Under the pieces are notes generated by a model. The model did no database searches. It saw only the letters and a program-made list of their open reading frames with translations, and was not told where the DNA came from. A stretch of DNA of 64,000 nucleotides from Kaistia terrae (GTDB lineage Bacteria > Pseudomonadota > Alphaproteobacteria > Rhizobiales > Kaistiaceae). This document shows positions 1-64,000 of this stretch, in pieces; positions within the stretch are counted from its first letter, which is position 1; each line of letters opens with the position of its first letter. The DNA lies in the NCBI RefSeq assembly GCF_026344005.1, contig NZ_JAPKNH010000009.1:62001-126000 (forward strand), read 5' to 3'. The translations under genes were made by a program, and so were the position numbers.

Positions 1-1155
1 CGCGTCATGACCGTGCACGGCGCCAAGGGGCTCGAGGCCGACATCGTTTTTCTCGTCGATACCGGCTCGAAGCCGGTGCATGCGAGCCATGACCCCAAGA
101 TCGTGGCGCTGGCCGACGATCCCGACGCTGCCGATGGCGCGCCGCTGGTCTGGGTCGCGCCGGGCGCGAGAAAGCCGCAGATCGTCGAGGATGCCCTCGG
201 CACGCTGCGCGACAAGGCGCGCGAGGAATATCGCCGGCTGCTCTATGTCGGGCTGACGCGGGCCCGCGACCATCTGATCGTCTGCGGCACGGTGAAGGCG
301 AATACCGGCGCCGACCTGCTCTGGCATGAACTGGTCGGCAAGGCGCTCGGTGTCGATGGTCGTACGGTGCCGGTCGAGCTTCCGTCCGAGAGCTTTGACA
401 GTGTCGAGTGGCGGCAGGACTGGAGCCGCGCCGCGGTGCCGCCGCTTGCCGATGCCGCCGATGCGGGCGAGCGCGCCGTCGAGCCGCTGCCGGATTGGCT
501 GGCGGAAAATCCACCGCCAGCGCCGCCGATGCCGAAGCGGCTGACACCCTCGGCCGCCGTCGGTTTTGCCGAGGCGGAGCCGGCGTTTCCGCCGGTGACG
601 GCGCTGGATGCGCGGCTCGATCCCGCCGCGCTGACGGCGCTCGATCGCGGCCGGATCATCCACCGGCTGCTGCAGGCGCTGCCGGACCAGCCGCCGGCGC
701 AGCGGGCCGGCATCGCGGCGCGCTATCTGGAAGTCGTCGGCAAGGACTGGAGCGAAGCGGAGCGTCAGGCGCTGGTCGATCGGATCCTGCCGGTCCTCGA
801 CGACGACAGCTTCGCCGCCCTGTTCGGACCGGAAAGCCGGGCCGAGGTGCCGATTGCCGGTGAAATCGAGACCCGGAGCGGGATAGCCTCGATCTCCGGC
901 CGCATCGACCGGCTCGTCGTGCTGCCGGACCGGGTCGTCATCGTCGACTACAAGACCAACCGGCCGGCGCCGCGCGAGCTTGCCGATGTGCCGGAGGCGC
1001 ATCTGGCGCAGTTGGCGCTCTATCGGGCGCTGCTTTCGACGCTCTATCCCGACCGGCCGATCGAGACCGCGCTGCTCTGGACCGAGATCCCGCTGTTGAT
1101 GGCGATCCCGTCGGAGTTGCTCGATAGTCGCATGGCTGCCATTACCGCTGCATGA
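1..1155 (+). CDS. addA: Double-strand break repair helicase-nuclease AddA, C-terminal part
   Basis: The reading frame is open from the first base, so the gene starts outside the window and about 384 residues are visible. The visible start, MTVHGAKGLEADIVFL, and the later RRLLYVGLTRARD are the late UvrD-type helicase motifs of superfamily I. The C-terminal third has the RecB-like nuclease signature, with GRIDRLV followed by IVDYKTNR (the D and K of the PD-(D/E)XK site). AddAB processes double-strand breaks in place of RecBCD in alphaproteobacteria. trxA follows on the same strand 76 bases later, an order common in Hyphomicrobiales. Confidence 0.93.
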   Translation, partial: RVMTVHGAKGLEADIVFLVDTGSKPVHASHDPKIVALADDPDAADGAPLVWVAPGARKPQIVEDALGTLRDKAREEYRRLLYVGLTRARDHLIVCGTVKANTGADLLWHELVGKALGVDGRTVPVELPSESFDSVEWRQDWSRAAVPPLADAADAGERAVEPLPDWLAENPPPAPPMPKRLTPSAAVGFAEAEPAFPPVTALDARLDPAALTALDRGRIIHRLLQALPDQPPAQRAGIAARYLEVVGKDWSEAERQALVDRILPVLDDDSFAALFGPESRAEVPIAGEIETRSGIASISGRIDRLVVLPDRVVIVDYKTNRPAPRELADVPEAHLAQLALYRALLSTLYPDRPIETALLWTEIPLLMAIPSELLDSRMAAITAA

Positions 1156-1231
1156 AATCCCTTTGCCTTGACCGGCAAGAGACGGGTTCCTACCTTAGAA
1201 CCACTCTCCTCCATCCCATTTGAGGCTTGCC

Positions 1232-1552
1232 ATGGCGACTGCCAAAGTAACGGATAGTTCCTTCGACGCCGACGTTCTGGGGGCATCCGGCCCGGTTGTC
1301 GTCGATTTCTGGGCGGAATGGTGCGGTCCCTGCCGCATGATCGCGCCCGCGCTCGAAGAGATCCAGACCGAGTTGGAAGGCAAGGTGACCATCGCCAAGC
1401 TGAACATCGACGAGAATCCCGAGATTGCCGTGCGCTATGGCGTGCGCTCGATTCCGACGCTGATCCTGTTCAAGGACGGCGAGCCGGCTTCCATTCAGGT
1501 CGGCGCCGCGCCGAAGAGCCGCCTGTCCGACTGGATCAAGGGCGCGATCTGA
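1232..1552 (+). CDS. trxA: Thioredoxin
   Basis: This encodes a 106-residue thioredoxin with the active site WCGPC near residue 30, preceded by VVVDFWAE and followed by the cis-Pro region [11 protein letters not shown]. It is a cytoplasmic dithiol reductase acting on ribonucleotide reductase and other proteins. I chose the ATG at 1232 (MATAKVTD). An in-frame TTG at 1220 would add four residues with no better ribosome-binding site. A strong hairpin terminator follows at 1578, and folC converges on it from the other strand. Confidence 0.96.
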
Positions 1553-1577
1553 TCGTTTCCGACATCGTCCGAATATG

Positions 1578-1609
1578 GAAACGGGGCCCGCTGGGCCCCG
1601 TTTTCGTTT
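1578..1609. terminator. Rho-independent terminator between trxA and folC
   Basis: GAAACGGGGCCC is followed by a short loop, then GGGCCCCGTTTTC and more T residues. The stem is almost pure G/C. It lies 26 bases after the trxA stop and 48 bases before the folC stop on the other strand. The symmetrical A and T flanks mean it may work in both directions. Confidence 0.85.
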
Positions 1610-1656
1610 GGGTCGAGGATGGGGTTAACGGCCGGGTTAACAACGGCCGTTTTCGA

Positions 1657-2988
1657 TCACGCTGGTAGCGTTCCGTTAGCCGCCAGCACCGTGCCGCCGA
1701 GATAGAGCGAGCCGCAGATCAGAATTCTGGGCGCGATGCCGGGCGGCAGCATCTTTTTGATCGCAGCCAGCGCTGCCTCGACGCTCGGCGTCGCCTCGGC
1801 GGAGAGCCCGGCGGCCTCGGCGGCGGCGGCAAGCTCGCCCGGGTCGCGACCGGCATTTGAACCCTCGATCGGCACGGTGAAGACGTGCTGCGCCAGTCCG
1901 GCGAAGGGGCGGAAGAAGCCGACCGGGTCTTTCGTCACCAGCATGCCGGCGATCAGGTAGAGCGGCCGCGAGACTCGTTCTTCCAGATCGGCCACCGCCT
2001 CGGCGATGACGGCGCCGGCGCCGGGGTTGTGACCGCCGTCGAGCCAGAGCTCGGCCTCGGCCGGCGCCTGGTCGACCAGCTTGCCGCTGGTCAGCCGCTG
2101 CATTCGCGCCGGCCATTCGACGTTCTGCAGACCCGCCTCGATCGCGGCAACCGGCACGTCGAGGCTGGAGCGGCGCAGCGCCGCGATGGCGGTGCCGGCG
2201 TTGACGAACTGGTGCCGGCCGGGCAGGCGCGGCGGCGGCAGGTCGAGTAGCCCGTCCTCGTCCTGATAGACCAGACGCCCGCGCTCGGCATGCGCCACCC
2301 AGTCCTGGTTGCCGATGAAGGTCGGCGCCTTGAGACGGGCGGCGTCGCGCTCGATCACGTCGAGCACGATCCCCGGCTGCGGCGCGACGACGACCGGACG
2401 GCCGAACTTGATGATGCCGGACTTTTCATGCGCGATGCCGTCGAGGGAATTGCCGAGGAACTTCTCATGGTCGACCGAGATCGGGGTGATCACCGCGACG
2501 TCGGGATGGTCGATGATGTTGGTGGCGTCGTAGCGCCCGCCCAAGCCCACTTCCAGCAGCGTCACATCGGCCGGGTGGTCGGCAAACAACTTGAAGGCGG
2601 CGGCGGTGGTGATCTCGAAATGGGTGATCGGCGCGCCGTCATTCAGCGTCTCGATGGCGAGCAGCGTCTCGACCAGTTCGTCCTCGTCGACAAAGCGACC
2701 GCCACCCTTCTGGCCCAAGCGGATGCGCTCGTGGAAGCGGACGAGATGCGGCGAGGTGTAGACGTGGGCCGTCAGTCCGGCCGCCTCCAGCATGGCGCGC
2801 AGGAAGGCGGTGGTCGAACCTTTGCCGTTGGTGCCGGCGATATGGAAGACGGGGCCAAGCTTGGTCTCGGGCGAGCCGAGCTTCGCCATCAGCGGCTTCA
2901 GCCGGTCGAGGGAGAGGTCGATCTCTTTCGGGTGGAGCTGGAACAGGCGCTCCAGAATGACGCTGCTGCGATCCATGAGGCGATCCAT
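1657..2988 (-). CDS. folC: Bifunctional folylpolyglutamate/dihydrofolate synthase
   Basis: The 443-residue protein is of usual length for FolC. It has the ATP-binding loop IAGTNGKGST near residue 50, a DEDELVE segment, GLGGRYDATN near residue 150 and the late DGGHNPGAG motif of the Mur-ligase/FolC superfamily. It adds L-glutamate to dihydropteroate and to folates in the cytoplasm. It is the last gene of the trpFBA-accD-folC block. A palindromic repeat of about 120 bp sits between it and accD, so co-transcription across that gap is uncertain. Confidence 0.95.
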   Translation of the reverse strand: MDRLMDRSSVILERLFQLHPKEIDLSLDRLKPLMAKLGSPETKLGPVFHIAGTNGKGSTTAFLRAMLEAAGLTAHVYTSPHLVRFHERIRLGQKGGGRFVDEDELVETLLAIETLNDGAPITHFEITTAAAFKLFADHPADVTLLEVGLGGRYDATNIIDHPDVAVITPISVDHEKFLGNSLDGIAHEKSGIIKFGRPVVVAPQPGIVLDVIERDAARLKAPTFIGNQDWVAHAERGRLVYQDEDGLLDLPPPRLPGRHQFVNAGTAIAALRRSSLDVPVAAIEAGLQNVEWPARMQRLTSGKLVDQAPAEAELWLDGGHNPGAGAVIAEAVADLEERVSRPLYLIAGMLVTKDPVGFFRPFAGLAQHVFTVPIEGSNAGRDPGELAAAAEAAGLSAEATPSVEAALAAIKKMLPPGIAPRILICGSLYLGGTVLAANGTLPA

Positions 2989-3023
2989 AGAGCAAGACCC
3001 AGTTTAGCCGGAATCCCGCTTCT

Positions 3024-3144
3024 TACCTCTCCCTGAGGGAGAGGTCGGAGCGAAGCTCCGGGTGAGGGTTTAGGGACCATCCGGTGAGGCCGTAAACCCT
3101 CACCCGCCGCACTGCGTGCGTCGACCTCTCCCTCAGGGAGAGGT
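3024..3144. repeat. Dispersed nested palindromic repeat, copy 1
   Basis: The element of about 120 bp begins ACCTCTCCCTGAGGGAGAGG and ends with the same text in inverted order. Each arm is itself a small hairpin. Inside lie a variable mini-hairpin (GGAGCGAAGCTCC) and an inner inverted pair, GGGTGAGGGTTTA and TAAACCCTCACCC. The whole can fold as a nested cruciform. It lies in the folC-accD gap and carries no gene. Further copies are at 5461-5580 and 21612-21734. Confidence 0.88.
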
Positions 3145-3277
3145 GAAGAGTGCTTCAAACCAGATGTAGCCTGCTCAAGCCGATCCACCGGGCGACTTTT
3201 AGAGGCATTGCCCCGTTGTGAAGGCGGCGGCCTGAAGGCCGCCGACTGTGATGGTTGTGTTGCGTGCTACGCCGCGA

Positions 3278-4198
3278 TCAGGACGCCAGCGCGACGTCCT
3301 GCGCCGGCTTGGCCTTCGCCTTGCCGGCGTCGACCTTGGCCGGCTTCACGGCCTGGGGCCCGAGAATGCCGCAGAGCCGCGCGATGGTCGAACGCAGTTC
3401 ATGGCGGTGGACGACCAGGTCGACCATGCCGTGCTCATGCAGGAATTCCGAGCGCTGGAAGCCGGGCGGCAGCTTTTCGCGGATCGTCTGCTCGATGACG
3501 CGCGGGCCAGCGAAGCCGATCAGCGCACCGGGCTCCGCGATCTGGATATCGCCCAGCATGGCGTAGGAGGCGGTGACGCCGCCGGTGGTCGGATTGGTCA
3601 GCACGACGATGTAGGGCAGCTTCGCCTCGCGCAGGGCGAGGATGCCGACGGTGGTGCGCGGAAGCTGCATCAGCGACAGGATGCCTTCCTGCATGCGCGC
3701 GCCGCCGGAGGCTGCGAACATGACGAAGGGCTGCTTGCGCGCCAGCGCCGCTTCCATGCCCGCCACCACGGCTTCGCCGGCGGCCATGCCGAGCGAACCA
3801 CCCATGAAGTCGAAATCCTGCACGGCGGTGACCATCGGCACGCCTTCGACGGTGCCGGCGCCGACGAGGATGGCGTCCTGCAGGCCGGTCTTGGTCCGGG
3901 CGTCCTTGAGGCGGTCGGTATAGCGGCGCTCGTCGCGGAATTTCAGCGGGTCGATGGCGACGTCCGGGACGGGGATCGACTCGTACTTGCCCTCATCGAA
4001 GAAGTAGGCAAGCCGCTTCGGGGCGCTCATGCGCATGTGATAGCCCGAATTCGGGATCACATAATGGTTGGCCTCGAGGTCGCGATGGAACACCATCTCG
4101 CCGGTCTCGGGGCACTTGATCCAGAGGTTCTCGGGAACCTCGCGCTTGTTCAAGAGGCTCTTGATCTTCGGACGAACGACGTCGTTGATCCAGTTCAT
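3278..4198 (-). CDS. accD: Acetyl-CoA carboxylase carboxyltransferase subunit beta
   Basis: The 306-residue protein starts [16 protein letters not shown] and contains the carboxyltransferase core, with [16 protein letters not shown] near residue 160 and [14 protein letters not shown] near residue 205. It forms the malonyl-CoA-producing carboxyltransferase with AccA for fatty-acid synthesis. The N-terminal zinc ribbon of the family normally has two Cys pairs. Here the region reads KCPETGEM and VIPNSGYHM, so only one of the four cysteines remains and zinc binding is unlikely. The start lies 14 bases after the trpA stop, consistent with co-transcription. Confidence 0.96.
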
Positions 4199-4212
4199 CG
4201 CTTAATCCTTGT

Positions 4213-5055
4213 TCAGGCTGCGACCGATTTCCGGGAAGCGCGAACGCCGCCCGAAAGTTCGGAAACGAGGGTCAGGACGGCGGGTACGGTAGCGGCCGTG
4301 GCGCGGCCCTCGCTGTCGAGCGAGGCGGCAATGGCCGAAACGATGGCCGAGCCTACCACGACGCCATCGGCATTCGCGCCGATCGCTGCTGCCTGTTCGG
4401 CTGTCCTGACGCCGAAACCGACGGCAACCGGTAGATGGGTGTGACGCTTGATCCTTGCAACGGACTCGGCGACGCGCGAGGCGTCGGGGGCTGCCGAACC
4501 GGTAATGCCGTTGATCGAGACGTAGTAGACGAAGCCCGAAGTGTTCTCGAGCACGGCGGGAAGCCGCTTGTCGTCGGTGGTCGGCGTCGCAAGGCGGATG
4601 AAGTTCAGCCCTGCCTTGAGCGCCGGAATGCAAAGCTCGTCATCGGCTTCCGGCGGAAGGTCGACGATGATCAGGCCATCGACACCGGCCGCCTGGGCGT
4701 CGGTGACGAAGAGTTCCGAACCATAGCTGTAGATCGGATTGTAATAGCCCATCAGGACGATCGGCGTCGTGTCGTCGCTCTGGCGGAAGGCGCGGACGAT
4801 GTCGAGGGTCTTGTGGACCGTGTGGCCGCCCTTGAGGGCGCGCAGGCCTGCGGCCTGGATCGCCGGGCCATCGGCCATGGGATCGGAAAACGGCATGCCG
4901 AGCTCGATGACATCGGCGCCGGCGGCGGGAAGCGCCTTGAGCAGCGCCAGCGTCGTGGCGGGGTCCGGGTCGCCGGCGGTCATGAAGGTGACGAGCGCCG
5001 GCCGGCCCTCGGTCTTCAGCGCCGCGAAGCGGCGATCGATACGGGTTTCAGTCAT
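4213..5055 (-). CDS. trpA: Tryptophan synthase alpha chain
   Basis: The 280-residue TIM-barrel subunit cleaves indole-3-glycerol phosphate and passes indole to TrpB. Visible motifs are FMTAGDPDP, the catalytic Glu in [24 protein letters not shown], the second catalytic Asp in IIVDLPPEE-like [10 protein letters not shown], and the phosphate-binding GFGVRT and VVGSAIV. I chose the ATG at 5055 ([10 protein letters not shown]) over an upstream in-frame start at 5091, which would add 12 unconserved residues. accD follows 14 bases downstream. It is separated from trpB by a repeat and a gene on the opposite strand. Confidence 0.95.
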
Positions 5056-5111
5056 GACAATGGGCCTAGGCTCGATGCATTGTGACGTCAAGACGACGTG
5101 GAGACGTTGCG

Positions 5112-5504
5112 ATGGACAGATTCAAGGCAAGGGCACGTGCACTGCGATCGTCACAAACCTCCGCGGAAGCGCGGCTCTGGTATGTGTTGCGCGGCCGGCG
5201 GCTGCTCGACTGGAAGTTCAGGAGGCAGCAGCCAATCGACCGGTATGTCGTCGACTTCGTGACATTCGCCGGCAGGCTGATCGTCGAAGTCGATGGCGCT
5301 ACCCATTCCAGCGACGGGGAACGGCAGCATGACGCGAAGCGCAGCGACGTCCTGACATCGCTCGGGTTCCACATCCTGCGCGTGACGAATACCGACATAT
5401 ACGAGGATTTGCCAGGCGTTGGAGAAGCCATTCTGCGTGAATTGGCGACAGACCGCTTTTCACCTCTCCCTGAGGGAGAGGTCGACGGCGAAGCCGGCGG
5501 GTGA
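5112..5504 (+). CDS. DUF559 endonuclease-domain protein
   Basis: The 130-residue protein matches the DUF559 pattern: [10 protein letters not shown] near residue 22, [16 protein letters not shown] near residue 37 and [10 protein letters not shown] near residue 58. These resemble the VSR-like PD-(D/E)XK fold, with Asp in VDF and Glu/Asp in VEVDG. The cellular role of DUF559 proteins is not established. It is the only plus-strand gene inside the trp block, lying between trpB and trpA. Its last 14 codons ([14 protein letters not shown]) are read from the left arm of repeat copy 2, so the natural C-terminus may be earlier. A start at 5082 is possible, but the ATG at 5112 fits the family. Confidence 0.85.
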
Positions 5505-5580
5505 GGGTTTACGGCGCTTCCGGAGAGGGCGTAAACCCTCACCCGGCCCGTTGGGCCGACCTCTCCCTCAGGGAGAGGTG
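5461..5580. repeat. Dispersed nested palindromic repeat, copy 2
   Basis: Same architecture as copy 1: CACCTCTCCCTGAGGGAGAG at the left, a mini-hairpin (GGCGAAGCC), GGGTGAGGGTTTA, a short centre, TAAACCCTCACCC and the inverted right arm ending GGGAGAGGTG. The left arm is translated as the end of the DUF559 gene. It lies 35 bases beyond the trpB stop. Confidence 0.9.
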
Positions 5581-5614
5581 AAGAAAGCGTCGTTTGCCTC
5601 GCCCGCAGCATCAA

Positions 5615-6838
5615 TCAGACATCCATACCGAGCAGCTTGCCCACAGTGTGGACGTCCTTGTCGCCGCGGCCGGAGAGATTGACGATGATGATCTTGTCCT
5701 TCGACATGGTCGGCGCAATCTTGATCGCCTGCGCGATCGCATGGGCCGATTCCAGCGCCGGGATGATGCCTTCGACACGCGTGCAGACCTGGAAGGCGTC
5801 GATCGCCTCCTGATCGACGATCGGAACGTAGTTGACGCGGCCGGTGTCGCGCAGCCAGCTGTGCTCCGGTCCGACGCCGGGATAATCGAGGCCAGCCGAG
5901 ACCGAATGGCCTTCGAGGATCTGGCCGTCGGCGTCCTGCAGCAGATAGGTGCGGTTGCCGTGCAGCACGCCGGGGCGGCCGCCGGTCATCGAGGCGGCGT
6001 GGCCGTTCTCGAATTCCAGACCATGGCCGCCGGCTTCGACGCCGACGATCTCGACGTCCTTGTCATCCAGGAACGGATGGAACAGGCCGATGGCATTCGA
6101 GCCGCCGCCGACAGCGGCGATGATCATGTCCGGCAGGCGACCTTCCTGCTCCAGAATTTGTTCGCGGGCCTCGATGCCGATCACCGCCTGGAAATCGCGC
6201 ACCATCTCGGGATACGGGTGCGGACCGGCCGCCGTGCCGATCATGTAATAGGTGTTCTCGACATTCGACACCCAGTCGCGCAGCGCCTCGTTCATCGCGT
6301 CCTTCAGCGTGCCGTTGCCGGCGGTGACCGGATTGACGGTCGCGCCAAGCAGCTTCATGCGGAAAACGTTCGGTGCCTGACGCTCGACGTCGGTGGCGCC
6401 CATGTAGACGACGCAGGGCAGATTGAAGCGGGCAGCGACGGTGGCGGACGCCACGCCATGCTGGCCGGCGCCGGTTTCGGCGATGATGCGGGTCTTGCCC
6501 ATCCGCTTGGCGAGCAGAATCTGGCCGAGGCAGTTGTTGATCTTGTGGCTGCCGGTGTGGTTCAGGTCTTCGCGCTTGAAGAAGATGCGCGCGCCGCCGA
6601 GATGCCGGGTCAGGCCTTCGGCGAAGTAGAGCTTGGAGGGCCGGCCGGCATAATAGGTCGAGAGCGACTGCAACTCGGCCTTGAAGGCCGGGTCGGCCTT
6701 GGCGTCGTCATAGGCCTGCTGCAACTCGAGGATCAGCGGCATCAGCGTCTCGGCGACGAAACGTCCGCCATAGATGCCGAAATAGCCCCGCTCGTCCGGG
6801 CCGGTCTTGAAGGAATTGGGCTCACCGGAAACGGTCAC
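5615..6838 (-). CDS. trpB: Tryptophan synthase beta chain
   Basis: The 407-residue PLP enzyme condenses indole with serine. The PLP lysine is in [10 protein letters not shown] near residue 95. Other family signatures are [13 protein letters not shown]-type sequence near the N-terminus, [10 protein letters not shown], the phosphate-binding GGGSNAIG near residue 240 and NLSGRGDKD near the C-terminus. It overlaps the upstream trpF stop by four bases (ATGA), so the two are translationally coupled. trpA, its partner, is 560 bases downstream beyond the repeat and the DUF559 gene. Confidence 0.97.
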
Positions 6839-7527
6839 GACGAAATCCTCTCGCCGGCGATGATCCGGCCTTGGTCAGGGTTGGGTCGAAAGCCGCGGAT
6901 CGCGGCGATGAAGGCTCGGATCCGGTCGGGATCCTTGATTCCGGGCGCGCTTTCCACGCCCGAGGATGCGTCGATCCCGAAGGGGCGCGTCAGCGCGAGC
7001 GCCTCGGCGACGTTGTCGGCGTCGAGCCCTCCGGAAAGCATATAGGAAAGGCCGGGGTCAAGCGCATCGAGAAGATGCCAGTCGAACGAAACGCCATTGC
7101 CGCCGGGAAGCGCCGCGCCCTTCGGTGGCTTGGCGTCGAGCAGAAGGCGGGAGGCCACGCTGGCATAGTCGGCTGCGCGCGAAACATCCCCGGCGTCGCG
7201 AATGCCCAGCGCCTTCAGCACGGGCAGGCCAAAGCGGGCGCGAACCTCGGCGACACGCTCGACACTCTCGCTGCCATGCAGTTGCAGCCAGTCCGGCTTT
7301 ACCGTGTCGACGATCCCGGCGAGCGCGGCATCGTCCATGTCGACGGTGAGCGCGACGATCTCGGCTTTGCCACGGGCGCGGCTGGCGAGAACGCTGGCGC
7401 GTTCGATCGAAACAGCGCGCGGGCTTTTTGGAAAAAACACAAAGCCGACCATATCGACGCCGGCGGCAAGCGCGGCGTCGAGGGTCTCTTCGGTCGATAG
7501 ACCGCAGATTTTCACGATGACGGTCAT
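6835..7527 (-). CDS. trpF: Phosphoribosylanthranilate isomerase
   Basis: The 230-residue barrel protein starts [16 protein letters not shown], with the catalytic Cys in KICG. It also has [18 protein letters not shown] near residue 80 and the late catalytic Asp region [16 protein letters not shown]. It performs the Amadori step of tryptophan synthesis. It is the first gene of the trpFBA group. I see no leader peptide or attenuator in the 190 bases upstream, so regulation cannot be read from this sequence. Confidence 0.95.
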
Positions 7528-7718
7528 GGTGTCACGGTTCTGAGCATTTTTTCACGGTCGAACTTGCCGGAACGTTTGGCACGAAAGTGAGGCCAAGTCC
7601 AAGAAAAGTCCTGATTTGCCCTGCTTCGCGCGAGGGACGGCGGGCCGACGCGCGGCCGTCCCGTGCGGGATGGGCCGGTCGTGAAGGCAGGGGCGGCGCA
7701 GAGGTCGCGACGAGCGGA

Positions 7719-8051
7719 TCAGCCGCGCGGCGCGGGAAGCGTCGTGCCCGGGCTTGTCGCGGCGCGGTACTGCGTGTTCTCGCGCTTGACGTCCCGAACC
7801 TCGTGCCGGAGGTGGCGGGCCTGGCGGCGCCATCGGCCCTGTCCGAGCCATGTGCCGACGCCGCCGAGCACCACGCCGACGGCGATGGCGCCGAAAACCA
7901 GCACGAAGAGCGGCATGGAAATGGCGACGGCCGGATCGACGGAATTGAACGGATCCAGCGACAGCGCGACGGGGTGGCGATTGGCCACCGAAAGCGCCAC
8001 CGCGATGATTGCGACCGGAACGAGGATGACGATCGCAAGAATCTTTTTCAT
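7719..8051 (-). CDS. lapA: LapA-domain inner-membrane protein
   Basis: The 110-residue protein has two hydrophobic helices, roughly residues 4-22 and 45-68, followed by a basic, probably coiled segment (RWRRQARHLRHEVRDVKREN). This is the layout of LapA/DUF1049 proteins. In enterobacteria LapA works with LapB to adjust lipopolysaccharide synthesis. That role is inferred here from the family only, and no lapB is adjacent. It lies downstream of ihfB on the same strand with 124 bases between. Confidence 0.8.
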   Translation of the reverse strand: MKKILAIVILVPVAIIAVALSVANRHPVALSLDPFNSVDPAVAISMPLFVLVFGAIAVGVVLGGVGTWLGQGRWRRQARHLRHEVRDVKRENTQYRAATSPGTTLPAPRG

Positions 8052-8175
8052 CAGTACCGCCTCAAGCAGGGCGCCGGAAGTCCGTAGCCTGTCCGGTCAA
8101 GATCATGCGCCAATAGAGCGCTCGAGTCACGTTTGGTTCAATCGAAACGGACGCGTCGATTGAACCAGCCGCGAT

Positions 8176-8460
8176 CTACTCGTCGTCGTTGAGACGCTCG
8201 CGCATCTCTTTGCCAGTCTTGAAGAAAGGCACGTATTTTTCCGTAACTTCGACTTTCGAACCGGTGCGCGGGTTTCGCCCCTGTCGCGCCGGTCGGTTCT
8301 TGACGGAAAACGCTCCAAAACCACGGAGCTCGACCCGATCGCCACGGGCCAACGCATCGATGATCTCGTCAAGAATCGAGTTCACGATATGCTCCACATC
8401 CCTTTGATAGAGATGAGGATTTTGTTCGGCGATCTTCTGCACCAGTTCGGACTTGATCAC
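8176..8460 (-). CDS. ihfB: Integration host factor subunit beta
   Basis: The 94-residue DNA-bending protein starts [17 protein letters not shown]. It has the arm consensus [20 protein letters not shown], which carries the intercalating proline of IHF/HU proteins. It pairs with IHF-alpha, which is outside the window, in replication, recombination and transcription control. Its start overlaps the sppA stop by four bases, so it is probably co-transcribed with sppA. The C-terminal [17 protein letters not shown] is typical of the beta chain. Confidence 0.95.
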
Positions 8461-9461
8461 CGCGGCGCCCCCTCAGCGTCGTTCAGACCCGATGGAGCGT
8501 GCCAAACGGATAGGAGACCGTCAAGCTGGAGTCTGGATGGCAGTAAGCCGGCGAGGCCGGAAGCCTGCAGCAGCTCAGGCGAAAAGCCTGCTTGGCGCGC
8601 CAGCCAGATGAAGGCGGCGCTGGAAAAGGAGAAGGGGCTGGCGCTGCTCGCGGGCTCCCAGTCGATCACGCGCAGCTCGGCCGTGACGCCTTTTTTCGTC
8701 GTCAGCCAGCCGATCGCGGCTTCCTCGCCGCCGATCTCGTCGATCAAGCCGGCCTCCAACGCCTGGCGGCCGGAATAGACGCGGCCATCGGCAAGCAGCA
8801 AGGCCTTGGCGCGGTCGAGGCTGCGGCGCTCGGCGACGATGTCGACGAACCAGTTGTAGGTGTCGCGGATCATGTCATCGATCACGGCCAGCGCTTCCGG
8901 CGTCGGCGGTGCGAAGGGGGAGGGCGCGGCCTTCAGCGGCGACGACTTCACCTCGGTCAGCTTGATGCCGAGCTTTTCCATCGCGCCACTGACTTCGGGC
9001 GACTGGAACAGCACGCCGATCGAGCCGGTGATCGAGGTGCGATAGGCGACGACATGGTCGGCGGCGATGGCGCTCATATAGGCGGCCGAGGCGCCGACGG
9101 TGCGGATGGCCGCGACGGTCGGCTTTTTGGCGGCGAGCTTGCGGATCGCCTCATAGAGCGCTTCGCCGCCCGCGGTGGCACCGCCGCCGGAATTGATCGA
9201 GACGATGACGCCCTGGACGGCGTCGCTCTTGCCGATCCTGTCGATCAGGTCGAGTTCGGCGCGGTTTTCCGAGATGAAGCCGGAAATGGTCAGCCGCGCG
9301 ATGTGCGGGCGAGACTTACCGGTGAGGCCGTCCGGGCCGACGGCCAACAGGCCGCCGCCGACGATGGCGAGGGCCGCCGCCACGAAGGCGAGCACGCGCC
9401 AGGTGGTCAGCTTTCGCCGCAGGCGTCGGCGATCAAGGATCTGGTCGGCGTCGATGCTCAT
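8457..9461 (-). CDS. sppA: Signal peptide peptidase SppA
   Basis: The 334-residue protein has one N-terminal membrane anchor (about residues 24-44) and the SppA protease core. [19 protein letters not shown] is near residue 110, the nucleophile region is [13 protein letters not shown] and the catalytic Lys region is [11 protein letters not shown]. This is the short single-domain type. It degrades released signal peptides at the periplasmic face of the inner membrane. ihfB follows with a four-base overlap, and rpsA lies upstream beyond a terminator. Confidence 0.93.
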
Positions 9462-9604
9462 CCAAGCGCTCCCGGTCGATCTCGGCCTCGAAGACCCAGT
9501 CAGTCTCGAGGACCTGGAACGGGTTATATGTTTTGCACCACGAAATCAAACAAGTCCGTGCCAAGCGATTGTCTGGACAGGCGATTTCGCAAAAACACCG
9601 CCAA

Positions 9605-9638
9605 AACGAAAACGCCCCGGACGAGCCGGGGCGTTTCC
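9605..9638 (-). terminator. Rho-independent terminator after rpsA
   Basis: On the minus strand AAACGCCCCGGC, a short loop and GCCGGGGCGTTTTCGTTTT-like sequence form a strong G/C hairpin with a T-rich tail. It starts about 20 bases beyond the rpsA stop and lies upstream of sppA, so sppA-ihfB probably have their own promoter. Confidence 0.85.
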
Positions 9639-9659
9639 TTATTCGTTGGGCGGTGACGA

Positions 9660-11360
9660 TTACTCGTCGGTGCCCTGACGTGCCTTGAGGGCTGCGCCGA
9701 GGATGTCGCCGAGCGACGCACCCGAATCCGACGAACCGAACTGGGCAACCGCTTCCTTCTCTTCGGCGATTTCAAGCGCCTTGATCGAGACGGCAACCTT
9801 GCGGGCCTTCTTGTCGAAGTTGGTGATGCGTGCGTCGACCTTCTCGCCAACGGCGAAACGCTCCGGACGCTGCTCCGAACGATCACGCGACAGATCGGCG
9901 CGACGGATGAAGGAGGTCAGGTCGGAATCCGCAATCCGGACTTCCAGGCCGCCTTCGGTCACAGCCGTGATCTCGCAGGTGACAACGGCACCCTTGCGCA
10001 GCTCGCCGGAAGCTTCGACGAACGGATCGCCGCCAACCTGCTTGATGCCGAGCGAGATACGCTCCTTGTCGATGTCGACGTCGAGAACCTGCGCCTTGAC
10101 GATATCGCCACGGTTGTACTCGTCGATGACCTGCTCGCCGGGACGGTTCCAGTCGAGATCCGACAGGTGAACCATGCCGTCAACGTCGCCGTCGAGGCCG
10201 ATGAACAGACCGAACTCGGTCTTGTTCTTGACTTCGCCTTCAACGATCGTGCCGATCGGGAACTTCTCGGAGAAGCTTTCCCAGGGGTTCGACAGGGTCT
10301 GCTTGAGGCCGAGCGAGATACGACGCTTAACCGGATCGACTTCGAGGATCATGACCTCAACCTCTTGCGAGGTGGAGACGATCTTGCCCGGATGAACGTT
10401 CTTCTTCGTCCAGGACATCTCGGAGACGTGGATCAGGCCTTCGATGCCCGGCTCCAGCTCAACGAACGCACCGTAATCGGTGATGTTCGTGACGCGGCCC
10501 GAGAACTTGGCCTGAACCGGGTACTTGGCTTCGATGCCCGACCACGGATCGGCCTCGAGCTGCTTCATGCCGAGCGAGATGCGGTGCGTCTCGTGGTTGA
10601 CGCGGATGATCTGCACGCGGACGGTCTGGCCGATCGAGAGCACCTCGGTCGGATGGTTGATGCGGCGCCACGCGATGTCGGTGACGTGCAGCAGGCCATC
10701 GATGCCGCCGAGGTCGACGAACGCACCGTAATCGGTGATGTTCTTGACGACGCCTTCGATGATCTGACCTTCTTCGAGGCTCTGGACGAGCTCCGAACGC
10801 TGCTCAGCGCGGGTCTCTTCAAGGACGGTACGACGCGAAACGACGATGTTGCCGCGACGCTTGTCCATCTTGAGGATCTGGAAGGGCTGCGGCGTGTGCA
10901 TCAGCGGGCCGACGTCGCGCACGGGGCGGATGTCTACCTGCGAACGCGGCAGGAAGGCGACGGCGCCGTCCAGATCGACGGTGAAGCCACCCTTGACCTG
11001 GTTGAAGATGACGCCCGTGACCTTCTCGTTCTTGTTGAACTGCTCCTCGAGGCGGATCCAGCTCTCTTCGCGGCGAGCCTTGTCGCGCGAGAGAACGGCT
11101 TCGCCGAGGGCATTTTCAACGCGCTCGAGATAAACCTCAACCACATCGCCGACCTTGAGCGCGTTGTCGCGACCCGGGCCGTTGAATTCCTTGAGAGCGA
11201 CGCGGCCTTCGGTCTTGAGCCCGACGTCGATGACGGCGAGGTCCTTCTCGATGGCAACGATCGTGCCCTTGACGACGCTGCCTTCAAAGAGGTCTTCGTT
11301 GGCGAAGGACTCTTCAAGAAGGGCGGCGAAATCTTCGCGGGACGGATTGGTAACAGCCAT
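9660..11360 (-). CDS. rpsA: 30S ribosomal protein S1
   Basis: The 566-residue protein has six S1 RNA-binding repeats. The typical signatures GAFVDLGGIDGLLHVTDIAW, GAFVELEPGIEGLIHVSEMSW and GLFIGLDGDVDGMVHLSDLDW are visible in order. It binds mRNA on the small ribosomal subunit and helps initiation. I chose the ATG at 11360 (MAVTNPSREDFAALL) because AGGAG lies five bases upstream. A longer frame reaching 11504 has no such site and adds unconserved residues. cmk lies upstream on the same strand, a very common arrangement. Confidence 0.97.
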   Translation of the reverse strand: MAVTNPSREDFAALLEESFANEDLFEGSVVKGTIVAIEKDLAVIDVGLKTEGRVALKEFNGPGRDNALKVGDVVEVYLERVENALGEAVLSRDKARREESWIRLEEQFNKNEKVTGVIFNQVKGGFTVDLDGAVAFLPRSQVDIRPVRDVGPLMHTPQPFQILKMDKRRGNIVVSRRTVLEETRAEQRSELVQSLEEGQIIEGVVKNITDYGAFVDLGGIDGLLHVTDIAWRRINHPTEVLSIGQTVRVQIIRVNHETHRISLGMKQLEADPWSGIEAKYPVQAKFSGRVTNITDYGAFVELEPGIEGLIHVSEMSWTKKNVHPGKIVSTSQEVEVMILEVDPVKRRISLGLKQTLSNPWESFSEKFPIGTIVEGEVKNKTEFGLFIGLDGDVDGMVHLSDLDWNRPGEQVIDEYNRGDIVKAQVLDVDIDKERISLGIKQVGGDPFVEASGELRKGAVVTCEITAVTEGGLEVRIADSDLTSFIRRADLSRDRSEQRPERFAVGEKVDARITNFDKKARKVAVSIKALEIAEEKEAVAQFGSSDSGASLGDILGAALKARQGTDE

Positions 11361-11646
11361 AAATTCTCCTGGTGCCATTTCTGGCGTGCGTCGGCGGTTG
11401 GCGTTGCTGAAACCCAAGATCACGATCCTGCCCATCGACGGAAATCGGGGCAACCGCATGAGGCGGACCGACGCTTCCGGACCGGGATTCGGGTGTTTTT
11501 CCATGAAATTTCAGCGCCGACGCCACATCCGGGGATGCGTGCCAACGCCAAAACGTCACAGACGTGGCGCTCTATATAGCTTCAGGGCCGTTTCGGCAAG
11601 GTAAAACTGGCCGGTTTCCGCCCTTCCGACGACGAGAACCGATCAA

Positions 11647-13733
<2,087 letters not shown>

Positions 13734-13800
13734 TCACCCAAGTTGCGTGCGAAGGGGGCGGCGAGCGGATGGCAAGTTGGGGCGCGGCTCAGAATTGCTT

Positions 13801-13829
13801 TTGACAGCGCCGATTCTACTCATTATGGG
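13801..13829 (+). promoter_or_regulatory. Probable sigma-70 promoter for the TIGR02300 gene
   Basis: An exact TTGACA at 13801-13806 is followed after 16-17 bases by TTATGG/TATGGG, a fair -10 element. It lies in the divergent gap between aroA and the TIGR02300 gene, with about 20-30 bases left for a 5' leader. This is read by eye only. Confidence 0.5.
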
Positions 13830-13848
13830 ACACCGGCTCTTTTAACCG

Positions 13849-14253
13849 ATGAGGCACGACGTGGCGAAAGCGGAACTCGGCACTAAGCGGGTCGACCCGG
13901 AGACGGGCAAGAAGTTCTACGACCTGAACAAAGATCCAATCGTCTCGCCCTTCACGGGCGTTTCGTATCCCCGGTCGTTCTTCGAGTCCGGTCCGGCCAA
14001 GGCCCGTCCGGCCAATGTGAAGGACGAAGAAGAAGAAGAGGTCGAGGACGAGGTCGCCAAGGGCGCCGAGTTCGTCAGCCTCGAAGAAGCCGATGAAGAA
14101 GCCGCCGGTGGCAAGGTTGCCGTCGAAGGCGATGACGACGACGACGTCGAGATCGCCGATGACGAGGCGGATGACGTCTTCATCGAGGACGAGGAAGAGG
14201 ATGGCGACGACGTGGCCGATATCATCGGTGGCGTCGAGGACGAAGAGTCCTAA
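13849..14253 (+). CDS. TIGR02300 / FYDLN_acid family protein
   Basis: The N-terminal half carries the family signature AELGTKR, KFYDLNKDPIVSPFTG and SYPRSFFE. The second half is extremely acidic, with long runs of Asp and Glu. The function of this alphaproteobacterial family is unknown. Relatives often have a zinc ribbon (two CxxC pairs), but here the matching places read VDPETG and VSPFTG, so metal binding is lost. The ATG at 13849 gives 134 residues. A GTG at 13861, with GAGG eight bases before it, would give 130 residues starting at VAKAELG and fits the family start better. Confidence 0.9.
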   Translation: MRHDVAKAELGTKRVDPETGKKFYDLNKDPIVSPFTGVSYPRSFFESGPAKARPANVKDEEEEEVEDEVAKGAEFVSLEEADEEAAGGKVAVEGDDDDDVEIADDEADDVFIEDEEEDGDDVADIIGGVEDEES

Positions 14254-14368
14254 AGCTATCCACAGGCACCGGTTCGATTTTTTGAATTGGCGCTTGATTT
14301 GAAAAAGAGCGCGGCTTAAGAGTTGCGCCGTTCCGGGGGGGTCCCAACCCCTCCGACTTCGAGACAGT

Positions 14369-14444
<76 letters not shown>

Positions 14445-14760
14445 TCCTCCCCTTCAGGAAACTGAAGTGAACGAAAGCCGCCCCTCCGGGCGGCTTTTCG
14501 TTTTTCTAGCCCCCACCAGGGCGCGCCCCACGTTCACGAACATCGCTCGACCTGCCGGCGGACTCGCTCGCGCCGCATTGGCAACCCGCGTCTCAAAACT
14601 CGCGCCTCGTGAAAAGGGCTGGAACCGTTGTTGCGTGCTGCCGTTTGCGCTGACAGGGGGGAGCGGTTTTGCCGACAGCACAATTTTCAGCCGTCCATTG
14701 GACCCGTCGCGTTCTGGCCCCTTCCGGCACAGGCCATCGTGCCGGGGCGGTGGCGGCGCG
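14445..14760. other. Intergenic stretch after tRNA-Ala
   Basis: It contains a terminator at its start (separate entry). The frame of the next gene stays open through the rest of it, but no codon bias or start supports coding before 14761. I see nothing else. Confidence 0.5.
14473..14505 (+). terminator. Rho-independent terminator after tRNA-Ala
   Basis: GAAAGCCGCCC, a TCC loop and GGGCGGCTTTTCGTTTTT form a perfect G/C hairpin with a T tail. It starts 28 bases after the tRNA. Confidence 0.88.
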
Positions 14761-16008
14761 ATGATCTCGTTCGATTCCGAATCCGATCCCGATTCTGGCG
14801 GTGGGGGAATCCATCCGGTCCGGTCCGGCGCGGCGCCCTGGCGGAAGCCCGAGACAGAACTGGCCACGATTCACCTTTCGGGCGGCACCGCCTGCGACGT
14901 CCTGATCGTGGGCGCCGGCATCACCGGCGCGATGACGGCCGAGGCGCTCACCCGGCAGGGCCTTTCCGTGCTGGTCGTCGATCGCGCCATGCCCGGTCGC
15001 GGCAGCACCGCCGCCAGCACGGCCATGCTGCTTTGGGAAATCGACACGCCGCTGGTCGAACTGGCGGACCTCTATGGCTTCGACAAGGCTGCATCGATCT
15101 ACAGGCGCAGCCTGGCGGCGGTTCATGATCTTGGCGCGCTGGTGGAGGGGTTGGGGCTCGCTTGCCGCTACGCGCCACGCCCGTCGCTTTATCTGGCCGA
15201 GCCGTCCGCCGCGCCCGACAGCCTGCTGCCCGAGCTTTTGGCGCGGCGGCGCGCGGGGCTGCCGGGGGAGGCGCTGGATCGAGGGGCGCTGATGGCGCGG
15301 TTCGGCATCGATCGCCCGTCCGCGCTGATGGCCGGCGGCGCCGCCGAAGCCGATCCGCTTCTCCTTGCCCATGGCCTGCTGTCGCGCGCCTTCGAGCGCG
15401 GCGCCCGGTTCGTGGCGGATGAAGTGGTGGGATATGACCGGCTTTCTCGGGGTGGCGCCGCGCGGCTTGCCTCCGGCGCTTTCATCGAGGCTGGCACCAT
15501 CATCCTGGCGACCGGCTACGACATGCCTGATTTCGTGGCCTCGGACCTGCACCGGATCGTCTCGACCTGGTGCATCGCGACGCCGCCGCAGGACGCGGCG
15601 CGGCTCTGGCGCGACCGGGCGCTGATCTGGGAGGCCGGCGAGCCCTATCTCTACGCCCGTCTCGACGCGGAAAACCGGCTGATCGTCGGCGGCGAGGATG
15701 CGGAAATTCTCGACGCGGCGGAACGGGAACGCCGGATGCCGGAAAAGGCGGCGGCGCTGGTCAAACGGATGCGGACGCTGCAGCCGCAGCTCGCTTATGA
15801 GGTTTCCAGCGCCTGGACGGCCGCCTTCGGCGAGACGGTGGACGGGCTGCCCCTGATCGGCCCCGTCCCCGGCGCCCCGGGCATGCTGGCCGCCTATGGC
15901 TATGGCGGCAACGGCATCACTTTCAGCTTCATGGCCTCGCGCATGATCGCGGCGATGGTCGCCGGAGAGCCGCGCGCCTGGTTCGAGGATTTTGCCCTCG
16001 ATCGCTGA
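14761..16008 (+). CDS. FAD-dependent oxidoreductase (DadA/glycine-oxidase-like)
   Basis: The 415-residue protein has the dinucleotide-binding motif LIVGAGITGAMTAEAL near residue 48, then VLVVDRAMPGRGSTAAST. This is the DAO fold used by D-amino-acid and glycine oxidases. The C-terminal AYGYGGNGITFSFMASRMIA is the family's closing FAD motif. There is no C-terminal Rieske domain and the substrate is unknown. I chose the ATG at 14761. The frame is open for another 438 bases upstream, but that stretch covers the tRNA and its terminator. It stands alone between tRNA-Ala and a small secreted protein. Confidence 0.82.
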   Translation: MISFDSESDPDSGGGGIHPVRSGAAPWRKPETELATIHLSGGTACDVLIVGAGITGAMTAEALTRQGLSVLVVDRAMPGRGSTAASTAMLLWEIDTPLVELADLYGFDKAASIYRRSLAAVHDLGALVEGLGLACRYAPRPSLYLAEPSAAPDSLLPELLARRRAGLPGEALDRGALMARFGIDRPSALMAGGAAEADPLLLAHGLLSRAFERGARFVADEVVGYDRLSRGGAARLASGAFIEAGTIILATGYDMPDFVASDLHRIVSTWCIATPPQDAARLWRDRALIWEAGEPYLYARLDAENRLIVGGEDAEILDAAERERRMPEKAAALVKRMRTLQPQLAYEVSSAWTAAFGETVDGLPLIGPVPGAPGMLAAYGYGGNGITFSFMASRMIAAMVAGEPRAWFEDFALDR

Positions 16009-16185
16009 TCCGGGCAGACACTTGGGTCCGCGTTGCTTCAGCGCCATCGCACCGCGAAGAGCGCCAACACGGCGTTTCACAATCCCTTGAGATTTTCTGG
16101 TGCTTCGGTCGAAAGACCCCATCTTGACACCTGTCGCCTGGCAATGGGCGGCAGGGGCGCTGCCAACTCAAGTTGGAGAAACGTC

Positions 16186-16461
16186 GTGAAAAAGAACCTG
16201 CTCTTCATCCCACTCGCCGGCCTTATGTTTGTGTCCGGCACTGCCCTGGCAGCGGAGACCTACAATGGTGTGGTCGCGCGGACCGACCCGAACAGCGGTC
16301 ATGTTGAACTGTTGGGCGGTACGACGTTCCAGGTCAGTGAGCCAAGCTTGCTGCGCGGATTGGCGCCGGGCGAGCATGTCATCGTCACGATCAATGAGAA
16401 CAACTCCGTCGGCATCCAGGAAGATTCGTCCTATGCCGGAGCTGGTGACGGCGGCTATTGA
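16186..16461 (+). CDS. Small secreted protein, DUF1344-like, paralogue 1
   Basis: From the GTG at 16186 the 91-residue protein starts VKKNLLFIPLAGLMFVSG with a Sec signal peptide ending ALA|AETY. GGAGAAAC lies seven to ten bases upstream. The mature part of about 70 residues repeats the pattern of the gene at 18276: AETYNGVV, SEPSLLRGL, GEHVIVTI and QEDSSY. This resembles DUF1344-type periplasmic beta-rich proteins, whose function is unknown. The call is tentative because the match is by eye. Confidence 0.65.
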   Translation: MKKNLLFIPLAGLMFVSGTALAAETYNGVVARTDPNSGHVELLGGTTFQVSEPSLLRGLAPGEHVIVTINENNSVGIQEDSSYAGAGDGGY

Positions 16462-16694
16462 TACGATCCCGCCTGTTCCTTTCGTGACGACAGCTTGTCC
16501 TGACCGATCCTTGATTCCCGGGACGGATGTGCCGTCCGCCCCGGGGCGTCGTTTACCTCCCCTCAAGGCGTCGTTTCTTTCCCCCAAGTAGACCCGCAAG
16601 TAGAATTCGGTTGAATTCGCCATCCAAAGCAGGGATGAGCGATGTCACCGCCTGACTCTGCGGCAGGCAGGCGGCGCCATTCCGGGGGGATCGC

Positions 16695-18125
16695 ATGACA
16701 TCGTCGACGGCGCAGAAACTGTCGCTGCCCAATCTGAGCGCCATGGTGGTCGGCTCCATGGTCGGGGCGGGCATCTTCTCGTTGCCGCAGACTTTTGGGC
16801 GGGTCACCGGCGGCTTCGGGGCGCTGATCGCCTGGGCGATCGCCGGCACCGGCATGCTGATGCTCGCGCTGGTGTTCCAGAGCCTGTCGCGCCGCAAGCC
16901 TGACCTCGACGCCGGTGTCTTCGCCTATGCCAAGGCCGGCTTCGGCAATTATCTCGGCTTCGCGTCGGCGCTCGGTTACTGGACCGTCTGCTGCCTCGGC
17001 AACGTCTCCTATTTCGTGCTGATCAAGTCGACACTGGGGGCGCTGGTGCCGGCCTTTGGCGAGGGCAACACGATCCAGGCGATCGTCAGCTCGTCATTGA
17101 TTCTCTGGGTGGTGCATTTTCTCATCCTGCGTGGCGTCAAGCAGGCGGCCGGCCTCAACACCATCGTCACCGTCGCCAAGATCATCCCGATCCTGATTTT
17201 CCTCGTCTTCGTCGGTTTCGGCTTCAAGGCCGATATCTTCGCGCTGAATTTCTGGGGCGGTGAGGCGGCGACCGTCGGCAATGTGTTCGCGCAGGTGCGC
17301 GGCACCATGCTGGTGACGGTGTTCGTCTTTGTCGGCATCGAGGGCGCCAGCGTCTATTCGCGCTATGCCAGGAACCGGAACGATGTCGGCGTCGCCACGG
17401 TGCTGGGCTTTGTCGGCGTGCTCTGCCTGCTGGTGCTGGTGACGATGCTCTCCTATGGCGTGCTGCTCCGGCCCGATCTCGCGGCGCTGCGCAATCCGTC
17501 CATGGCGGGCGTGCTGCAGGCGGTGGTCGGGCGCTGGGGCGCCGTCTTCGTCAGCATCGGGCTGATCATCTCGGTGCTCGGCGCGTATCTCTCCTGGTCG
17601 CTGCTGGCCGCCGAAGTGCTGTTTTCCGCCGCGCGGATGGAAAGCATGCCAAGGTTCCTCGCGCGCGAGAACCGCAACCAGGTGCCGTCCGCCGCGCTCT
17701 GGCTGACCAGCAGCCTGATCCAGCTCTTCCTCGTCTTCACCTTCTTCGCCGAGGAAGCCTTCCTGCTGGCGCTGAAGCTGACGAGCTCGATGATCCTGCT
17801 GCCCTATCTGCTGGTGGCGGCTTACGCGTTGAAGCTGGCCTGGACGCGCGAAACCTACGCCACCGACCCCGCCGCCCGCCGCCTCGATTTCTTGCGCGCG
17901 GCGTTGGCGACGCTTTACGCGGTCGGCCTGATCTATGCGGGCGGGCTCAAATTCCTGCTGCTATCGACCGTGATCTACGCGCCGGGAACGATCCTGTTCT
18001 GGATCGCCCGCCGCGAGCAGGGCAAGCGTGTTTTCACGCCCGTCGAATGGGGGCTTTTCCTGCTTGCCGCAGCCGGCGCCATTACCGCCATCTACGGGCT
18101 GGCGACCGGGGCGATCGGGGTCTGA
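16695..18125 (+). CDS. APC-family basic amino acid antiporter (ArcD/YdgI-like)
   Basis: The 476-residue membrane protein has about 12-13 hydrophobic helices. The N-terminal signature SAMVVGSMVGAGIFSLP lies in the first helix and carries the unwound GxGIF substrate-binding motif of APC carriers. It is followed by AYAKAGFGNYLGFASALGYW. The layout is that of the basic amino acid/polyamine antiporter family (arginine-ornithine exchange). Specificity is inferred from the family only. No arginine deiminase genes are adjacent. It is flanked by two paralogous small secreted proteins. Confidence 0.85.
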   Translation: MTSSTAQKLSLPNLSAMVVGSMVGAGIFSLPQTFGRVTGGFGALIAWAIAGTGMLMLALVFQSLSRRKPDLDAGVFAYAKAGFGNYLGFASALGYWTVCCLGNVSYFVLIKSTLGALVPAFGEGNTIQAIVSSSLILWVVHFLILRGVKQAAGLNTIVTVAKIIPILIFLVFVGFGFKADIFALNFWGGEAATVGNVFAQVRGTMLVTVFVFVGIEGASVYSRYARNRNDVGVATVLGFVGVLCLLVLVTMLSYGVLLRPDLAALRNPSMAGVLQAVVGRWGAVFVSIGLIISVLGAYLSWSLLAAEVLFSAARMESMPRFLARENRNQVPSAALWLTSSLIQLFLVFTFFAEEAFLLALKLTSSMILLPYLLVAAYALKLAWTRETYATDPAARRLDFLRAALATLYAVGLIYAGGLKFLLLSTVIYAPGTILFWIARREQGKRVFTPVEWGLFLLAAAGAITAIYGLATGAIGV

Positions 18126-18275
18126 ACCCAGCTTCTCCGCCGATTTTCGGGGCGTATCGAAATAGGAGTGCCGGCTCCATTATATGGATGCAGGATTAAA
18201 ATTTGTTCATGATGATCCGGACCGATTGTCGATCCGTCGCGCCGCGCCATGTTTCATTCGTGGGGCAAACAACGG

Positions 18276-18560
18276 ATGAAAATGATGAGCAAGATCTTGT
18301 TCCTTCTTCCCGTCGCCGGCCTTCTGGCCGTTGGTCCGGCGCTGGCTGCCGAGACCTATGGTGGCGTGGTCACGAATGTGAATCCTTCCGCCGGAACGGT
18401 CTCGGTGCAGGGTGCCGGCACCTTCGCGGTTAGCCAACCCTCCTTGCTGCGGGGCGTCTGGGGCGGCGAGCATGTGATCGTCACCAAGAATGACAATGGC
18501 AGCATCGGCCTCCAGGAAGACAGCAGCTATTCGGACGGCGGTGGCCAGACCAGCCAGTAA
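18276..18560 (+). CDS. Small secreted protein, DUF1344-like, paralogue 2
   Basis: The 94-residue protein starts MKMMSKILFLLPVAGLLAVG with a Sec signal ending ALA|AETY. Its mature region parallels the gene at 16186 (AETYGGVV, SQPSLLRGV, GEHVIVTK, LQEDSSYSD). I chose the ATG at 18276; an upstream in-frame ATG at 18249 would push the signal peptide inward. A terminator follows directly. Confidence 0.68.
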   Translation: MKMMSKILFLLPVAGLLAVGPALAAETYGGVVTNVNPSAGTVSVQGAGTFAVSQPSLLRGVWGGEHVIVTKNDNGSIGLQEDSSYSDGGGQTSQ

Positions 18561-18594
18561 CCTCCAGCCTCAGCGAAACACGCTGACACACGCG

Positions 18595-18625
18595 AGCAAG
18601 GCCGCCTCCGGGCGGCCTTCTTGCT
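18595..18625 (+). terminator. Hairpin terminator after the second small secreted protein
   Basis: GCAAGGCCGCC, a TCCG loop and GGCGGCCTTCTTGC form a strong stem about 35 bases past the stop codon. The T tail is short and interrupted, so termination strength is uncertain. Confidence 0.65.
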
Positions 18626-18832
18626 GTCGAGAGGCTCCTTTCGCGCGCCGCCACGAAAATTCTTCCCGTCCGATGTCGCGCATTCCCTTGACGCGGGTGG
18701 CGGAGAGCGTGGAACCTGTCGCCGCGAGGATGGGGGCGTGTTCGCCACAGACGGGCGCGCGCCGACCGGCGCTGTCGCCGCCTGATGGCAGCCTTTCCCC
18801 GCGTTCCAAAAAGACAAAGGGAATGAAACGCC

Positions 18833-19858
18833 ATGGCACTTGAAACGCGGCCGCTCGGACGCACGGGGATTCCGGTAACGACGCTTGGTTTCGGCTCCGC
18901 CCCGCTGGGCGACCTTTTTCACCGGCTCGACGACAACACCGCGCGCGGCGCGGTCGAGGCAGCGCTCGAGGCCGGCGTCACGCTGTTCGACACCTCGCCT
19001 TTCTACGGCCACGGCCTGGCCGAGCACCGCATCGGCACCGTGCTGCGCGGCGCGCCCCGAAAGTCCTACACGCTATCGACCAAGGTCGGCCGCTGGATGG
19101 ACCCGCTCAACCAGCCGGCGGATGGCAATACCCAGCCGCCGAACTTCGTCGGTGGTCAGCCGCATCCCGCCCGCCTCGACTATTCCTATGACGGCGCCAT
19201 GCGCTCGCTGGAGCAATCGCTGATCCGCCTCGGTGTTGACCGGATCGAGATCGTGCTGATCCACGACGTCGACGTCTATTCGCATGGCGCCGATGCCGTC
19301 GAGGGCCATTTCAAGGCGGCGATGGAGGGCGCCTACAAGGCGCTGGAGAAGCTGCGTTCCGAGAAGGTGATCGACGCGATCGGCGTTGGGCTGAACGAGG
19401 CCGACATGTGCGAGCGCTTTGCCCGCGCCGGCGATTTCGACGCCATGCTGCTGGCCGGTCGCTATTCGCTGCTGGAACAGCCGGCGCTCGACAGCTTCCT
19501 GCCGCTGGCGCAGGAAAAGGGCATCGGCATGATGCTGGGCGGCGTGTTCAATTCCGGCATTCTCGCCACCGGCCCCGTGCCGGGCGCCAAGTATAACTAC
19601 CGCGATGCGCCGCCGGAAATTCTCGCTCGCGTGGCTGAAATCCAGAAGGTGTGCGAGGCGCATGGCGTAACCCTCGCCGACGCGGCGCTGAAGTTCCCGC
19701 TCGGCCATCCGGCGGTGGCGTCGCTGGTGATGGGCTCCGTCTCGGCCGAGGAAACCCGTCGCAACCGCGCCGCGTTCGACCGTCAAATTCCGGCGGCGCT
19801 CTGGTCGGATCTGAAGATGGCAGGGCTGCTCCGCCCCGACGCGCCGACACCGGCCTGA
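18833..19858 (+). CDS. Aldo/keto reductase (L-fucose / D-threo-aldose 1-dehydrogenase-like)
   Basis: The 341-residue barrel enzyme starts MALETRPLGRTGIPV. It contains the tetrad residues Asp and Tyr in LFDTSPFYGHG (near residue 55), Lys in STKVGRWMDP and His in VLIHDVD. The wording near FYGHGLAEHRIG is that of the NAD(P)-linked fucose/galactose dehydrogenase branch, which oxidises aldoses to lactones. The lactonase and fucose mutarotase 2-4 kb away make it a candidate for the first step of that pathway. It is transcribed alone. Confidence 0.82.
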   Translation: MALETRPLGRTGIPVTTLGFGSAPLGDLFHRLDDNTARGAVEAALEAGVTLFDTSPFYGHGLAEHRIGTVLRGAPRKSYTLSTKVGRWMDPLNQPADGNTQPPNFVGGQPHPARLDYSYDGAMRSLEQSLIRLGVDRIEIVLIHDVDVYSHGADAVEGHFKAAMEGAYKALEKLRSEKVIDAIGVGLNEADMCERFARAGDFDAMLLAGRYSLLEQPALDSFLPLAQEKGIGMMLGGVFNSGILATGPVPGAKYNYRDAPPEILARVAEIQKVCEAHGVTLADAALKFPLGHPAVASLVMGSVSAEETRRNRAAFDRQIPAALWSDLKMAGLLRPDAPTPA

Positions 19859-20005
19859 CCCATGCCACCCGCAGGGCATTTTTGCCTCTGCTCTGCGGGT
19901 CTGGGCTGGAGCGCTTCGAGCGAAGCGTGCGGTTCGCTCGCACCCAATCAGCGAGCCGGAGCCGCATTCCCGACGATCGATGTGGCTCCGCTCGGGAAAT
20001 GCGCT

Positions 20006-21082
20006 CTACGTGGCCTTCGGCATGGTGGACGTAAAGGTGGCCCGTGTGATCGATACCGACACGCCGGTCGGGCTGTTTTCGATCTTCAACTGGGCATCAA
20101 GCTGGCTGACCAGCGCCTGGACGATGATCGTGCCCAGACCGCCATTGGCGGCGGCGGGTTGGTCGCCTGGCGGCTTGCCGACACCATTATCGGAGACTGT
20201 CAGCCTCCAGTCGGCGCCATCGATCTCGTAGGTGACGAGTATCAGCGCCGAGGTGCGGCGGACGGGAAACGCGTATTTGATCGCGTTGATCACCAGCTCC
20301 GTGATGATGAGGCCCAGACTGACGGCCCTGGCAGACTCGACTGTCCCGGCTTGCGCGATGACCCGGATTTCGATCGGCTGGCTCTCGCCGATCATCGATT
20401 CCCCCAGGCTGGAGCAGAGCGTCGACAGATAGGTGCTGAACTCGATCCGGTCGATACCGTCGGAGGCATGCAGATGCATCTGCACCGCGGCAACCGACAA
20501 CACGCGCTGGCGGGCATCCTGGAGGTGGAACCGGGTTTCTTCCGACGTGACGGCCTTCGCCTTCAGCATCAGGATGCTGGCGATAATCTGCAGACTGTTG
20601 GCGACCCGATGCCGCATTTCCTGCAGCAAGACGTCCTTTTGCTGCAGCAACTCCTCCGCGCGAGCGAGAAGAGCCGCCTTTTCGCGGTCGAGGGCGCGCG
20701 TCACGGTGATATCCCGAAAGGCCATCAGGATCGTCGTCGCGGGGCTGTCGTCATAGAGAACCCTGCGCGCATTCAGCAGCATGACCCTCCAGCCAAGGCC
20801 GGGAAAGTCGTGCTCGACCTCGAAATCGTTCATTTCCGTCTGCTCGGTAATGATCGTCTCGAGTAGAAGCCGAAGCGCGGGAATGTCCCACTCGCCATTG
20901 CCCAGCGCATAGAAGGTCGAGCCCAGCGTCAGGTGAGGCTCCGCTCCAAACGTCTTGTAGAATGAGCGGCTCGCCGCCAACACGGAAAAGTTCTCGTCCA
21001 GCACCAGGAAGGGCTCGGGAATCGTGTTGACGATGGCTTGCGCGAGCGTTTGAGCGTCAGCGACATTTTTGAGCGCGTTCAT
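20006..21082 (-). CDS. PAS-domain sensor histidine kinase (HisKA_2 type)
   Basis: The 358-residue protein has no membrane helix. Residues about 12-125 form a PAS domain (IVNTIPEPFLVLDENF at its start). A short coiled segment leads to the phospho-acceptor His in LLQEMRHRVANSLQII. The ATPase domain shows ELVINAIKYAFP (N box) and DNGVGKPPG (G1). HisKA_2 kinases in alphaproteobacteria often feed the general stress response through PhyR-type regulators. No regulator is adjacent, so the target is unknown. A TGAAGCGCTTTC near-palindrome lies just upstream of the start. Confidence 0.85.
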   Translation of the reverse strand: MNALKNVADAQTLAQAIVNTIPEPFLVLDENFSVLAASRSFYKTFGAEPHLTLGSTFYALGNGEWDIPALRLLLETIITEQTEMNDFEVEHDFPGLGWRVMLLNARRVLYDDSPATTILMAFRDITVTRALDREKAALLARAEELLQQKDVLLQEMRHRVANSLQIIASILMLKAKAVTSEETRFHLQDARQRVLSVAAVQMHLHASDGIDRIEFSTYLSTLCSSLGESMIGESQPIEIRVIAQAGTVESARAVSLGLIITELVINAIKYAFPVRRTSALILVTYEIDGADWRLTVSDNGVGKPPGDQPAAANGGLGTIIVQALVSQLDAQLKIENSPTGVSVSITRATFTSTMPKAT

Positions 21083-21313
21083 CGCGGAATGAAGCGCTTT
21101 CGCGAGCGGAAGGGCAAGTCGCCGGTTGAGCCGGATGGCTCTTCATCCCCGGCATCTCCGAGCGAAAAGGCCCGTTTTGGCTGGTTTATCTTCCCTCGTT
21201 CCTAGCTCCGACTTCACAGTTTTTTGGTCGCGTCGGCGTCGGAACGGATCCCCTCGGATGGGATTGATTCAGGGGCGCCGGCGCAACGCCGCGTTCCCGA
21301 AGGGAGACCGAAG

Positions 21314-21514
21314 ATGACCCAGTTGACCGAACAGGAAATCGCGGACGAGGCGCACCGGCTCTGGCTGGAAGAGGGAAGTCCGGAAGGTCGGGCGGCCAGC
21401 CACTGGCAGCAGGCTATTGAAAATCTCAAAGCTCGCCATCCGGAGGCGGCCAAGAGCCAGAGCGCCGTGGCGGGCGAGCAATCCTCGCCCGAAAAAATCG
21501 CCTCGGAACTCTGA
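21314..21514 (+). CDS. DUF2934 family protein
   Basis: The 66-residue protein starts MTQLTEQEIADEAHRLW. Its LWLEEGSPEGRAASHWQQA is the DUF2934 signature (helix-turn around the EGxPEGxxxxHW text). The function of the family is unknown. The ATG at 21314 is preceded by AGGGAGA six to twelve bases upstream, so I reject the longer frame starting at 21224. Confidence 0.8.
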   Translation: MTQLTEQEIADEAHRLWLEEGSPEGRAASHWQQAIENLKARHPEAAKSQSAVAGEQSSPEKIASEL

Positions 21515-21611
21515 TCGGAGCGGCTGACATTCCGTTCAAGGCGCACGGCTCGCGGCAGGCTAGCCTTCCGGCGCTGTGCCCGATCTCCGATAGTAGCGCG
21601 GTCCGTTCCTT

Positions 21612-21734
21612 CACCTCTCCCTGAGGGAGAGGTCGACAGCCAAAGGCTGGCGGGTGAGGGTTTACGGCCTCTCCGGATGGTTTCCTAAACCCTCACCCGG
21701 AGCTGCGCTCCGACCTCTCCCTCAGGGAGAGGTG
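21612..21734. repeat. Dispersed nested palindromic repeat, copy 3
   Basis: CACCTCTCCCTGAGGGAGAG begins the left arm, followed by a mini-hairpin (AGCCAAAGGCT), GGGTGAGGGTTTA, the centre, TAAACCCTCACCC, GGAGCTGCGCTCC and the inverted right arm. Its centre reads as the reverse complement of the copy 1 centre, so copies occur in both orientations. It lies between the DUF2934 gene and the lactonase gene. Confidence 0.9.
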
Positions 21735-21788
21735 AGGGGCAAGGCGGCTCGAACGAGGCAGGGCAAGCCCTCGTGCGGACCTACGTCC

Positions 21789-22637
21789 TCAGGTCGCCGT
21801 GGCCTCGCCGTCGACGCGATAGAAGGTGGCGGCGTTGGTCTCGAAGATCTTCGCCATGTCCTCGATGCCGAAATGAGCTTCAAGAAGTGTCCGGGCAGCG
21901 TCGTTGACCTCGCCATAGCTCGCGGCAAGTGTCGCCACCGGCCAGTCGCTGCCGAACATCAGCCGTTCCGGCCCGAAGACCTTGGCAACATGATCGACAT
22001 AGGGGCGCAACTGCTCCAGCGTCCAGCCGTCAGGCGAGGCCTCCGTCACCATCCCGGACACCTTGCAGGAAACGTTCGGAAACGCCGCGATCTCGGCGAT
22101 GCGCTCGCGCCAGGGATCGAGATTGCCCGCCGCGATCTCCGGCTTGGAGATGTGATCGACCACGGCACGCAGCCCCGGCGTTGCCGCCAGAGCCTTGGCG
22201 ACATGGGGCAGGTGTCGCGTGAAGGTCAGTATGTCGAAGGCAAGCCCAGCCTCGGCGACAAGGCCGAGATGCTTCAGCACGCGCGGCCGTAGAATGTAGG
22301 CGTCATCTTCCAGCCCCTGCAGCATGGGGCGAAGACCAACGAAGTAAGGATTTTTCCGATAGTGCGCGAGCCGCTCGGGAAAGGCCGCGTCGTCCATGTC
22401 GAGCCAGCCGACGACGCCGGCGATGAAATCCGTGTTCGCCGCCAGATCCAGCAGGAAATCGGTCTCGGCTTCTGTCTCGGCCGCCTGCACGACGATGGTC
22501 CGGGTGATGCCGGCTTTCGCCATCAGCGGGCGCAGATCGTCGGGCAGGAAATCACGCAGCAATGGGGCGACATGCGGCCCCATCCAGCCATAATCGCCAC
22601 GCGCGATTTTCCAGAAGTGCTGATGACTGTCGAGCAT
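21789..22637 (-). CDS. Amidohydrolase-family lactonase (L-fuconolactonase-like)
   Basis: The 282-residue barrel protein starts MLDSHQHFWKIARGDYGWM, where HxH is the metal-binding start of the amidohydrolase_2 (COG3618) group. RLMFGSDWPVATL near residue 235 gives the late catalytic Asp. Members hydrolyse L-fucono-1,5-lactone or related sugar lactones. The start at 22637 follows from the HxH motif; the longer frame upstream reads the flank of the next gene in a wrong frame. It is the last gene of the minus-strand sugar operon, just after fucU. Confidence 0.87.
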   Translation of the reverse strand: MLDSHQHFWKIARGDYGWMGPHVAPLLRDFLPDDLRPLMAKAGITRTIVVQAAETEAETDFLLDLAANTDFIAGVVGWLDMDDAAFPERLAHYRKNPYFVGLRPMLQGLEDDAYILRPRVLKHLGLVAEAGLAFDILTFTRHLPHVAKALAATPGLRAVVDHISKPEIAAGNLDPWRERIAEIAAFPNVSCKVSGMVTEASPDGWTLEQLRPYVDHVAKVFGPERLMFGSDWPVATLAASYGEVNDAARTLLEAHFGIEDMAKIFETNAATFYRVDGEATAT

Positions 22638-22704
22638 GGCGGGCGCCTTCCTGTGCGGAGATGGAAGAACAGCCGCTCCGCTTCGTCCGGAGCGGCTGTG
22701 GATT

Positions 22705-23127
22705 TCAGGGACGCAGCACGCCCTTGCGCAGCAGGACGTTGCCGTACAGGCGACGCTCGCCGCTTGCGATGACGGCATAGGCGTCGCGCGTCCGCTCGAC
22801 GAACGCTGCCGGATCCATGATCTCGATGCCGATCGACCTGCCTTCGGCATGGTCGGCGCTGGCCTGGAAAGCGTCATACATGGGCTGCGTCTCCGCCGGC
22901 GCCTGCATGACTGCCATGGGCTGCTCGACGAAATCGTCGAGCGGGAAGACCGTCAGAATGGCATCGAGCAATTCCGTTGCCGAGGTGCCGGGCAGGTCGA
23001 CCAGGCGCGTGGCAACGTTGTCGGCACCAAAGTTGGCGTCGGTGATAACGATCTCGTTGCCATGACCCATGTCGTCGAGGAGCGCGAGAAGGGTGCCGTT
23101 CAGCAACGGATGGATGGATTTCAGCAT
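22705..23127 (-). CDS. fucU: L-fucose mutarotase, RbsD/FucU family
   Basis: The 140-residue protein has the RbsD/FucU text MLKSIHPLLNGTLLALLDDMGHGNEIVITDANF, cited here in part, with the conserved His in MGHGNE and an Asp in TDANF. ERRLYGNVLLRKGV closes it. It interconverts the anomers of fucose or ribose. The C-terminal form fits FucU better than RbsD. It lies between the transporter genes and the lactonase gene. Confidence 0.85.
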   Translation of the reverse strand: MLKSIHPLLNGTLLALLDDMGHGNEIVITDANFGADNVATRLVDLPGTSATELLDAILTVFPLDDFVEQPMAVMQAPAETQPMYDAFQASADHAEGRSIGIEIMDPAAFVERTRDAYAVIASGERRLYGNVLLRKGVLRP

Positions 23128-23184
23128 CAGAACTCTTTCAATCGTCGGAAGGTATCGAAGCGGACTAAACTTTGGCGCCAGAGG

Positions 23185-24180
23185 TCAGAGCTGGGCGCGG
23201 GTCTTGCGGCGGGTCCAGACCACCAGGGCGACGCCCGTTATCAGCAGGGCCGCCCGTACGATCTGACGCTGCGAGTCCGTCCAGCCGAGCAGGGCCGCGC
23301 CGCTGAGCAGGGACGCCAGGAGCAACACGCCGACGAGGGTGCCGATCACGTTGGGCTTGCCCATCTTGAGCGCCATGCCGCCCAGAAGCACCGCGGTCAG
23401 GCCGTCGATGAAATAGGACGCGCCGATATAGGGCTGGCCCGAGGAGAGATCGGCGGCGAGAAACACGCCGGCGACCGCGGAGAGAACGCCCGAGAGACCA
23501 TAGAGAAGAAAGAGCAGACGGCTGGCCGGAACACCCGCCTCGACCACCGCTTCGCGGTTCTGCTCCATCGCATAGATGTAATGGCCGAAGGTCGTCCGGT
23601 CCTGAAGCACCAGGGCGAGCCCGTAGAGAGCGATGACGAGGATCGCAAGGACCGGCACAATGTCGACATTGGCATTCAGGACGATGCCGACGAAGCCGAC
23701 CGAGTTGAACGGAATCGACGTGCCCTTGCCGATCGCCGCGGCGATCGAGCCGGCGAGGCCACCGGTCGCGATGGTGATTACCAGCGCCGGAAGACGCATG
23801 ACCGCGACCAGCAGGCCGTTGAGGCAACCGAAGACGAGGCCGAAAAATACCGCCACGGCCGAAGCCAGCGGCCAACCGGCTCCCGTCTGGATCAGCCCCG
23901 CGACGATCATCGTGCCGAGGGCTGCCACCGACATGAACGAAACGTCGATCTCGCCCGCCGCGATGATCCAGGTGAGGCCCAGGAACATGATCGCCGAGAT
24001 CGAGGCCGTCCGCAGGATGTCGTTGATGTTGGCGGCGCTGGCAAAGCTCGGACGCATCCAGGAAAAGGCCACGACCAGCGCGACCAGCAGGAAAAACAGG
24101 CCGTAGCGAACGAGGAAGCGACGCGCATCAAATCCGCCGCGCGGCGGCCGGGACGCAGTGGAGGACAGGACGGCGCTCAT
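23185..24180 (-). CDS. Ribose-type ABC sugar transporter permease
   Basis: The 331-residue membrane protein has about ten hydrophobic helices. It carries the BPD_transp_2 signature, with AAGEIDVSFMSVAALG near residue 95 and the cytoplasmic loop region GHYIYAMEQNREAVVEAGVP. It pairs with the permease encoded just upstream, whose stop it overlaps by four bases. The importer is of the RbsC/XylH/AraH type. Confidence 0.9.
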   Translation of the reverse strand: MSAVLSSTASRPPRGGFDARRFLVRYGLFFLLVALVVAFSWMRPSFASAANINDILRTASISAIMFLGLTWIIAAGEIDVSFMSVAALGTMIVAGLIQTGAGWPLASAVAVFFGLVFGCLNGLLVAVMRLPALVITIATGGLAGSIAAAIGKGTSIPFNSVGFVGIVLNANVDIVPVLAILVIALYGLALVLQDRTTFGHYIYAMEQNREAVVEAGVPASRLLFLLYGLSGVLSAVAGVFLAADLSSGQPYIGASYFIDGLTAVLLGGMALKMGKPNVIGTLVGVLLLASLLSGAALLGWTDSQRQIVRAALLITGVALVVWTRRKTRAQL

Positions 24181-25190
24181 GACCGCACCTCACGCAGGGA
24201 TGTGGATGCCAGAGCTTTCGGCGAGCGGGCCGGGCGCAGGCGCTTGAGAGCCGCGCTCACCTTTGGATCGAAGGCGGCGATGGCGACAATCAACACGGTC
24301 GAAACGATCGCGTCGGAATAGAAATATGGCACTGCCATCAGGGTGAAGCCGTTCAGCATGGCCGACATCAGCAGCGTGCCGGCAATGGTGGCCGGGACCG
24401 AGGCCGCGCCGAACAGCGCCGCGCCGAGATAGACGGCGGCGTAGGCCGGCATCAGCAACTGGCTGCCAGCCGTGACATTGGCCGCTCCCGAGGATGCCAC
24501 CAGCAGCGTGATGGCGAGGCAGGACAGCGCACCGCAGATCGCGAAGGCGGCCAGCACATAGGCCTTGACCCGGATACCGGAATAGACGGCCGAAACCCGG
24601 TTCTCGCCCGTCGCATAAAAGGCGCGGCCGAAGCGCGAACCATGCAGTATCAGCGCCGCGATGGCGGCCGTCAGCGCCAGGATCGCCACCGGCGCGTCGA
24701 GGCCGAAATACTTGGCGTCGTTCAGGTCGAGGATTCCCGACTTGAAGAAGTTTTTCGAGATCGAGGTGCCATTCGAATAGAAATAGGACAGGCCAATAGC
24801 GAGGCCGCCGGTGGCGATGGTGGCGACGATGTCCGGCAGGCGCAGATACGAGACCGCGATGCCGTTCACGAGGCCGCAGGCAAGACCGACGGCGACCGCT
24901 CCGGCAATGCCGGCCCCGACGCCGAAATTGCTGGCGATCAACCATCCGAGCGTCATTGCGCCGAGCGAGGCGACGCCTGGAAACGACAGGTCGAACTGGC
25001 GCACGACGATGACGAAGGTCAGGCCGAGCGCGGCCAGTCCCTGCACCGCCATATGGCGCAGCAGGGCGTGGATGTTGTTGCTGGAGAGATAGGCCGGCGT
25101 CAGGCTCTGGAAGATCGCCGCCACCACGGCCAGCAGGACGACGAAGGCGAGGATGCGAAGATAGATCGGATTCTTTGCGAGCGTTTTCAT
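24177..25190 (-). CDS. Ribose-type ABC sugar transporter permease
   Basis: The 337-residue permease of the RbsC class starts MKTLAKNPIYLRILAF and has about ten helices. IVVRQFDLSFPGVASLG matches the usual GGIDLSVG region in degenerate form, followed by GRAFYATGENRVSAVYSGI. I chose the ATG at 25190 inside the end of the ATPase gene (four-base overlap). A longer frame upstream overlaps that gene and is not supported. Confidence 0.9.
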   Translation of the reverse strand: MKTLAKNPIYLRILAFVVLLAVVAAIFQSLTPAYLSSNNIHALLRHMAVQGLAALGLTFVIVVRQFDLSFPGVASLGAMTLGWLIASNFGVGAGIAGAVAVGLACGLVNGIAVSYLRLPDIVATIATGGLAIGLSYFYSNGTSISKNFFKSGILDLNDAKYFGLDAPVAILALTAAIAALILHGSRFGRAFYATGENRVSAVYSGIRVKAYVLAAFAICGALSCLAITLLVASSGAANVTAGSQLLMPAYAAVYLGAALFGAASVPATIAGTLLMSAMLNGFTLMAVPYFYSDAIVSTVLIVAIAAFDPKVSAALKRLRPARSPKALASTSLREVRS

Positions 25191-26698
25191 GCGGCGCGCG
25201 CTCCCATAATGCCGGCGGAGAGAAGTTGATCGCGGCTGGCGTTCCAGCCGCCTGTCTCGACGGGGCGGCCCTTGTAGAGCGCCATCACCCGGTCGGCGAG
25301 GCCATGGACCTCGTCGCAATCGGACGACATGACGATGACGCCGGCCCGGCGCGAGAGCTCCCGGATCAGCGTGTAGAGCTTGGCGCGGGCACCGATATCG
25401 ACGCCGACGGTCGGCTCGACGAAGATGTAGATGTCGGAATCGCGGAACAGGCCCTTGGCGATGACGATCTTCTGCTGGTTGCCGCCGGAAAAGGCGCTGA
25501 CCGGCCGGTCGAGCTCAAAGGGCTGCAGGCCGACGTCGCGGGCGAGCGCTTCGGTATCCAGGCGGTTGCGGCCGAATTTCAGCAGGCCGCCCAGGCGAGA
25601 CGCACGGCCGAGATGGGCGACGGTGGTGTTGAACACCACGTCCTGCGTCATCGCCAGCCCCTCGGTGCGGCGGTCGCCCGGCACCAGGAAGATGCCGGCC
25701 TTGAGCGCATCATGGGGACCGCGGAAGCGAACGGCCTTGCCCTTCACCTGCATCGTGCCTTCATCGGGACGGATCGCGCCGAACAGGGTCTTGGAAAGCT
25801 CATCGACCCCCGAGCCGACGAGACCGAAGATGCCGAGGATCTCGCCGCGCCGCAGTTCGAAATCGACGCCGGAGAACAGCCCGCTGCGGCCGAGTCCCTT
25901 CGCCTCGAGCAGGACGTCGCCGTCGGCCTTGCCGTCGCGCTCGGGAAAGAGGTCGCCCGCCTTCTCGTCAAGCAACAGCTCGGGGATCGAGATGCCGCGT
26001 TCGGTCGCTTCCTGCGAGGTCAAGGTCGCCACGTTGCGGCCGCCTCGGAAGACGGTGAAGCGGTCGGCGATCTCGAAGACCTCTTCCAGCCGATGGGTGA
26101 TGTAGATGATGGCGATGCCGGCCGCGCGCAGCGAGCGCATAAGCTGGAACAACGACGCCTTCTCGCGCTCGGTCAGCGTCGAGGTCGGCTCGTCGAGAAT
26201 GAGGATGCGGGTGTTCTCGTTGCGCAGCGCGTGCAGGATCGCGACAATCTCGCGATCGACCGCCGGCATTTCTCCAACCCGAGCCTCGAGATCGATCTCG
26301 ATTGGAAAGCGCTGCAGCAGCTTCTGCGCCGCGGCGCGCATGGCGGTGCGGTCAATGCGGGCGAAGAGGCCGGGCTTGCGACCTTCATGGCCGAGAAAGA
26401 TGTTCTCGACGCCGGTGCAGTCGGGAACCAGTTCCGGATGCTGCTGGACGGTTGCGACGCCGGCGAGGATCGCGGCGCGCGGCGAACCCAGTTCCACGGG
26501 CTGGCCGTCGATCTCGATCGTGCCTTCATCATGCGTGTAGACGCCCGACAGGATCTTGATCAGCGTCGATTTGCCGGCTCCGTTGACGCCGAGAAGCGCA
26601 TGGATCTCGCCGGCCTCCAGCTCGAAATCGACTCCGCCCAGCGCCTTGACCGGCCCGAAGCGTTTATGGATGCCGAGCATCCTCAAAACATTCGCCAT
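25187..26698 (-). CDS. Sugar ABC transporter ATP-binding protein (two ABC domains)
   Basis: The 503-residue RbsA/MglA-type protein has two ATPase domains. The first has Walker A GVNGAGKST near residue 40 and Walker B ILILDEPTSTLT. The second has the degenerate P-loop GLVGSGVDELSK usual for the class, FSGGNQQKIVIAKGL, and FVEPTVGVDIGA in place of the usual DEPT. It energises the two permeases downstream. The binding protein lies 56 bases upstream. Confidence 0.92.
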   Translation of the reverse strand: MANVLRMLGIHKRFGPVKALGGVDFELEAGEIHALLGVNGAGKSTLIKILSGVYTHDEGTIEIDGQPVELGSPRAAILAGVATVQQHPELVPDCTGVENIFLGHEGRKPGLFARIDRTAMRAAAQKLLQRFPIEIDLEARVGEMPAVDREIVAILHALRNENTRILILDEPTSTLTEREKASLFQLMRSLRAAGIAIIYITHRLEEVFEIADRFTVFRGGRNVATLTSQEATERGISIPELLLDEKAGDLFPERDGKADGDVLLEAKGLGRSGLFSGVDFELRRGEILGIFGLVGSGVDELSKTLFGAIRPDEGTMQVKGKAVRFRGPHDALKAGIFLVPGDRRTEGLAMTQDVVFNTTVAHLGRASRLGGLLKFGRNRLDTEALARDVGLQPFELDRPVSAFSGGNQQKIVIAKGLFRDSDIYIFVEPTVGVDIGARAKLYTLIRELSRRAGVIVMSSDCDEVHGLADRVMALYKGRPVETGGWNASRDQLLSAGIMGARAA

Positions 26699-26754
26699 GT
26701 ATCGCCCTCTTCGGGAATAGGGGCGCGGCGACTGGCAGCCGCCGCGCCGGTAGA

Positions 26755-27783
26755 TCAGAGGACGCGCTGCCAGCCGAGCTTGGCGGCTTCGCCGGGCTGG
26801 TCGTAGTTGTCCGGGATCTCGATGTCGGCGAGGCTCTCCTGCGTGACGGCATAGGACGGCGTGACGACGAAGCGCGGCGCCTTGCGTCCGGCGATGACTT
26901 CATGTGCGTAGAACGCATTCATGTAGGCCATCTCGTAGAAGCTCTGCGCCATGGTCAGGGCGAAGGGCGAGCCTGCCTGGATGTATTCGAACGACTGCTG
27001 GCCGCCGTCGATGCCGGTGATGAAGGTGTCGCGGCCGGCCGCCTTGATCGCCAGCGTGCCTTCCGATGCCGCGCCGTCCCAGGCGCACCAGATCGCATCC
27101 AGTTCCGCATTGGCGGTCAGGATGTTGTCGACGACCTGGCGTGGCGTCGTCGTGCCGCCGAGCGCGAAAGCGATCTCGTAGACGACCTGGATATCCGGGT
27201 AGCGGACGAAGACGGACTTGGCGCCCAGCGTGCGCTGGTCCCACGATTCATTGGACGGCAGGCTGACGAGGGCGACCTTGCCCTTGCCCTTCAGGCGATC
27301 GACGATGTACTGCGCGCCATAGGCACCGAGGCCGAAATTGTTCGACATCGCCGTCGAGGTGACGGTGGTGTTCGGCACATAGCTGTCACCGCAGAAGATC
27401 GGCACGCCGGAAGCGACCGCTGCCTGCACGGCCGGCGCAATGGCGGCGGCATCGGCCGGGGTGATGAAGATCGCGGCCGGCTTCGACGCCACGAAAGCGG
27501 CGATCTGATCGGCCTGCTTCTTCACGTCGTAATTGGCGTCGGCGATGGTCAGCGTGCCGCCGAGACGACTGATCGCGTCCTGGTAGCCGTTGACGATGTG
27601 GCGGCCCGATTCCCAGACCGTCCAGCCGAGCGACGCGCAGAACTGCGCATCCTGAGCATAGGCGCGGCCCGGACGGGCGAGTGCTGCCGCGACGGTCAGG
27701 GCGGCGGCGCCGCTCAGGAAACCGCGGCGGGAGAGACGCAGGCGGGCTGCCTGCGGGCTGTTGTCGTCTTCCAATGTCGTCAT
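26755..27783 (-). CDS. Sugar ABC transporter substrate-binding protein
   Basis: The 342-residue periplasmic protein starts MTTLEDDNSPQAARLRLSRR. SRRGFLSGAAAL is a twin-arginine signal followed by a hydrophobic stretch, with cleavage near AYAQD. The mature part is a type I sugar-binding fold (SKPAAIFITPADAAAI, GIDGGQQSFEYIQAG). The ligand cannot be read from sequence; the linked fucU and lactonase genes suggest a deoxyhexose. It is followed by its own ATPase and permeases. Confidence 0.88.
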   Translation of the reverse strand: MTTLEDDNSPQAARLRLSRRGFLSGAAALTVAAALARPGRAYAQDAQFCASLGWTVWESGRHIVNGYQDAISRLGGTLTIADANYDVKKQADQIAAFVASKPAAIFITPADAAAIAPAVQAAVASGVPIFCGDSYVPNTTVTSTAMSNNFGLGAYGAQYIVDRLKGKGKVALVSLPSNESWDQRTLGAKSVFVRYPDIQVVYEIAFALGGTTTPRQVVDNILTANAELDAIWCAWDGAASEGTLAIKAAGRDTFITGIDGGQQSFEYIQAGSPFALTMAQSFYEMAYMNAFYAHEVIAGRKAPRFVVTPSYAVTQESLADIEIPDNYDQPGEAAKLGWQRVL

Positions 27784-27857
27784 GGTCTCTTCCTCCCAGG
27801 GATTGAGATCGGAACCGGTCTCTTCAGGACCGGCCCCGGGTTCAGGCCACCGGACGC

Positions 27858-28970
27858 TCAGCGCGACTGGTGCATCAGTTCGAGATAGTCTTCGCGGCTG
27901 GCGATCCGCGGATTGGTGCCGTGGCAATGATCCTTGAGGGCCTCGCCGGCGACGCGCTCCATCATCGCTTCGGTAACGCCCATGGCATCGAGGCCGGACG
28001 GCAGGCCGATCGAAGCCGAAAGCTCCGCCATCACGACATCCGGTTCGCCGCCAAGGATTTCCGCCAGCACGTCCCACTTCGCGCCGATCACCTCGCGGTT
28101 GAAGCGCAGCACGGCGGGGGTCAGCACGGCGTTGAGCGTGCCGTGATGCAGGTTCAGCTCGCGCACCGCGCCGAGCGGATGGGTCAGCGCATGGACGGCG
28201 CCGAGGCCCTTCTGGAAGGCCATCGCGCCTTCCAGCGCGCACATCATCATTTCCCAGCGCGCACGACGGTCCGAACCATCGGCGACGGCCTGGCGGATCG
28301 CGCCCATGCCGCGCTTGAGGCCATCGATGGCGATCGCGTCAGCCGGCGGATTGATCGACGGGGCCATGTAGGTTTCGAGGCAGTGCGACAGCGCATCCAT
28401 GCCGGTCGCCGCCGTCAGATAGGGTGGCAGGCCATAGGTCAGCTCGGGATCGCAGAGCGCCACCGAAGGCAGCATGTGCGGGCTGACGATGCCGAGCTTG
28501 CGGCCCTCGGCGGTGATGATGACCGCGGCACGGCCAACCTCCGAGCCGGTGCCCGAGGTCGTGGGAACGGCGACCATCGGACAGATATTGCCGTGGATCT
28601 TCGCAGCGCCGCCCTCGACGGCGGTATATTGCGCCAGCGGGCCTTCATGACCGGATAGCAGTCGAACCGCCTTGGCGAGATCGATCGACGATCCGCCGCC
28701 GAGGCCGACAATGCCGTCGCAACCCGCTTCGCGATAGAGATCGGCGGCGGCAAGCACCGCCGTTTCGGTGGGATTCGCCGGCGTATCCTGAAAGACGGTG
28801 GGGCGCGTCGGAAACAGCGCCAGAACCCGGTCGATAAGCCCGGTTGCAACCAGCCCGCGATCGGTCACGATCAGCGGACGCGCCACCTTGAGTCCTTCCA
28901 GAATCGCCGGAAGCTTTGCCACCGCGCCTTCGTCGAACTCGATACGGGTCAGATAGGTGATCAGGGCCAT
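27858..28970 (-). CDS. Iron-containing alcohol dehydrogenase
   Basis: The 370-residue group III alcohol dehydrogenase has GLGGGSSIDLAKAV near residue 97 (NAD site), PTTSGTGSEVGRAAVI near residue 140 and metal-binding histidines in MDALSHCLETY and GAVHALTHPLGA. In the fucose context it may be a lactaldehyde reductase (FucO-like); alternatives are maleylacetate reductase or 1,3-propanediol dehydrogenase. I chose the ATG at 28970. It is the first gene of the minus-strand operon, divergent from the GntR gene. Confidence 0.87.
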   Translation of the reverse strand: MALITYLTRIEFDEGAVAKLPAILEGLKVARPLIVTDRGLVATGLIDRVLALFPTRPTVFQDTPANPTETAVLAAADLYREAGCDGIVGLGGGSSIDLAKAVRLLSGHEGPLAQYTAVEGGAAKIHGNICPMVAVPTTSGTGSEVGRAAVIITAEGRKLGIVSPHMLPSVALCDPELTYGLPPYLTAATGMDALSHCLETYMAPSINPPADAIAIDGLKRGMGAIRQAVADGSDRRARWEMMMCALEGAMAFQKGLGAVHALTHPLGAVRELNLHHGTLNAVLTPAVLRFNREVIGAKWDVLAEILGGEPDVVMAELSASIGLPSGLDAMGVTEAMMERVAGEALKDHCHGTNPRIASREDYLELMHQSR

Positions 28971-29311
28971 CGCGGACGTGCTTTCGGGTGCTGGAATTCT
29001 GGATAAGCAAACCCGTTCGCGGCACAGATGGGCCGCGTCGGGTACTGCTTCATGTTGGGATTTGGTGCGCCGGCCACTGGGCACGACGCGTCCTTCAGCC
29101 CGGCGGGATGCCGGTCCGTTTCGTGTTTCCTCCGTCATTTCGGTTTTTGTCGAAGCCTGGCAAATGGCGGGATGCGACAGGGACCGACTCGCTCCAGTCG
29201 TCTCTCCATGCCCGCCGTGAAAACGCTCTTGCTTCACCAACCGATATATGAGTTATTGAAGCCAGACTAATTCCACGATGTCAACACCCCCTGAAAACTC
29301 AGGGAAAACCA
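28971..29311. other. Divergent intergenic region, promoter zone of the sugar locus
   Basis: The 341 bases separate the iron alcohol dehydrogenase (minus) and the GntR regulator (plus). The last 90 bases are A+T-rich and likely hold the promoters. I could not identify a convincing GntR operator or -35/-10 pair by eye. Short open frames here look like chance. Confidence 0.5.
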
Positions 29312-30025
29312 ATGAATATCGGGAAAAACCCATTGAATCCGCCAAAAGAGTCCAACGATCGGCCGATCCAGAAAGCCGAGCAGATATATGGGTTGCTGCG
29401 CGAAGCGATCGTTCGCCTAGCGATGGTGCCCGGTGCCGCGATCTCCGAAAAAGAGCTCTGCGCGCAGTTCGGCGTGTCGCGGACCCCCGTGCGTGAAGCC
29501 CTGAAACGTCTTGTCGACGAGGATCTCGTCGACGTGTTTCCGCATTCGGGAACCTATGTCAGCAAGATCTCCTACGAGGTGGCGGAGGAGGGTTTCGTCA
29601 TCCGCCGGGCTTTGGAAATCGAGAGCATTCGCCGGGCGACGCAATTCGTCACCGATCCGCAGATCGCCCGCCTCGACGCCCTCATCGCCGAGATGCGCGA
29701 CATCCTGCGCCGCGATGCGCTCAACGATTACATCATCGTCGACGACGCCTTCCACGCGACCATTGCCGAGATCAGCCGCTATCCGCGGATGTGGAAGTTC
29801 ATCAATCTGGTCAAGGCGCATCTCGACCGGATGCGCCAATTGAGCGCGCCGGTACCGGGCCATCTGGCCGAGGTGACGGAACAGCACGCTGCCATCGTCC
29901 GGGCGCTGGAGCGGCGAAACGCCGATCAGGCCGAGCTTGCGATGAAGATCCACCTCGACGCGTCCTTTGCCGTGATGAGCGCCATGTACGAGGACGGCAA
30001 ATTCTTCAAGCGCAAGGAACTCTGA
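29312..30025 (+). CDS. GntR-family transcriptional regulator (FCD type)
   Basis: The 237-residue protein has an N-terminal winged helix (residues about 20-85) with EKELCAQFGVSRTPVREALK, the GntR recognition segment. An all-helical FCD ligand domain follows (DDAFHATIAE and EQHAAIVRALERRN, with metal-binding histidines). It probably controls the two divergent sugar operons around it. Its stop overlaps the dehydratase start (TGATG), so it is autoregulated if the operon is. Confidence 0.92.
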   Translation: MNIGKNPLNPPKESNDRPIQKAEQIYGLLREAIVRLAMVPGAAISEKELCAQFGVSRTPVREALKRLVDEDLVDVFPHSGTYVSKISYEVAEEGFVIRRALEIESIRRATQFVTDPQIARLDALIAEMRDILRRDALNDYIIVDDAFHATIAEISRYPRMWKFINLVKAHLDRMRQLSAPVPGHLAEVTEQHAAIVRALERRNADQAELAMKIHLDASFAVMSAMYEDGKFFKRKEL

Positions 30026-31569
30026 TGCTCGATACCCCCTCTGGCATCTCGCCTCTGATCCGGCTGCATCCCGCCGACAACGTCTCGATTGCCCGGCTGA
30101 CGGTGGACCCGGCCCAGACACCCGTTGTCGACGGCATCGTGGTGCTGGATCGCATCGGCCAGGGGCACAAGATCGCCATGCAGCCGATCGCCAGGGGCGC
30201 CCCGGTGACGAAATATGGCCAGACCATCGGCTTTGCGCGCACGGATATCGCGCCCGGCCAGCATGTTCACACGCACAACCTCGCCATGGCCGAACTCGAA
30301 CTGCGCCACGAGTTCTGCGCCGGCGCGGAAGAGCCGGATTTTGTAGCCGAAGCCGAGCGCGCCCGCTTCATGGGCTTTCGCCGCAAGGACGGGCGTGTCG
30401 GCACGCGCAATTTCCTCGCCATCGTCTCGTCGGTGAACTGCTCGGCCACCGTCTCCAAAGCGGCCGCGGCACATTTCGCCCCGGCGACGGGCCGTCTCGA
30501 CGCCTTTCCGAATGTCGACGGCGTCATCGCGCTGACGCATGGCGGCGGTTGCGCCATCAATACCGAAGCCGAGGGCTATAGCTACCTGACCCGCGTGCTC
30601 GCCGGCTATGCGACGCATCCCAATGTCGGCGCCGTGCTGATGATCGGCCTCGGCTGCGAGACCAACCAGATTCCGCTGCTCCTGAAGCGGCACGGGCTGG
30701 AGCCGGGAGAGGCGTTCCGCACGCTCACCATCCAGACCGAAGGCGGCACCCGCGCCACCATCGCCTCGGCAATCCAGGCCATCGAGGCCATGCTGCCGGC
30801 GATGAACGCGATGGAGCGCACATCCGAACCGGCTTCGCACATCACGCTGGCGCTCGAGTGCGGCGGCTCGGACGGCTATTCCGGCATTTCCGCCAATCCG
30901 GCGCTGGGCTTCGCCGCCGACCTGCTGGTCCGCCATGGCGGCACGGCAGTGCTGGCCGAAACGCCCGAGATCTACGGCGCCGAACACCTGCTGACCCGCC
31001 GCGCGGCAACGCCCGCCGTCGCGCAGAAGCTGCTCGACCGGATCGAGTGGTGGCGCGATTACGCCACGCGGGGCAAGGCCGAGCTGAACAACAATCCGTC
31101 GCACGGCAACAAGGAAGGCGGGCTGACCACCATCCTGGAAAAGTCGCTGGGAGCCGTCGCCAAGGGCGGCACCTCGCGCCTCAACGCCGTCTACGAATAT
31201 GCCGAGCCGATCGACCAGAACGGCTTCGTCTTCATGGATACGCCGGGCTACGACCCGGTCGCCGTGACGGGCCAGGTCGCCGGCGGCTGCACCATCATCT
31301 GCTTCACGACGGGGCGCGGATCCGTCTCCGGCTTCAAGCCGGCGCCCTCGCTGAAGCTCGCGACCAACACGCCCATGTACCAGCGCATGCGCGACGACAT
31401 GGACATCAACTGCGGCACGATCGTCACCGGCGACGAGACGATCGAAGCGGCCGGCCAGCGCATCTTCGAGATCATCCTGGCGACCGCCTCGGGCGAGAAG
31501 ACGCTGAGCGAAATCCACGACTACGGGGACAATGAATTCGTGCCCTGGCAAGTCGGCGCCGTGATGTGA
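30025..31569 (+). CDS. UxaA-family sugar-acid dehydratase
   Basis: The 514-residue protein joins an N-terminal SAF-like domain (DRIGQGHKIAMQPI near residue 45) to the large UxaA/GarD C-terminal domain (GFRRKDGRVGTRNFLAIVSS near residue 115, LTHGGGCAI, GLGCETNQIP, GGSDGYSGISANPA). Altronate and galactarate dehydratases have this layout. Here it would supply the sugar-acid dehydration step after the lactonase. Substrate is unproven. It overlaps the GntR stop by one base. Confidence 0.88.
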   Translation: MLDTPSGISPLIRLHPADNVSIARLTVDPAQTPVVDGIVVLDRIGQGHKIAMQPIARGAPVTKYGQTIGFARTDIAPGQHVHTHNLAMAELELRHEFCAGAEEPDFVAEAERARFMGFRRKDGRVGTRNFLAIVSSVNCSATVSKAAAAHFAPATGRLDAFPNVDGVIALTHGGGCAINTEAEGYSYLTRVLAGYATHPNVGAVLMIGLGCETNQIPLLLKRHGLEPGEAFRTLTIQTEGGTRATIASAIQAIEAMLPAMNAMERTSEPASHITLALECGGSDGYSGISANPALGFAADLLVRHGGTAVLAETPEIYGAEHLLTRRAATPAVAQKLLDRIEWWRDYATRGKAELNNNPSHGNKEGGLTTILEKSLGAVAKGGTSRLNAVYEYAEPIDQNGFVFMDTPGYDPVAVTGQVAGGCTIICFTTGRGSVSGFKPAPSLKLATNTPMYQRMRDDMDINCGTIVTGDETIEAAGQRIFEIILATASGEKTLSEIHDYGDNEFVPWQVGAVM

Positions 31570-31630
31570 GGAGAAACTTGGAAGCCGGTCACCACACCAA
31601 CCAGAGCCGGCATCCAGGGAGAGGAAAAAT

Positions 31631-33202
31631 ATGAGCGATCTCAAAGACAGCTACGACATCGTCATCATCGGCGCCGGTGTCGGCGGCGGTGCGCTGGCCA
31701 ATACGCTCGCAGCCCCCGGCCGCAACATCCTGATGATCGAGCGTGGCACCCGCTTGCCGCGCGAGTCGGACAATTGGAGCGTCGACGCCGTCTTCCACAA
31801 GCGCAAATACGCCGCCAAGGAACAATGGCGCGACAAGAATGGCGCGTTGTTCAACCCCGGCACCTATTACTATGTCGGCGGCAACTCGAAGTTCTTCGGC
31901 GCCGCGACGGTGCGTTTCCGCAAGGAAGACTTCGAAGACCTGCAGCACGAGGCGGGTGTCGCCCCGGCCTGGCCGGTCTCCTATGCCGAATTCGAGCCCT
32001 ATTACGCCCGCGCGGAAAAACTGATGGGCACCCATGGCCAGGCCGGCCTGGATCCGATCGAGCCGCCGCGCAGCGGTCCCATGCCCTTTCCGGCCATCGG
32101 CCACGAGCCCGAGATCGCTTTCTTCGAGAAGAAGCTGCGCGAAAAGGGCCTGCATCCGTTCCCGCTGCCGATCGCCATCGACTATCACAAGGGCGGCAGC
32201 TGCATCCGTTGCGCCACCTGCGATGGCTTCGCCTGCAAGATCGGCGCGAAGGGCGATGCCGAAGTGCGGCTGGTCGATCCGGCGCTCGCCAAGGGTGGCG
32301 TGACGCTGGTGACGGAGAGCTATGTGCGGCGGCTGATCACCGATCCGTCCGGCAAGCGCGTCGTCTCGGTTGAGCTGGAGCATGAGGGCCAGATCCGCAC
32401 GATCACGGGCAAGATTTTCATCTCGTCCGCCGGCGCGATCAATTCCTCGGCGCTGCTGCTGCGCTCGGCCAATGAGAAGCATCCGAACGGCCTCGGCAAC
32501 AACACGTCCGACCAACTCGGCCGCAACTACATGGCCCACAACAACACGGCGATGATGGCCGTTTCGCCGTTCAAGAAGAACCGCGTCACGTTCCAGAAGT
32601 CGATGGCGATCAACGACTATTATCTCGCCAACAAGGAGCGACCCTATCCGCTTGGCAACGTCCAGGGGCTGGGCAAGCTGCAAGCCGGCATGCTGACGGC
32701 GAACCTGCGCTGGGCACCCGAGGCCCTGATGGCGCTATTTTCGGAACGCAGCGTCGATTGGTGGCTGATGTCGGAGGATCTGCCCGATCCCAACAACCGC
32801 ATCAGCGTCGATCCCGACGGCAAGATCCGCGTCGCCTATACCGAGAACAATCTGAAGTCGCATGGCGAGCTGGTGAAAATCTGGACCCGCCACATGCGCT
32901 CGCTCGGCTATCCGATCATCATCACCCAGAAGATGGATATCACGGTGGCGATGCATCAATGCGGCACGGCCCGCTTCGGCAAGGATCCCGCGACCTCGGT
33001 GCTCGACACCAACTGCAAGGTCTGGGACGTCGACAATCTCTATGTCGTCGATGCCTCGTTCCTGCCGTCCTCGACCGGCTTCAACCCCTCGCTGACGATC
33101 GTCGCGCAGGCGCTGCGGACCGGCGAGCACATCCTGAAGGAGCTCGGCGAGACCGTTCCCGCCGCGACGCAGCCCACCGCCGACGGAAGAGCCGCCGCAT
33201 AA
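31631..33202 (+). CDS. GMC-family oxidoreductase
   Basis: The 523-residue flavoprotein has the FAD motif DIVIIGAGVGGGALAN near residue 9, a cysteine-rich loop (CIRCATCDGFACKIG near residue 195), and the C-terminal catalytic His region MHQCGTARFG followed by DASFLPSSTGFNPSLTI. Members oxidise alcohols and sugars, often with a cytochrome or quinone acceptor. No signal peptide is visible. It is in the middle of the plus-strand operon. Confidence 0.88.
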   Translation: MSDLKDSYDIVIIGAGVGGGALANTLAAPGRNILMIERGTRLPRESDNWSVDAVFHKRKYAAKEQWRDKNGALFNPGTYYYVGGNSKFFGAATVRFRKEDFEDLQHEAGVAPAWPVSYAEFEPYYARAEKLMGTHGQAGLDPIEPPRSGPMPFPAIGHEPEIAFFEKKLREKGLHPFPLPIAIDYHKGGSCIRCATCDGFACKIGAKGDAEVRLVDPALAKGGVTLVTESYVRRLITDPSGKRVVSVELEHEGQIRTITGKIFISSAGAINSSALLLRSANEKHPNGLGNNTSDQLGRNYMAHNNTAMMAVSPFKKNRVTFQKSMAINDYYLANKERPYPLGNVQGLGKLQAGMLTANLRWAPEALMALFSERSVDWWLMSEDLPDPNNRISVDPDGKIRVAYTENNLKSHGELVKIWTRHMRSLGYPIIITQKMDITVAMHQCGTARFGKDPATSVLDTNCKVWDVDNLYVVDASFLPSSTGFNPSLTIVAQALRTGEHILKELGETVPAATQPTADGRAAA

Positions 33203-33242
33203 GGCGCCCACCCGAAAAACATTGCCTCTGGAGGAAACAACC

Positions 33243-34037
33243 ATGTCCGCAAAGCGGGACTACACGCGCCTGTTCGACCTCACCGGCCGCAAGGCGATCG
33301 TCACCGGCGGTTCGCGCGGCATCGGCCGCGCCCTGACCGAGGCCCTCGCGGCGCAGGGCGCCGACGTCGCCATCGTCGTGCGTTCGTCGATCGACCTGGC
33401 GCAGAGCCTTGCCGACGAGTTGAACGCCGAGGGCGGCGACAGCTTCGCCATCCAGGCCGACGTCTCGGTTCCCGCCGACGTCGAGCGACTGGCGGCCGAG
33501 GTCGCGGCGCGCTGGGGCCGGGCCGACATCCTCGTCAACAATGCCGGCATCGTGCTGCCCGGCAATGCCGAGGACTATCCGCTGGAGCAGTGGCGGCAGA
33601 CGTTGAACGTCAATCTCGACGGCGTCTTCCTCGTCAGCCAGGCGATCGGCAAGATGATGATCGCGCAGAAGAGCGGCTCGATCATCAATATCGGCTCGAT
33701 GTCCGGCCGCATCGTCAACTGGCCGTTCCGCCACGCCGCCTACAATGTGTCGAAGGCGGCGGTCCACATGCTGACGAAATGTCTCGCCACCGAATGGGCC
33801 GAGCACAACATCCGCGTCAACGCGCTGGCGCCGGGCTACATCATGACCGAACTGACCGAGGAAGTTCTGCGCGAGCATCCCGACGTCGTCGCCAACCATT
33901 GGGCCAAGGGCGCGGTCATGAACCGGATCGGCACGGTCGACGAGCTGGCCGGCTCGGTTGTCTATCTCGCCAGCGACGCCGCCTCGTTCACCACCGGCGA
34001 AATCGTCACCGTCGATGGCGGATTGACACTGCGCTAG
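33243..34037 (+). CDS. Short-chain dehydrogenase/reductase
   Basis: The 264-residue SDR has cofactor motif VTGGSRGIGRAL near residue 20, NNAG near residue 97, catalytic Ser in NIGSMSGR and the YxxxK in AAYNVSKAAV near residue 168. The C-terminal TGEIVTVDGGLTLR is typical. In a fucose pathway this could be the 2-keto-3-deoxy-fuconate dehydrogenase. I chose the ATG at 33243 with GGAGG eight to twelve bases upstream. Confidence 0.92.
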   Translation: MSAKRDYTRLFDLTGRKAIVTGGSRGIGRALTEALAAQGADVAIVVRSSIDLAQSLADELNAEGGDSFAIQADVSVPADVERLAAEVAARWGRADILVNNAGIVLPGNAEDYPLEQWRQTLNVNLDGVFLVSQAIGKMMIAQKSGSIINIGSMSGRIVNWPFRHAAYNVSKAAVHMLTKCLATEWAEHNIRVNALAPGYIMTELTEEVLREHPDVVANHWAKGAVMNRIGTVDELAGSVVYLASDAASFTTGEIVTVDGGLTLR

Positions 34038-34146
34038 CGCGGGAACTCCCCCCGCCGGCTGGCCTGTCGGGCCGGAAGTTCCCTCCCACTTCCGGTCCGA
34101 CTCCTTCGAGACGTCTCAAAACACTGAAATCACTGGAGTATTCGCC

Positions 34147-35259
34147 ATGTCTCAACGAGGCTACGGAGGACCGCTGCGCTATGTCCAAGGCCCTGGTGTC
34201 ATTGCCGATATCGGCCGCTATGCCGCGCCGCTGGGCGATTCCGCGCTCGTCGTCATCGACGGCTTCTTCTGGGACAGCCTGCGGCCGACCCTCGAGGCGA
34301 GCCTGACGGCGGCCGGCGTGAAGGTCGATTTCGTCCGCTTTGGCGGCGAATCCTCGGAAGGCGAGATCGAACGCTGCGTCGCGGCCGGCAAAACCGCCGG
34401 GGCGAAGGCTGTGATCGGCATCGGCGGCGGCAAGGCGCTCGATACCGCCAAGATCACCGCCTTCCACATCGGCGCGCGCATCGTCACCGTGCCGACGATC
34501 GCCTCGACGGATTCGCCGACCAGTTCGATCGGCGTCATCTATTCGCCGGATGGCGTCTATGACCGCGTCGTGCGCTGTGGCCGCAATCCGGATGTCGTGC
34601 TGGTCGACAGCGCGCTGATCGTGCAAGCGCCGGCGCGCTTTCTCGTCTCGGGCATGGGCGATGCCCTTTCCACGTTTTACGAGGCGCGCTCCAACATCGA
34701 ATCGCGCTCGCGCAACTATATTGGCGACGGCTATGCCGCGACCGTCGCCGGCTATGGCGTCGCGCGCTCCTGCCATGATGTCCTGATGCGCGATGGCCGC
34801 GCCGCCTTCGCCGCCGCCAAGGCCGGCCGGCTGACCATGGCCGTGGAGAACATCATCGAGGCCAACACGCTTCTCTCCGGCCTCGGCTTCGAGAATTGCG
34901 GCGTTTCCGCCGCGCATGGCGTGCATGATGCGCTGACGGTGCTCGAACCGACGCATCATTTCTTCCATGGCGAAAAGGTCGCCTTCGGCGTGATCTGCCT
35001 GCTCGTGCTGGAGAACCGGCCACCGGAGGAATTGAAGGAGGCGCTCGATTTCTGCATCGATCTCGGCCTGCCGACGACGCTGGCGGATCTCGGCCTGAAG
35101 GACGTGACGGCGGCCGAAATGGCTGAGGTCGGCGAGGCGGCGATGGACCCGGCCAATGTCATCCATTCGGTCCCTGTCGAACTGTCCGCGACGAAGATCA
35201 CCGATGCGATCTGGACGGCGAGCGCGCTGGCCGAAACCCACCGCCGTCAGCGCGTCTGA
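34147..35259 (+). CDS. Glycerol dehydrogenase-like iron/zinc alcohol dehydrogenase
   Basis: The 370-residue protein starts MSQRGYGGPLRYVQGPG. It has GIGGGKALDTAK near residue 95, VPTIASTDSPTSSIGV near residue 117, and metal ligands in SGMGDALSTFYEAR and SAAHGVHDALTV. This is the GldA branch, which oxidises glycerol to dihydroxyacetone or related diols. It ends the plus-strand sugar operon. The natural substrate in this locus is not clear. Confidence 0.9.
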   Translation: MSQRGYGGPLRYVQGPGVIADIGRYAAPLGDSALVVIDGFFWDSLRPTLEASLTAAGVKVDFVRFGGESSEGEIERCVAAGKTAGAKAVIGIGGGKALDTAKITAFHIGARIVTVPTIASTDSPTSSIGVIYSPDGVYDRVVRCGRNPDVVLVDSALIVQAPARFLVSGMGDALSTFYEARSNIESRSRNYIGDGYAATVAGYGVARSCHDVLMRDGRAAFAAAKAGRLTMAVENIIEANTLLSGLGFENCGVSAAHGVHDALTVLEPTHHFFHGEKVAFGVICLLVLENRPPEELKEALDFCIDLGLPTTLADLGLKDVTAAEMAEVGEAAMDPANVIHSVPVELSATKITDAIWTASALAETHRRQRV

Positions 35260-35783
35260 CGCCTTCCACCTTCCAAAATCCGCGGACCCAAGGCCCGCGG
35301 CCCAAACGACGGATCCCCGGTCCTGACTGCTCTCGACCGGGGCAGGGGTTCCCGCCCATATCGGCCCAAATTGTCAGGCTGATTGCCGTCGCTCGCCTCG
35401 TGCCCCGGGTGCCGGTCAGCTCGGGGCCGTGCTCGGCGTCATCCCCGTCGAGCACGACCGGCGCCTGCAGCCCGCCGCCTGCGATCGCGCCTGCACCTCA
35501 CCATGCCGGAAAAAGCGCCCGTCGGTCGGGCCATGGCTAACCCAATCGATTGTGCCGCTGGCGACCATCGGTGCGGTGTGCCGCATGGCGGCAGCCGCCA
35601 CAGCATTGTCGAGGCATGTCCGCGCCACGCGCCGATGCTTCTGGCCCTTGGTTCAGTATGAAATAGAGCCAGTATTGAAGAATATTCAATTTCTGCTACG
35701 TCACCTGGGCATGAATTGGGCTCGACCGCCTTAAGAAGTGGCTTGATTACGTCTATTTTCTCTGTGATGATTGAAGCGCTTCA
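35260..35783. other. Intergenic region between the two sugar loci
   Basis: The 524 bases contain no supportable gene; overlapping frames of 70-100 codons exist in several phases, as expected at high G+C. The final part is A+T-richer and holds the palindrome listed separately. No clear terminator after the glycerol dehydrogenase gene was found. Confidence 0.5.
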
Positions 35784-35784
35784 A
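35771..35784. promoter_or_regulatory. Perfect LacI-type operator palindrome
   Basis: TTGAAGCGCTTCAA is a perfect 14-bp palindrome with the central CG step typical of LacI/GalR operators (pattern TGAAxCGxTTCA). It ends 14 bases before the chosen start of the LacI-PfkB gene. Its position fits autoregulation by that protein. I found no second perfect copy in the window. Confidence 0.72.
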
Positions 35785-35798
35785 TGATCGAGGATGAA

Positions 35799-36989
35799 AT
35801 GCGACGCAAACGGCCAACCATTTCTGACGTTGCAAGTGCCGCCGAAGTCTCGGTCGGGACGGTGTCGAACTATCTGAATGGCACCGCAAACGTACGGCCG
35901 GCGACAAAGCTTCGGATTGATGATGCCGTTCGTCGGCTCGCCTATCGCCCAAGCGCGTTTGCCCGGTCGCTATCGGCAAACAGTCCGGCTCGGCCCCAGG
36001 TGGATCGGGCAGCGATGCCGCGCCTCATCGTGGTTGGCTACATCAGCGTTGATTACATGTGCCGTGTCGACGTCTTGCCGCATCGCGATGATCGCATTAC
36101 GGCCCATCACATCGAGAAGGGGCTCGGCGGTCCCGCGGCCAATCTGGCGGTGGCGGCGGCTGGTATCGGCGCGAACGGCACATTCGGCATGGATGTCGAA
36201 CTGGCTACCGCGCTAGGCGACGATCCCGACAGCGATTGGGCGATCGCGGAGTTGTCGGCCAAGGGTGTTCATGCGCTCGCTATTCGTCGGCCGACCAACA
36301 ACAGGCTTTCGCGCTGCATCGTCTTCATCGAGCCGAACGGCAGCCGCACCATCGTGAACGAGCCGTTCGAATTGTCCGAGATGGACTTGACGGACTATTT
36401 CGCCATCGAGCGTGCCGACCGCACCTCGTGCCTGCATATCGAAGGCTATCACTACGAGCGCCTGCGAGGCTCGATTGATCGCTTTCATCAGGAGGGATGG
36501 AAGGTTTCCCTTCATTCCGCCGGCCTGCCAGGCAGCGCGCGTACCCCCTCCGGCTTTCTGGAGGTCATCGAGCGGCTGGATCTCGTCTTCGCCAGCGATG
36601 AACTCGTGCGCGACATCTTCGATATCCGCGCCTCCGGCCAGGATCTCGTCAATGCGGTGGGCGCGCAACTGGCGCAGATCGGCACGCGCGGGCATTTCGT
36701 CCTGACCCTCGGCCCTCTCGGCGCTGTCGTTTTCCCGGGAGATGGCCAGGTTCCTTTCACTGTGCCGGCCCTGCCGGTTCGACCGGTCGACACCACGGGC
36801 GCGGGCGACAGCTTTGCCGGTTCGTTCCTCGCCTACTGGTTGAATGGCGCCTTGCTCAGCACCGCGGCCAGGCACGCGGCGGCGAGCGCCAGCTTGACGG
36901 TGACGGCCGAGGGCGCCCAGGGCCGGACATCAAGCCATGAGGAACTGCTCGAAGCGGTGTCCGATTTCCAACTGCAACAAGCGTCGTGA
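35799..36989 (+). CDS. LacI-type DNA-binding domain fused to a PfkB sugar kinase
   Basis: Residues about 1-60 are a LacI helix-turn-helix and hinge: PTISDVASAAEVSVGTVSNY, with VRPATKLRIDDAVRRLAYRP. A short linker leads to a full PfkB/ribokinase domain (about 75-396) with GLGGPAANLAVAAAGIGA and the catalytic anion-hole DTTGAGDSFAG near residue 331, so kinase activity looks intact. The usual LacI sugar-binding domain is absent. I chose the ATG at 35799 because GAGG lies five bases upstream. An ATG at 35784 overlaps the palindrome. It heads a seven-gene operon for sugar import and phosphorylation. Confidence 0.9.
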   Translation: MRRKRPTISDVASAAEVSVGTVSNYLNGTANVRPATKLRIDDAVRRLAYRPSAFARSLSANSPARPQVDRAAMPRLIVVGYISVDYMCRVDVLPHRDDRITAHHIEKGLGGPAANLAVAAAGIGANGTFGMDVELATALGDDPDSDWAIAELSAKGVHALAIRRPTNNRLSRCIVFIEPNGSRTIVNEPFELSEMDLTDYFAIERADRTSCLHIEGYHYERLRGSIDRFHQEGWKVSLHSAGLPGSARTPSGFLEVIERLDLVFASDELVRDIFDIRASGQDLVNAVGAQLAQIGTRGHFVLTLGPLGAVVFPGDGQVPFTVPALPVRPVDTTGAGDSFAGSFLAYWLNGALLSTAARHAAASASLTVTAEGAQGRTSSHEELLEAVSDFQLQQAS

Positions 36990-37022
36990 CACGCCAAGAC
37001 CCTGCAAGAGAAGGACTGCGTC

Positions 37023-37775
37023 ATGGTTTTTAAGATGATCGGAATCGTGAAGCGCTTCGGTGGGCTGACCGCGCTCGACCACGTTGATTTCGAAGTGGGC
37101 TCTGGCGAGGTCATGGCCCTGGTCGGCGACAATGGTGCGGGCAAGTCGACGCTGATCAAGACCATGTCGGGCGCCCATGCCCCCGACGAGGGCACGATCG
37201 AGATGGAAGGCAAGCTCGTCCGCTTCCGCTCGCCGCAGGATGCGTGGGAAAGCGGCATCGCGACGATCTTTCAGGAGCTCGCCCTGGCGGGCAAGATGAC
37301 CGTCGTCGACAATATTTTCCTGGGGCGGGAAATCCGCAAGCCGGTCCTCGGCATTCCGTTCCTGGACCGGCAGGCCATGCGAAAGCGCACCGGAGAACTG
37401 CTGCAACAGCTCGACGTGCATGTGCCAAGCATCGATTCCTGGGTTGAATCGATGTCCGGCGGCCAGCGTCAGGGCGTGGCGATCGCGCGTGCCCTCAACA
37501 TGGATGCCCGACTGATCATCATGGACGAGCCGACGGCTGCCCTGGCCGTCGCCGAGGTCCGGAAGGTCCTCGAATTCATCAAGACGTTGCGGACACAGGG
37601 AAAGTCCGTCGTGCTGATCTCCCACAATATTCAGGACGTCTTCGAGGTGTCCGACCGTATCTCGGTCATGCGTCATGGACGCTGCATCGCGGTGCGAGAA
37701 ACCGCGAAGACAACCCCGCAGGAAATCATTGGCCTGATCACCGGTGCCCACGAAGTGCGCGCAGCCGCCTCGTGA
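37023..37775 (+). CDS. Sugar ABC transporter ATP-binding protein (single domain)
   Basis: The 250-residue ATPase has Walker A GDNGAGKST near residue 38, signature MSGGQRQGVAIARAL near residue 142 and Walker B LIIMDEPTAALAV. It is the single-domain FrcA type, unlike the double-domain protein at 25187. It starts 33 bases after the LacI-PfkB gene and serves the binding protein and permeases that follow. Confidence 0.92.
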   Translation: MVFKMIGIVKRFGGLTALDHVDFEVGSGEVMALVGDNGAGKSTLIKTMSGAHAPDEGTIEMEGKLVRFRSPQDAWESGIATIFQELALAGKMTVVDNIFLGREIRKPVLGIPFLDRQAMRKRTGELLQQLDVHVPSIDSWVESMSGGQRQGVAIARALNMDARLIIMDEPTAALAVAEVRKVLEFIKTLRTQGKSVVLISHNIQDVFEVSDRISVMRHGRCIAVRETAKTTPQEIIGLITGAHEVRAAAS

Positions 37776-37847
37776 GCGCGAGAAATCCAACGGACGCCTA
37801 AAGCGGTCCGCCACGATGCAACGACATCAACCAGAGGGAAAACCAGA

Positions 37848-38834
37848 ATGAACAGGATTTTGAAGAGCAGCATACTCGGCCTCCTCGCCGCGACGGCGTT
37901 GGCTGTCACGGCGTCGGCGGCGGACAAGGTTCGGGTGGCCTTTGTCCCGCAGATCCAGGGCATCCCTTATTATGTTGCGATGGAAGAGGGGGCGAAGAAG
38001 GCCGCGGCAGCCTTTGGCGTCGAGTACATCCAGCAGGGGCCGACCAGCACGAACTCCGCCGACCAGCTCAGGATATTCGAGAGCTTCGTCAGCCAGGGCG
38101 TCAATGTCGTGGGCGTATCGCCCGTCGATGTCGAAACGCTCAAGCCGGCCATCGCAAGCGCCCGCGCCAAGAACATTCACGTCATTACCTCCGATGCCGA
38201 TGCCGTCGGCAGCGAGCGGGAATTCTACGTCGCTCAGGCGATGGATCAGGATCTCGGCTTCACGATCCTCGACGAAATGGTCGAGCGGATCGGCGCCGAA
38301 GGCAAGATCGCGATCATCTCCGACGCGCCGACGATCGCAAGCCTCAACGCCTGGATCGCGGCGATCAAGGAGCGCGCCACGACGAAGTATCCCAAGCTTC
38401 AGATCGTGTCGGTTGACCACACCGATGGTACGGCCTCGCGCGCCTTCCAGTTCGCAACCGACGCGATGACCCGCACCCCCGATCTCGGTGGCATCATCGG
38501 CATCGCCTCCACCACCTGCCCAGGCATCGGCCAGGCCGTGGAAGCCGCCGGCAAGCAGGGCCAGATCGTCACGGCAGGGTTCTGCTCGCCGAACACGGTC
38601 AAGGACTACGTCATGAGCGGCGCGATGACGTATTCGGTGCTGTGGAACCCGGCCGACCTTGGCTATCTGACCGTTTGGGCAGGCAAGCAGGTCGCTGACG
38701 GCGTGGCTTTCGAGGAAAGCCCGAAGATCGAGGGTCTGGACGCCAAGGTGCGCTGGTTGAAGGACGAGAAGATCCTGCTTCTCGGTGACCCGATGGTCTT
38801 CACCAAGGAAAACATCGCGCAGTTCAACTTCTAG
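37848..38834 (+). CDS. Sugar ABC transporter substrate-binding protein
   Basis: The 328-residue protein starts MNRILKSSILGLLAATALAV with a Sec signal cleaved near ASA|ADKVRV. The mature type I binding fold has FVPQIQGIPYYVAMEEGAKK, VSPVDVETLKPAIASARAKN and a SDADAVGSERE loop. This resembles the rhamnose/AI-2-binding (RhaS/LsrB) group more than ribose-binding protein. The ligand is unknown. It lies between the ATPase and permease genes. Confidence 0.88.
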   Translation: MNRILKSSILGLLAATALAVTASAADKVRVAFVPQIQGIPYYVAMEEGAKKAAAAFGVEYIQQGPTSTNSADQLRIFESFVSQGVNVVGVSPVDVETLKPAIASARAKNIHVITSDADAVGSEREFYVAQAMDQDLGFTILDEMVERIGAEGKIAIISDAPTIASLNAWIAAIKERATTKYPKLQIVSVDHTDGTASRAFQFATDAMTRTPDLGGIIGIASTTCPGIGQAVEAAGKQGQIVTAGFCSPNTVKDYVMSGAMTYSVLWNPADLGYLTVWAGKQVADGVAFEESPKIEGLDAKVRWLKDEKILLLGDPMVFTKENIAQFNF

Positions 38835-38914
38835 GTCTTCGCGACTTCTGAACACGAAATCCCGAGCCGCCGTGCATTCCTGCATGGCGGCCGGCCCTCT
38901 CGCAAGGATCTCAC

Positions 38915-39895
38915 ATGGCTTCCGTGGCGGATACGCGGCCCGCGCTGCGCTTTGTATCTCCGACCGCATCGCGCGAACTGGCCCTCATCGCGGCGATCAT
39001 TCTGGTCTGCACCGTCTTCACGGTGGCTTCCCCCTATTTCCTGAGCGTCAACAATCTCGTCCAGACGATGCGCGCTGGCCTTGAGCTCTCGATCGTTTCG
39101 GCCGGCATGACGCTCGTGATCATCATGGGCGGCATTGATGTCAGCGTCGGGGGCATCGTCGCCGTTTCGGCGATCGTGATCGGCAAGGCCTATCAGGCCG
39201 GCCTGCCGGTCTATGTGGTGACACCGCTGGGTCTGATGGCGGGAACGGCGCTGGGCGCGTTCAACGGCTTCGTGACGACCAAGCTCAAGGTCCCGCCGAT
39301 CATCGCCACCCTCGGCTCGATGTATATTTTCTCGGCGATCATGTTCCTCGTCATCGGTGGCGCATGGATCTCCGGCTTGCCTGGCACGCTTTCCCCGCTG
39401 GTCAATGGCTGGCTGGGCTTCTTGCCGGCATCGGCGCTGGTGATCGCCGTCGTCTATGCCATTGCCTGGGTCTTGTTGCGCAAACTGCCCTACGGCAACC
39501 ATCTCTACGCCATCGGTTGCAGCGAGCCATCGGCCCGCCTCGTCGGCATCAATGTCGACCGCACCAAGATCCTGACCTATGCGTTTCTTGGCCTTCTCGC
39601 GGGCCTCGCCGCGCTGCTCTACGTGGCGCGCATGCGCAATGTCGAAATCAATATCGGCACGACCATCGCGCTCGAAGCCATTGCCGCCACCATTCTTGGC
39701 GGCACAAGCATTCGGGGTGGCGTCGGCAGCCTGCTTGGCACGCTGCTGGGCGTCGTCTTCATACGCATCATGCAGAACGGCCTGGTGCTTATGGGCATCT
39801 CCTCTCTCTGGGAAACCGTCATCATCGGATCGCTTCTGATCTGCGTGCTGACCGCCGACGCTCTGCGCAATCGCAACAATCCGAGGGCCCAATGA
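38915..39895 (+). CDS. Ribose-type ABC sugar transporter permease
   Basis: The 326-residue membrane protein has about ten helices. IIMGGIDVSVGGIVAVSAI near residue 67 is the canonical signature of the class, with YGNHLYAIGCSEPSARLVGI in the coupling region. It overlaps the next permease by four bases (ATGA). Confidence 0.92.
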   Translation: MASVADTRPALRFVSPTASRELALIAAIILVCTVFTVASPYFLSVNNLVQTMRAGLELSIVSAGMTLVIIMGGIDVSVGGIVAVSAIVIGKAYQAGLPVYVVTPLGLMAGTALGAFNGFVTTKLKVPPIIATLGSMYIFSAIMFLVIGGAWISGLPGTLSPLVNGWLGFLPASALVIAVVYAIAWVLLRKLPYGNHLYAIGCSEPSARLVGINVDRTKILTYAFLGLLAGLAALLYVARMRNVEINIGTTIALEAIAATILGGTSIRGGVGSLLGTLLGVVFIRIMQNGLVLMGISSLWETVIIGSLLICVLTADALRNRNNPRAQ

Positions 39896-40872
39896 TGTCA
39901 CGCCTGGCCGGACTTCGTGCCGGCGACCCCTTGCGGGCCCGCCTGTTCATGCTGCTCGCCTTGTGGCTCGTCGCCATTGTGGTGATGAGCTTGCTATCTC
40001 CCTACTTCCTGCGCGCAAGCACCGTTCCCTACCTCCTGCAATATGTGCCGATCCTCGGCCTGCTCGGGCTCGGGCAGACCCTGGTGATCCTCGGCGGTGG
40101 GCCCGGTATCGATCTTTCGGTGGGCTCGATTGTCTCGCTCGTTGGCGTCGCGGTCGGTGGTCTTTTCGTCCTCGGCGTCGACATCTGGCTCGCCTCGGCG
40201 CTCGGCTTGATGCTCGGCGCGCTGCTTGGATTCGTGAACGGCGTTTTGGTCAACGTCCTGCGTATTCCCTCCCTGATGGCGACGCTTGCGACCATGTTCG
40301 CGTTTGGCGGGTTGGCCCTTGCCACGACATTGGGCAGTCCGATCGGCGGATTGCCCGCCGAATTCGGCTGGCTCGGGCAAGGACGGACGCTGGGCCTGCC
40401 GAACGCCTTTCTCTTCGTCCTGCTGCCGGTGGCCGTCATCCTGCATGTCATGATCACGCGAACCACGATCGGTCGCCATATCGTCGCTTGCGGCAATGAC
40501 GATCGCGCAGCCCATCTCTCGGGCTTGCCGGTCGTCCGAATTCGCGTCGGTCTCTATGTCCTGTCCGGTGTGCTCGCAGCACTCGGCAGCATCATCGCCA
40601 TGTCATGGTTCCTGGCGGCGCGACCGGACGCGGGCAAAGGCATGGAGCTGCTTGCCGTGACGATCGCGGTTCTGGGCGGTACCCATATCTTCGGCGGAAC
40701 GGGCGGCGTTCCCGGCACGATCATCGCCATCCTGATCGTCACCACCCTGCAGATCGGCCTGCAGCTCGCCAATATTTCCGCAGCCTGGCAACTGGGTCTG
40801 ATCGGCGTTCTCCTGATCGTGTCCGTATCGCGCTTGTCGCTATGGCGCCGGGTGAAAGGCGCGAGAGCGTAA
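39892..40872 (+). CDS. Ribose-type ABC sugar transporter permease
   Basis: The 326-residue partner permease starts MMSRLAGLRAGDPLRARLF. It contains LGGGPGIDLSVGSIVSLVGV and GRHIVACGNDDRAAHLSGLP. The frame is open far upstream, but the start at 39892 overlaps the previous stop and gives a normal length. Its TAA overlaps the following kinase start (TAATG). Confidence 0.92.
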   Translation: MMSRLAGLRAGDPLRARLFMLLALWLVAIVVMSLLSPYFLRASTVPYLLQYVPILGLLGLGQTLVILGGGPGIDLSVGSIVSLVGVAVGGLFVLGVDIWLASALGLMLGALLGFVNGVLVNVLRIPSLMATLATMFAFGGLALATTLGSPIGGLPAEFGWLGQGRTLGLPNAFLFVLLPVAVILHVMITRTTIGRHIVACGNDDRAAHLSGLPVVRIRVGLYVLSGVLAALGSIIAMSWFLAARPDAGKGMELLAVTIAVLGGTHIFGGTGGVPGTIIAILIVTTLQIGLQLANISAAWQLGLIGVLLIVSVSRLSLWRRVKGARA

Positions 40873-41840
40873 TGTCCATGATCGATGTTCTGTGCATCGG
40901 GGATCTCGATGTCGATATGTTCATCTCGGTTCCGGAAATCCCCGGCTTCGACCAAAAAGTTTCTGGCCGCAATCGCGGCCAGATGCCGGGCGGCATGTCC
41001 GCCAATTGCGCGGTCGCCGTCGCGCGCCTCGGCCTGAACAGCAGGCTGCTCGCGGCCGTTGGCAGGGATGCGTCCGGAGCTTTCGCTGTCGGCAAGATTC
41101 GGGGCGAAGGCGTCGATGTCGATCATCTCGTCTATCGCGACGACGCCGATACCTTCATGTGCGTCGTCATGCTCTCGCCCTCGGGCGAGAAGTCGCTGAT
41201 CAAGCTTGAAACCGATGCCTACCTGCCGCGTCCCGGCGAGGTGACGGCGGATGCTTTCGAGGGTGTGCGCCATCTCCATTTGACCTATGGCCAGCCCGAG
41301 CTTGCCCGGGTCGCGCTCAGCATGGCGGCCGAGCGGGGTATTTCCACATCGCTCGATCTGGAGCCGCCGGACATCGTGCGCAATCCGCACCTTCTCCGCT
41401 CGATCCTGCCCATGGTCGACACGCTGTTTCTCAACCGCGAAGCACTCGGCAAGGCCGAGAGCGCGCTGGGCGAAGCGCTGGTTCCGGCTCATCTGCGCCA
41501 GAACGGCGAAATCATCGTGACGCTCGGCGCTGGAGGATGCCGGCGGCTGGCGACCGGCAGCGTGGAGGAGGTGCCCGGTTTCGAGGTTCGCACCGTGGAC
41601 ACGACCGGTGCTGGAGACTGCTTTGCCGGCGCGTATCTCGCAGCGCGGCTGACGGGCGTGGAGCCGGTGGACGCCATGACACGCGCCAACGCGGCCGCCG
41701 CCCTGGCGACGCTTGAGGTGGGTTCACAGACCGGGATGCCGGACCGCGCGGCGGTCGAGGCATTCATGCAGGAACGGATCGGCCGTTCCCGCGAGACGTC
41801 AGCCGAGACGTCAGAATTGAGTGGAGAATTGCATGCCTGA
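40872..41840 (+). CDS. PfkB-family carbohydrate kinase
   Basis: The 322-residue kinase starts MSMIDVLCIGDLDVDMFISV. It has GGMSANCAVAVARLG near residue 39 and the catalytic DTTGAGDCFAGAYLAAR near residue 247. Ribokinase-like kinases of this type phosphorylate sugars or sugar derivatives (FrlD acts on fructoselysine). Coupling to the permease upstream (one-base overlap) suggests it acts on the imported compound. It is the second PfkB domain of the operon. Confidence 0.9.
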   Translation: MSMIDVLCIGDLDVDMFISVPEIPGFDQKVSGRNRGQMPGGMSANCAVAVARLGLNSRLLAAVGRDASGAFAVGKIRGEGVDVDHLVYRDDADTFMCVVMLSPSGEKSLIKLETDAYLPRPGEVTADAFEGVRHLHLTYGQPELARVALSMAAERGISTSLDLEPPDIVRNPHLLRSILPMVDTLFLNREALGKAESALGEALVPAHLRQNGEIIVTLGAGGCRRLATGSVEEVPGFEVRTVDTTGAGDCFAGAYLAARLTGVEPVDAMTRANAAAALATLEVGSQTGMPDRAAVEAFMQERIGRSRETSAETSELSGELHA

Positions 41841-42810
41841 GCGCCGCTTCGACCATATTGGCGAGCTCGAACTGCTCGGACTGACGCCGCCCGACGAGAC
41901 CACGATGCACTTTCTCTGGCAGATCGTCGACGAGGGCGTGCTCGGCGCGAGCCGTCACGTTCAGCTAGCCAACCAGCTCATCCTGCACCTGATTGACAGC
42001 GGCGATGACGGCGTGCGGCGCGCAAGGCTGGTCGCGGATTTTATCTCGCGAACGAGAGGCCATGACACGCCGGTCATCGGCAATAGCCTCCGTATCCTGC
42101 TGGCGGGATTGGACGACATCCCCGCCGACCGGCAGGCGGAGACCTTGAGGACGCTTGTCGCCAATTGGGATCAAGCCGCGGCCACCCGCAAGAAAACGCT
42201 GGTGGAGACGGCGGTGCGCCATCTTTCCGATGTGCGCGGCATCATGGCGTTCGACTATTCGAGCACGGTCTCCGCCATCGTCATCGCTCTTGTCGAGCAC
42301 AGGAGCGATGTGCGGATCGTCGTGCCTGAAAGCCGGGCCATTGCCGGCGGCGCGCGCTATCTCGAGGAGTTCCTGCCGCACGGCTTGCCTGTCGATTTCA
42401 TCCCGGATGCCGCCATTGAGCATGGTTTGATGCGGTGCGACGCGGCCCTGTTCGGCGTCGAGACCCTGCGCGCGGATGGGAGCTTCCTCAACACGATCGG
42501 CAGCCGCATGATCGCTCGCCTGGCGGCGGCGATGGGTGTCGAGATCTACGGCGCGACGGATCTGATGAAGCTGGATCAGCGCAGCTATGGCGGCCACCGG
42601 CCGACACCCGCCTTGCGGAGCTACGATACGATCCTCAAGGGCGGACTCTCGATCGACGGGCTGGAGCGCGCGACCACCACCGCGCCCGAGCTGGACGTTG
42701 TGCCGGCAGACCTCACGACCGCTCTTTTCACGGAATATGGCGTCGTGCCCCCGTCGGCAATCTGGTCCCTGGGCCGTCTGACATTTGGAATCGGCGAGAA
42801 CTCGCGATGA
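41833..42810 (+). CDS. eIF2B / ribose-1,5-bisphosphate isomerase-fold protein
   Basis: The 325-residue protein has the family's C-terminal half, with VRIVVPESRAIAGGARYLEE near residue 177, IPDAAIEHGLMRCDAALFGV and NTIGSRMIARLAAAMGVEIY. Characterised isomerases of this fold use a Cys in a THCN-like motif and an Asp in GAD. The matching places here read AFDYSS and GVE, so the usual catalytic pair is altered and the reaction may differ. The ATG at 41833 has GTGGAG eight bases upstream and overlaps the kinase gene end. Confidence 0.72.
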   Translation: MPERRFDHIGELELLGLTPPDETTMHFLWQIVDEGVLGASRHVQLANQLILHLIDSGDDGVRRARLVADFISRTRGHDTPVIGNSLRILLAGLDDIPADRQAETLRTLVANWDQAAATRKKTLVETAVRHLSDVRGIMAFDYSSTVSAIVIALVEHRSDVRIVVPESRAIAGGARYLEEFLPHGLPVDFIPDAAIEHGLMRCDAALFGVETLRADGSFLNTIGSRMIARLAAAMGVEIYGATDLMKLDQRSYGGHRPTPALRSYDTILKGGLSIDGLERATTTAPELDVVPADLTTALFTEYGVVPPSAIWSLGRLTFGIGENSR

Positions 42811-43832
42811 ACACGATGATGAAGAACGAGATTGCGGCGCAGGCGGACCTTTTGCCAGGTCTCCAGCCGCTTCTGGCTGCGGCTGCCGATGCGTTGCCCC
42901 GTGCAAAAGGCCGGATTCTGGTGGGCGGTTGCGGAGATTCCGCCTTTGCCCCCGAGGCGCTGCTCGAGGTCTTTCGGCGCTTTGGGATTGCCATCGAGCC
43001 ACGCACATCGATGCAACTCGCCCATTTCACGCGCTTCGAGGAGAACGACACGGTTGTGCTCTCGTCGATCTCGGGTGGCACAAAGCGGACCGTGGAAGCG
43101 GCAGATGTCGCCAGGGCAAGCGGAGCCCGTGTCATCGCGGTCACCTGCAATGCCGAGAGCGCCCTCGCGAAGGCCAGCGCGGCCGCCGTCATCCTGCCGT
43201 TTGCGCCGCTATCCAGAAAGACGCCGCACACGCTGGACTATGCCATTACGCTGCTGGCGCTCGCCGAAATCGGACGAAGCCAGGCTGGCCTGCCTGCGGA
43301 CACCTTGGCGTCAAGCGTTGCCGATATCGCCGCGAGACTTGCGCAAGCCGATACCGCGGCTCGTCCCATCGCCGACGCATACCGGTCGGAAGGCAAGATC
43401 TTCTTTCTGGGTGCAGGAGAGGATCGAGGCACGGCCGATTACGCCGCTGCAAAATTCCATGAAGCTGGCGGGCTGGTTGCCATCTCGGCGGAGTCTGAGA
43501 ATTTCGTCCACGGCATGAATTTCATGCTGGAGCCGGAAGATACGCTCGTCGTCGTTGCTTCGTCACCTGCCGCCAAGAGGCGTGGCCGCGAAATCGTCGA
43601 AGCGTTCGAGACGCTGTCGACGGCCTTCTTGCTGACGGTTGGCGATGAGGAGCTTGCCAAGGCGGACGATGCTTCCGTGGCATTCTCCCAGCTCCTCGAT
43701 CAAACCTTCACCCTGCAATACGCCTGCCTCCACGCTGCAAATCGCCTGGGATTGAAGCTGGAAGAGCCGCGAGCGGGCTGCCAGAACGGAAAAATACATC
43801 TGGCCGCCCAATCGAGAGCAATGGAAAGCTGA
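42807..43832 (+). CDS. Double-SIS domain sugar isomerase/deglycase-like protein
   Basis: The 341-residue protein has two SIS domains. The first has ILVGGCGDSAFAPEALLE near residue 35 and SSISGGTKRTVEAADVARA. The second has IFFLGAGEDRGTADYAAAKF near residue 200 and AESENFVHGMNFML. The layout is that of GlmS-C, AgaS and FrlB proteins. FrlB splits a fructosamine 6-phosphate into glucose 6-phosphate and an amine. It overlaps the upstream gene by four bases and ends the operon. Function here is inferred. Confidence 0.82.
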   Translation: MNTMMKNEIAAQADLLPGLQPLLAAAADALPRAKGRILVGGCGDSAFAPEALLEVFRRFGIAIEPRTSMQLAHFTRFEENDTVVLSSISGGTKRTVEAADVARASGARVIAVTCNAESALAKASAAAVILPFAPLSRKTPHTLDYAITLLALAEIGRSQAGLPADTLASSVADIAARLAQADTAARPIADAYRSEGKIFFLGAGEDRGTADYAAAKFHEAGGLVAISAESENFVHGMNFMLEPEDTLVVVASSPAAKRRGREIVEAFETLSTAFLLTVGDEELAKADDASVAFSQLLDQTFTLQYACLHAANRLGLKLEEPRAGCQNGKIHLAAQSRAMES

Positions 43833-44228
43833 AATAGAAGGCCCTTCAGCGCCTTGCCGGGCCCGGAGTTTCCAGCGGGGGGAAGCGCTACCCGACGATG
43901 TGCGCCACATGCTTGTCAACGCAGCGCGCGAACGCGGGATCGGTCCGTCCGAGCTGAAGCGTTCTGCCTGTAGGCGTTGAGCTCTTCTGCCATTTCTACC
44001 GCGGGGACCATACCCGAGAGGAACATTGTCCCTCTTGGGCCACCGCGGGGGCGTCGACCACAGAAGCGGTCCTCAACTCGAATTGGAGAGCCTGATAGCG
44101 GCGTATTTATACGCTGTGGGCGCCCGGGTTCCGACCCTTCGAAATGCGCTTCGGCGTCGCTGGGACGGGTGGATCCCAAAAAGCAAAAGCCCCGCATCCT
44201 ATTCGGAATACGGGGCTTTTTGCAGAAC
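43833..44228. other. Intergenic region left of the genomic island
   Basis: The 396 bases hold no supportable gene. The right end carries a terminator hairpin that belongs to tRNA-Leu in the uninterrupted chromosome (separate entry). No terminator directly after the SIS gene was seen. Confidence 0.5.
44185..44220 (-). terminator. Hairpin terminator, probably of tRNA-Leu before island insertion
   Basis: AAAAGCCCCG and CGGGGCTTTT are perfect inverted arms around a 16-base loop. On the minus strand it starts about nine bases past the copied tRNA-Leu 3' end at 44229. That is where the terminator of tRNA-Leu would stand if the island were absent. Confidence 0.75.
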
Positions 44229-44245
44229 TGGTGCCCAGAAGAGGA
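44229..44245. repeat. Left attachment site (copy of tRNA-Leu 3' end)
   Basis: TGGTGCCCAGAAGAGGA matches 63261-63277 exactly over 17 bases. It includes the reverse complement of the tRNA CCA end and acceptor strand. No further tRNA sequence follows it, so it is a fragment, not a gene. Confidence 0.88.
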
Positions 44246-44567
44246 TCGGGCATATCCGCCATCAGTACATTGAAATCATTGAAGAATTTCGAGAGTCCGA
44301 TGACGTCTGTATAGCAGTCGTGTTGGGCGCGAGCAACAGTCCGAAAAGACCCGCCTCCCGGGGGGGCTTTCATTGGAATGACTTTTGTCGCGCCGGTCAG
44401 AAGAAGCTGGCTTTGCGCTAGGGACGCCGTGGACGAAGGCTCACGTGTGAGCATCATCCAACTGATCCACCGGCTTTTGGATTTGCCGGTGAGGTGCTGG
44501 ATCCAGCAGAATGTCGATACGGAGCGTCGAGTACGCATGCCGGCAGTGGGGCAGGGGATACAGGGGC

Positions 44568-45491
44568 ATGGCAGGCTACGACGTTATTGGGGACATCCAC
44601 GGCCATGCGGATGCTCTGCAACGGCTTCTCGGGGCTATGGGCTACGAGCGACGCGATGGCGTCTATCGACATCCCACGCGCACGGTGGTGTTCGCGGGAG
44701 ACTTCATTGACCGGGGCCCGCAGCAACGAGAGGTGTTATCCGTCGCGCGGCCGATGGTGGAGATGGGCTCCGCTCAAGCCGTCATGGGCAATCACGAGTT
44801 CAATGCAATTGCTTGGGCGACCGCTGACGGGAAGGGCAGTCACCTTCGGCCCAGAACTCCCAAGAACAATCACCAGCATAGCGTCTTTCTGGAGCAGGTC
44901 GGGGCCGGCTCAAGCGCCCACGCTGAGGCGGTCGCATGGTTTATGACTTTGCCGCTGTGGCTGGACCTGAACGGGCTGCGCGTGGTCCACGCTTGCTGGC
45001 ATCAAGCCTCACGGAAGGCTCTGGCCGGCTGCGTGGATGCGCAGGCTCGCTTGACGGAGCAGGGTTTGCATGAAGTCCACGACCGGGGGAGTGCCGCTTA
45101 TCAAGCGGCAGAAGTTCTTCTGAAAGGGCCCGAAGCCCGGCTACCAGAAGGCCATACCTTCCACGATAAGGATGGGCACCTTCGATACGACGTGCGGCTG
45201 CGCTGGTGGGATCCATCCGCAATTACATTCCGGTCCGCTGCTTTGGGGATGGAAGGGCGCGAGGCGGACCTGCCCATGAGTCCTGTCCCCACCGCCTTCC
45301 ACTATGCAGACGAGACGCCCGTCTTGTTCGGTCATTACTGGATGTCGGGCGAGCCGCGTATTCTCAGCCCGCGAGCGTCTTGTTTGGATTTCAGCGTGGC
45401 CCGAGATGGGGTCCTTGCCGCTTACCGCTGGTCTGGTGAGGCCGAGTTACAGTCCGAAAATTTGATGTGGGTACAGCCTGAAGCTCCATGA
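44568..45491 (+). CDS. Calcineurin-like metallophosphoesterase
   Basis: The 307-residue protein starts MAGYDVIGDIHGHADALQRL. It carries the metallophosphatase motifs GDIHGH, GDFIDRGP near residue 45 and GNHE near residue 78, with later histidines in VVHACWH and LFGHYW. Relatives include serine/threonine phosphatases and diadenosine tetraphosphatases. I chose the ATG at 44568, where the family starts; an upstream in-frame start at 44511 is unconserved. It is the first gene of the island and stands alone. Confidence 0.85.
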   Translation: MAGYDVIGDIHGHADALQRLLGAMGYERRDGVYRHPTRTVVFAGDFIDRGPQQREVLSVARPMVEMGSAQAVMGNHEFNAIAWATADGKGSHLRPRTPKNNHQHSVFLEQVGAGSSAHAEAVAWFMTLPLWLDLNGLRVVHACWHQASRKALAGCVDAQARLTEQGLHEVHDRGSAAYQAAEVLLKGPEARLPEGHTFHDKDGHLRYDVRLRWWDPSAITFRSAALGMEGREADLPMSPVPTAFHYADETPVLFGHYWMSGEPRILSPRASCLDFSVARDGVLAAYRWSGEAELQSENLMWVQPEAP

Positions 45492-45890
45492 AGCCGTTGG
45501 CTCCACCGAAGCTAACCCATCACCCCATGGCAGTGATCGATTTGTATCGGCAGAAAAATCTCTTAGCTGACCTCGATGAGTAGCGTTCCTCCGTCCCCCC
45601 GTACCCCGCCCATGGATCACGTGAAGCGTTCCTCTTGAAAGGCGGACACTGCGTTTGTTGGGGGGGGGCGGCTCCATCGCCGACATCGAGAAGCTGGATC
45701 GCAGCCAGACGAGACTGCTCTTCGTACCCATACGGAAAACCCGTACATTGTCGCGTGCCTGAAGCCGAGGAAATGTGCGGTGTTCAGGAGGGCCGATTTG
45801 CCATACGAAAATCAGTTGATTTCAGTATGAGGCGCCGCCTAGACTCCTGCCATTGCATGAGCACCATCGTGCCCGGTAAGGAACCCCAAG
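45492..45890. other. Intergenic region in the island
   Basis: The 399 bases hold no supportable gene. A run of nine or ten G residues occurs near 45660. The last 60 bases, which precede the recombinase gene, are A+T-richer. Confidence 0.45.
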
Positions 45891-46523
45891 ATGCCAAAGC
45901 GCGTCGCCCTCTACCTCCGCGTCTCGACCACCGGCCAGACGGTCGAGAACCAGCGGCACGAGCTTGAGGCGGTCGCACAACGCCATGGCTGGCAGGTGGT
46001 CGCCACCTTCGAGGATGCCGGCATCTCGGGTGCCAAGGGACGGGACAAGCGCCCAGGCCTGGATGCCATGTTGAAGGCGGTCGCCCGCCGCGAGATCGAC
46101 CTCATAGCCGCCTGGAGCGTGGACCGCCTCGGTCGCTCGCTGACCGACCTCCTCACCTTCCTGGGCGAGCTTCACGCCAAGGGCGTCGACCTCTACCTGC
46201 ACCAGCAGGGCCTCGACACGTCTACGCCGGCCGGCAAGGCGATGTTCCAGATGATGGGCGTGTTCGCCGAGTTCGAGCGCGAGATGATCCGCGAGCGCGT
46301 TAACGCTGGTCTCTCCCGCGCCAAGGCCAACGGCACAAAACTCGGACGTCCCGCCAGAGGCACCGAGAAGGACAAGAAGAAGGCGGCCGAGTGGTCCCGA
46401 GTTCATGCCGCCGTGCTGGAGGCGCGCGCGGTGGGCAAGGGCAAGGTGAAGATTGCCAAGGAGCTGGGCATCGGCGTCAGCACGGTCGACAGGATCGTCA
46501 GGGAGGCAGCACCGGCCGGGTGA
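45891..46523 (+). CDS. Serine recombinase (resolvase/invertase family)
   Basis: The 210-residue protein has the catalytic Ser in VALYLRVSTTGQTVENQ near residue 12, the arginine region AWSVDRLGRSLTDLL near residue 75, and EFEREMIRERVNAGL. A C-terminal Hin-like helix-turn-helix follows (KGKVKIAKELGIGVSTVDRI). It is full length for a small resolvase. No inverted target sites were identified nearby. It is separate from the tyrosine integrase that presumably inserted the island. Confidence 0.93.
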   Translation: MPKRVALYLRVSTTGQTVENQRHELEAVAQRHGWQVVATFEDAGISGAKGRDKRPGLDAMLKAVARREIDLIAAWSVDRLGRSLTDLLTFLGELHAKGVDLYLHQQGLDTSTPAGKAMFQMMGVFAEFEREMIRERVNAGLSRAKANGTKLGRPARGTEKDKKKAAEWSRVHAAVLEARAVGKGKVKIAKELGIGVSTVDRIVREAAPAG

Positions 46524-47254
46524 TGCCGTTTCACCGGCGGATCTAGATCCGTCCGTATCCACCGGAGTTGCCACAGGCCGATGCGAGCTAGCCGCCAGCG
46601 GCACATCCTCCGAACGTTGCCGCCGGGTTTTCGACGGCCCGTATTGACCGCAGCACATACATCGCAGGTAGGCCGCCCTCCGCTAGGGGAGGTCGCACAG
46701 GACCCCTGATCCATCGCAGGCAACGCTTTCGGCATATCGAGCCTCGTCAAGCCGGACAGATGTCGACGAGTGATCGCGTCTCGCGGATATACCGACCGTC
46801 CCTCCCCATGGAATTCTAGCGGGCGTCGCCCTGCCGATCCGTTCGCGCTCCCGTGTTCGGCCATAGGCACTGTTTGTTGGCGCGCCGGACTCGGACCGAA
46901 TGCGAGGCAGTTGCAAAGAGATAAGCTGCAACTTCTTGGTTAGGGACCACCCTAGGAATTCTCACAGGCGGACAGCTTCCGCTACGTGATGGATTTCTGC
47001 GGCTCCGCGCTTCCGTGAGCTGTCACCTCCCGCTCCATCTGCCCCACGGGCGTTGCGCCCTCATCGACTCCCGCTGACTGCACGACCCGTGACTTGCATT
47101 GAGCGGATCTCGCTCGGCCGCCGTCAAGCGCGCCAACACGCCCTTCGGAACCTCGATCTGGCTGCCGCTTCCGGGCTGCAAGGCCGATTACCCCCCACCC
47201 TAGCAAACCTCACAACGCGAACCTGCGCCCCGCAGGTCGAACAGGAACATTCAA
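46524..47254. other. Long non-coding stretch in the island
   Basis: The 731 bases contain only short frames that look like chance. Two copies of a CCACCCTAGxA motif lie at 46947 and 47194, and a third precedes the gene at 48305. The region may hold control sequences or a decayed gene; I cannot tell which. Confidence 0.45.
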
Positions 47255-48241
47255 ATGAACGCCTTCACGCAGATCTCCACCTCCAATGCCATTGCCCTGC
47301 CTGTCGTCATCGTCCGCGATGGTGGCGTCTTCGCCAACAGCCGTGACGTGGCAGACTACTTCGACAAGCGGCATGCTGACGTCATTCGCTCTATTGACGA
47401 TCTGCTCATGGCGGCTCCTGCAGCAGAACGGGAATTTGCGTTTTGCCCGTATTCTGCAGTTTCCGGCGGCCGCGAGTACCGCTCCTTCGACCTGACACGG
47501 GACGGCTTCACGCTCTTTGCGATGGGCTTCACGGGCCCGAGGGCGCTGCACTTCAAGCTCGCCTATATCGACGCATTCAATCAGATGGAGGCGCTGCTCC
47601 GGTCCGAGCGGTCGGCAGTGCCTGCTATCCCGACCACGCTGACCGAGGCCCTGCGTCTCGCTGCCGACGAGGCGGAGAAGCGCGAACGGACCGAGGCCGA
47701 ACTGCAACTGGCCAATGCGGAGCTGGAACACATGGCGCCGAAGGCTGACGCCTTCGATAGCCTGATGTCGGCGGAAGGTACGTTCAGCTCGACGGAGGTC
47801 GCCAATCACCTCGGCTTCCGCTCGGCTCAAGCCCTGCACACTCATCTCCATGCCGAGGGCGTGCTGCGCAAGGGTCGGCGCGGCCAGTGGCTGCTCCGAG
47901 CCGCCTTTGCTCGAAGCGGCTACTTCAAGCTGATCACCCAGCGGTACGGCAACTCGGTCCGGACGCACACCGCCTGGACACCGAGCGGCCTTGCTGGGCG
48001 AACGACTGCTTCAATCAGAGCCCCGCTCTGGAGTTGGCCTGGCTGTAACGAAACAGACGGGAGGGGAGCACCGCGCTCTCCTCCCAAAGCACGGGAACCT
48101 CCCGTGTACTCACGCAAACCACAACCTGAAATTACCGCCCACCCTAGGAGCACACAGGCCCGGTCAAAACGGTCTGCAGCGCTCTACCGCCGGGTCGATG
48201 CCCGCTCCACGTTTCGAGCGCACGCGCGCAACCACCCGTAG
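47255..48241 (+). CDS. Rha-family phage regulatory protein with KilA-C-like region, possibly frameshifted
   Basis: The 328-residue frame has an N-terminal Rha domain (VVIVRDGGVFANSRDVADYF, then REYRSFDLTRDGFTLFAMGF, and FKLAYIDAFNQME). A coiled segment and a KilA-C-like antirepressor domain follow (EGTFSSTEVANHLGF, GVLRKGRRGQWLL). After about residue 245 the text becomes low-quality and proline/serine/arginine-rich. A neighbouring frame offers GERLLQSEPRS at this point, suggesting a one-base shift near 47990. Such proteins regulate phage or satellite gene expression. Confidence 0.75.
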   Translation: MNAFTQISTSNAIALPVVIVRDGGVFANSRDVADYFDKRHADVIRSIDDLLMAAPAAEREFAFCPYSAVSGGREYRSFDLTRDGFTLFAMGFTGPRALHFKLAYIDAFNQMEALLRSERSAVPAIPTTLTEALRLAADEAEKRERTEAELQLANAELEHMAPKADAFDSLMSAEGTFSSTEVANHLGFRSAQALHTHLHAEGVLRKGRRGQWLLRAAFARSGYFKLITQRYGNSVRTHTAWTPSGLAGRTTASIRAPLWSWPGCNETDGRGAPRSPPKAREPPVYSRKPQPEITAHPRSTQARSKRSAALYRRVDARSTFRAHARNHP

Positions 48242-48304
48242 CTGTTCCTGGTCGGTTCAGCCGCCTACCCATCATCACCCCATCCCAACAAGAACGAGAT
48301 CACT

Positions 48305-48799
48305 ATGACCAACCCAGAAATGAATGCCGGACTGTCCTTCACCGGCCAGGAGATGAGAGCCGGTGGCCTCCACGCCTCCCTTGAAGAACTGAACGGGCGC
48401 GCGCCGCTGAGCGAACACGAGGAGATCAGCATCGAATATGATCAGGAAGAAGACGTGTTCCGGATGTATCTCACGGCGGTGACGGCCGACAGTGGTCTGC
48501 GCACGTGGGCACGTTCGGTGGCATTCCCGGCAAAGCTCTTGCTGGAACTCGCCGAGCGTCGCTGCCTCAACGCAGAAGAGCGCGCTTTCTATGCGCGGGA
48601 AGCGGCGGACGCGGCCGAGGACGATGTTGAAGAGGAGGACATCTATGCCGCCGAGGAGCCGATGACGGACGCTACCCGGCGTTGGCACCTGCTTCGCCTT
48701 CACACCCTCCTGGGCGACGCCCGCAAGCAGCTCGTGGAGGTCGGCATGGAAGCTGCCGCCCTCGGCCTCACCGATGAGCTGGTCTCCTTCAACCCTTAG
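48305..48799 (+). CDS. Small acidic protein of unknown function
   Basis: The 164-residue protein is not one I recognise. It is acidic, with two Glu/Asp-rich segments (EHEEISIEYDQEEDVF and ADAAEDDVEEEDIYAAEE), and lacks membrane helices. Its position between a phage regulator and a polymerase-like gene, with a terminator directly after, suggests a replication-associated or regulatory phage protein. Confidence 0.7.
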   Translation: MTNPEMNAGLSFTGQEMRAGGLHASLEELNGRAPLSEHEEISIEYDQEEDVFRMYLTAVTADSGLRTWARSVAFPAKLLLELAERRCLNAEERAFYAREAADAAEDDVEEEDIYAAEEPMTDATRRWHLLRLHTLLGDARKQLVEVGMEAAALGLTDELVSFNP

Positions 48800-48827
48800 C
48801 TCTCCCGTTACCTTCGTCATTTCATCG

Positions 48828-48866
48828 CGGCCCTTCGGTTCACTCCGAGGGGCCGTTTTCTTTTCC
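48828..48866 (+). terminator. Rho-independent terminator
   Basis: CGGCCCTTCGG, a six-base loop and CCGAGGGGCCG are followed by TTTTCTTTT. It lies about 30 bases after the 164-residue gene and just upstream of the polymerase-like gene. Confidence 0.85.
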
Positions 48867-48891
48867 GCAACAATCCGAGCGAGAACGACCC

Positions 48892-50196
48892 ATGCTTCCT
48901 CAGAAACTCGAACGCCACCGCTGGTTTGACGACTGGCGAGGCGCAGAGGGCCCAGCGCTGTGCAAGCTCGTGGCCGATATCACCACGGCCCTCGACGGCC
49001 GCGAACAGTCAGCAGGAACCCGCACCCGGAAATTCAGGGAAATCGATCAGCGTCACCATCTGTCCGCCGTGGAGACGACCGTGGCGAACCTAGCCCACGC
49101 GGTCCTTGTGCCACCGGAGACGGGACGGCTGGCCATCCTCACCGGCAACGGAAGAAGTGGCCAGACCCGCTATGACAATCCCGCCCTCGGCAAGCCCTTC
49201 CGGACGCTCCTGCACGGCCTCGATGATCTCGGGCTGGCGGCATGGCGGAACTCCCCGCAACGCCGTGAGGCGTCGTCTCTGGTGCCTACAGAGTCCTTTG
49301 CAAAGGCCGTGAGGACTGCCGGCATCACGCTGGCTGACTTCGGTCGTCAGGCGGGTGAGGAGGTCGTCATCGCCTCCCGCAAGACCCGTCATCGCTTCAG
49401 TGATGGACTGGTAGTTTCAAGGGAGTTGGTCGACTACACCGACACGGCGGAGACCATCGCCATACGCAACACCGTGCGCGGAGTGAACACCTTCCTCGGG
49501 GAGGCTGACATTGCATTCATCTATGATGGTCACGGCCCTGTCGATCCTCATAGCCGCGCCATGGCCCGTCACTTCACGTTGACGGACGATGAAGGGGCCC
49601 CTCGGTTCGACCGCAACGGGCGGCTCTTCGGCGGCTTCTGGCAGAACCTCAGGAAGGACCGGCGGCAGGGAATACGGATCGAGGGAGAGGCCGTCGCCAA
49701 TCTCGACTTCTCTTCCATGTTCCCACGGCTGGCCTACTCTCATGCTGGCGTCTCTGCGCCGGATGGAGACCTTTATGCCATCCCCGGCTTGGAGGGACAC
49801 CGCAGGGCTGTGAAGATGGCCATGAACTGCCTGCTCATGGATGACTTCCACCGCTCTGCTTGGCCGAAGGAACTCGTAACGAGCGCCGACGACAGCGACG
49901 CAACGGCCATCTTGCCGCCCGGCTGGACCGTCAAGCGCACCAAGGATGCCATCCTCCGGAAGCATCCCGCGCTCCGCCCGTGCTTTGGTGCAGGTATCGG
50001 CCTGATGCTCATGCACACCGAGAGCCAGATCCTCATTCATGTGCTGGAGGAGATGAAGGCGAAGAAGCTGGTTGCTCTCGGCCTCCATGATGGTCTGCTC
50101 CTTCCCCGTTCAAGGGCTGAGGAGGGGAGGATGATGATGGAGGTGGCATCTCGGGAGGTCACGTGCACGAGCATTCCCGTCACCTTGAAGGCCTGA
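48892..50196 (+). CDS. Divergent DNA polymerase-like protein
   Basis: The 434-residue protein shows three widely spaced segments that resemble the palm motifs of template-dependent polymerases. They are EAVANLDFSSMFPRLAYSHA near residue 266 (motif A-like), HRRAVKMAMNCLLMD near residue 303 (motif B-like, basic residues plus Asn) and LGLHDGLLL near residue 399 (motif C-like HD). A-family enzymes use a comparable HD in motif C, while DFSSMFP recalls family B. No exonuclease domain is apparent. I infer an element-encoded polymerase or primase role; the family is not recognised with certainty. Confidence 0.6.
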   Translation: MLPQKLERHRWFDDWRGAEGPALCKLVADITTALDGREQSAGTRTRKFREIDQRHHLSAVETTVANLAHAVLVPPETGRLAILTGNGRSGQTRYDNPALGKPFRTLLHGLDDLGLAAWRNSPQRREASSLVPTESFAKAVRTAGITLADFGRQAGEEVVIASRKTRHRFSDGLVVSRELVDYTDTAETIAIRNTVRGVNTFLGEADIAFIYDGHGPVDPHSRAMARHFTLTDDEGAPRFDRNGRLFGGFWQNLRKDRRQGIRIEGEAVANLDFSSMFPRLAYSHAGVSAPDGDLYAIPGLEGHRRAVKMAMNCLLMDDFHRSAWPKELVTSADDSDATAILPPGWTVKRTKDAILRKHPALRPCFGAGIGLMLMHTESQILIHVLEEMKAKKLVALGLHDGLLLPRSRAEEGRMMMEVASREVTCTSIPVTLKA

Positions 50197-50330
50197 CCCT
50201 CTCCACCCCCCTCCTACCATATATAAGACCCGTAAGGCCTCGGTCTCGGGAGCCGGTTCTGAACGACACGTCACGCGCCGGTATGTGCCCCACGCCTCGG
50301 CATTGTTCGCGATCTGCAGGCTTCGGGCGA

Positions 50331-52430
50331 TCAATGCTTGGAGATCAGATCTTCGAGAAACTCCGAGCCAGGGGCCACACCCGACACGAACAATCGGTCC
50401 CTGGCTCGCGTGGCTGCCACGTAAAGCAACTGTCGTTCTGTCGCTATGACTTCGTCTAGCTCGAACTCGTCGGCTACGTCTTCCACACGAGCCGCCAGCG
50501 GAAGGGCGCCCTCGTCACAAGCAATGATGAGGACTGCCCGGAACTCCAATCCCTTTGCCAGATGCATGATGCCTACGAGAGCCAGAGCGTCGTCGCCGGG
50601 CTTCTGTGCAGCCACGGTTCGAAATGGCAGGCTTGCGGCATCCGCTATGGCCCGAGCACGGGGCAGCAACTCTGGAGACCGAACGAAGATAGCTATCTGC
50701 TGCGGGGCGATGCCATCAGCCAGTGCTGCCTTGAGGAAGGCTGCGGCAGCTGCGCGCTCGGCCTGCGCGTCTTCGGCAATCACGACAGTTGGGTCCAGTC
50801 CGTCGAAAACCGATATTGCACCCCGCCGGTCGTCCTCTAGCCCGTCGACATCGCGGATCATCTGCGGCAGCAGTCGGTCGGCCATCACCCGAATCTGTTG
50901 CGATGTCCGATAGTTGACCTTCAACGTGAAGGATCGCCCCCGTACATCGATGCCAAGCTCTTTCCAGGAGAATGGCTGCTGGAAGATGCGCTGACCGATA
51001 TCGCCGGCAAAGAATAGGGCATCGGGCTTGTCTGGAGTTATCGCCGCAAGGAAACGAAGTTCTGGAACGCCGAGATCCTGCGCCTCGTCGACAATAACAT
51101 GGGTGAAGGGTTTGTCCGAGCGTGCGGCGTAGGTTGTCGTGACAGCCTCGAACAGCGATGCCAGCGTGAACAGCGCGCGTTGTTTCAACGCCTCCCGTAC
51201 TCGCGAGAATACCTGCCACAGCACTTCGCGCTGTTTCTGACCTAGTCGGTTCTTGCGGCCCATGCGGGGCACTTCGGCATAACCAGCGGCGTCGCCGATA
51301 TGCCAGGCATCAACGACATTCTCCCACTCCGAAGCCAAAAAGCGGGAGGTAAAGCCTTGAACACCAGCATCCTGTCGGGCCTTCTCGATCAACTCACGAA
51401 CTTGGTCGCGGTCGGCGATATGAGCTTTGCGGCCTGTGGTCAGCGCATAGAGCTCCTCGCAGATCCGACGGAACGAAGCCACGGTCACACGGCTTTCGAG
51501 GCTCTGGTGATCGACGGAAAGAACCGCCAGCTTTCGTCGAAGCGCCCCAGCCAGCGGGTCGGAAAAAGTCGTCAGCAGAATGTGGGCGTTTGGATCCGTC
51601 CGGAGAATGCGCATAACGCGGTGGAGAGCAACCACCGTCTTTCCAGTCCCTGCTGATCCGGCAATGCGGGCCGGTCCCGAGTAATCGCGCTCGACCACCC
51701 CGCGCTGGAGAGGATGAAGGAAGACGGCCCATTTTTCGAACGGCGCATCGAGGGCTGCCTGCAACTCGTCGACCCCCTCCAGAACGCGGAAGCGACGCAT
51801 TGAGTCTGGATGCGCCATCGGGTTGGCTACGGGCGCTGCCGCTCTTTGCAGGATCCCGGTCGCCGCATACTCCAGCAGTGCTTCCGATGCTTCCTGAGGC
51901 AGATGACCGGCGAGTACGAAGAACGATTCTTCATTGGCTCTGGCCACGTCGGAGAGCCAATCCTGCGGCACGCCAACGGAAAGCAGATCACCCGAAGTCA
52001 GCTTCTCGAAGAGTGGAGGCGCAGGTGGAGCCACCCTCGTTTTGACAATCTCGAAGGGCAGGCTCTCTTGGGAGGCTTGCGCGGGCGGCGCGACCTCGAT
52101 GCGTTCGCGCACTTCGACGATCTGGACGGCACCCGTCGTCGGATGCGTCTCGATCCGCCGTCGCTCGGCCCATTTATAAGCTTCGTCGTGGTGGCCCACG
52201 TAGGCCAGCATCAAGCTGTCGCCCGACTTGTGCACGATGAGGCGGAGGTCGCGGCTGACGCGTACCGACCAGAAGTTCGGGTCCTTCGACTTGTCAATGC
52301 GATGGAACTGAAGGCTCGGCTGGTCAGGATTGGTCTGCAGATCGAACGCCGTTAGCTTCGCCTGCTTCTGCTCGTCATTGGCAAGGCGGGCGAGGGAGGA
52401 AGTGAAGGTATCGGCGAGGATGGTGGGCAT
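50331..52430 (-). CDS. UvrD-like superfamily I helicase with N-terminal RelE-like domain
   Basis: The 699-residue protein begins with a segment of about 90 residues resembling RelE/ParE toxins (LQFHRIDKSKDPNFWSVRVS, then LRLIVHK and MLAYVGHHDEAYKWAERR). A linker leads to a full helicase: Walker A RIAGSAGTGKTVVALHRV near residue 240, VIVDEAQDLGVPELRFL, KGLEFRAVLIIACDEG and QLLYVAATRARDRLFVSG. It overlaps the small upstream HTH-like gene by one base (TGATG). The arrangement resembles a toxin-antitoxin pair with a helicase added. Confidence 0.85.
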   Translation of the reverse strand: MPTILADTFTSSLARLANDEQKQAKLTAFDLQTNPDQPSLQFHRIDKSKDPNFWSVRVSRDLRLIVHKSGDSLMLAYVGHHDEAYKWAERRRIETHPTTGAVQIVEVRERIEVAPPAQASQESLPFEIVKTRVAPPAPPLFEKLTSGDLLSVGVPQDWLSDVARANEESFFVLAGHLPQEASEALLEYAATGILQRAAAPVANPMAHPDSMRRFRVLEGVDELQAALDAPFEKWAVFLHPLQRGVVERDYSGPARIAGSAGTGKTVVALHRVMRILRTDPNAHILLTTFSDPLAGALRRKLAVLSVDHQSLESRVTVASFRRICEELYALTTGRKAHIADRDQVRELIEKARQDAGVQGFTSRFLASEWENVVDAWHIGDAAGYAEVPRMGRKNRLGQKQREVLWQVFSRVREALKQRALFTLASLFEAVTTTYAARSDKPFTHVIVDEAQDLGVPELRFLAAITPDKPDALFFAGDIGQRIFQQPFSWKELGIDVRGRSFTLKVNYRTSQQIRVMADRLLPQMIRDVDGLEDDRRGAISVFDGLDPTVVIAEDAQAERAAAAAFLKAALADGIAPQQIAIFVRSPELLPRARAIADAASLPFRTVAAQKPGDDALALVGIMHLAKGLEFRAVLIIACDEGALPLAARVEDVADEFELDEVIATERQLLYVAATRARDRLFVSGVAPGSEFLEDLISKH

Positions 52431-52663
52431 CAGGCCTCAGCCTTCTTGGTCTCGACATACCGAGCCAGATTCATGCCCTTTCTGATTTCGGTCGCATAGT
52501 TGACAGGAATGCCGGCGCGCGTGGCTAGTTCTTTCAGAGGCATGCCATCAAGCTGTGTCGCGAACGTTATCCCGCACAGATGCACGGACAGGGCCTGTTC
52601 CCGATTGGGGATGCCTTGGTGATACATGCGGGCCAGCTCTGTCGCAGCTTCATCAATCGTCAT
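52430..52663 (-). CDS. Small HTH-like protein, antitoxin candidate
   Basis: The 77-residue protein starts MTIDEAATELARMYHQGIPN. Its second half, MPLKELATRAGIPVNYATEI, looks like a helix-turn-helix. I chose the ATG at 52663 because GGAGAGG lies five to eleven bases upstream; a longer frame reaching 52732 overlaps the HNH gene. It is directly coupled to the RelE-helicase gene. Calling it an antitoxin is inference from that position. Confidence 0.65.
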   Translation of the reverse strand: MTIDEAATELARMYHQGIPNREQALSVHLCGITFATQLDGMPLKELATRAGIPVNYATEIRKGMNLARYVETKKAEA

Positions 52664-52728
52664 TTTCACCTCTCCCGAATAGTTGCGAACATTGTTCAAA
52701 ACGGTTCGTTGCAGAGACTGGTCTAAGC

Positions 52729-53907
52729 TCAATCGGGGAAGCCGAACGCTGCCCGGTGTGTCGCTAGGAACGTCTGCATCCTAGCTGTCAGCTTCCGGGA
52801 TAAGTGCATGCCCCGCTGCAGCAGATCGGCGTGCCCGTCCATTTGCCGTGCTGCTAGAAGCAGACCTTCATTGTCGAAGGAGATCAGCCCGGCATCGAAG
52901 AGAGCATCGAGTGTAGCAACCAGCGGCAATCCATTGTCGGGATCGAGCCGCTCCTCATTTGTTGCGTCCCGCCACGGCAACACATGAGAGGCTCGGATCA
53001 CGGTGGCCAGCGAGCATCCAGTCACGGCACACTTTCCATCCCAGCGAGCCAGGACCTCTGTTCGGAACTTTCCTTGACCCAATCGTGCGAGGACCAATTG
53101 CTCCCGCTGGGTTACGGAAATAGAGTTGTTCGCCTCAACGGCCGCAATGTCGGAGAAGATAGAACTCTCTGACGGCCTCAGTGCCTCAAGGAGCGACTGC
53201 TTTGGGCGCACTGCAACGATAAAGCCGTCCCTGTTGTAGACGAAATCAGCGACATTCTGCCCGTCTGGCCCGACGAATTTCAGACATCCACCGTCCATCG
53301 AACGACGCGCCCCGCTGCTATCAAGGAACCTATAAGGCACTGGGACATCTCCGATTTCGCTAAAAATACGAACGAGATGGCGCTTGAAATAGTCTGTGCG
53401 GGGACCGGTACCAGCGCCGTCGCTGCCAAGCGTTTCTCTTTTGAATAAGTCGTGCGAAGACTTGGAGAACGGAGCTGAAGCCCGAGACCCATCCGGTTTA
53501 AAATACTCAGGAATGTCCACTCGAAGTGGTGCGAAGTCTGGCTCGCCCTCAAGGAAATCCCTCAAGGACATTCCGGAGTGGCGCTCGATCCAGCTTTGAG
53601 GACCACTCACGTTACCGTCTCTGATTACGCCAGCGGCCCGACTAGGACTGCTAAACGTGTGGTCGTCCGCGAAACGAAGGAGGTTAGCCTGGGTCGTGTC
53701 TAGCAGGATTCCTTCTCGTATCAGGGAGTCGCGCGCCTCTCGATCCCGTTTATCGCTGGCTGAACTATCTTTCATGGCGGTAGAGCCCGCGAGCACCGCA
53801 AATCTGCCGTCGGGCAACACCCGTCCACTCGCCAGCGCGTCACGAGATCGAAACCGGAAGGTGAGATCGGTTACTGCCGGGTCAATTGGCTTCGTTGCCT
53901 TGGCCAT
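52729..53907 (-). CDS. DUF4357-HNH endonuclease
   Basis: The 392-residue protein has an N-terminal DUF4357-like region (RFAVLAGSTAMKDSS, then LLRFADDHTFSSPSRAAGVI and GPQSWIE). At the C-terminus is an HNH_2 nuclease (GKCAVTGCSLATVIRASHVL, PWRDATNEERLDPDNGLPL and LDALFDAGLISFDNEG). The middle region is not recognised. This looks like a modified-DNA or self/non-self nuclease of a defence cluster. The ATG at 53907 fits; a TTG at 53916 is possible. It follows the methyltransferase gene closely. Confidence 0.82.
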   Translation of the reverse strand: MAKATKPIDPAVTDLTFRFRSRDALASGRVLPDGRFAVLAGSTAMKDSSASDKRDREARDSLIREGILLDTTQANLLRFADDHTFSSPSRAAGVIRDGNVSGPQSWIERHSGMSLRDFLEGEPDFAPLRVDIPEYFKPDGSRASAPFSKSSHDLFKRETLGSDGAGTGPRTDYFKRHLVRIFSEIGDVPVPYRFLDSSGARRSMDGGCLKFVGPDGQNVADFVYNRDGFIVAVRPKQSLLEALRPSESSIFSDIAAVEANNSISVTQREQLVLARLGQGKFRTEVLARWDGKCAVTGCSLATVIRASHVLPWRDATNEERLDPDNGLPLVATLDALFDAGLISFDNEGLLLAARQMDGHADLLQRGMHLSRKLTARMQTFLATHRAAFGFPD

Positions 53908-53912
53908 TGTAC

Positions 53913-55397
53913 TCAAACCCCGAACACTTTCAGCACTTCGTCGCCGAAGTGGTTGATCACCTTGACCGCGATTCGTCCCGTCTTCGGCCTCGGGAACGGG
54001 CGGGAGGTATCGGAGTAGAGCGTTGCCCAGGCTTCCTCGTCGATCTCGGCCTTCAGCGCTGTCTTCAGGGACTTGTAGGGGTCGTTGGCACCGAGGAAGT
54101 AGGCGTGGCGGACGAAGAAGCTCTCTTCGTTATAGTCGGTGTCGATGAACCAGGCGGCGATGCCCTTGACGTCGTCGGAGCGGATTTCGCCTGTCGAGGG
54201 GTCGAAGATGTCGACACCGTTGACCTTCACCTGCAACTCGCCTTCCGCCGTCTCGATCAGGTCGACGTCCGGTTCGCCGAATACGACGAAAAGGTTGCCC
54301 TTGCCGGTGTTCTTCAGGTCCTCGGCCATGTGCAGGTCGGGGTTCATGCGTGCTTTCAAAATTGCCAAGGGTCCCAGTCTGTTCAAGTCGGTCGCCTGGG
54401 CCTCGAAGTTGAAGGCGCAGGCAATCAGCGCGTCGAAACGGGCATCGGAGGCCTCGCGGGCGGCAGCCGTGATCTGGCTGCGCGTCAGCGTGCCGAATTC
54501 CGGGCCGATCAGGATGCCGGCGCGCTTCTCGCGGCCGTCGCCATCCGTGTAGCGCCCCTCGGCGGCGAGGAAGTTGCCCGGCCAGGGCTCGACGGAGTTG
54601 AAGCGGATCGTGTCGCGCTTCTCCTGCTGGTGCACGCCGGTGGTGCGCAGATTTTCGAGAACCATCTGGCCGAAGTCGATCTCCGGCATGTTCTTCGGCG
54701 CAGGCTGCATGGTGCCTGTTGCGGCTGCGAGCTCCTGACCAAGTGTGTCGTCGCGCGCGGTGACGACGCGGTGCGGCGAAAGGCTCTCGACCGTGAAGGG
54801 ACCGGCGACGCGCACGCGGCCCTTGTCCTCATAAGGGCGGTCGTAGAGCATCTCGACATCGGCGGCGCGGGCGATGGAGGCGTCGATCTCTTTCTGCCGC
54901 GCGATGCGGGCATCCCACCAGGCAGCGTGAAGCCGGATCGCTTCCTCGTCTGTCCACGGATCAAACGGTTCGTCGGGCAGGTCGTCCAGCGTCAGAACGC
55001 GGTCTAGGGTACGGTTGATGATGCCAAGCGACTTCTGTCGTGTTTGTGGCAAGGCAGATGTATTTCGGGCTCTGGGCAGCTCTTCGGCAGCCGCTTTCGG
55101 CCATGGCGTTCGGGGGAGGCGCGGGATTTCCCACTCCTGCCATTGCGCGTTCATGCGCTCATTCAAGGCCGCGCGCAGCGGTTCCAGCGTCTGCTGCCAC
55201 GTCTCCCAGATCACGTCGATCTCGGCATTGTTGGCGATGTCTTTCAACATGATGTGCGGCGCGCGGTCGTAGACAAAGCCTTGGCGTATATCGCCGGCGG
55301 TTGGCGTCTGCGGCTGGATCTTTCCTGAGACCTTCTGCTCCCGCGCGCGCCCGTCGAGACTATCGGCGAGCAGATAATAGGGATACCGAGCAGCCAT
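53913..55397 (-). CDS. Mod-type methyltransferase, C-terminal part after a frameshift
   Basis: The 494-residue frame continues the methyltransferase encoded at 55438-56922. Upstream of its first Met the same frame reads EQWGRRWITIDTSRVALALA, the expected text after the CGSGTT motif. Together the two frames span 3010 bases, one more than a multiple of three, so a single added base explains the split. The C-terminal domain (target recognition and type III-like) has no motif I recognise. It may be made separately, or the gene may be inactive. Confidence 0.78.
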   Translation of the reverse strand: MAARYPYYLLADSLDGRAREQKVSGKIQPQTPTAGDIRQGFVYDRAPHIMLKDIANNAEIDVIWETWQQTLEPLRAALNERMNAQWQEWEIPRLPRTPWPKAAAEELPRARNTSALPQTRQKSLGIINRTLDRVLTLDDLPDEPFDPWTDEEAIRLHAAWWDARIARQKEIDASIARAADVEMLYDRPYEDKGRVRVAGPFTVESLSPHRVVTARDDTLGQELAAATGTMQPAPKNMPEIDFGQMVLENLRTTGVHQQEKRDTIRFNSVEPWPGNFLAAEGRYTDGDGREKRAGILIGPEFGTLTRSQITAAAREASDARFDALIACAFNFEAQATDLNRLGPLAILKARMNPDLHMAEDLKNTGKGNLFVVFGEPDVDLIETAEGELQVKVNGVDIFDPSTGEIRSDDVKGIAAWFIDTDYNEESFFVRHAYFLGANDPYKSLKTALKAEIDEEAWATLYSDTSRPFPRPKTGRIAVKVINHFGDEVLKVFGV

Positions 55398-55437
55398 TAG
55401 TCGCGTGCGAGCGAGCGCCAGCGCTACACGCGACGTG

Positions 55438-56922
55438 TCAATGGTTATCCAGCGCCGACCCCATTGCTCGGCCGGCCGTTGCTGTTGTGCCGGAACCGCA
55501 GGTTGGGTCGATCACGAGGTCACCCGGATCGGTGGTCATCAGAATGCAGCGTTGCAGGACTGCCTGGCTGGTCTGAACAACATAGGTCTTGTCAGAGCTT
55601 CCAGCGGTATCAGTCCAAATATTCGTAACAGGATAGGCGGCGAAGTCATCTACGTAGCGGACGTAACGAAGCGTCTTTCCGGCTTTGCGTATCCTGTCGG
55701 CCTTGAGCAGTTTCCCGAAACCGCGTTCGCCCGTTTTCCAGTATCCACCGCTAGGGCCAAACGCTTTGCCCTGATAAACGACCGAGAAAGATCCTGGCGG
55801 TCGGTTCGAGGTCAGGCTTGTCAATTGGAATGCTCGGCCGTCCTCGTTGGTTTGATCATACCGTGCGCCACTTCCGTGGCCGACTCCGAGTTCCTTTGTG
55901 TAATATAGACGCCTGAATTTCGCCCTGATGACGTCACGAGCATACCAGAGTACATAGTCCTGTACTGCCGGCAATAGATCGCTCGTTTGCCCACCTGTCT
56001 TTTGGAAGGTGATCTCATTGACAAAATTCTCCTGTCCGAACACCTCATCCATCAGCGCCCTGACCCGATGGACATTCTCGTCGCCGATCTGGACGAAGAT
56101 CGAGCCGCTTTCGGTCAGCAGTTCTCGGGCGACCATCAAGCGGTCGCGCAGATAGGTGAGGTAGGAGTGAATGCCGTCCTTCCAGGTATCGCGAAAGGCC
56201 TTCACCTGTTCCGGTTCGCGCGAAACGTCTTCCTTCTTTCCGTCCTTTACGTCGCGCGATTGTGTCGAGACCTGCCAGTTCGAATTGAACTTGATGCCGT
56301 AGGGCGGGTCGAAATAGATGCATTGCACCTTGCCGCGCATCGCCTCGCGCTCCGCAAGGCTCGCCATCACCTGCAGGCTGTCGCCGAGGATGAAGCGGTT
56401 CGTCCAGTGCTGCGAATGCTGGTAGAACTCGGCCCGTGCCTCCGGGTCGGCCAGACCGTTGAAATCGGCAAACAGGTCCGGCGCGTCGCTGTCCGCCTCG
56501 CGGCGCGCATCCGAGCGGCGCTTCAGATCGTCGATGATCGCCTTCGGGTGCACCTTCTCCTGCACATAGATCGGTGGCACATTGACCACGAGGTCGGACC
56601 AGTCCTGTTGATCCTTGCCGCGCCAGACCAACTGCGCATCGCCAATCTCGATCTCGCCCGTCTCCGCCAGTTGGCGCATCTGGGCCTTGGTGATCTTGAT
56701 CTTCACCCCATTCCAGACGATCTGCGGATCGAGATCGCCATCGCGGTCGCGCACCTGGCCATGCGCCAGCGGCCGGGGCCGCGCGAGCCGCATCGAGCGC
56801 TCGTCCTCGCCCAGGATCTCCGCCTGCTGCTCGTAGAGCGAGGCCATCTCGGCAGTCGGATTGTTGAGACGCCGCGCCGCCTCATGCGTGAGGGCATCGA
56901 TCTCGCGAGGGGATTTGGCCAT
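55438..56922 (-). CDS. Type III-like DNA methyltransferase (Mod), N-terminal part, frameshifted
   Basis: From the ATG at 56922 (MAKSPREIDALTHEAARRLN) the frame has the methylation motif IYFDPPYGIKFNSNW near residue 170 and SAM-binding DPTCGSGTT near its end. The order DPPY before FxGxG-like is that of beta-class adenine methyltransferases such as type III Mod. The frame ends early (TATAGRAMGSALDNH) at a GGCCGGCC site near 55484, where an extra G shifts the phase. It overlaps the accessory gene by one base (TAATG). Confidence 0.85.
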   Translation of the reverse strand: MAKSPREIDALTHEAARRLNNPTAEMASLYEQQAEILGEDERSMRLARPRPLAHGQVRDRDGDLDPQIVWNGVKIKITKAQMRQLAETGEIEIGDAQLVWRGKDQQDWSDLVVNVPPIYVQEKVHPKAIIDDLKRRSDARREADSDAPDLFADFNGLADPEARAEFYQHSQHWTNRFILGDSLQVMASLAEREAMRGKVQCIYFDPPYGIKFNSNWQVSTQSRDVKDGKKEDVSREPEQVKAFRDTWKDGIHSYLTYLRDRLMVARELLTESGSIFVQIGDENVHRVRALMDEVFGQENFVNEITFQKTGGQTSDLLPAVQDYVLWYARDVIRAKFRRLYYTKELGVGHGSGARYDQTNEDGRAFQLTSLTSNRPPGSFSVVYQGKAFGPSGGYWKTGERGFGKLLKADRIRKAGKTLRYVRYVDDFAAYPVTNIWTDTAGSSDKTYVVQTSQAVLQRCILMTTDPGDLVIDPTCGSGTTATAGRAMGSALDNH

Positions 56923-57509
56923 TATATCAGTTTCACCTTGGCGAGCAGTTTCGTGAATTCCGCCTCGGCGTTGGCTGCGCGCTGCAGCGCTGCCTCGATG
57001 GGTGCCATCGCCGTTTCGAGTTGTTGATCCGCCAGCGCAGCCGCTACTGTTCGCGCATCCAGGCTGCAGACCGTATAGAAATTGCCCGCGTCGCTCAGGT
57101 GGAAGCCGTGCGTAACCATGATTTGCGCATGCTCCCTTGCCAGCGGCTTCCATTTCCGGGCGCCGGTCTTCTGACCGAACCATAAGCAAAGCTGGCCACC
57201 AGCAACGCCAACATAGCGGGACAATGCATGGTACGGCTCCTGCCCAACGCCTTCTCCGGTGTCGTCAGGGCCGTTGTCGGGATAGAACCACGCTTCACGC
57301 TCTTTGTCGGCGACCCAATTTTTTGGCGCGACCCAAGGATCGTCCTCGTCGGAGGATCCTCGCCAGCCGCGACCCATGGCCCAATTTTCGAAGGTTTCAT
57401 AAATCTGTTTCCAGATCTGGTCTCCCAAGGCATCGACGCGCTTGGCGGCTTGGTCGAGGTCCAGCAGGTTCTCTACGATCAGCTTGTCGAGCTCGGATGT
57501 ATCGGTCAT
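56922..57509 (-). CDS. Restriction-cluster accessory protein of unknown function
   Basis: The 195-residue protein starts MTDTSELDKLIVENLLDLDQ and has no motif I recognise. It contains tryptophans and acidic stretches in its middle (NWAMGRGWRGSSDEDDPWV) and a helical C-terminus (IEAALQRAANAEAEFTKLLA). The ATG at 57509 is preceded by GAGGCGG. It sits between the nuclease and Mod genes, overlapping Mod by one base, so it is likely part of the same operon. Confidence 0.68.
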   Translation of the reverse strand: MTDTSELDKLIVENLLDLDQAAKRVDALGDQIWKQIYETFENWAMGRGWRGSSDEDDPWVAPKNWVADKEREAWFYPDNGPDDTGEGVGQEPYHALSRYVGVAGGQLCLWFGQKTGARKWKPLAREHAQIMVTHGFHLSDAGNFYTVCSLDARTVAAALADQQLETAMAPIEAALQRAANAEAEFTKLLAKVKLI

Positions 57510-57517
57510 TTGCCGCC

Positions 57518-58321
57518 TCAATGAAAACGAGAAACATGGGCAGCGAACAGCAGCGCCAGCCTTGTTGAGAGCGCGTCCGGCTCCCGATGACGTGCCACGG
57601 ACTGGATCGACCGCGCGACATCCTTCCACCGAAGTGGGATACATTTTGAAGGAGCGGCAGGTGGTGTTTCAGAAAGATACATAACAGCGTGGTGCTGCTT
57701 ACCCAGGCTGTCCGCCTTGATCTTTGCCAGCTTGCCATACTGCTCGATCTGACCCGATTTGGTTTCGCCGGCATTGACCTTGACCTCCAGGAAGATGACA
57801 AATTCCGCGCCTGTGATCTCGATGTCGATGCGATGCTCGCCATTGCCGATAGGGTAGTTTTCGCGCACTACGCGTTGGATGCCCCGCATGGGAAATCCTG
57901 CCTTGGTCGTGCCGGAAATACGATCCCAGAGCTCAACGAGATAGGCGTCACCAGCGCCATGGGAGCCATGTGGATCGAGCAACCACGTCAACACTCTGGA
58001 ATTGCGCACCTCATTGTGCCCCAGGCCTGCCACCGACCAGATATCGACGGCATCGCCCTGTTGACGCGTACGCCCCAGCATCGGCGCAAGATTGCCAAGA
58101 GCTGTTGTGAGACGGGCGGGAGTGATGGCTTCGACGTGGTGCGCGATGGGAGCGTGTCGCGCCGCTTCCAAGCGTGGTCTTATCTGGGCCAAAGCCTGCC
58201 GCAAACTCTCGGCTTTGGAGGGCGAGCTACCTCGGGACGTCCGCCATGCATGCAGAAAGGTCCTGAGCCGATCCAACTGGAACGCATCGGCAACTGGTAG
58301 GCCTAGGCTGAGGTCAAGCAC
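57518..58321 (-). CDS. PD-(D/E)XK nuclease superfamily protein
   Basis: The 267-residue protein has NEVRNSRVLTWLLDPHGSHG near residue 100 and the core HRIDIEITGAEFVIFLEVKV near residue 170, with the Asp and E-x-K of PD-(D/E)XK nucleases (PDDEXK_4-like). The start is uncertain. A GTG at 58321 overlaps the end of the Res gene; an ATG at 58399 would give a 78-base longer overlap. It may add a second nuclease to the restriction cluster. Confidence 0.7.
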   Translation of the reverse strand: MLDLSLGLPVADAFQLDRLRTFLHAWRTSRGSSPSKAESLRQALAQIRPRLEAARHAPIAHHVEAITPARLTTALGNLAPMLGRTRQQGDAVDIWSVAGLGHNEVRNSRVLTWLLDPHGSHGAGDAYLVELWDRISGTTKAGFPMRGIQRVVRENYPIGNGEHRIDIEITGAEFVIFLEVKVNAGETKSGQIEQYGKLAKIKADSLGKQHHAVMYLSETPPAAPSKCIPLRWKDVARSIQSVARHREPDALSTRLALLFAAHVSRFH

Positions 58322-61300
58322 TGACCAACCCTCTGGCAAGCCGTGCCACGACTTTCTGGTACTCTTCTTCAATTGCGAAGGCGTCCCGGAACTCGGCAAA
58401 CGCCCATCGGCCGAAGGTTTTTAGATTGTTGACGCCCGGCACCCAGAGCGTTTCCATCGTTTGGGCCTTGAGCTGCGCGTCGAGTCCCCGGAAGCCCTTG
58501 ATTTCGACTACGAGGTTCAGTGGATCGTCCGGGCCGTTACCGTCGTCGAGTTGGACGATGAAGTCCGGCAGGTAGCGGCGCGACACCGAGCCTGCGAGAT
58601 AGGGCACCTCGAAGCCAAGCGCCTGGTTCTTCACGTAGGCAAGCGTCGCCGGATGCGCCTCAACCACACGAGCGAACTCGGCCTCCCAGTCGCTGTCGCA
58701 TACCACGTAGTTGATGTGCGATTTGTCCGGCGCGGTCGTCCAGAGGTTGGCCTTGCTCGTGTTGAACACGACGAAGTTTGTCGTTCCGCGAGGATTGTAG
58801 GGGTCGAGAATCGCCTTGACGATGGGTGCGCCATCCGCGCTCGCCTCACGCACGATGCCGGCGTAGATCAACTGGGCGGCCTGCTCGGCGATCTCTGCGT
58901 AGGTGAGCATGCCGAGCTTCGTGCCGCCTGTGGTCACGACGTGGTCGCGGAGCCAGCGGCGCGTGATGGGCTGAATCTGGTTGTAAAGATGGTATGGCGG
59001 ATCCTGGTCGCCCTCGCGGAAATAGAGTTCCACGAGCCGCTTCGTCAGATGGAAGCCGACTGTGTTCGGGCGCATCTCGTCCAGCGCATCCGGCGAGATA
59101 TCGTGGCCTTCGCCGACGAGGCCCTCAAGGCGCGTCACGCAAGGGCCAACCAGTTCGGGCGTCACGCGCAGAGTCGAATCAGCGTTGAAGGTGGCCGCAA
59201 TTCGGTCCGGCGGCAGTTCTGTGCGGTAGCCTGCGACACGCGGGAAGCGGATGGCGAGGCGCTCACGTTCCTTAACCGCCTGCACCCTGGTGATCGGCTT
59301 CGGTGGCGTTCGAACGACCTTCTGTGGCTCTGTAGCGAAGTCGAACGGAATGCCGAGGATGTCGGCGTATTCCGTGTTGAACAGACCCTTGTCGTTGAGT
59401 TCGTAGGATTGGCGGCGCAGGCCACGGCCGATCACCTGCTCGCAGAGAAGCTGTGTGCCGAAGGCGCGAACGCCGAGGATGTGCGTGACCGTGTTGGCAT
59501 CCCAACCTTCCGTCAGCATCGAGACGGACACCACGCAGCGGATCTGCTCGCCGAGCCGGCCCTTCTGGCCGACGGTATTCATGACTTCGCGCAGCAACTC
59601 GCTATCGGAGATGTTGCCGGCCGCGGCTCCCTCGCGCTCCTGCTTCTCGAGCCGGAACAGATCGATCTCGGTGGCGGCCATCTGCCGAAAGCTCGGATCC
59701 AGGGCGTCGCCTGATTCGATCTGCTCGGAATCGATGAGCAGCGTGTTCATACGAGGGAGGGGATTGCCGTACTCGTCGAAGTTTCGAAACTTCTCAAGGT
59801 GCCCACGATGAATCATCTGCAACGAGCCTTCTCGCTCACGCTGCCAGCCAGAGATCCATTCGAACACGAGTTTTGAGGTGGCGGTGTTGTTGCAGACGAC
59901 GATGAAGACGGGTGGCACGCTGATGCGCGCGCGCTCCCACTCCTCGAACTCGAGCTTGTAGTGGCTGTAGAGGGAGAGCAGTGCAGTCTGCAGCTCTGGT
60001 GGCAGGGAGAGCGGGTCGAGGTCGCCGGACTTCGCGGCTCCCTTCTTCGGCATCTGTTTGCCGATATGGTCCCACAGGTTCCTATAGACCGGCGCTTCGT
60101 TGTTCACCGAATTGTCGGCAACGGGTACGCGCGGCAGCTTGACGATGCCGCATTCGATGGCGTCGACCAGCGAAAAATCGGAAATCACCCAGGGAAACAG
60201 AGTCCCCTCGTCATAGCCGGATCCGCGCAGAAAGAACGGCGTTGCGGAGAGGTCATATAGAGCACGGAGGCCGACCTTGCGCTTGAGGGCTTCCAAACCG
60301 GAGATCCAGAGACGGGCGGCATCATTGTTCTTCTTGGCCTCTTCCTTCTCTTCGCCCTTGACCTCGGCTTCCTCGTCGGTTCCGGGCCGCTCGCGATAGC
60401 AGTGGTGCGCTTCGTCATTGATGACGACGACATTCTTCAACGTCAGGAGCTCGCCGCAGGCACGCTGCAGCATTTCTCCTTCAGTCTCCTGCTTTTCGAG
60501 GGGCGCGCCAGTGCGGCCCTGCATCAGGCGCTCACCGACAGGATTGAGCTCATGGGCCTTCCGGCGCTGGAAGGCGTGATAATTGGTGATGACGATCTTG
60601 GCCTTGCCGAGATCAGCCATCATGTCTGCAGGGACGAGTTCGCGCGTTCTGTAGTAACTGTCCGGATCGGATGGCAACAGGACTCGGAGACGGTCGCGAA
60701 TGGTGATGCCGGGCGCGACCAGGAGGAAGCCTTTTGAGAACAGCGAGGAGTTCGGTTGCCTGGCGGCGTTGATCGCCTGCCAAGCGATGAGCATCGCCAT
60801 CACCGTGGTCTTGCCGGCACCCGTGGCTAGCTTGAGCGCCAGCCGGAAGAGCTCAGGATTGGCATCCTGGTTCGCCTTTTGCAGATGCCCGAATAGCTGG
60901 GCATAGCGAGGGCGCCCGCGCGCAACCTCGGTGAGCCAGATCACCGTTTCTGCTGCCTCAACCTGGCAGAAGAACGGACGGGCCCCCGAGAACGCATCGG
61001 ACCGCCAGTGCTGCAGCAATCGCTGGGTGGTCGGAGTTACGCCCCAATCATTTGGATTTGGGAGAGATCGCCAGGACTCGAGGTGTCGCCTGATCTCATT
61101 GACCAGCGCATTGGGCGTGTACCGGCCGGAATCGTTGCCAGCGCTGTCGAGATCGAGCGTCTCTTGTTTGGAGGCCTTGGCACGTCGTCCACGAGGCACA
61201 GGCACGAGGTATTTGGATGGGCGGCGGCCCTGAATGGCCGGATGATCCAACGGCTGGCCATCTTCGCCCAGCGAGTGATGCCGCGTCGGCACAAGGTACG

Positions 61301-61343
61301 GCGAGTTGAGGATCGGCTCCCCGTAAAATGGCTTAGTCATCAT
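58314..61343 (-). CDS. Type III restriction enzyme Res subunit (DEAD/DEAH helicase-nuclease)
   Basis: The 1009-residue protein has helicase motifs LALKLATGAGKTTVMAML near residue 170, VVVINDEAHHCYRE near residue 308, DLSATPFFLRG and the C-terminal helicase text QLLCEQVIGRGLRRQSY. At the C-terminus YLPDFIVQL and VVEIKG give the PD and E-x-K of the type III endonuclease domain. It would translocate on DNA and cut with Mod. It is the first gene of the cluster; no promoter was identified in the 148 bases upstream. Confidence 0.9.
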   Translation of the reverse strand: MMTKPFYGEPILNSPYLVPTRHHSLGEDGQPLDHPAIQGRRPSKYLVPVPRGRRAKASKQETLDLDSAGNDSGRYTPNALVNEIRRHLESWRSLPNPNDWGVTPTTQRLLQHWRSDAFSGARPFFCQVEAAETVIWLTEVARGRPRYAQLFGHLQKANQDANPELFRLALKLATGAGKTTVMAMLIAWQAINAARQPNSSLFSKGFLLVAPGITIRDRLRVLLPSDPDSYYRTRELVPADMMADLGKAKIVITNYHAFQRRKAHELNPVGERLMQGRTGAPLEKQETEGEMLQRACGELLTLKNVVVINDEAHHCYRERPGTDEEAEVKGEEKEEAKKNNDAARLWISGLEALKRKVGLRALYDLSATPFFLRGSGYDEGTLFPWVISDFSLVDAIECGIVKLPRVPVADNSVNNEAPVYRNLWDHIGKQMPKKGAAKSGDLDPLSLPPELQTALLSLYSHYKLEFEEWERARISVPPVFIVVCNNTATSKLVFEWISGWQREREGSLQMIHRGHLEKFRNFDEYGNPLPRMNTLLIDSEQIESGDALDPSFRQMAATEIDLFRLEKQEREGAAAGNISDSELLREVMNTVGQKGRLGEQIRCVVSVSMLTEGWDANTVTHILGVRAFGTQLLCEQVIGRGLRRQSYELNDKGLFNTEYADILGIPFDFATEPQKVVRTPPKPITRVQAVKERERLAIRFPRVAGYRTELPPDRIAATFNADSTLRVTPELVGPCVTRLEGLVGEGHDISPDALDEMRPNTVGFHLTKRLVELYFREGDQDPPYHLYNQIQPITRRWLRDHVVTTGGTKLGMLTYAEIAEQAAQLIYAGIVREASADGAPIVKAILDPYNPRGTTNFVVFNTSKANLWTTAPDKSHINYVVCDSDWEAEFARVVEAHPATLAYVKNQALGFEVPYLAGSVSRRYLPDFIVQLDDGNGPDDPLNLVVEIKGFRGLDAQLKAQTMETLWVPGVNNLKTFGRWAFAEFRDAFAIEEEYQKVVARLARGLVSA

Positions 61344-61491
61344 CCCCCCGGAAGCATGCGCTTGCAGCTTGAACCAGTCCGCTCGTCAATATCAAGCGAC
61401 GCCTGTTGGCTAGGACGCACTTAGCTCGGAATTGACGCGAAATTCTTGCTCAACCGATAAAAAATGGGTAGATCCGCACGCGGTCGAGAGG

Positions 61492-63174
61492 TCACTCGAC
61501 TAGGTATCTCGGCAGCTTGTCGATGGCGTTGGACTTCGCGATGATCGAGACCTCGCCGTACTCCTCGGCGACGCTGCGCGCCGCGTGGCCCTGGATGGCG
61601 TCCCGCACCCCGGCATCGATACCCATGTCGCGGCAGACGGTCTTGAAGCGGTGACGCCAGCCGTGATTGGGCGCGACGCGCGGGTCGGTGAAGACTTCGC
61701 GTACGAACTCGGCCAAGCGGTTCTTCACGCCCTGCAGCGGGCCCAGGACATCGCCATCCTTGGCCGGAATGAGGAAGAGCGGGCCCGGTTTTGCCTTCGT
61801 GACAAAATCAATGAAGCCCTGCTCGATGAGGTGAGCATGGAGCGGGACATCCCGTGCCTCGTCGGTCTTCACGGTTCCGGCGTCTGGAGTGATGTGAAGG
61901 ATCCATCGCCCCGCCTCTTGCCGAATGTCCTGTTTGCGCAACTGAGCCAGCTCGCCCACACGGCCGCCCGTATAGGCGCAGAGCCACGGTACCCAGCGCT
62001 TCGCCGCCGCCGTCGCGGGACGTTCGCTGCCGCGCTGGTAGGCAGTTGCGTGCTTGAGGATGACGAGCGCCTCCTCGTCGGTGAAGCCCGGACCGCGCGT
62101 CCGTTTGGTCTTGCCGAGCTTCAGCGTGACCTCCGAGGCCGGATTGAAGCCGAGCTTCCGGTTTGAGACGGACCAGTCGAACACGACCTTCAGTCCTGCC
62201 AGGTCGCTGCCCTTGACGGTCTTCGGCGAGATGGGCTTGCCGTTCCTCGGGTTGATCTCGGCGAGACGGGCGTCTTTGAAGCTGATGACGTCCTCCGGCG
62301 TGACGCGCGATGCATCTTCGTGCCCGAGGTGCTTGATGAGCCGCTGCATCGTGTTGCGGTAGCTCTCATGCGTGCTGGGTTTGCGTCCCGTTGCCTTGGC
62401 CTCGGTCCACCATCCCTCAACCAGCGCCGTGAGCGTGATCTTGCCTGTCTGGACAGTTGGCTTACTTGGAGCCGGGAAACTGCGTGTAGCGGGCGGTTCA
62501 GGACGCTGCCAGTCAGGATAACGCGCGTCATTCGGGTCCGGGCTGTAATCGCCCGTTGCGCGCACGCTGAGCAGCGAGGCGGCCTTGAACAGGGCGCTGG
62601 TGAGCGCCTGGATGAAGGCGTCGCGGCTCGTTCTGGCCAGCGTCACGCCTTCGGATGTCAGGAATGCGTCGATGTCGAACACCGCAGCGAGGGCGCGCTC
62701 CGCCGCTCGCGGCTCATAGAGAGGGCGGGTTTCTCCGTCTGCATCCGGATCGAGATACTCGGCCGCGTCCGCGATGATGGATCGGAGCATCGCCCAGTCA
62801 CTCGGGCGTCCTGGGTCGTCTTCGTTATCGGCGATGAGTCGTCGACGGGCGAGGCCCGCGAGCGCTTGGATCTGCTTGAACGAGAGATCGAGCGGTCCCG
62901 CGCGTTCCGCCTTGAACAGCGCTTCGACCTGAGCCAGCGCGGCGGCATGACGCACGGTGGTGAGCGATTTGTCTGAAGTCTGCAGGGAGAAGGCGATGTG
63001 GACGCCAGCCTTGGCGCGGACCGGAAGATCCGGCTTGTCGATCTCGCCGCTCGGAAGAGCGAAGCTGAACGTCCGGCCCTTGAGCCTGTCCAGGAGATCA
63101 GCCGGAATACGGCGTACGAACTGATTGTTTAGAGACCCGGGCCGTTTGGTAGATCTGGCCATCTGCAGCACCAT
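61492..63174 (-). CDS. Tyrosine-type site-specific integrase
   Basis: The 560-residue protein has an N-terminal arm-type domain, a core-binding region (LTALVEGWWTEAKATGRKPS, then SYRNTMQRLIKHLGHEDASR) and the catalytic domain. This has Arg in TGGRVGELAQL, His-x-x-Arg in NHGWRHRFKTVCRD and the nucleophile Tyr in RSVAEEYGEVSI. I chose the ATG at 63174 because AGGGG is about nine bases upstream; GTG at 63183 and ATG at 63162 are alternatives. It lies 86 bases from tRNA-Leu and presumably integrates the island there. Confidence 0.92.
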   Translation of the reverse strand: MVLQMARSTKRPGSLNNQFVRRIPADLLDRLKGRTFSFALPSGEIDKPDLPVRAKAGVHIAFSLQTSDKSLTTVRHAAALAQVEALFKAERAGPLDLSFKQIQALAGLARRRLIADNEDDPGRPSDWAMLRSIIADAAEYLDPDADGETRPLYEPRAAERALAAVFDIDAFLTSEGVTLARTSRDAFIQALTSALFKAASLLSVRATGDYSPDPNDARYPDWQRPEPPATRSFPAPSKPTVQTGKITLTALVEGWWTEAKATGRKPSTHESYRNTMQRLIKHLGHEDASRVTPEDVISFKDARLAEINPRNGKPISPKTVKGSDLAGLKVVFDWSVSNRKLGFNPASEVTLKLGKTKRTRGPGFTDEEALVILKHATAYQRGSERPATAAAKRWVPWLCAYTGGRVGELAQLRKQDIRQEAGRWILHITPDAGTVKTDEARDVPLHAHLIEQGFIDFVTKAKPGPLFLIPAKDGDVLGPLQGVKNRLAEFVREVFTDPRVAPNHGWRHRFKTVCRDMGIDAGVRDAIQGHAARSVAEEYGEVSIIAKSNAIDKLPRYLVE

Positions 63175-63260
63175 GTATGGCACCCCTGTATGACAGTCGG
63201 GGTGGACTAAGTCCCTGATATCTCGAAAACATCAGGGACTTCAACGGTACTGTTGGGAAA

Positions 63261-63277
63261 TGGTGCCCAGAAGAGGA
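63261..63277. repeat. Right attachment site within tRNA-Leu
   Basis: TGGTGCCCAGAAGAGGA is identical to 44229-44245. It covers the 3' end of tRNA-Leu, so the tRNA remains intact after insertion. Confidence 0.88.
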
Positions 63278-63345
63278 CTCGAACCTCCACGACTTTCGTC
63301 ACACGGACCTGAACCGTGCGCGTCTACCAATTCCGCCATCTGGGC
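63261..63345 (-). tRNA. tRNA-Leu (anticodon CAG)
   Basis: The 85-base minus-strand tRNA starts GCCCAGATGGCGGAATTGG, with a G-rich acceptor pairing to TCTGGGC at the 3' side and an encoded CCA. The anticodon stem CACGG/CCGTG holds the loop TTCAGGT (anticodon CAG). A long variable arm follows, as expected for leucine. Its 3' end is the right boundary of the island. Confidence 0.95.
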
Positions 63346-63774
63346 GCGGACGGATGAATAAGGGGACCCCGGTGCCTTGTCAATCATGAGACGGTGCGAA
63401 CGCCCGGGATAATGCGAGGCTGGGGAAAACTTCTGCGCCGCCTATGCCGTCCGACTCAAACGCACGCCTTCTCCATCGCGCGCTTCGCCCTCTGCCCGTC
63501 GCGCCTGGCTTGCGCAAAGCCTCCCTTTCCTCGCCTCACCGTCTTGCCCGTCGAGTTTCAGTGCCGGTGACGGCGGCGCGCGGCAACCGCCGCGCACTAC
63601 CCTCTCCCGCAGGCTGACGAGGGCTTCTGGCCGGCGTTCTTCCTGGATCTGGATTGCCGCACAACAAGCCGCAATTGAGCCCTTCGCCAGCTCGTAGACG
63701 GCGGAGGGGAGGGCCCATCAGCTCAAGGGCTCAATCGGCCCGTTTCGAATGCCGGGCCGGTTGTTCAAAGAAGC
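63346..63774. other. Intergenic region right of the island
   Basis: The 429 bases include the upstream region of tRNA-Leu and the end of the kinase gene on the minus strand. No gene is supported; short frames here look like chance. No promoter was identified with confidence. Confidence 0.5.
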
Positions 63775-64000
63775 CTACAGCGCGTAGCCGGATTGCCGCG
63801 CCAGATCGATCAGCGAGGTCGCGGGGCGTGGGCCCATATGGTTGATCACTTCGCCTGCTGCCAGCGAGCCGAGCGCCGCTGCCGTCTTCAAATCAAGGCC
63901 CTTGGCCACCGCATAGAGGAAGCCCGAGGCGTAGAGGTCGCCGGCGCCCGTCGTGTCGACGACGTTCGAAACCACCGTCGCCGGCACGTGCTCGATGCCA
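63775..64000 (-). CDS. PfkB-family kinase (adenosine-kinase-like), C-terminal part
   Basis: The frame is open to the window edge, so this is the C-terminal 74 or so residues of a larger gene. It contains the catalytic anion-hole NVVDTTGAGDLYASGF and the late GEVINHMGPRP. The text is typical of the adenosine-kinase/PfkB proteins of Hyphomicrobiales. The start and substrate cannot be determined. Confidence 0.8.
   Translation of the reverse strand, partial: GIEHVPATVVSNVVDTTGAGDLYASGFLYAVAKGLDLKTAAALGSLAAGEVINHMGPRPATSLIDLARQSGYAL

Follow-up and report, generated by a model that had tools for sequence, protein, structure and literature searches.

A LacI-type helix-turn-helix joined to a PfkB kinase domain, a putative autoregulated repressor preceded by a conserved palindrome in Rhizobiales

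Regulators that contain a kinase, or a domain derived from one, are already known. NadR and RbkR combine regulator and kinase in one polypeptide, with a helix-turn-helix (HTH) and kinase folds other than those described here, and belong to vitamin/cofactor pathways. The ROK repressors (NagC, Mlc) also differ from the present protein in kinase fold and HTH, and BzdR differs in its HTH and kinase families and in having an aromatic ligand. The general arrangement is nevertheless shared: a sugar-kinase-related domain likewise stands behind the HTH of the ROK repressors (ROK is named in the accessible part of PMC555942), and BzdR likewise joins a DNA-binding domain to a kinase-derived ligand domain, related to shikimate kinase according to the accessible part of PMC6079105. 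RikA/STM3547 of Salmonella also has an HTH and a PfkB domain in one annotated ORF. In the portion of PMC13432705 available, RikA is described as an active ribose kinase with a DeoR-type HTH, whose translation began at Met90, leaving out the HTH, in the growth conditions of that study; its authors do not exclude the long form. The HTH of the fusion reported here is of the LacI type by Pfam. Within the part of the literature on kinase fusions and kinase regulators that was covered, no fusion of a LacI HTH with a PfkB domain was found, and this pairing appears to be new.

The pairing is encoded in the window, a stretch of 64,000 nucleotides of Kaistia terrae DNA. Repressors of the LacI/GalR family (LacI, CcpA, PurR) share with the fusion an HTH, a hinge-like sequence and an even palindrome with a central CG just before their own gene; where they have a periplasmic-binding-protein-like effector domain, the fusion has a PfkB domain instead. 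With the PfkB/ribokinase family (RbsK, YihV, ketohexokinase) it has in common the modelled fold, the GG..N motif and the GAGD catalytic motif, and with YihV also a GGPAA sequence. It departs from that family in its N-terminal DNA-binding domain, the loss of the NXXE Glu and a Pro at the position of ribokinase K43. We propose, with a probability of roughly 80%, that the fusion is an autoregulated local repressor of the downstream transport and catabolic genes, released by a sugar in the PfkB pocket. The features of the locus are collected in Table I.

Table I. Positions of the fusion gene, its domains, upstream elements and downstream genes in the window
Feature	Position	Strand	Remarks
P2, ATTGAA-GAATA-TTCAAT	35674..35690		Centre 95.5 bp upstream of P1 centre
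Promoter-like TTGATT-17-GATGAT	35743..35771	+	8/12 matches; second hexamer abuts P1; loose scan
P1, operator-like TTGAAGCGCTTCAA, even palindrome, central CG	35771..35784		12/14 columns invariant in 33/33 loci
LacI-HTH/PfkB fusion gene	35784..36989	+	401 aa from ATG 35784; probable start ATG 35799, giving 396 aa
LacI-type helix-turn-helix, Pfam PF00356, residues 12-57	35817..35954	+	E 4.4e-13; three helices in model
LacI-like hinge-helix sequence, AR.L core	35955..35981	+	AR.L in 14/15 aligned proteins
PfkB/ribokinase-fold domain, PF00294, residues 78-380	36015..36923	+	Pfam E 2.9e-36
DTTGAGD motif, catalytic Asp342	36789..36809	+	Kept in 15/15; profile alignment to 1gqt
Sugar-type ABC transporter ATP-binding protein	37023..37775	+	
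Periplasmic binding protein, RhaS/LsrB-like	37848..38834	+	Below curated cut-offs
ABC permease 1	38915..39895	+	
ABC permease 2	39892..40872	+	
Second, stand-alone PfkB kinase	40872..41840	+	
eIF2B/ribose-1,5-bisphosphate-isomerase-like protein	41821..42810	+	
SIS-domain protein	42807..43832	+	Weak solved relatives, including a putative fructose-aminoacid-6-phosphate deglycase

A preliminary description of this DNA had reported a LacI DNA-binding domain joined to a complete PfkB domain. Both are confirmed by Pfam within a single ORF that is uninterrupted by a stop codon. At an E-value of 0.001, PF00356 and PF00294 are the only models matched by the protein; neither a periplasmic-binding-protein-like effector-binding domain nor a ROK model is among the matches. 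Both domains recur in all 15 aligned full-length proteins (the window's and 14 others), which rules out a frameshift or assembly artefact joining two genes. The fusion is single-copy in its own genome, where 20 other matches align to the kinase part or the HTH part alone. ATG 35799 is likely to be the start codon in preference to ATG 35784, which begins on the last base of P1. The sequence GAGG lies at 35790-35793, five bases before ATG 35799, so that with this start P1 would sit directly ahead of the Shine-Dalgarno sequence. The HTH and kinase parts appear to be under equal purifying selection and the linker loosely held, with mean pN/pS values among the 14 Rhizobiales sequences of 0.343, 0.342 and 0.841, respectively, at synonymous sites that are near saturation (mean pS 0.66-0.74). 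The AR.L core of the hinge is absent from the Roseivivax protein only.

Two structure models were calculated. The first (12 alignment rows) has a mean pLDDT of 73.5; the second (29 rows) reaches a mean pLDDT of 83.0 and a pTM of 0.79, with five of its 29 rows being stand-alone PfkB proteins that may pull the kinase part toward that fold. In the second model, the HTH helices comprise residues 8-15, 19-26 and 34-47, followed by a hinge helix (53-61) with pLDDT below 50. We read some of the modelled strands as the ribokinase lid. Foldseek returns ribokinases and the sulfofructose kinase YihV as the best chains, with a TM score to the target of up to 0.87 (YihV), and every one of the 50 matches listed is a ribokinase-fold kinase.

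The fusion occurs in some bacteria, mostly soil Rhizobiales. A contig scan gave eight near-full-length relatives of 57-78% identity from Aureimonas, Pelagibacterium, Rhizobium, Phyllobacterium and a Rhizobiaceae MAG, and two further matches to the HTH only. By genome, the fusion was found in 2/14 of the genus, 2/28 of the family, 4/397 in a sample of the order and 1/385 in a sample of the class (the copy of the window itself, E 1e-50), as well as in 1/87 of the family of genome G353 and 32/146 of the genus of genome G229. Plasmid records contributed three near-full-length matches, one of them from Roseivivax marinus at 42.9% identity, besides two partial matches in Rhizobium. The class sample gave the window's copy only, yet a Rhodobacterales member is present in the plasmids; genome samples therefore miss some carriers. 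Two of the plasmid records carry a full-length copy that is annotated, in both cases simply as 'PfkB family carbohydrate kinase'. When the kinase domain by itself served as the profile, with five candidates scored per genome in the order, 4/397 genomes were identified at E 1e-32, all four being the known carriers of the fusion, as well as the same five plasmid records at E 1e-12. Members of the kinase subfamily thus turned up exclusively in fused form, without close unfused relatives in the collections searched. A phage or viral origin was rejected: the phage collection gave no match at E 1e-10, and no viral fold was matched at E 0.001.

The perfect palindrome that had been described just upstream of the fusion, here termed P1, matches TTGAAGCGCTTCAA with 0 mismatches and is the sole exact copy in the 5.59-Mb genome. 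Allowing at most one mismatch, P1 precedes the fusion in 14/14 Rhizobiales loci (the window included; Roseivivax and the truncated locus L025 were left out of this count) and in 19/19 held-out loci, a total of 33/33, with all held-out loci coming from one genus and all 33 being related. The other 12 matching genomes in the search of the held-out genus yielded no locus. P1 was found at 0 loci in each of 200 dinucleotide-shuffle sets and in 0/645 control windows of the same loci, so its presence ahead of the fusion is not due to chance. Elsewhere in the window, near matches with 1-3 mismatches occur at five places in all (shuffle mean 2.44), no more than expected by chance; with one mismatch, P1 is met at seven other places in the genome, against two for a reversed-pattern control. 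Roseivivax is the exception among the homologues: the 350 bp ahead of its fusion contain no P1 and no P2, and there is no P1-like site ahead of the first gene of the operon. Apart from this the palindrome is conserved, and the catalytic motif of the kinase is conserved throughout. Even palindromes with a central CG are the norm in the LacI family and autoregulation is common, as stated in the accessible part of PMC4052901, and P1 has this form, which fits a putative operator. In 32/33 loci, a loose scan run without a shuffle control gives a candidate -35 element starting TTG, separated by 16-18 bases from a weak -10-like hexamer at P1. A stricter consensus scan of the window gave no promoter, and none at P1.

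In the window, the gene preceding the fusion ends at 35259. In all 14 Rhizobiales loci whose flanks were read, the window among them, transporter genes lie downstream on the strand of the fusion, and two types of operon can be distinguished. In type A (the window and eight loci), the fusion is followed by an ABC ATPase, a binding protein, two permeases, a PfkB kinase, an eIF2B-like isomerase and a SIS protein. In type B (L017, L022, L023, L027, L028), it is followed by the same four transporter genes (ABC ATPase, binding protein, two permeases), less similar in sequence, and no relatives of the type A PfkB, isomerase or SIS gene were found in these five loci. Searches with tblastn placed a GATase1_like gene after the fusion in L017, L022, L027 and 19/19 held-out loci, and did not find it in L028. 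In Rhizobium etli 8C-3 (L023), the GATase1_like gene is annotated and an ArgE/DapE deacylase closes the set. At L012, other ABC genes lie about 1.4 kb upstream of the fusion. The enzymes of type A, an eIF2B-type isomerase and a SIS protein, point to a phosphosugar route. The solved relative 8glr is presumably FraB. The type A isomerase was found in 2/397 genomes of the order at E 1e-50, both of them carriers of the fusion. In a tree of 23 fusion proteins the operon types cluster, a single origin of type A being recovered in only 34% of bootstrap trees. The Roseivivax operon has the order binding protein, permease, ABC ATPase, fusion, separate ribokinase and TenA, with a divergent BtpA, and no LacI gene is annotated within the 19 kb read.

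Related operons that lack the fusion are found in Neorhizobium, Paracoccus, Rhizobium ACO-34A and Pantoea. Their common genes are PfkB, BtpA, TenA and a transporter; a GATase is present in three of the four (in ACO-34A under the name 'cytoplasmic protein'), and the Pantoea operon shares the ArgE-linked transporter set. In Neorhizobium, Paracoccus and Pantoea, a LacI-family regulator is annotated in addition to a separate PfkB, and the first 72 residues of a 'transcriptional regulator' in ACO-34A are 89% identical to the LacI-family regulator of Neorhizobium. The regulator gene heads the set in Neorhizobium, Paracoccus and ACO-34A; in Pantoea it is adjacent and divergent. In R. leguminosarum RCAM1365, no LacI regulator is annotated in the 14.9 kb read, the plasmid gene tables being incomplete. 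Just ahead of the start of the Neorhizobium regulator gene lies AGTAAAGCGCTTTACA, in the same place as P1 and with the same GCGC centre. Imperfect forms of this palindrome occur in Paracoccus and ACO-34A, and unrelated palindromes in Pantoea. The stand-alone kinase of Pantoea is 37% identical over its full length to that of Roseivivax and weakly similar to the fused kinase; Roseivivax thus possesses both the fusion and a relative of the separate kinase of the fusion-free operons. Since a LacI-type regulator and a separate PfkB are both present in the fusion-free operons, the fusion seems to occupy the slot of the regulator and not that of the kinase. This comparison supports the view that the fusion takes the place of an ordinary LacI regulator, and the apparent exchange in the regulator's slot, together with P1, is the best evidence that the fusion is a regulator.

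We infer DNA binding, repression, ligand, allostery and oligomeric state of the fusion in the following form. Two LacI-type HTHs would be held together by the kinase domains and the short hinge helices, and the HTH pair would keep the operon off by binding to P1, across the start of transcription. P2, which shares the TTGAA/TTCAA half-sites, would probably provide a second site. The transported sugar, or a derivative of it, would enter the cell and bind in the PfkB pocket, whereupon closure of the lid may alter the spacing of the two HTHs and release repression. The Roseivivax member, which has neither P1, P2 nor the hinge sequence, counts against the repressor reading. So do the imperfect or unrelated palindromes of Paracoccus, ACO-34A and Pantoea, the lack of a promoter at P1 in the stricter scan, the kinship among the 33 loci and the example of RikA.

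The state of the kinase site bears on what kind of sensor such a repressor would have. Residues were mapped on E. coli ribokinase (1gqt) via a profile alignment; Asp342 is what we take to be the equivalent of D255, the other equivalents being D16 (the substrate Asp), N46 and K43. The DTTGAGDSFAG sequence reported earlier is present in the protein of the window. The D16 and N46 equivalents, the GG and the GAGD Asp are kept in 15/15 proteins, the GAGD counts deriving solely from the 15-protein alignment, as the GAGD column is misplaced in the control alignment. The K43 equivalent is Pro in 15/15, which in our judgement speaks against ribose as the ligand. The Glu of the NXXE motif is lost in 15/15, and the Asn is kept in 11/15 and lost in 4/15, including the window. 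In the PfkB family this motif is involved in magnesium binding, according to the accessible part of PMC5931981. In a control alignment, in which the empty rows of L005 and L006 and the unaligned L004 were not counted, the standard motif is found in the Roseivivax ribokinase and in two further PfkB proteins from the genome (L003, L007). The stand-alone kinases of type A have N-x-E-A instead of the canonical NXXE in 9/9 cases, so the loss in the fusion does not prove inactivity, and the case for a dead kinase is weakened. With separate PfkB proteins in the type A and Roseivivax operons, the pathway does not have to rely on the fused domain as its enzyme. The 'apparently active' kinase of the preliminary description therefore survives in its sugar-contact residues and catalytic Asp and is called into question by the NXXE Glu and the separate kinases, which also weaken the suggestion that the sugar is sensed by being phosphorylated. 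From these residues, a sensor with weak or no catalysis is somewhat likelier.

Two sub-cases of the repressor can be weighed on this basis. In one, the kinase domain would bind the sugar, and perhaps a nucleotide, with no useful phosphate transfer, as in the ROK repressors. We give it about even odds: the decay of NXXE, the separate kinases and the exchange with LacI-type regulators all point this way, while the catalytic Asp and the GAG preceding it, invariant in 15/15, would be needless in a pure sensor. The other sub-case is a trigger enzyme in full, in which the fused PfkB would be a working pathway kinase whose catalytic cycle sets repression. The same invariant GAGD and the retained D16 and N46 equivalents and GG argue for it, as do the non-canonical motif of the type A second kinase and the five type B loci, where no relative of that kinase was found and, in the R. 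etli 8C-3 operon, none is annotated. Set against these are the disappearance of the NXXE Glu, and in 4/15 of the Asn, and the presence of a separate kinase in type A and Roseivivax, and we hold the trigger enzyme to be possible but doubtful.

P2 is a second conserved palindrome, of the general form ATTGAA-N5-TTCAAT, that the preliminary description had overlooked. It was first noticed in the first eight relatives, and at up to two mismatches it occurs in 13/14 loci (shuffle mean 0.445, largest 3; control windows 3/645). Because P2 had been defined on some of these first 14 loci, both sites were retested on the 19 unused loci, where P2 is present in 19/19, giving 32/33 in total. The one locus that departs from this, L010, carries the same arms at an even spacing. 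The distances between P1 and P2 in the 33 loci fall into three groups, 94.5-95.5, 113.5 and 131.5-136.5 bp; these hold no single phase, and looping in strict helical phase was rejected, though looping of a less strict kind may occur. P2 has the same half-sites as P1 but an odd spacing, a variable AT-rich centre and no central CG. From its half-sites, P2 is predicted to be a second site of the fusion protein, the interpretation that we favour. Alternatively, P2 may be the site of an unrelated regulator, for instance TetR-type or global, with the fusion using P1 alone. The unlike spacing and centre and the absence of a common helical phase would suit this, and the only further exact P2 in the genome (L038) is next to a gene judged TetR-like by eye. 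The shared half-sites, and the fact that P2 accompanies the fusion in both operon types, argue the other way and leave the alternative tentative.

It is tempting to speculate further that one HTH dimer on the kinase clamp reads two operators of unlike phasing, the even P1 with its central CG across the start site and, 94.5-136.5 bp upstream, the odd and AT-rich P2, with the ligand or nucleotide state of the lid picking or looping them, so that the catalytic cycle would amount to a change of operator. A kinase weakened at its magnesium motif might then serve as a slow timer: in using up its inducer it would reset induction. We consider this elaborate scheme unlikely. Least probable is that the HTH is not made, the product starting at the kinase as in RikA and P1 and P2 serving another regulator. 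That precedent, and a Met directly ahead of the kinase domain in the window, are in its favour. Against it stand the presence of this Met in only 3/15 aligned proteins, the purifying selection on the HTH, the same as that on the kinase, and the form of P1, as expected for a LacI HTH.

If the proposed repressor is real, the best-studied family of repressors would include a natural case in which its effector domain was swapped for an unrelated sugar-binding enzyme fold, with the usual form of operator kept. This would make testable how a DNA-binding domain gains allosteric control by a new ligand domain, a control that engineers find hard to achieve according to the accessible part of PMC6079105. 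Natural replicates are at hand in the 33 loci, the two operon types and the counterparts with separate regulator and kinase, and the fusion family may offer a way to the ligands of unassigned sugar pathways. In this family, an enzyme fold appears to have been turned into the sensor of a gene switch.

A second conserved palindrome (P2, ATTGAA-N5-TTCAAT), absent from the preliminary description, lies 5' of the LacI-HTH/PfkB fusion gene and upstream of the operator-like palindrome P1. Seven more matches to P1 with one mismatch (L031-L037) were found in the genome of the window, compared with two for the reversed control. The sole other exact P2-type site in this genome (L038) is flanked by genes that, judged by eye, are MFS-like and TetR-like in appearance.

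Coordinates of the features
Feature	Record	Position
GntR regulator, galactarate-dehydratase-like, GMC oxidoreductase, SDR and glycerol-dehydrogenase genes, 5' of fusion	window	29312-35259
P2	window	35674-35690
Stand-alone PfkB, eIF2B/R15P-isomerase-like and SIS deglycase-like genes	window	40872-43832
P2-type site	L038	1501-1517
Shortened fusion ORF	L025	8935-9579
GATase1_like gene	L017	9218-9978

The fusion ORF of Rhizobium sp. T1473 (L025) stops past the HTH and a short PfkB stretch, which looks like natural decay. In L017, the GATase1_like gene adjoining the fusion may be interrupted, since it was matched as two overlapping pieces in different frames.

On the plasmid records L064, L067, L068, L069 and L070, a module comprising sugar ABC, GATase1_like, phosphotriesterase-like, PfkB, BtpA/SgcQ and TenA genes was met repeatedly in Rhizobiaceae and Paracoccus, and a related gene set in Pantoea. 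A counterpart of the upstream GntR-containing cluster was sought next to the fusion in the relatives and not found. In the window, a phosphosugar pathway is suggested by the three genes at 40872-43832, which encode the stand-alone PfkB, the eIF2B/R15P-isomerase-like protein and the SIS deglycase-like protein.
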